Position numbers and translations under genes: made by a program. From a bacterium (lineage in GTDB: Bacteria > CSSED10-310 > JAJRTK01), in contig JAJRTK010000256.1 of NCBI GenBank assembly GCA_024278345.1, forward strand, positions 1 to 23,373: a stretch of 23,373 nt of DNA. Reading direction: 5' to 3'. Positions 1-23,373 of the stretch are shown in pieces. Position 1 is the first letter of the stretch; each line of letters starts with the position of its first letter. The notes beneath the pieces were generated by a model that was not told where the DNA came from, ran no database searches, and saw only the letters and a program-made list of their open reading frames with translations.

Positions 1-3
1 CGG

Positions 4-243
4 CGGAGGCTCTGCCTCCGGACCTCCGCTGGGAGCGCCGCTCCCAGACCCACGCCAGGGAGCCAGCTCCCTGGACCCACATCTTTGTGCGCTGCGCGCT
101 TTTTTCGGGTGGCCGGTACCATGACCGAGGCAGGGCTTCGCCCTGCACCCACCAGGGAGCGCGCTCCCTGGACCCACGTGGTGGGGCGCTTCGCGCCTTC
201 CTCTTTGTTTCCTTGGTTCCGTCCCACCTTACATGGATCTCCC
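4..243. repeat. cluster of GC-rich hairpin repeats
   Basis: Four near-perfect or perfect palindromes follow each other: 4-20 (7-bp arms, TCT loop), 30-46, 55-74 (9-bp arms around CA) and the pair 130-146 plus 152-171. They are separated by short GACCCAC or ACCCAC linkers. The pair at 130-171 is the same two-hairpin module seen at 5108-5140 and, in reverse orientation, at 16682-16739. The stretch ends at 221-238 with GTCCCACCTTACATGGAT, which matches the inverted terminal sequence of the family C element at 16612-16829. It lies just downstream of dinB on the minus strand and holds no credible gene. The hairpins could act as transcript ends, but no T-run follows them. Confidence 0.75.
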
Positions 244-251
244 GGTTGCGC

Positions 252-1346
252 CTATGTTGCCGGAAATGGCAAGTCGAGCTGGGGGCGGCAGTTTTCCAGC
301 TCAGTGACGCCAACTCCCAGCAGGCGGATACCGCGAGTCCCCGCTTCGGTCCTGTCCAAGAGCTTCATGACCTGGCTTCGAAGGAAGGAGCCGACCTCCA
401 CAGCCTCCTGGAAAGTTATCGACCGCGTAATGGTCGTAAAGTCCGAATAACGAACCTTGATGAAGAGGGTCCTGAACTGGAGGCGCCTTTGGCGCAACTT
501 CTTCTCCAGGTCTCGGAGCAGTGGCTCCAGTGCGAGCTGCACGAGCTCCCTTGAAAGCAGATCCGTGGGAAAGGTCCGTTCGCGGGAGATCTGCTTCCGT
601 TCCCGATGAGGCCGGACGGGCGACGAATCGCGGCCGTGGGCCAGCTCGTGGATCCGGTAGCCGTATTTGCCGAAACGGGAAACAAGTTGGGTGAGAGGCA
701 ATTGCCGGAGTTCGGCAATGCTCTTAATTCCAAGCCGCTCCAAATTCCCGCCCGTCTTGGGGCCGATCCCCCAGAGCTTGCGAATGGGCAGAACATCGAG
801 GAAGGCCTGGACCTTTTTCGGCGGCACCGCCAGCAGCCCGTCGGGCTTCGACATGCCCGAGGCAATCTTGGCGATGAGCTTGGAGGGACCGATCCCGGCG
901 GAAGCAGTGAGGTTCAGCTCCGTGCGGATCCGCCCCTTGATTTCCGCCGCTACCGCTTGGGCCGCGGTCAGGGAATCGACTTGCCCCGTGACGTCAAGAT
1001 AACATTCATCGAGAGCCACGGGCTCCACAAGGGGCGTGTAGCAGAGGAAGATCCTCCGGAGCCGGGCCGATATTTCTACGTACCGCTCCATCCTGAGCGG
1101 CAAGAAGACGACGGAAGGACAAAGGCGAGCTGCTCTGGCCGAAGGCATGGCGCTATAGATCCCGAAACGCCTTGCCTCGTAGCTCGCTGCCGCCACGACC
1201 CCCCTGCTTTCGGGACGCCCGCCCACCACTACCGGCCGACCTCGCAATTCGGGCCGGTCTCTTTGCTCCACAGCCGCAAAGAAGGCGTCCATATCGATGT
1301 GAAGGATCGACCGTTCTGATCCGAAACCCTGCTGCTCCGAGGCCAT
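252..1346 (-). CDS. dinB: DNA polymerase IV (Y-family translesion polymerase)
   Basis: Error-prone polymerase that extends primers past damaged template bases. The 364-residue product begins its catalytic core with HIDMDAFFAAVE (metal ligand Asp18), has the second acidic pair as LDECYLDVT (Asp113, Glu114), and then shows thumb/HhH motifs (KLWGIGPKT) and a little-finger domain (RERTFPTDL to the end). The C-terminus carries QLDLPF close to the stop, which fits a beta-clamp binding motif. Length is normal for the family. I chose the ATG at 1346 because it precedes the conserved core by 13 residues. A longer reading from a TTG at 1421 adds 25 unsupported residues. The Shine-Dalgarno signal is weak (GGAAG directly before the ATG). 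I saw no LexA-type box upstream. It is a single gene, divergent from the small ORF at 1614. Confidence 0.95.
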   Translation of the reverse strand: MASEQQGFGSERSILHIDMDAFFAAVEQRDRPELRGRPVVVGGRPESRGVVAAASYEARRFGIYSAMPSARAARLCPSVVFLPLRMERYVEISARLRRIFLCYTPLVEPVALDECYLDVTGQVDSLTAAQAVAAEIKGRIRTELNLTASAGIGPSKLIAKIASGMSKPDGLLAVPPKKVQAFLDVLPIRKLWGIGPKTGGNLERLGIKSIAELRQLPLTQLVSRFGKYGYRIHELAHGRDSSPVRPHRERKQISRERTFPTDLLSRELVQLALEPLLRDLEKKLRQRRLQFRTLFIKVRYSDFTTITRSITFQEAVEVGSFLRSQVMKLLDRTEAGTRGIRLLGVGVTELENCRPQLDLPFPAT

Positions 1347-1483
1347 CTTCCAATTCCCAACTCTGAAGAGACCTGCATCCAAAGAACTTCGTCTGAGTGT
1401 AACATGTTTGAGTCGTTGCAAAAAACTTGGAACTCTCAGGCCCTGGGGGCACGAGCCCGGTTGGGGGTGATGAAAAGGCGACT

Positions 1484-1525
1484 GGCGGCGGACGGATTGC
1501 CGCCGCCGGGAGCGGAAGCCAACAG
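1484..1525 (+). repeat. hairpin-containing dispersed repeat, copy 1
   Basis: A perfect 8-bp GC stem (arms 1484-1491 and 1500-1507) is followed by GGGAGCGGAAGCCAACA. The same arrangement, stem then GGGAGCGGAA, occurs on the minus strand at 11808-11770 in the leader of ubiE. The tail alone recurs exactly on the minus strand at 3425-3409. Here it sits in the 267-bp divergent spacer between dinB and the small membrane ORF, about 90 bp before the ORF start. No T-run follows the stem, so it is not a standard terminator. Confidence 0.55.
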
Positions 1526-1613
1526 GTACCCACGACTTGACCGGGGCCGGGATGGATGGCTAGTCTGCATTGGATTTCTTTTTCTTCCGCACGGTTTTTC
1601 CAAGGAGACGTCG

Positions 1614-1709
1614 ATGCACGCGATGTTGGCCGTTCTTTCGATTGTTGGAATTCTTCTTGCCTTTTTGCTCGGAAAGCGGATGGGGCGGCTGGAAAAGGAC
1701 GGCGATTGA
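1614..1709 (+). CDS. 31-residue single-pass membrane peptide
   Basis: Short ORF starting at ATG 1614 with a strong, well-spaced Shine-Dalgarno AAGGAG at 1602-1607 (6-nt gap). The peptide has a hydrophobic run from about residue 4 to 19 (MLAVLSIVGILLAFLLG), followed by a basic and acidic tail (KRMGRLEKDGD). This predicts one membrane helix with the positive end in the cytoplasm. The stop lies four bases before the ATG of the aminotransferase-like gene, whose own ribosome site is poor, so this ORF may be a translational coupler or leader for it. I do not recognise a family. The ribosome site and helix support a real product; its function is unknown. Confidence 0.6.
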   Translation: MHAMLAVLSIVGILLAFLLGKRMGRLEKDGD

Positions 1710-1713
1710 CGAA

Positions 1714-3111
1714 ATGCGCCAGTTTCCCACCTCTTCCGTTCGGCTTCTCTTTCCCGGTCTACACCAGATCGTTGGCGGGCGGCAGGCGGCCTTCTTCGAC
1801 GCTCCGGCGGGCACACAGGTGCCCGGACCGGTCCTTCGCGACATGCTGGTCCATCTCCAGGCGGACAATGCCAATACCGGCGGGTTCTTCGCCACAAGCC
1901 GCCGGACGGATCGCTGTATCGAGCGAGCTCGGAAGGCCATGGCGGATTTCGTCGGCGCTTCGAGCCCGGATGAGATCGTCTTTGGCCCCAATATGACGAC
2001 ACTGACCTTCCGAGTTGCTCAGGCCGTGGGCAGGGTCTTGGGCGAAGGCGACGAGGTGGTGGTGACACGGCTCGATCACTCGGCCAATGTCTCGCCCTGG
2101 TTGGAGCTCCGGGAGAAAGGCGTCGTCGTCCGTTCCGCGGGCTTCGAGCCCGGCGATTGCACCCTCCGAATGGACGAGGTCGAGGCACTGATTGGGCCTC
2201 GCACCCGGTTGGTGGCCGTGGGGCTCGCCTCCAACGCCGTGGGCACTCTCCATCCGGTGGCGAAAATCACTGAGATGGCGCGGGCTGTAGGGGCGTGGAC
2301 CTTCGTCGATGCCGTTCATTACGCGCCCCATGGTCCCATCGATGTCCAGGAGCTGGGCTGTGACTTTCTGGTTTGCTCGGGCTACAAATTTTTCGGACCC
2401 CACGTGGGAGTTCTGTGGGGTCGCCGCGGCCTTCTTTCGGAGCTTCCCGTTCAAAAGGTCCGGCCGGCGCCCTCTACGCCGCCAGAACGTTGGGAGACGG
2501 GAACGCTGAACCATTCGGCTCTGGCCGGTTTGACCGCGGCCGTGGACTACCTGAGCGATTTGACGTTGCTCGCCAACGAAGAAGAAGCCCAGTCCGCGCC
2601 AGTCTATACCCCTCTCGCTCCGCCAGTGGAAAGCCGGGGAGCCAGGTTGTCTGCAACCGAAAAACCCGTCCAGGGCCACTATTTCGCCGGGGCTGAATTG
2701 ACGGGGCCTCCGCCCTTGACACTGGCTGGGCGGCGAGGCAGGCTTCTCCAGTCCATGCGCTGGCTTCGGGACTACGAAAAGGATGTTTCCCGGTGGCTTA
2801 TCAAGGGGTTCAACTCGATTCCGGGTGTGCGAATCTGGGGGATTTCGGATTCTGATCGCCTGGACGAGCGGGTTCCCACCTTCGGCCTCACCATCGAAGG
2901 CAAGAACTCGCACGAAATCGCCAAAGCCCTGGCTGACAAGGGTATTTTCTGCTGGTCAGGGGACTTTTACGCCCCGGATGTCGTGGAAACGTTGGGACTC
3001 GAAAAGCAGGGCGGATTGTTGCGGATCGGGGCAGTCCATTACACGAGCCAGGCTGAAATGGAGTTCTTGCTGCAAGAGCTGGAAAAGCTGGCGAAGAACG
3101 AGCCTGACTGA
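1714..3111 (+). CDS. cysteine desulfurase-like protein (class V aminotransferase fold, VC1184 type)
   Basis: PLP-dependent fold-type I enzyme resembling the cysteine desulfurase-like VC1184 subfamily. Seen in the 465-residue product: the N-terminal FFDAPAGTQVP and DNANTGGFFATS segments, FVDAVHYAPHGPID (Asp199 to the PLP pyridine nitrogen, His202 nearby), and CSGYKFFGPHVG with the Schiff-base lysine Lys225. NHSALAGLTAAVDYL follows, and the C-terminal small domain ends with GLLRIGAVHYTS. The true substrate of this subfamily is uncertain, and no adjacent SUF or ISC genes support an iron-sulfur role. It appears longer than usual: residues about 290-342 form a proline- and glycine-rich insert after AVDYLSDL. 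The ATG at 1714 was chosen because the conserved core begins soon after it. The upstream extension to 1570 overlaps the small membrane ORF and shows no family signal. It converges with menE. Confidence 0.88.
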   Translation: MRQFPTSSVRLLFPGLHQIVGGRQAAFFDAPAGTQVPGPVLRDMLVHLQADNANTGGFFATSRRTDRCIERARKAMADFVGASSPDEIVFGPNMTTLTFRVAQAVGRVLGEGDEVVVTRLDHSANVSPWLELREKGVVVRSAGFEPGDCTLRMDEVEALIGPRTRLVAVGLASNAVGTLHPVAKITEMARAVGAWTFVDAVHYAPHGPIDVQELGCDFLVCSGYKFFGPHVGVLWGRRGLLSELPVQKVRPAPSTPPERWETGTLNHSALAGLTAAVDYLSDLTLLANEEEAQSAPVYTPLAPPVESRGARLSATEKPVQGHYFAGAELTGPPPLTLAGRRGRLLQSMRWLRDYEKDVSRWLIKGFNSIPGVRIWGISDSDRLDERVPTFGLTIEGKNSHEIAKALADKGIFCWSGDFYAPDVVETLGLEKQGGLLRIGAVHYTSQAEMEFLLQELEKLAKNEPD

Positions 3112-3164
3112 AACAAGGACCCTCCCACCCGATCTTTGCCGTTCCCGATCCCTTGTTTGCGGGA

Positions 3165-3365
3165 GGATCCATTTTGGGCGGGTTGTCGGTCGCTTTCAGG
3201 GCACGGGGTCCGGGGGAAGAGCGTTGATGGGCGGATGGCAGCGGTCGGATGGACGCTGACAGGAGCGGACCTCAACCATCAGAAAAGGTGGACTTTTCCA
3301 GAACCAGCGCCCTCGTGGCGTCCCACGATCCAATCTTTGGTGTGTCCCGCTGACCGTGGATACCC
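3165..3365. repeat. degenerate family C inverted-repeat element
   Basis: The 329-bp gap between the convergent aminotransferase and menE genes has no believable ORF. Its left side reads ATCCA, six bases, GCGGG (3167-3182). Its right side reads the complement, CCCGC, six bases, TGGATACCC (3346-3365). The same ATCCA-N6-GCGGG ends bound the element nested at 16612-16829, and the length (about 200 bp) is similar. I read this as a decayed copy. A short tail matching the hairpin repeat of 1484-1525 follows on the minus strand at 3425-3409. No clear terminator for either convergent gene is visible. Confidence 0.4.
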
Positions 3366-3440
3366 AGGGCGTTAGACTTCAGTAAAGTACTTTCCTGTCC
3401 TTTTGTTGGCTTCCGCTCCCATCGCTCACAGCCGTTCGCG

Positions 3441-4970
3441 CTACTCGCCTTTTTTTTGCCCTTGGTCGGAGCGCATACCCCCATGTCGTGGTGCCAGGGA
3501 CTCTTCCGCCAGCCGGAGGATCTCCCGGTGCAGAAGCTTTCCCGATGCCGTCCGGGGAAGGGGTGATTCGGAAAGAAGGATCTCCTTGGGTTGCTGGAAT
3601 CGCGCTAGCCGAGGCCGGCACCAGGCCATTAGATCCTCCTGGAAAGAGGTGGCTTCGGGGGAAGAAGTCTCTTCTGGATGGACCAGGGCCACCACCCGCT
3701 GGCCCCAGTCTGCGTCGGGCAGGCCGAGGATGCAGACATCCGCCACGGCCGGGTGGCCCTGGAGGACCGCCTCCACCTGCGCGGGATAGACGTTTTCGCC
3801 GCCTGTCACAATGAGGTTGGTACGCCGGGAAAGCAGAACCAGGCGGCCCCGGGGATCGATAAAACCAATGTCGCCCGTGGGAAACCAATCCTCCCGTCGA
3901 GGCGGCTCTCCATCGTAGCCTTGCATGACCGCGGGACCGCGAATCAGAAGCTCGCCTTCTTCCCCGGATTCAGTTACTCCGGCGATCTTCACCGCAAAGC
4001 CGGGCAGGGGACGACCGCAGGAGGAATCGATATCCCCGGGCTTTTGTGTCGCCACTTGCGAACCGGCTTCCGTCAGGCCATAGGTTCGGATGACGGGAAG
4101 GCCAGCGCTTCTGGCTCGTCGAAGCAGCTCCGCCGACGTGGGGCCTCCACCCACCAGAGCCGCCTGGATTTTTCCGGGAAAAACAGGATTCTCTCCCCGC
4201 GCCGAAACAGTCGGAGGCAGGGAAAGAGCGGCGTCCAAGGTCCGGCTTAGCGTCCTGGCCACGAAGGAGACATGAGTGATTCTCCCCAGAATCAGGGCCC
4301 TGGCCACTTCATGGGCATCGAAGCGCCGGTGGATATCCACGGCGAAGCCGTCCCGGGCGGCGCGGAACAGAAGAGCAAGGCCGCCAATGTGGCAGAGCGG
4401 CAGGCTGCTCAGCCAAACGTCGCCAGGACCCGTTCTCAGATGTGCCCAGGACGCGGCGGCGCTGGCCGCGTGGTTCCCGTGAGTGAGCAAGGCTCTTTTG
4501 GGGGTTCCGGTCGTTCCCGAAGTGAAAAGGAGCGTTGCCACCTGGGCCTGGCCAACCAGCCCGGTAACCGCGGCCGACGGGGCATCGAAGAGCCCGTCAA
4601 TCTGGGCCGTGGTGCATTGGAGTTGGCCGGCCACCGCCCGATAGCGGCAGTCATGCAGCACGAGATCGACCTGGGCCTCGGAGACCCGCGAAGCAAGCTC
4701 CAACGGGGGAAGAGCTGGATGAAGAGAAACCAGGACCGCGCCCTGGATCAAGATGCCGTGGATCACCGCCGCCGTCTGAAGACTCGGCTCGGAAAGCAAG
4801 GCGATCCGGGCTCCGGGCTCAATTCCAAGGCGGGAGAGGCCGGCGGCCACCTTCTTGGCCAGAGCTGCAAGCTCGCCATAGACCGCGGTTTGTGCCCCGC
4901 AGTGAAGCGCCGGAAGATCCGGCGTTTGGCAGGCACGCTCCAACAGTGGGTAAAGAAAATCAGAGTTCAT
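3441..4970 (-). CDS. menE: o-succinylbenzoate-CoA ligase
   Basis: Adenylate-forming enzyme that activates o-succinylbenzoate to its CoA thioester for menaquinone synthesis in the cytoplasm. In the 509-residue protein I see the phosphate-binding loop LLFTSGTTGTPKR (about 147-159), the adenine-site segment TYGLTEAGSQ (297-305), FPTGDIGFID with the ribose-binding Asp (363-372), the hinge region LLSRRTNLIVTGGENVYPAQVE, and LPRTASGK near the end with the catalytic C-terminal lysine. The start at ATG 4970 has GGAAGG six bases upstream. The motifs alone could fit other acyl-CoA synthetases. The MenE assignment rests on its place as last gene after menF-D-A-C. It is separated from menC by a 328-bp block of repeats. 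Confidence 0.92.
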   Translation of the reverse strand: MNSDFLYPLLERACQTPDLPALHCGAQTAVYGELAALAKKVAAGLSRLGIEPGARIALLSEPSLQTAAVIHGILIQGAVLVSLHPALPPLELASRVSEAQVDLVLHDCRYRAVAGQLQCTTAQIDGLFDAPSAAVTGLVGQAQVATLLFTSGTTGTPKRALLTHGNHAASAAASWAHLRTGPGDVWLSSLPLCHIGGLALLFRAARDGFAVDIHRRFDAHEVARALILGRITHVSFVARTLSRTLDAALSLPPTVSARGENPVFPGKIQAALVGGGPTSAELLRRARSAGLPVIRTYGLTEAGSQVATQKPGDIDSSCGRPLPGFAVKIAGVTESGEEGELLIRGPAVMQGYDGEPPRREDWFPTGDIGFIDPRGRLVLLSRRTNLIVTGGENVYPAQVEAVLQGHPAVADVCILGLPDADWGQRVVALVHPEETSSPEATSFQEDLMAWCRPRLARFQQPKEILLSESPLPRTASGKLLHREILRLAEESLAPRHGGMRSDQGQKKGE

Positions 4971-5014
4971 CGGAGACCTTCCAAGGAGGAACGGGTTTCA
5001 AGGCCCGGATGCCA

Positions 5015-5050
5015 AAGAGCGGCGGCGGAGCAGATTTCAAACCGGCCCGG
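5015..5050. repeat. 36-bp direct repeat, copy 1
   Basis: A 36-bp sequence starting AAGAGCGGCGGCGGAGC and ending AAACCGGCCCGG occurs here and again at 5238-5273 in the same orientation with one difference (A to G in the middle). The copies bracket a 187-bp interval filled with hairpins, all within the non-coding spacer between menC and menE. Confidence 0.85.
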
Positions 5051-5107
5051 CGCCTGGGCCTCCGGCCCTGGAACCCTGGTGGGGGACTCCGTACCCACCT
5101 CCCCCTG

Positions 5108-5173
5108 GCAGGGCTTTGCCCTGCACCCACCAGGGAGCTCGCTCAACTTCCCGTTGCAACAAAGGGCAACGGG
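5108..5173. repeat. palindromic hairpin module in the menC-menE spacer
   Basis: A perfect 7-bp stem with a TTT loop (5108-5124) is followed by the ACCCACC linker and a second, partly eroded hairpin beginning CCAGGGAGC, then by an unrelated 8-bp stem with an 8-nt loop (5150-5157 and 5166-5173). The first part is the same module as 130-171. The spacer 4971-5298 contains no convincing gene, only these repeats and the 36-bp direct repeat pair. Confidence 0.7.
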
Positions 5174-5237
5174 AGCCCAGCCCACATCTTTGGGCGCTGC
5201 ATAGCTGCCGAAGGCACCACCGATGGACGAGGCCCCG

Positions 5238-5273
5238 AAGAGCGGCGGCGGAGCGGATTTCAAACCGGCCCGG
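5238..5273. repeat. 36-bp direct repeat, copy 2
   Basis: Second copy of the 36-bp repeat at 5015-5050, 35 of 36 bases identical by eye. It lies 25 bp from the end of menC. Its pairing with copy 1 around hairpin modules suggests either a segmental duplication or a compound repeat insertion within the men operon. Confidence 0.85.
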
Positions 5274-5298
5274 TGCCGCGGGCAACCGGATCTTCGTT

Positions 5299-6675
5299 TC
5301 ATGGACTGAACCCCAGGCCAGGCCCAGGCGGGACCTCGATGATGGGCCCGCTGGCCGGGATACCCAGGCAGATGTCTCTGGCAAGAAATCCGGCGGTGGC
5401 CAATCCATGAGAGATGGGTTTTGCTAAACGTTGCCGTAGGGCAGGTCCGATTTCGTCCGGCGCAAACCCTTCGCATCGAAAGTCCGAATGGGGTTTCTCC
5501 AGAACCCCCTGGGCCAGGTTTCCAAGGCTTTCGGCTCGGGAGGTGTTGCCAGCGGCCCGGGCCGGGATGCCACCGGCCCAGGCCGGGAGATCACCAGCCC
5601 AGGCAGGGAGATCACCAGCCCAGGCAGGGAGATCACCAGCCCAGGCAGGGAGATCACCAGCCCAGGCAGGGAGATCACCGGCCCAAGCAGGGAGGTTTCG
5701 CCTCGCCTCCCACAGCCCCAACACTGCCTCCCGGAGGCGCTGGAGCCATTCCAGGAGTTGACAGGCATTCCCTGGCTCCGCCACCGCTTCCAGGACAGCC
5801 GCTACGTGGACGGCTCCTGCCCGGCCAACGGCGCCATCCAGGGCCGTCGTGACGATGATCTGAAGTCCTGACGCCCGAGCCAGGCAGCCCAACATGACCG
5901 CCGGGCCCGGGCCTCCAGAGCGCATCGGTTTCAGCACCAGAACGTCAGCTGCCCCAAGCGCCAAAACCCTTTGGAGATCCCGCCAATCCGTCACCGCTTC
6001 GTCTACGCCGATGGAAATACCTGAAGATTGCCGAACCGCGGCAAGGCCCTGAAGATCGTTCGAAGCTACCGGCTGTTCCAGAAGCGCCACTCCCTCTTCC
6101 TGAAACCCTTTTGCCGCCCGTAGTGCCTGGGAAACGGACCAGGCGCCGTTGGCGTCGGTCCGGATCTCTACCCGGCTCCCCACGGCCCGGCGAACTGCCC
6201 GGATTCTTTCCAGATCAGTTTCCGGACAAAACCCCACTTTCAGCTTGAGGCAACGAAATCCCCGCGCAACCTCATCCGCTGCTTCCCGCGCCGCTCCCTC
6301 GGGATCCATTGAAGAAAGAAGCGCATTGGCCCATAACCGGCGAGCGTAGCAGCCACCGCCCAGTACGGAAGCCAGGGGAAGGTTTTGACGCCTGGACAGG
6401 AGATCCAGAAGCGCCTGGTTGAGCGCGTGGCCATCGGCCACCCAAGAACTGGCCACCCCTCCCAAAGGCGCCGACTCACCATAACCGGAAAACCCCGCTT
6501 CATCTTCCAACTCAAGGAGGCGGACCACTCGCTCCCGGAGCATCTGTTTGGATGTCTGGAGCCCAGCCCGGAAGGGCAATCGAAAGGTCCGCCACTGAGC
6601 GCGGATGACGGGCACCACGGATGAATGGCCTGACAGAATCTTGCCATTCCCGATGTCCGACCCTCCTTCTACCAT
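5299..6675 (-). CDS. menC: o-succinylbenzoate synthase with an in-frame repeat insertion
   Basis: Enolase-superfamily dehydratase that converts SHCHC to o-succinylbenzoate in menaquinone synthesis. Visible catalytic set in 458 residues: LKLKVG (Lys144 and Lys146, the KxK base), RTDANG (Asp174), LLEQPV (Glu200), GVDEAV (Asp225) as metal ligands, and VLKPM (Lys249). The usual C-terminal HGLATAGFLARD and PGPGLGF close the barrel. Between AAVLE (about 297) and HGLAT (423) lies roughly 125 residues of insertion where the family has a short loop. It includes six tandem copies of a seven-residue unit, LPAWAGD, encoded by a 21-bp repeat. The repeat stays in frame and all catalytic residues are intact, so the enzyme is probably active. 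The ATG at 6675 overlaps the menA stop by 7 bp, consistent with coupled translation. The upstream ribosome site is weak. Confidence 0.93.
   Translation of the reverse strand: MVEGGSDIGNGKILSGHSSVVPVIRAQWRTFRLPFRAGLQTSKQMLRERVVRLLELEDEAGFSGYGESAPLGGVASSWVADGHALNQALLDLLSRRQNLPLASVLGGGCYARRLWANALLSSMDPEGAAREAADEVARGFRCLKLKVGFCPETDLERIRAVRRAVGSRVEIRTDANGAWSVSQALRAAKGFQEEGVALLEQPVASNDLQGLAAVRQSSGISIGVDEAVTDWRDLQRVLALGAADVLVLKPMRSGGPGPAVMLGCLARASGLQIIVTTALDGAVGRAGAVHVAAVLEAVAEPGNACQLLEWLQRLREAVLGLWEARRNLPAWAGDLPAWAGDLPAWAGDLPAWAGDLPAWAGDLPAWAGGIPARAAGNTSRAESLGNLAQGVLEKPHSDFRCEGFAPDEIGPALRQRLAKPISHGLATAGFLARDICLGIPASGPIIEVPPGPGLGFSP
5564..5689. repeat. 21-bp tandem repeat (six units) inside menC
   Basis: Units begin with GGGA at 5564, 5585, 5606, 5627, 5648 and 5669. 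The middle four units (5585-5668) are identical by eye; the first and last differ at a few bases. Still more diverged units appear on either side, at 5543-5563 and from 5690. The period of 21 bp keeps the reading frame of menC and yields the heptad-length peptide repeat LPAWAGD. Near-identical units point to recent expansion by slippage or unequal recombination. Confidence 0.95.
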
Positions 6676-7574
6676 CCCGCGAGCCCCGGTATCCAGAGGA
6701 GGCTGAAAAGAGCCAAAATCTTGGCCGTCCCTTCCAGCGCGCGGTTGAGGCTATGACCATCCGTTTTCTGGCTCATCATCACTTTTGCCCGACCAAAGGC
6801 CAGGGGCAGGCTCACAAAGGGCAACAACCCGAGCCAGCTTCCTTCCCCGGGCCTCATCCAGACCCAGAAGACCAATCCATACGCCGTCGCTAGAAGTGCC
6901 GCGTAGTAAACCTTCGTGGCTCGCCGACCCATCCGAACCGCCGTGGTCCGCTTGCCCACCCGGGCATCGCTCTCCATGTCCCGATAGTTGTTCACCACCA
7001 GAATCGCCGTGGAGAGCAGGCCCGCCGCAACACCGGCCAAAAGGGAGTCCTCCGTGGGCGGCCCCGCCTGAAGGAAATGTGTCCCCGCCACCGCCACGGG
7101 GCCAAAGAAGACAAAGACGAACAAATCCCCCAACCCATGATAGCCCAAGGGCCACGGTCCCGCCGTATAAGCGATCCCGGAAGCAACGGCTGACACTCCC
7201 ACCAGCGCGATGGGCCAGCCCCCCAAATAGACCAGATAGGCGCCAGAGAGAATCGCACCCAGAAAGACCAGAACACTCCCGCGACAAGCTTCGACCGGTG
7301 TCAGATAACCCATCTGCACGGCCCGCGGTGGCCCCAGTCGATCAGAACTATCGGCTCCCTTCTGGAAATCGGCCAGATCGTTCACCAGGTTCGTCCCGAT
7401 CTGGATAAGGGAGGCTGACACCAGGATGACGACGGCGGTCCAAGGCTGGAATCTCCCCGCTCCCGCCGCCGTGGCACAGCCCAGGAAAACCGGGGCAGAC
7501 GCTGCGGCCAGGGTTTTCGGCCGAGCCGCTAGCAGCCACGCCCCAGCACGGCTCAACTGGAGGGGCTCGGTCAT
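6669..7574 (-). CDS. menA: 1,4-dihydroxy-2-naphthoate prenyltransferase
   Basis: Integral membrane UbiA-family enzyme that attaches the polyprenyl chain to DHNA to give demethylmenaquinone. The 301-residue protein has the two aspartate-rich Mg-diphosphate motifs: NDLADFQKGAD (about 65-75) and NNYRDMESDARVGKRT (195-210). About eight or nine hydrophobic segments lie between and after them, and the N-terminal RPKTLAAASAPVFLG is typical of MenA. ATG 7574 has a strong AAGGAGG six bases upstream. It overlaps the menD stop as ATGA. Length is normal. The chain donor is likely supplied by the prenyl-diphosphate synthase at 11879-12946. Confidence 0.95.
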   Translation of the reverse strand: MTEPLQLSRAGAWLLAARPKTLAAASAPVFLGCATAAGAGRFQPWTAVVILVSASLIQIGTNLVNDLADFQKGADSSDRLGPPRAVQMGYLTPVEACRGSVLVFLGAILSGAYLVYLGGWPIALVGVSAVASGIAYTAGPWPLGYHGLGDLFVFVFFGPVAVAGTHFLQAGPPTEDSLLAGVAAGLLSTAILVVNNYRDMESDARVGKRTTAVRMGRRATKVYYAALLATAYGLVFWVWMRPGEGSWLGLLPFVSLPLAFGRAKVMMSQKTDGHSLNRALEGTAKILALFSLLWIPGLAGW

Positions 7575-9484
7575 GGGTCGCCTCCTTGCCGAATCTGTGC
7601 CTCCACTGCTTCCACGACTCTTGCTTCCAGATCGCGGTACCGCTGCGCGCTCTGGTCTCGATTCATCGGAACCTCGATGAGGAGCGGCTCCTGCTTCGCT
7701 AGACCACTTTGCACCGCACCCGCAAGCTCCTTGTAGCTTTCCGCCAGGATGTGGCCCATTCCGTAAAGCTCCGCAAGAGGCTTGAAGCCCAGCCCGTGAG
7801 GCGTGGCGAAGAGCTCTTCGAACCTCTGAGTCTCATTCCGAACCGGAAGAAACGAAAAAATGCCTCCGCCATCATTGTTCACCACCACGATGATCAAGGG
7901 AATTCCATCGCGCCGGGCCACCAACAGTCCCCCCTGGTCGTGGAGAAGCGAAAGATCCCCGATGAATAGAAATCCAGGCCGCGTTTTCCCGGAACCAGCG
8001 CCTGCGGCGACTGCACCAAGGGCCGTGGACAAGACCCCGTCGATCCCGTTAGCGCCGCGGTTGGCCAGCAGCCTCAAGCGCTCGCCGCCAGCCGGAAGAA
8101 AAGCGTCCAGGTGCCGCACCGGCATGCTGTTTCCCACAAACAAAAGCGTATCCCGAGGCAGCTCTCTGGCCAGGACCTGCACCACGCTTGCTTCAAACCA
8201 CTCTTTCTCCGCCACTTCCGTCACCAGCTCCGCCGCCCGTTGCTCCGCAGCCTGAAAACCTTCCAGGAACCTTTCGTCAGGATGCCTTTCCATAGGTCCT
8301 TGGTACAGGGCACGGCAGAAAACCGCGGGGGCGCAGTCGATGACCACGGGTCCCAGATGACCCGGGTCACGGGCTCCGGGACCATCCAGAAGGATCTGTT
8401 CCGCCTCGCCGCAACTCTCCAGGAATTGTTGGAGCACCTTCGAGGTGGGTGGCGCACCGAACCGCAAGATCAGGTCTGGCGTGTGGATTCGCCTGAATTC
8501 GGGGCTCCGAAGAAACCATTCGTACGCACCAAGGACCAAGCCGCCGCCTGGGCTACCTCGCCGCAGTTGCGAGCAGGGATCGGCCAGTACCGGAGCCCGA
8601 AGCCGTTCCGCTAACTTGAGTACGGAGGTTGCCAAATCGGGGCTTCCAGAGTGTGGACCCACGACGACCAGGCAGCGCTGGGAATGCCCAATCAGCGGCG
8701 CCACCGCTTCGGCCTCCGCGCTTCCCCGGCCGGAGCTTGGCCGAAGCCATTCCTGAAACGGGCGCTTTTGGGTCGTCCTCAATGTTTCGTGCCCTACGCG
8801 CTGAAGCTCTCTTCCGTTCTGGAAAGAACGTTTCTTCACACTCCCCAGCACTTCCCCATTTTCGCGGGCCTCCAACCGGCCCCAGACCGCCAGAGGATCT
8901 TGGCGGCCCAACTCTTCACCGACGTCTTTTTCCACCGGCCTCGGATCTAGCGGATCCCGGAAAGGAACGTTCACGTGGACCGGCCCGCCTCGCGCCTCCG
9001 CCAAAAACACCATTCGGCAGATCGTGGATCGGACCGCCCGCAAAAGCCGCCCGTCAGCTTCTGGAACCGGCAGCTCCGAAAAACCGACCGCCACGTGCCC
9101 AAACAGGTGCTTTTGGTCAATGGCCTGGGGCGCCCCGCATCCCTGGAGCTCCGGCGGACGATCCGCCGTCAGAAGCAAAAGAGGGAGACCGGAATGATAG
9201 GCTTCTACCGCCGCCGGAAGAAGGTTCGCAGCCGCTGTCCCCGATGAACAGAGAACCACTGCCGGGCGACCCGTCTGCTTGACCAGGCCCAGGGCGAAAA
9301 AGGCCGCCGACCGCTCGTCGAGATGCACGTAGAGCGGTATCCCGCTTTGCCCCGCAATCCCAAGGACCAGAGGACCCGAACGGGAGCCCGGCGCAACGCA
9401 GGCTCCAGCGACACCGACACGCTCCAGCTCCTCCGCGATAGCTCGGGCCCAAAGCATGTTCCGGTTGGGATCGAGTCTTGTCAC
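7571..9484 (-). CDS. menD: SEPHCHC synthase (MenD, thiamine diphosphate enzyme)
   Basis: ThDP-dependent enzyme that adds a succinic semialdehyde unit from 2-oxoglutarate to isochorismate. Seen in 637 residues: APGSRSGPL near the N-terminus, the cofactor-activating glutamate in HLDERSA (Glu57), LLTADRPPEL, RGANGIDGVLSTALG (near 480), and the ThDP/Mg motif from GDLSLLHD (about 509) to NNDGGGIFSFLP (about 535-546). I start it at GTG 9484, which overlaps the menF stop (GTGA) and has GGGGAG just upstream. This gives the family-like N-terminus TRLDPNRNMLWARAI. The open frame continues to 10309, but that part lies antisense-phased within menF and shows no MenD similarity. The protein looks longer than usual. 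A polar segment at about 200-255, between the first and second domains, contains two KRxFQ-like repeats and looks like an insertion. Confidence 0.94.
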   Translation of the reverse strand: MTRLDPNRNMLWARAIAEELERVGVAGACVAPGSRSGPLVLGIAGQSGIPLYVHLDERSAAFFALGLVKQTGRPAVVLCSSGTAAANLLPAAVEAYHSGLPLLLLTADRPPELQGCGAPQAIDQKHLFGHVAVGFSELPVPEADGRLLRAVRSTICRMVFLAEARGGPVHVNVPFRDPLDPRPVEKDVGEELGRQDPLAVWGRLEARENGEVLGSVKKRSFQNGRELQRVGHETLRTTQKRPFQEWLRPSSGRGSAEAEAVAPLIGHSQRCLVVVGPHSGSPDLATSVLKLAERLRAPVLADPCSQLRRGSPGGGLVLGAYEWFLRSPEFRRIHTPDLILRFGAPPTSKVLQQFLESCGEAEQILLDGPGARDPGHLGPVVIDCAPAVFCRALYQGPMERHPDERFLEGFQAAEQRAAELVTEVAEKEWFEASVVQVLARELPRDTLLFVGNSMPVRHLDAFLPAGGERLRLLANRGANGIDGVLSTALGAVAAGAGSGKTRPGFLFIGDLSLLHDQGGLLVARRDGIPLIIVVVNNDGGGIFSFLPVRNETQRFEELFATPHGLGFKPLAELYGMGHILAESYKELAGAVQSGLAKQEPLLIEVPMNRDQSAQRYRDLEARVVEAVEAQIRQGGDP

Positions 9485-10911
9485 CTCATCTCCCCGAACC
9501 CGCCATGGCCCGGCTGCCCCGCCGAAAAACCCAGAGCTGACAACATCGTCCGGAACTTCATCTGGGTCTCCAGCCACTCCGCCCAGGGATCGGACTCCGC
9601 CACAATCCCGGCTCCCGCATAGAGATGCGCCCTCCCCTCCGAAAGAAAGGCCGATCGAAGCCCGACGAAAAACTCCCCAAAACCGCGACCGTCGATCCAG
9701 CCCACGGCTCCACAATACCAGCCTCGCTCCAACCTTTCGGTCTTCCGCAAAAAATCGAGGGCAGCCTCCGTCGGGTGCCCACCAATGGCCGGCGTCGGGT
9801 GAAGCCGCTCTGCCAACTCCAACACGTGCAGATCCTGGTTCAGCTCCCCTTCCACGGGCGTCCAAAGGTGCTGGATTTTCCGAAGCCGCAACGGTTTGGG
9901 CGACAACACGGAAATCAGAGTCGCCACGGAAGAAAGACGACGACGGATCGATTCCGCCACCAACTGGTGCTCCCACCGCTCCTTGGGACTGGAAAGCAAA
10001 CGCTGACCAAAAAGCCGGTCTTGCGCGGTATCCACGCCTCTCGGTGCCGAACCCGCAAGCGCGCAGGTCCGGACATGGCGACCCTCCAGGGCCACCAGAG
10101 GCTCGGGCGTCGAACCGACGAACGCCCGTCCCGGCGAATCCACCACCGCGAAAGCAAGCCCCCGTCCCTGCTCTTTCCAAAGCGCATCGAACACAAGCCT
10201 GGGGGAAACCCCGCTGTCGCCCCTGAAAACCACTTCCCTCGCCAGCACCACCTTCTCCAACCGGCCGGCCCGGATCCACTCCCTGGCCTCCTCCACCCGA
10301 CGCAGCCATGAAATCCGCCCTTCTCCTCCCACCATTCGCAGCGAAGGACGCTGCTCCGGGAAATCCGCAAGCTCCATGGAAGATAAGAGCCTTCGCCCCT
10401 GCTCCTCCAACAACCCCAGATCGTTTTCCGGCTCCACTTGCAAAACCGCGGTCCGCCAGACTTCTCCACCACGGCTGATCTCCATCTGCAACGGAAGCAC
10501 TAGAAGAATCGGCGGAAACCCGCCGTTGATAGGGCGGCTAGCCTCGAATGCGAAGCCCCCTAAAAGCCGTGGTGCCGCCCAGTCTGGCACGGTGTCATCC
10601 ACAAGGAGACTGGCGAAAAGCTCCCGGCTCCACCGCGCCGCCGACGAAAAACGGCCACCACCCTCTGCCTCAAAACGAGCAGCCACACCCCGATAAGAAA
10701 CCCGCTCCGCCACACCGGCCCCCCGGCGGAGAGAAAAAGCGCCGGCAACCCCGCCCAGACCCAACGGCAGACCGTGCAACGGCGGACCTTCAACCCTTTT
10801 GGAAAGGGCAACCAGCTCCACCACGCCCTTCTTCTTGGCCAGCCGCAGCGCTTCTGACAGTCGCTCACGCACGCTCCCCGTATGCACGGTTCGCTCATGC
10901 ACTGCCAGCAT
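9481..10911 (-). CDS. menF: isochorismate synthase
   Basis: Chorismate-binding-family enzyme that interconverts chorismate and isochorismate, the entry step of menaquinone synthesis. In the 476-residue product the catalytic half runs from about residue 200: LEKVVLAREV (Lys220, the likely water-activating base), STPEPLVALEG and TCALAGSAPRG (282-292), HPTPAIGGHP (371-380), RGWYCGAVGW, and AGAGIVAESDPWAEW, which holds Mg-binding acids. The N-terminal half is poorly conserved, as usual. The ATG at 10911 has AAGGAGG nine bases upstream and overlaps the 3' end of ubiE by 17 bp. A GTG at 10902 is a poorer alternative without a ribosome site. A salicylate synthase role is unlikely because menD follows directly. 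Confidence 0.94.
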   Translation of the reverse strand: MLAVHERTVHTGSVRERLSEALRLAKKKGVVELVALSKRVEGPPLHGLPLGLGGVAGAFSLRRGAGVAERVSYRGVAARFEAEGGGRFSSAARWSRELFASLLVDDTVPDWAAPRLLGGFAFEASRPINGGFPPILLVLPLQMEISRGGEVWRTAVLQVEPENDLGLLEEQGRRLLSSMELADFPEQRPSLRMVGGEGRISWLRRVEEAREWIRAGRLEKVVLAREVVFRGDSGVSPRLVFDALWKEQGRGLAFAVVDSPGRAFVGSTPEPLVALEGRHVRTCALAGSAPRGVDTAQDRLFGQRLLSSPKERWEHQLVAESIRRRLSSVATLISVLSPKPLRLRKIQHLWTPVEGELNQDLHVLELAERLHPTPAIGGHPTEAALDFLRKTERLERGWYCGAVGWIDGRGFGEFFVGLRSAFLSEGRAHLYAGAGIVAESDPWAEWLETQMKFRTMLSALGFSAGQPGHGGFGEMR

Positions 10912-11620
10912 CCCCGACCGCCTCCTTCACTTCGCCCCGGTAGGCAAAGGCGATCCCGAAGCTCAAAGGAACCATCCGGACTTCCCGAAGTCCCGCCTTC
11001 TCCATCAGCTCCAAAAACCGCCTCCCCGACGGAAAACTCGCCGCTGTCCGCGGCAAATACTCGTACGCACCCCTGTCACCCGTCAACCAGCCTCCAATCC
11101 GCGGCATCACCGCCCTGGAATACCAACGGTAGAACGCCGCAAACCCCGGAAAGCTCGGCTGCCCAAATTCCAACACCACGACCCGGCCACCAGGCCGCAC
11201 CACCCGAGCCATTTCCCGAAGACCCGACACAGGATCATCAAGATTCCGGATACCAAAGGCCACCACTGTCCCATCAAACTCCCCATCCCGGTAGGGAAGC
11301 CGCAGCGCATCCGCCGCCACGAAATGGACCCGCGAATCCTCAACGCCCCGTTTTCTAGCTTTCTTCAGCGCCTGCCGAAGCATCGGCTCACAAAAATCGC
11401 TCCCCTGGACCCGCCCACGCCTCCCTACGATCCCCTCAAGAGCAAGAGCTAAGTCCCCCGTTCCCGAACAAACGTCCAGCAGCTTCTCCCCCTCTATGGG
11501 CTTCAGCAAACTCAACGCCCGCCCTTTCCAACGCCCGTGAATCCCCGCCGACAACACCCTATTCGTCACGTCGTAACGCTCCGCGATCCCGGCGAACATC
11601 TCTTGAACTTCGCGACTCAT
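10895..11620 (-). CDS. menG: demethylmenaquinone methyltransferase (UbiE/MenG)
   Basis: SAM-dependent C-methyltransferase for the last step of menaquinone synthesis. The 241-residue product opens with VQEMFAGIAERYDVTNRVLSAGIHGRW, typical of UbiE/MenG. The SAM-binding motif LLDVCSGTGDLAL is at 47-59, followed by AFGIRNLDDP and RVVRPGGRVVVLEFGQP. The close GDRGAYEYLPRTAASFP is also characteristic. Two ATGs, 11626 and 11620, are possible. 11620 has GGAAGG at the proper six-base distance while 11626 has it directly adjacent, so I use 11620. The open frame runs up to 11842 but that extension is unlike the family. Ubiquinone methylation is possible in other organisms, but the men context favours menaquinone. 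Confidence 0.94.
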   Translation of the reverse strand: MSREVQEMFAGIAERYDVTNRVLSAGIHGRWKGRALSLLKPIEGEKLLDVCSGTGDLALALEGIVGRRGRVQGSDFCEPMLRQALKKARKRGVEDSRVHFVAADALRLPYRDGEFDGTVVAFGIRNLDDPVSGLREMARVVRPGGRVVVLEFGQPSFPGFAAFYRWYSRAVMPRIGGWLTGDRGAYEYLPRTAASFPSGRRFLELMEKAGLREVRMVPLSFGIAFAYRGEVKEAVGDAGSA

Positions 11621-11769
11621 CGCCATCCCTTCCACCACGGCCAAAGCCCGGATCCAGCAGATCGACATTCCCCGGAAACTCCCTACAGCCCGGAACGAAC
11701 CACCACTCAAGCCCACGAACCGGCTTCTTGAACCGGAACCCTCTTTCACTCCACAAGCGGGGGCCACTT

Positions 11770-11808
11770 TTGGCTGCGTTCCGCTCCCGGCGGCGGCCGT
11801 CCGCCGCC
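11770..11808 (-). repeat. hairpin-containing dispersed repeat, copy 2
   Basis: On the minus strand a perfect 8-bp GC stem with a 4-nt loop (11808-11789) is followed by GGGAGCGGAACGCAGCC. It matches the element at 1484-1525 in sequence, order and orientation to the downstream gene. It lies in the 258-bp spacer between the prenyl synthase and ubiE, about 150 bp before the ubiE start. It may be a repeat or part of a leader. No T-run follows the stem. Confidence 0.55.
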
Positions 11809-11878
11809 CCTCGCCCATTACACCCCTATCCTTGTCGGTCAACCCCTAAAAATGGCTCCCCTTCCAACGGCCCGCCCA

Positions 11879-12946
11879 TCAGCTCACCCTCTTGGCAAGG
11901 GCTAAGGCCACTGATTCCAGGGCTCCGCGAGCTTCGCTCTCCGGCAATCCCCTCAGCGCGTCCAAGGCCCGCTCCGTCCGTTCCCGGATCTCCTTGACCG
12001 CCAAATCCAAGCCACCCGACGCCTCCGCCACTTCCCGTACCCGCAAAGCCAATTCTCCGCCAGGAGGCCCCGAACCCTGAAGTGACTTCTCCAACAACCG
12101 CCCCAAGTCGGGGTCGGACTCCAACGCCACCAACAACGGGTAGGTCACAACCCCCTCCCGAAGACAAGAAACAACTGATTTGCCGAAAACATCCGGATCG
12201 CCCGTCAAATCCAGCAGGTCGTCCCGAACCTGAAAGGCGACTCCCAGCTCGTGCCCATATTCTCCCAAACGCTCCACCTGTTCGGCCCACCGGCCAACCG
12301 CTGTTAATGCCCCGGCCCGAGCCGCCCACTCAAAGAGCGAAGCTGTTTTGCCCTCCACCACGGAAAAATAGTCTTCCCGGCAGACGTTCGTTTGACCGCG
12401 CTGCTCAAGCTGCAATGCCTCGGCGGAGATCATCCGCACCATCACCTCTACCAAGGAACCCACCAGCCCAGGAAGCCCCGTTTCTTCCACTAATCCCAAG
12501 GCTTGAATCATTAGAAGATCGCCACCCAGAATACTCGCCGCATTCCCGAAGACCAGGCGGGCCGCCACCCTCCCACGCCGCATTCCGGCTTCGTCAATGA
12601 CGTCGTCATGGAGCAACGTCGATCCGTGAACCGCCTCCGCCGCGATGGCCACCGACCGCGTCCAGTCGTTGGGAGCCTCCGGATCCAACGAGCGAGCCGC
12701 CAACATGCAAACCGTCGGTCGAATCCGCTTGCCTCCCGCCATCACCAAATGCCGTGCCGCGGCGGAAGCCAGGTCTCCTCCCGCCGTCAACTTTTCAAGT
12801 CCCTCTTCTACTGCCCCAAGCTTCCTGGAAAAAGGCTCGTCCATCCCCGCAAGCCCCTCCGTCACTCCTTGAAGCCCGTAAGTCGAGGCCACTCGCAGCA
12901 AACGCTCGCTGCCTTTTCTCACCGCACTCCATCGAAGTCCATTCAT
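11879..12946 (-). CDS. long-chain polyprenyl-diphosphate synthase
   Basis: Trans-prenyltransferase of the heptaprenyl/octaprenyl type that makes the menaquinone side chain. In 355 residues I see GGKRIRP (about 71-77), the first aspartate-rich motif DDVID at 114-118 followed by MRRGR, EGKTASLFEW, and the second motif FQVRDDLLDLTGD with Asp242, Asp243 and Asp246. Residues just before the first motif are small (Ser, Thr), as in long-chain enzymes, where bulky aromatic residues would stop chain growth; chain length cannot be read further. The ATG at 12946 is preceded by GAGG at a rather long distance. A TTG at 12979 is a possible alternative start. It is the first gene of the minus-strand men cluster, and the spacer to ubiE is 258 bp. 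Confidence 0.92.
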   Translation of the reverse strand: MNGLRWSAVRKGSERLLRVASTYGLQGVTEGLAGMDEPFSRKLGAVEEGLEKLTAGGDLASAAARHLVMAGGKRIRPTVCMLAARSLDPEAPNDWTRSVAIAAEAVHGSTLLHDDVIDEAGMRRGRVAARLVFGNAASILGGDLLMIQALGLVEETGLPGLVGSLVEVMVRMISAEALQLEQRGQTNVCREDYFSVVEGKTASLFEWAARAGALTAVGRWAEQVERLGEYGHELGVAFQVRDDLLDLTGDPDVFGKSVVSCLREGVVTYPLLVALESDPDLGRLLEKSLQGSGPPGGELALRVREVAEASGGLDLAVKEIRERTERALDALRGLPESEARGALESVALALAKRVS

Positions 12947-13277
12947 CCCGCGATCTACCTCAAACAAAAGTCCACTCAAGAACTACGACTCCGCATGATT
13001 AGGTTGGAGGTGGTCATCGTTTCGGCCACCCGAAAAAATCGCACGGCAGGTAAAGATATAGGTCAAAGGAGCTAGCTGCTGGGTGCAGGGCAAAAAACGG
13101 AACATCTAAAGGACATGACGATCAGTAAAAACTTTCTTCGCTTGGAACCAAAGTTCGCTTCGGTTTGCCGATGAAGAAGATAAGGCCTCGAAATCGACAA
13201 TCAGCCTATTCTCATGGCCGGCGGTAATGCCCGATCATCCAACCACCTTGCCTGGGAGTCGAGCACCACGTAGAAAA
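12947..13277. other. intergenic region upstream of the men cluster
   Basis: A 331-bp stretch without a supported gene between the prenyl synthase start and the methyltransferase stop. It must contain the promoter of the men cluster unless transcription enters from upstream, but no convincing -35/-10 pair is visible. TTGACC at about 13066-13061 on the minus strand has only a weak -10 at 17-bp spacing. A fragment of the hairpin module (GGGTGCAGGGC at about 13080-13090) is embedded here. The sequence becomes more A+T-rich toward the methyltransferase gene. Confidence 0.5.
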
Positions 13278-14102
13278 TTATTCACCCCAGATGAGGACGT
13301 AGTTCCGAGAATCCATGGAGGGAATTTCAGCGATGGCCCTCGATCCTGGAATTGTCTCCAGAAGCTCCTCTCGCTTGTACGAACGGAAATCAGGCGGCGC
13401 CAGATCATTGACGGTTAGATACCCCCTTGCCGATTTCAGGAGAACCTTTCTCATGTAGACCTCTTGAATTTCCCTTGGCAGCTCCGAAAACGCATAGTTG
13501 CTGATCACAAGATCCGATTTGGAGCTTTCCAGCTCGTTCATTGTCCTGTACCGCGTGGTCGATGAAAGAACATAGGAATCAAGATATCTTTGTGCCAACA
13601 TAAGAACCGGCTTCAGATCAATGAGCAAATAGGAGCTTGGATTGAAGCGAGCGTTGATCACTCGACACTGGCCACCGTAACCAACACCGATCTCGCAGAT
13701 CTTCAGCCCGTCGAGAGTTCCGAAAAAATTGGTCAGATCCGCGAGCACTTTGACATATCTGAGGGTCGTTGGCGACACCCATCCAATGCCACTGTAATAG
13801 CTAAGAGGCGGACCTCCATACAGGTCGTTCCGCTTAAAAGCCTCCATTTGCCCAAGAAGCTCTGAATTCTTGGCAATTTCCTTTAGATACTCTTCTCCAT
13901 GTTCCTTGGTCACGTGCTCAAGAACGCGCTGGTACACGGGACTGCTTCTAAACTTCTGGAATTTTCTGCAACTCAAGGCAGCCCGCAAACAGAAATCAGG
14001 GAATACGATTCCGTATTGAGTCCGCAACCCCCTCCCCAACGTTCTAATCCGGAGACGGTTCCAGAGAATTTTGGAAAACGCGATAATTTCTCGGGGCTTC
14101 AT
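13278..14102 (-). CDS. putative sugar O-methyltransferase
   Basis: SAM-dependent methyltransferase resembling the putative sugar O-methyltransferase family often found in surface polysaccharide loci. In 274 residues: NDLYGGPPLSYYSGIGWVSPTTLRYVKVL (about 92-120), then the SAM site KICEIGVGYGGQC (134-146), YLLIDLKPVLMLAQRYL, and a conserved-looking SNYAFSELPREIQEVY. No membrane segment or signal peptide is seen. The gene is clearly more A+T-rich than its neighbours and stands alone, without glycan genes around it, which suggests acquisition by transfer. ATG 14102 has GGGAAGG three bases upstream, a short spacing. A 154-bp family A element ends 22 bp upstream and may provide the promoter. The specific acceptor cannot be deduced. 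Confidence 0.8.
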   Translation of the reverse strand: MKPREIIAFSKILWNRLRIRTLGRGLRTQYGIVFPDFCLRAALSCRKFQKFRSSPVYQRVLEHVTKEHGEEYLKEIAKNSELLGQMEAFKRNDLYGGPPLSYYSGIGWVSPTTLRYVKVLADLTNFFGTLDGLKICEIGVGYGGQCRVINARFNPSSYLLIDLKPVLMLAQRYLDSYVLSSTTRYRTMNELESSKSDLVISNYAFSELPREIQEVYMRKVLLKSARGYLTVNDLAPPDFRSYKREELLETIPGSRAIAEIPSMDSRNYVLIWGE

Positions 14103-14124
14103 AAGCCTTCCCTGTGTCTGAGGT

Positions 14125-14278
14125 GGGACCTATCAAATTGTCGTGTTTTTGTTTTACAATTTTCTTCGCCGAAATGGTGGCACCGGCATCTTGCCAGTGT
14201 AGCGCCCTCCGGGCTGCACGGAGCCGGAAAGGAGGCCCGCCCCAGCGGTGATGTTGTCAACCGGATCTGATAGGTCCC
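14125..14278. mobile_element. family A MITE-like element, copy 1
   Basis: A 154-bp non-coding unit with terminal inverted repeats GGGACCTATCA (14125-14135) and TGATAGGTCCC (14268-14278). It is flanked by an 8-bp target duplication with one mismatch: TCTGAGGT at 14117-14124 and TCTAAGGT at 14279-14286. It is near-identical to 15441-15594. An internal hairpin, CACCGGCA-TCT-TGCCAGTG, has one mismatch here. It encodes no transposase, so it would need one in trans. The 8-bp duplication occurs in several IS families (for example ISL3, IS6, IS66, IS1595), so the parent family is not decided. Confidence 0.9.
14132..14159 (-). promoter_or_regulatory. possible outward promoter at the end of the family A element
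   Basis: On the minus strand TTGTAA (14159-14154) and TTTGAT (14137-14132) are 16 bp apart, each matching the sigma-70 consensus at four of six positions. Initiation would fall near the element's edge, about 22 bp before the methyltransferase ATG, just upstream of its GGGAAGG ribosome site. The hexamers are also kept in the second copy at 15441. Geometry is good, sequence match is only fair. Confidence 0.35.
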
Positions 14279-14286
14279 TCTAAGGT

Positions 14287-14400
14287 TGAGAGACGCGGCC
14301 CAAGCCCGCAGCACGAAATCCCCGGACAACCGCCGAACAACGCGAGACGCAGGCAAGACGCAACAGAGCATCGAATTGTCCCGCCATCAGTCGATACCCC
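14287..14400. repeat. half copy of a family C element
   Basis: TCCCCGGACAACCGCCGA at 14319-14336 is identical to 16759-16776 inside the nested family C element. It is followed, as there, by a CGCGAG-CGCA stretch and then by the terminal sequence TTGTCCCGCCATCAGTCGATACCCC form at 14376-14400 (CCCGC, six bases, TCGAT). No matching left end is visible; the family A element and its target site abut it on that side. The rest of the 376-bp gap between the methyltransferase and the YebE-like gene is featureless. Confidence 0.5.
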
Positions 14401-14478
14401 ATCCATACTCACTGCATGACATGAAGATTCACCACGCCAGCAGCTTACCCGCTTGCCACCCGCCGCTCACCACTCCCA

Positions 14479-15174
14479 TCAGTCCCTGCGGATTTGCTCC
14501 GCTTGCTGATCCAAATGCTGGACGAGGTCATCATCCAGATCCAGGGCCGTTGCCAATTGCTCCAGATAGCTTCGCTCTTGGGGATGGTCCAGATCGACGA
14601 CCATTCGCGACATGAGGTAGATTTCAGCCGCCGCTTCGGGAGACTCGGCGGCGGAGGCAATCTCCGCGGGATTGAGCGGCTTTCTGAGCTCCTCCTGGAA
14701 GAGGGCGGCGGCCTCAGATCCCAAACCCATCTTCCCTATGGCCTGATCGATCCTCTGTCGCTCGAAGGCATCGATGTGACCATCTGCTTTTGCCGCGGCG
14801 ATCATGGCTTTCAGCAGTCCGAGGCTTCGTTTCTGCGCTTCCTCGTCGCTCAAATCGCTCATGGGCCTGCCAGGAGGTGGTGCGCTGGCATTTTTGCTTT
14901 GCCAGCTCTGGTAGGCCGTGTACGCCAGGCCGCCCAAAGCAGCCAGGCTCCCGATCTGAACCGCACTGCGTGTGGCCCGGCGTCCGGTGCGAGTGCCGAA
15001 CAACATTGCCAGCGCACCGGCCGCCAGCGCGCCCTTGCCCATTCCGGCAAGCATGGTCTCCCGCTCCGGACCGCTTTTAGGCACCCCCACCGCCTTCTCG
15101 CCCCAGCTCTGCCCCTGCTTGGCCAGGCCTTTGCCGGTCTGAAACAACTGGTTGAATAATCCACGAGCATCCAT
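14479..15174 (-). CDS. YebE-like DUF533/TerB-domain inner membrane protein
   Basis: The 231-residue product matches the layout of DUF533 (YebE) proteins. The amphipathic N-terminus is followed by a glycine/alanine-rich hydrophobic stretch (about 42-60 and 72-90, with MLFGTRTGRRATRSA between). A helical TerB-like domain occupies about 110-231, with LLKAMIAAAKADGHIDAFERQRI and acidic residues that in TerB relatives bind metal. Function of the family is not established; an envelope-stress role is sometimes inferred from other bacteria. ATG 15174 has AAGGGG seven bases upstream and is preferred over an in-frame TTG two codons earlier. It is a single gene between repeat elements. Confidence 0.85.
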   Translation of the reverse strand: MDARGLFNQLFQTGKGLAKQGQSWGEKAVGVPKSGPERETMLAGMGKGALAAGALAMLFGTRTGRRATRSAVQIGSLAALGGLAYTAYQSWQSKNASAPPPGRPMSDLSDEEAQKRSLGLLKAMIAAAKADGHIDAFERQRIDQAIGKMGLGSEAAALFQEELRKPLNPAEIASAAESPEAAAEIYLMSRMVVDLDHPQERSYLEQLATALDLDDDLVQHLDQQAEQIRRD

Positions 15175-15230
15175 CGACAAACCCCTTTATTTGTAGGAAA
15201 CGATCTTGCTGAAGCCCTCGGGAGTCTAAA

Positions 15231-15406
15231 CCCGGATATCTCATCAAGGATCGTCGCGAAGCAGTCTGAGGCGCGTTTCCACCAAGGAGGGAGAGGCGGA
15301 CACCGGAGGCGTAGTCTTGCACTACGTCGAGGATGTCCGACCGACGAAGACGCCGGGGGAGACGATGGATCAGACGCCGCAGCAGATTTTTGATGAGATA
15401 TCCGGG
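15231..15406. mobile_element. family B inverted-repeat element, copy 1
   Basis: A 176-bp non-coding unit with 17-bp perfect terminal inverted repeats: CCCGGATATCTCATCAA (15231-15247) and its complement at 15390-15406. The unit is flanked directly by CTAAA on both sides (15226-15230 and 15407-15411), a 5-bp target duplication. A second copy, with an insertion in it, is at 16578-16976. CC-starting ends and 4-5 bp duplications are reported for IS1380-type elements, but that link is only a suggestion. No transposase is encoded. Confidence 0.85.
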
Positions 15407-15440
15407 CTAAACTATCAGACAGGGAAATGGCACTCCAGAT

Positions 15441-15594
15441 GGGACCTATCAAATTGTCGTGTTTTTGCCTTACAATTTTCTTCGCCGAAACGGTGGCACC
15501 GGCATCTTGCCGGTGTAGCGCCCTCCGGGCTGCACGGAGCCGGGAAGGAGGCCCGCCCCAGCGGTGATGTTGTCAACCGGATCTGATAGGTCCC
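15441..15594. mobile_element. family A MITE-like element, copy 2
   Basis: Second 154-bp copy, same orientation as 14125-14278 and differing at only a few bases. It is flanked by a perfect 8-bp target duplication CTCCAGAT (15433-15440 and 15595-15602). The internal hairpin CACCGGCA-TCT-TGCCGGTG is perfect here. The perfect duplication suggests a later insertion than copy 1. It lies 30 bp from the family B element. The following 15603-15848 contains nothing I recognise. Confidence 0.92.
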
Positions 15595-15848
15595 CTCCAG
15601 ATTGGTCTGCGAGCTTTGGAACGTCGCTCCACGCCCAACCTGGCGAACCCGGCGGGCGGCTCTGGGGCGGCAAATCGATCCCGCTTGACCGTCTGGTCCA
15701 TGCCCATCCTGTCAATGGCGCAGTGGGCTTCCCCCTCTTTCGTTGGAGTACTCTAGCAGAATTTTGGACGAAACTGCATCTTTCCGCACCAGAGTCAAGA
15801 ACCAGCCAGCAGATTGAAACCGGGGGCGGATCGACTGCGGAGGCGTGC

Positions 15849-16439
15849 TTACTGGGCCGCAGCGCTGATCACTTTCACGACCTTCGCTCCCTTTTCTATG
15901 TATTTCATCGCCTCATCAAACGTCCAGCCTTTTTTCTTATGACGAGAAGATTGCCTTTCCATTGCCTTTCGAGTGGACAAAACTTCCCGCTTCAGTTGCT
16001 TCTTGCTGTAAGTCACGCGATTTGTTGGTGTAAACCTGCGCTCCCTCGGGCCGGATTTGCCGCCTATCCACTGTCCCGCTCCAAAGTCAACGCGGAACCC
16101 CGTCTTAAGATTCGTAATGTAGACCGTCTTGGGCAACCAACCTGCGTTGGAGCCCGCATTGTCATGCCCCAGCTTGATGGCACGCAGAGCCCCCAGGCGG
16201 CGGATGCTCAGAACGTCGGTGTCCCAGTGTCCACGTTCAAAGCTATCGCCCACGGGATCAAGCACAACTTTACGAGTCGTGCCCTTTGCCCCAAATAGCT
16301 GGATGAATACATTCGCATCAGTTCCCGCATGACTCGTGTCCGCTGTGTATATCGTGACACGGTAAGGGTCCGCTTCAGCAATTGGCGGGAGTATCGTCGC
16401 CATGACCAACGCTACAATCAGCATTCCTTTGTTATTCAT
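15849..16439 (-). CDS. secreted PLAT/LH2-domain protein
   Basis: A 196-residue protein with a signal peptide: MNNKG, hydrophobic core to about residue 20, then AEA (21-23) as probable signal peptidase I site. It is followed by a PLAT/LH2 beta-sandwich at about 26-115: YRVTIYTADTSHAGTDANVFIQLFG, then RGHWDTDVLSI, LGALRAIKLGHDNAGSNAGWLPKTVYI. These are the signature segments of the domain known from lipoxygenases, polycystins and alpha-toxin, which binds lipids or partner proteins. The C-terminal third is basic and helical (KKQLKREVLSTRKAMERQ) with no enzyme domain. ATG 16439 has AAGGAGG nine bases upstream; the open frame extends to 16475 but the signal peptide sets the start. Exported to periplasm or outside. 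Partner and role unknown. Confidence 0.82.
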   Translation of the reverse strand: MNNKGMLIVALVMATILPPIAEADPYRVTIYTADTSHAGTDANVFIQLFGAKGTTRKVVLDPVGDSFERGHWDTDVLSIRRLGALRAIKLGHDNAGSNAGWLPKTVYITNLKTGFRVDFGAGQWIGGKSGPRERRFTPTNRVTYSKKQLKREVLSTRKAMERQSSRHKKKGWTFDEAMKYIEKGAKVVKVISAAAQ

Positions 16440-16485
16440 GAATCGGCTCCTCCTTCTTTTCGATAGATGATGCAATCTTTTTTAG

Positions 16486-16513
16486 AGTATCCTGCCATCT
16501 ACGCACCGGTCAA
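16486..16513 (-). promoter_or_regulatory. probable sigma-70 promoter of the PLAT gene
   Basis: TTGACC (16513-16508) and GATACT (16491-16486) lie 16 bp apart on the minus strand, with five and four matches to consensus. Initiation would be near 16479, giving a leader of about 40 bases that holds the strong AAGGAGG ribosome site of the PLAT gene. Confidence 0.45.
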
Positions 16514-16611
16514 GGGGTGATAAATCTCATGACAGGCGGACACACTTGCCTCACTGAGTCCGACCCATGGGTCTTGACCCAGATATCTCATCACGGATCG
16601 TAGAGACGCGG

Positions 16612-16829
16612 GGGGTATCCACGTAAGGCGGGACACTCCAGAAAACAAAAGAGAAACCGCGCAGCGCACAAGAGTGTGGGTCCAGGTAGGGTCACGGCAT
16701 GCCGTGACCCTACCTGGTGGGTGCAGGGCAAAACCCTGCCAGGGGACGGGGGACAGACTCCCCGGACAACCGCCGAGGGTCGCGAGGCGCAAAGGAGTGT
16801 CCAACTGTCCCGCTTTGCGTGGATGCCCC
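16612..16829. mobile_element. family C inverted-repeat element nested in family B copy 2
   Basis: About 218 bp. The left end ATCCACGTAAGGCGGGACA (16617-16635) and the complement of the right end (16806-16824) agree at 17 of 19 positions. The insertion is flanked by GACGCGG and GACGCAG, a probable 7-8 bp target duplication. The interior carries the two-hairpin palindromic module (16682-16739) and the TCCCCGGACAACCGCCGA segment shared with 14319-14336. It has no coding capacity beyond chance ORFs. Confidence 0.72.
16682..16739. repeat. two-hairpin module with a perfect 36-bp palindrome
   Basis: 16682-16717 is a perfect palindrome with 18-base arms and no spacer, starting CCAGGTAGGG and centred on GGCATGCC. 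It is followed by the TGGGT linker and a second stem GCAGGG-CAAAA-CCCTGC (16723-16739). Read on the other strand this is the same order as 130-171: short GCAGGG stem, ACCCACC linker, then a CCAGG-bounded palindrome. The inner arm sequence is entirely different in the two places. Confidence 0.85.
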
Positions 16830-16976
16830 GACGCAGGCAGAGGTGCGTCTCTGGCAAGGACGAGAAGAGGCGGACACCGGAAGCCTAACTGCACTACGTT
16901 GAGGATCCGTCGGAGGATAACGCCGGTGGAGACGATGGATGGGACGCCGCAGCAGGTCGGTGATGAGATATCCGGG

Positions 16977-17239
16977 TTGAGCTGAGACTCATTAACTCCA
17001 GGACTGGCGGGCAGCCACCAGCGCCCGGGGAGCCCCTATGTACGAAGCGATGGGAGCTGGACAACGAGCAGCGCGGAGGGAACGCAACCCGTGTGACATG
17101 CAACCTCAACAAATCGCCAGTTTCCGGTGACCATTTTTACAGATCGCTGGAATCCATGCTAAAGAGGATATCCCGCTCAAACAACCGACTTCGAACCGGA
17201 GGGGCATGCGACCTGCCTCTTGTTTCTGGAGGCAACCGA
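16977..17239. other. intergenic leader region before the DEAD-box helicase
   Basis: 263 bp between the family B element and the helicase ATG. A short open frame in phase with the helicase runs from 17093, but it lacks family signal and a ribosome site. The helicase probably has a leader transcribed from here, as cold-shock helicase genes often do, but I see no convincing promoter or known RNA fold. Together with 16440-16976 this makes an 800-bp gene-free stretch largely occupied by repeat elements. Confidence 0.4.
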
Positions 17240-18997
17240 ATGGACGACACCCCCACCACAGAGTCTGGATTTCGCGAATTAGGGCTTTCCGAGCCGGTGT
17301 TGAAAGCCCTGGAAAACGTGGGCTACGAGACCCCGACCCCAATCCAATCCGCCGCCATCCCCCACCTTCTGGCTGGGAAGGATCTTTTTGGGCAAGCACA
17401 GACGGGCACGGGCAAGACCGCGGCATTTGCCTTGCCCTGCCTTTCCATCATCGACCTCAAGAAAACCCAACCACAGGCACTGGTACTGACTCCCACCCGC
17501 GAGCTCGCCCTGCAAGTAGCCGAGGCATTCCAGCGCTACGCATCCCAACTTCGTGGATTCCACGTTTTGCCCATTTACGGGGGGCAGGGCTATTCCACCC
17601 AGCTTCGTCGATTGATGCGCGGTGTTCACGTGGTCGTCGGGACGCCTGGCCGAGTGATGGATCATCTTCGCCGAGGCACGTTGAATCTTGAGGAACTGCG
17701 GCTTCTGGTCCTGGATGAGGGCGATGAAATGCTGCGTATGGGATTTGTCGATGACGTCGAGTGGATCCTGGAAAGAACTCCGGCTGGGCGGCAGATCGCC
17801 CTCTTTTCGGCGACGTTGCCCACCCCGATCCGCCGAATCGCCAAGAAGCACCTGCGGGAACCCGAACAGATTGTCATCAAGTCACGCACTGCGACGGTTG
17901 AATCGACAAACCAGCGCTATTGGATGGTCAGCGGGTTTCACAAGCTGGATGCGCTGACGCGAATTCTCGAGGCTGAGACGTTCGACGCGGTGTTGATTTT
18001 CGTCCGGACCAAGGTGGCGGCGGTCGAGATATCAGAGAATCTGAAGGCCCGAGGATACGCGTCCGAGGCCCTCAACGGCGACGTTCCCCAGCGGCAGAGA
18101 GAGCAGATTGTCGGACGCCTCAAGTCGGGCGGGCTGAACATCGTCGTGGCAACCGATGTCGCGGCCCGTGGACTAGACGTCCATCGAATCAGTCACGTCA
18201 TTAACTTTGACATCCCCTACGACACAGAGACCTATGTGCATCGGATCGGTCGAACGGGACGGATGGGAAGGCGCGGAGAGGCCATCCTGTTCGTCACCCC
18301 CCGCGAGCGCCGCATGCTTCGTTCCATCGAGCGGGCGACGAAGCAGAAGATCCAACTGATGCGCCTTCCGTCCACGGAAGACGTCAATGACAAGCGGATC
18401 GCGAGGTTTCGCCAGCGAATCACCGATACAATGGCTCTGGAGGGTCTGGAGCTATACACGAAGATCATCCACCAGTACCAGCAGGATCACGATGTACCCT
18501 CGTTGGAGATCGCGGCGGCACTGGCCAAGATCGCCCAAGGTGACACTCCGCTGCTACTTCCTCCGGAGCCCGAACGAAAGACAATCTGCGCCGCCCCGCC
18601 AGCGACGCGCCAAAGACGGATGCCCAAAGAGGCAAGGGGGGCGAAAAAACCGCCATTAGGCTGGGAGAGCTTCCGCATGGAGGTCGGCCACCAAGACGGT
18701 GTGCGACCAGCTAACATCGTCGGTGCCATCGCCAACGAGGCCGAGCTCGACAGCCGCTACATCGGCCGGATCGACATCTACGACCACCACAGCACCGTCG
18801 ATCTTCCCGAGGGCATGCCACATGAGATACTCCGGGTTCTCCAGCGTACGTTTATCGCTGGAAAGCGCCTCTGCATCTCCCGCTTGCGCAACCGAAACAA
18901 GTCCGGAAAGAACAGGATGCTCCCGAAGAAGACCAGGATGGACGGTAAGAAAAAACGGCTGCGCAAACAAAAAAGCCGCACCGGTCTCCTCCACTAG
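17240..18997 (+). CDS. deaD: DEAD-box ATP-dependent RNA helicase (CsdA/DeaD type)
   Basis: RNA helicase for ribosome assembly and mRNA unwinding. In 585 residues the motifs appear in order: Q motif with PTPIQ (32-36), Walker A AQTGTGKT (53-60), PTRELA (85-90), TPGR (135-138), motif II as DEGD (159-162) instead of DEAD, SAT (190-192), then the second RecA domain with ATDVAARGLDV and HRIGRTGRMGR. After a helical linker, a DbpA-type RNA-binding domain (about 480-545, NIVGAIANEAELDSRYIGRIDIYDHHSTVDLP form) and a strongly basic tail follow. The DbpA domain and tail suggest rRNA or broad RNA binding, as in CsdA. ATG 17240 is set by GGAGG seven bases upstream. The stop is 10 bp from the convergent atpC stop. 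Confidence 0.94.
   Translation: MDDTPTTESGFRELGLSEPVLKALENVGYETPTPIQSAAIPHLLAGKDLFGQAQTGTGKTAAFALPCLSIIDLKKTQPQALVLTPTRELALQVAEAFQRYASQLRGFHVLPIYGGQGYSTQLRRLMRGVHVVVGTPGRVMDHLRRGTLNLEELRLLVLDEGDEMLRMGFVDDVEWILERTPAGRQIALFSATLPTPIRRIAKKHLREPEQIVIKSRTATVESTNQRYWMVSGFHKLDALTRILEAETFDAVLIFVRTKVAAVEISENLKARGYASEALNGDVPQRQREQIVGRLKSGGLNIVVATDVAARGLDVHRISHVINFDIPYDTETYVHRIGRTGRMGRRGEAILFVTPRERRMLRSIERATKQKIQLMRLPSTEDVNDKRIARFRQRITDTMALEGLELYTKIIHQYQQDHDVPSLEIAAALAKIAQGDTPLLLPPEPERKTICAAPPATRQRRMPKEARGAKKPPLGWESFRMEVGHQDGVRPANIVGAIANEAELDSRYIGRIDIYDHHSTVDLPEGMPHEILRVLQRTFIAGKRLCISRLRNRNKSGKNRMLPKKTRMDGKKKRLRKQKSRTGLLH
18950..18978 (-). terminator. rho-independent terminator of the atp operon
   Basis: On the minus strand, 30 bases after the atpC stop, CGGCT (18978-18974) pairs with AGCCG (18960-18956) across a 13-base loop, extendable by one wobble pair. 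Six T residues (18955-18950) follow at once. The structure lies inside the 3' coding end of the convergent helicase gene, within codons for its lysine-rich tail. The stem is short, so strength is uncertain. Confidence 0.5.
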
Positions 18998-19007
18998 AAT
19001 GCGCGGG

Positions 19008-19412
19008 CTATTTAGTGAAACTGAGATCGAGGAAGACCTCTGCTTCTTCGAGCTGTCGCTGGGCTTGGAGGAAATCGGTGGAATCGTCCGGGCTCTCGAG
19101 CTGCTCGATAGCCGCCTGACGAAGCTTCTTGTGCTTGACGAAATCGATGGATTCAGGGAGCGAGCCCTCTTCCACAAGAACGCTCACTTGGTTCTCGTGG
19201 ATCTCCAAGATTCCCTTGCCCACGACCAACTTGTAGGTTTGCCCCTCCGCGACATAGCTGAGTAAGCCCACCCGAAGATTGGTCACCAGCGGCTCGTGAT
19301 CCGGGAGCAGACCACGCAGCCCGTCATAGGCTGGAACGATGACCTCTTCGACTTCGGTCTCCACCAGGAGCTGTTCCGGAGTTACGATTTCGAGTTTCAG
19401 ATGACTCGCCAT
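19008..19412 (-). CDS. atpC: ATP synthase F1 epsilon subunit
   Basis: Central-stalk subunit that couples rotation and can inhibit ATP hydrolysis. The 134-residue protein has the N-terminal beta-sandwich (LKLEIVTPEQLLVETEVEEVIVPAYDGLRGLLPDHEPLVTNLRVG form, about 5-50) with the usual GLLPDHEPL segment, then a shorter C-terminal helical hairpin (KHKKLRQAAIEQLESP, then LQAQRQLEEAEVFLDL). Length is typical. ATG 19412 has AAGGG upstream at about eight bases. It is the last gene of the atp operon, 125 bp after atpD, a longer gap than between the other genes. Confidence 0.94.
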   Translation of the reverse strand: MASHLKLEIVTPEQLLVETEVEEVIVPAYDGLRGLLPDHEPLVTNLRVGLLSYVAEGQTYKLVVGKGILEIHENQVSVLVEEGSLPESIDFVKHKKLRQAAIEQLESPDDSTDFLQAQRQLEEAEVFLDLSFTK

Positions 19413-19537
19413 CGGAGTTCCCTTTCAGGCGGCGGTGGGCCGGTTTTGTCGCAACCAGCCACACGCCATGTTGGTTCCACAGCTTTGGAATCGCCAGGAG
19501 TCCCAGGCGTGGTGTGCCTGCGGGCTCCCGCATTTTT

Positions 19538-20962
<1,425 letters not shown>

Positions 20963-20997
20963 TCAAGCTTTCTGATGGTTCTAGCGCCTTGTTTCTT

Positions 20998-21858
20998 CTA
21001 AGAAGTCAGGGCTTCCGCGCCGGAAACAATCTCAAGAATCTCGCTGGTAATGGAGGCCTGCCGCGCTCGGTTGTAGCGCAACGTCAGGTGATCGATCATC
21101 TCCGAAGCGTTGCGAGTGGCGCTTTCCATCGCCGTCATTCTTGCCCCGTGCTCACTGGCTATCGACTCGAGCAACATTTGAAAAACCTGGTTTCGCACGA
21201 AACGGGGAAGAAGCTCTCCCAAAATGGCATCGGGAGATGGAGCGAAGCGATAATCGATCTCCGACTCGCCTGTGGGACGAGGTATGGGAAGAAGACGTTC
21301 TATGCGAACCGTTTGAGACATTGCCGACCGGAATTCCGTGTAGATCACGTGAACAGCATCGACTTTCTTTTGCAGGAAGTCGTCCATGAGTTCGTCGGCC
21401 AAAGATCGGGCCAATTCGACACCAATCTTGCCGGTTTGATCGGTCCGCTGCCTCAAGGTTGGCACCTCCCGACGGCGAAAATAGTCTGCGGCCTTCCGGC
21501 CAAAGAGGTTCAAGTGGGATTCTTCTCCCGCCTTGTCCCTAGACTCTACGAACCGGTGGGCACCTTTCAAGATGTTCGAATTGAAGCTCCCGCAAAGCCC
21601 TCGGTCGGCGCAAAGGACAAGGAGCTCTACTTTCTGCTCGCCTTGTACCTCCGCCAGGAGCGGATGTTTGTCACCGGCGTGGGTTGCGATATTCGCCACG
21701 AGCTCTCGAAGGCGCCCAGCGAAGGGACGGGCAGCTTCCACCGCCATTTGTGCCCTACGCAGCTTGGCGCCGGAAACGAGCTTCATCGCACGGGTGATCT
21801 GTTGGGTGTTCTTAACGCTCTTGATGCGCCGTTTGATATCCCTCAGGTTCTCTGGCAT
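20998..21858 (-). CDS. atpG: ATP synthase F1 gamma subunit
   Basis: Rotary shaft subunit. The 286-residue product shows the N-terminal helix LRDIKRRIKSVKNTQQITRAMKLVSGAKLRRAQ form, the Rossmann-like middle with LCADRGLCGSFNSNI, and the C-terminal helix ENASEMIDHLTLRYNRARQASITSEILEIVSGAEAL form (here ATRNASEMID). These terminal coiled-coil helices are the hallmark of the family. ATG 21858 is supported by the family N-terminus, though the ribosome site (TTGGA) is weak. It follows atpA by 88 bp. Confidence 0.96.
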   Translation of the reverse strand: MPENLRDIKRRIKSVKNTQQITRAMKLVSGAKLRRAQMAVEAARPFAGRLRELVANIATHAGDKHPLLAEVQGEQKVELLVLCADRGLCGSFNSNILKGAHRFVESRDKAGEESHLNLFGRKAADYFRRREVPTLRQRTDQTGKIGVELARSLADELMDDFLQKKVDAVHVIYTEFRSAMSQTVRIERLLPIPRPTGESEIDYRFAPSPDAILGELLPRFVRNQVFQMLLESIASEHGARMTAMESATRNASEMIDHLTLRYNRARQASITSEILEIVSGAEALTS

Positions 21859-21946
21859 GAGTTCGGTCCAATTGCGTGCGGTTCGAAGGGACGCGCCTAT
21901 TAAGGCGCTGTGGATGACGGCAGATCACTCAACAAGGGGGGAGAAA

Positions 21947-23373
21947 TCAAGAAACTTGGTAGCCCTCTTTGAACTCGTCCAGTGCCTTCCTCAGCTCTTC
22001 TTCGATCTCCTCTGTCAACTTCCCGGCTTTGGTGATCTTCCCCGGCAACTCCGAATATCTCGAATCGATGAAGGCATAGAGTTTCTCTTCGAAATCTCTA
22101 CCTGCGGAAACCGGGTAATCATCGAGGTAACCGTTGGTTGCCGCGAAAATGATGAGCACCTGACTGGAAGCCGAAAGCGGCTTGTACTGGTTTTGTTTGA
22201 GGATTTCAGTCAAACGCTCACCACGGGCAAGCTGCCGCTGGGTCGCCTTATCCAAATCACTTCCAAACTGTGCAAACGCCGCCATCTCACGGTACTGTGC
22301 CAATTCTAGGCGGAGCGTGCCAGCCACCTGCTTCATCGCCTTGATCTGAGCGGCACCGCCCACGCGGGACACCGAAAGACCCACGTTCACCGCCGGCCGA
22401 ATCCCTGAATAGAAAAGATCCGACTCAAGGTAAATCTGGCCATCCGTAATAGAAATCACGTTTGTCGGAATATAGGCTGACACGTCGCCAGCTTGGGTTT
22501 CGATAATGGGCAAAGCCGTAAGAGAGCCACCACCCAGGTCATCACTGAGCTTCGCTCCCCGTTCCAAAAGCCGGGAATGGAGATAGAAAACGTCGCCGGG
22601 ATAGGCTTCGCGACCCGGAGGCCGGCGTAGAAGGAGCGACATCTGACGGTAGGCAACAGCATGCTTGGAAAGGTCGTCGTAGATCAGTAGCGAGTGCTCG
22701 CCCTTGTCTCGAAAATATTCGCCCATGGCACAACCGGCATACGGCGCCAAATACTGGAGCGGCGCTGCCGTTGCCGCTGGCGCGGCAATCACCGTCGTGT
22801 ATTCCATGGCTCCGTGTTCTTCCAGCGTCTTGACCACCTGAGCAATCGTCGATTGCTTTTGTCCGATGGCAACGTAAAAGCATTTCACGTCGCCGCCCTT
22901 CTGGTTGATGATCGTATCGATGGCAACCGCCGTCTTCCCGGTTTGCCGATCACCGATGATCAGCTCCCGTTGGCCGCGACCGATGGGAATGATCGAGTCA
23001 ATCGCCTTTAGGCCGGTCTGCAATGGTTCGTGGACCGACTTCCGCTCGATGACGCCCGGGGCAATCTTCTCGACCTCAGAGTAGATCTCCGCCTCGATAG
23101 GCCCCTTCCCGTCAAGAGGCTGGCCCAGAGCATTGACCACGCGGCCCACGAGCGCTTCGCCCACGGGAACCTGCATAATCTTACCAGTCCGCTTGACGAT
23201 GTCGCCTTCACGGATCTTCGTAAAATCACCGAAGATGACCGTCCCGACGTTGTCCTCTTCCAAGTTCAAGGCCATACCGGCGATTTCTCCAGGAAACTCC
23301 AAAAGCTCGCCTGCCATACACTTGTCAAGGCCATAAATGCGAGCGATCCCATCGCCTGTCTCAATGACCTTCC
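21947..23373 (-). CDS. atpA: ATP synthase F1 alpha subunit (5' end outside the window)
   Basis: Non-catalytic nucleotide-binding subunit of F1. About 474 codons are visible. Reading continues without a stop past the ATG at 23317 to the window edge, with upstream codons giving [18 protein letters not shown], the usual sequence of the N-terminal beta-barrel, so the real start lies outside. Seen: Walker A GDRQTGKT, then [25 protein letters not shown] form, [45 protein letters not shown] form and [10 protein letters not shown]. The C-terminal helical domain is complete. It is upstream of atpG, D and C, and the Fo genes and atpH probably precede it beyond the edge. Confidence 0.97.

Follow-up and report, generated by a model that had tools for sequence, protein, structure and literature searches.

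The two 154-bp repeats found in the window, the whole analysed stretch of 23,373 nucleotides, belong to a family of about 150 copies in the host genome, which is almost certainly a MITE with 11-bp terminal inverted repeats, moved in trans by a transposase, presumably of the DDE type, and carrying a hairpin of the REP type. As a MITE it is ordinary in kind, and the MITE-REP chimera is its notable part. Both window copies are intergenic, with a methyltransferase-like ORF (13278-14102), a DUF533 gene (14479-15180), and a PLAT-domain ORF (15849-16475) as neighbours, and comprise the following features:

14117..14124, unstranded: left 8-bp target duplication of copy 1 (TCTGAGGT)
14125..14278, plus strand: copy 1, 154-bp element of subfamily A, 4 differences from the consensus
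14176..14199, plus strand: central GTGG-tagged hairpin core of copy 1, with one stem mismatch (...GCCAGTG)
14279..14286, unstranded: right target duplication of copy 1 (TCTAAGGT)
15433..15440, unstranded: left 8-bp target duplication of copy 2 (CTCCAGAT)
15441..15594, plus strand: copy 2, 154-bp element of subfamily A, 1 difference from the consensus
15492..15515, plus strand: central GTGG-tagged hairpin core of copy 2 (GGTGGCACCGGCATCTTGCCGGTG), with a perfect 7-bp stem and a 5-nt loop
15595..15602, unstranded: right target duplication of copy 2 (CTCCAGAT)

Direct reading and a script comparison placed 5 mismatches between the two copies, each of which is 154 bp long. The copies start with GGGACCTATCA and finish with TGATAGGTCCC, giving perfect inverted ends of 11 bp that match at 13 of 14 positions if extended. 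The flanks of copy 1 (TCTGAGGT/TCTAAGGT) agree at 7/8 positions and those of copy 2 (CTCCAGAT/CTCCAGAT) at 8/8, and the direct repeat spanning the copies runs just 4 bases beyond the element. The earlier note had described two near-identical copies with 11-bp inverted ends and distinct 8-bp duplications, and an internal hairpin that is perfect in copy 2 and has one mismatch in copy 1; each of these points was confirmed on re-reading. When folded as a single DNA strand, copy 2 reached −35.4 kcal/mol (z −3.7). No ORF able to encode a transposase is located within the 154-bp element, and a comparison of the window with Rfam produced no match.

The spacing of the two copies, only ∼1.3 kb, might suggest a single segmental duplication of a region holding a short repeat. 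However, the two copies have unlike flanks and separate 8-bp duplications, and the family is scattered over the genome. The distinct duplications refute a segmental duplication, to which we assign a negligible probability. Two separate insertions, as had been proposed from the window, find further support in the spread of the family over the genome, the duplication statistics, and a nested insertion.

An identical 8-bp duplication bounds 49 of the 72 full copies with both flanks and a 7/8 match bounds 11 more (60/72 together), with a duplication of 7, 9, or 10 bp found in none of the 72; shuffled flanks gave an expected match of ∼1%, mostly from self-pairs. The boundaries of the element coincide with the duplications in these other copies as well, and the duplicated 8-mers have no strong consensus. 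At locus L147, a copy of subfamily B (CCGCCCCA/CCGCCCCA) is nested in a copy of subfamily A (GATCACCC/GATCACCC). Because the nested copy has its own perfect duplication, the uninterrupted A copies represent the empty site, which is therefore visible within the genome. The marks of a MITE are present in this family, namely a short element lacking a transposase gene, inverted ends at its boundaries, a constant 8-bp duplication, and an empty site. When the empty sites were joined, 9% of the insertion points fell in open frames of ≥300 aa as compared with 68% of random points, so that surviving insertions are biased to intergenic DNA, away from long open frames.

Constant 8-bp duplications in combination with inverted ends imply, as in IS families, a DDE-type enzyme that cuts with an 8-bp stagger, and their presence here points to such an enzyme acting in trans. 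The element would accordingly be a short, non-coding DNA transposon on which a transposase, presumably a DDE enzyme encoded by an IS that shares these ends, would act in trans and cut the target with a stagger of 8 bp. Insertion sites are near-random in sequence and the surviving copies lie mostly between genes; the central GTGG-tagged hairpin, with its 7-bp stem and REP structure, would be spread in the host genome by the MITE.

A search of the host assembly (6.06 Mb, 550 contigs, 87.9% complete) for the exact 11-mer end returned 275 occurrences (157 + 118), with none for the reversed control. The family size of about 150 copies (157 by calibration, using 1.75 exact ends per copy in the stretches read) is a rough estimate because contigs break inside the elements. 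At least two subfamilies, A and B, are present, and the best 40 of the 268 candidate copies have 97–100% identity. No copy of the 154-bp unit was present in 59 other genomes, and in the other seven of the 8 phylum genomes the 11-mer end has 0–2 chance-level matches each, with the element absent. This documents a high-copy MITE in a phylum with little genome sampling (8 genomes in the comparison set). The assembly contigs are broken at repeats of this family, which accounts for part of the fragmentation of the host assembly, and some copies (L074 and L085) contain an insertion of another MITE-like family. The earlier note had also read relative age from the mismatches. For the window pair this reading stands, copy 1 having 4 and copy 2 having 1 difference from the consensus, but it does not extend to a family-wide rule: in subfamily A the Spearman coefficient between duplication match and divergence was −0.23 (p = 0.19), subfamily B showed no trend, and relative age from duplication mismatch is not supported across the family.

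That the element is non-autonomous and depends on an enzyme encoded elsewhere, as previously suggested, is sound given that it contains no transposase ORF, but the enzyme itself was not found. In ∼1.33 Mb of host DNA, pairing of the ends over distances of up to 4 kb revealed no autonomous element; paired ends with duplications delimited elements of 151–162 bp and otherwise only the nested 316-bp pair. Nor was an IS with the same terminal sequence recovered from searches of the host for five transposase families, ISKra4 (NF033572), IS1595 (PF12762), ISL3 (PF01610), IS256 (PF00872), and DDE_Tnp_1 (PF01609). The same MITE could nevertheless descend from a known parent family, either ISKra4-like or another DDE group. 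Several such families typically have GG ends and duplications of 8 bp, and ISKra4-like transposase fragments are present in the genome. These fragments, however, lack ends of their own and have no matching end in their contigs, and the host copies of IS1595 and ISL3 end in GGCTCTATATGCG and in GGCTCTTC-like sequence, respectively, in both cases other than the MITE ends. We consider a parent in one of these families unlikely. An ISAs1-like candidate is represented by fragments, and the end seen does not match; IS256 was absent from the host genome search. The MITE end patterns also had no match in the genome-contig or viral-contig collections. Because contigs break at these repeats, the assembly may lack a parent IS that is present in several copies.

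The consensus sequences of subfamilies A and B show few differences in the first ∼34 bp and are identical both in a 24-bp core and in the last 25 bp, with the arms between the ends and the core nearly unrelated. The core is a hairpin, GGTGGCA-NN-GGC-ATCYT-GCC-NN-TG, consisting of GTGG followed by a 7-bp stem and a 5-nt loop, and compensated stems occur within the family (CACCGGC/GCCGGTG, CAGCGGC/GCCGCTG, and CACAGGC/GCCTGTG). The form GTGG-CACCGGC-ATCTT-GCCGGTG conforms to the published structural rule for GTAG/GTGG REPs, in which GTAG or GTGG lies 0–2 nt 5′ of a hairpin with a stem of 7–20 bp, a loop of 2–5 nt, and mostly G/C basal bases (PMC6006769). The core may be a true REP, captured by the MITE or kept for a function. 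Three loci contain the core in tandem, L045 (35-bp unit, 4.8 copies), L143 (43-bp unit, 4.8 copies), and L082, and all three arrays extend to a contig end.

In a scan of species genomes, the pattern GGTGGCANNGGCATCYTGCCNNTG was found in at least 91 stretches, where base counts would predict ∼1 by chance. By record title, the matches listed include Planctomycetota, Verrucomicrobia, Lentisphaerae, Sumerlaeota, Hydrogenedentota, Omnitrophota, Elusimicrobia, Deltaproteobacteria, Zixiibacteriota, Acidobacteria, and others. Of the 88 listed matches that were read, 83 have complementary bases at the two free stem pairs (expected, 1 in 16), in seven stem types. Stem covariation alone is no proof of selection, as template-directed correction of imperfect palindromes could also yield it. 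Many of the listed matches are followed by a mirror-image hairpin, forming a BIME-like dimer. Among the Planctomycetota cores (L191, L198, L232, L174, and others), a mirror hairpin with the loop GAGAC is often located 10–30 bp away, and the pair, which ends GTGCCACC, resembles a BIME or REPIN. The distribution of the core is patchy, with 3 of 386 genomes positive, the host included, in a mostly distant sample (control, 0). In other genomes across phyla the core is dispersed, and in the host it is seen only within the MITE family, none being found outside it in 0.93 Mb of sampled DNA. A literature search found no paper on the core sequence.

As the core follows the REP rule, the hairpin could itself be what moves, in a pure REP/BIME system driven by a RAYT (HUH tyrosine transposase), with the 154 bp being a larger REP-containing mosaic. 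The host does have one RAYT-like gene (C390), with HVH and YIENNP motifs and profile scores of 30.1 bits for Y1_Tnp and 67 bits for REP_Tyr_transpos, the latter below the 80-bit cut-off. Within its reading frame, however, this gene carries a different GTAG hairpin, in two copies, and not the MITE core. In addition, RAYT/REP movement is not expected to leave terminal inverted repeats and 8-bp duplications, the inserting unit is the whole 154 bp, and the sampled host DNA showed no core outside the family. Taken together, these points make RAYT-driven movement of the hairpin very improbable as compared with a DDE-type MITE that carries it. A search around the RAYT genes of 14 other genomes and one relative found almost no cores. 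With up to 2 mismatches, the core is found at 1 of 30 RAYT-like loci (L259, Sumerlaeota), inside the ORF of the RAYT-like gene, which is suggestive of a RAYT link but not proof.

Other GTAG hairpins were observed at these loci. The one inside the host RAYT gene, GTAG-gggcgggtt-nnn-aacccgccc (L260, positions 1331 and 1424), also lies near the Sumerlaeota RAYT gene (L259, 2785/2813) and is possibly a second cross-phylum REP. An Omnitrophota RAYT-like locus (L271, 950–2309) has ∼20 GTAG-gacaggc-CTCCGT-gcctgtc hairpins on both sides of the gene, often spaced in 38-bp steps.

Returning to the DDE-type MITE, it appears feasible that a cross-phylum hairpin of REP type, with a near-constant ATCYT loop and a covarying stem, was taken up by the element, which now spreads it. 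Given that the core is identical in A and B while the arms have diverged, it would probably have been retained for mobility or a host function, as opposed to being passive cargo. We hold this reading tentatively, with slightly less than even confidence. The chimera provides a natural test of hairpin selection, in that the termini and core are fixed and the remainder diverges.

Bacterial MITEs include NEMIS, RUP, ERIC, Nezha, and MITEAba12. They are likewise short, non-coding, and mostly intergenic, with inverted ends, a target duplication of fixed length, and high copy number; the 154-bp family differs in its conserved central hairpin with unconserved arms, and the searches found no relative or parent IS for it. 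BrickBuilt of Porphyromonas gingivalis is also a MITE located between genes, with an internal 23-bp minisatellite (PMC4596501), and resembles the present family in combining an intergenic MITE with an internal tandem repeat. In contrast to BrickBuilt, most members of the 154-bp family have a single core, with arrays of 31–43-bp units in few (L045, L143, and L082), and the repeat unit is a REP-type hairpin common to other phyla. Like GTAG/GTGG REPs (PMC3733652, PMC6006769), the core has its tag directly 5′ of a hairpin with a 7-bp stem and 5-nt loop, a likeness that extends to high copy number and occurrence in the PVC superphylum; most of the GTAG-20 REP elements of O. terrae carry GTGG (PMC3733652). 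The host hairpin differs from these REPs in that it has been seen solely as part of a MITE, one that has inverted ends and 8-bp duplications.

Several other repeats are found in the window. A second MITE-like element, at 15226-15411 and 16574-16980, has inverted ends CCCGGATATCTCATCA with 176 bp between the ends and a 5-bp CTAAA repeat at 15226/15407. The sampled host DNA contains 19 end pairs of this element, 8 with 5-bp duplications, and the copy at 16574-16980 is enlarged by a further repeat at ∼16614-16827. A third family, of 199–201 bp with ends GGCCTCGGTCATGGTACCGGCC, consists of a chain of small hairpins and has 8–9-bp duplications in some copies. Its copies are found at L119 (8099-8299), L135 (6478-6676), L142 (2873-3072), L065, L074, and L085, with a partial copy in the window at 41-132, and its insertions interrupt members of the 154-bp family as well as an ISL3 transposase gene, the latter with a GTTCAAGCG duplication. 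The fourth repeat, at 3343-3364 and 16614-16827, is of variable length; its ends, which resemble GGTATCCACGCAAAGCGGGACA, had 128 matches in 1.23 Mb of host DNA. Finally, a 21-bp tandem repeat at 5529-5696 encodes DLPAWAG repeats inside a long minus-strand ORF (5299-6675) that is menC-like by eye.
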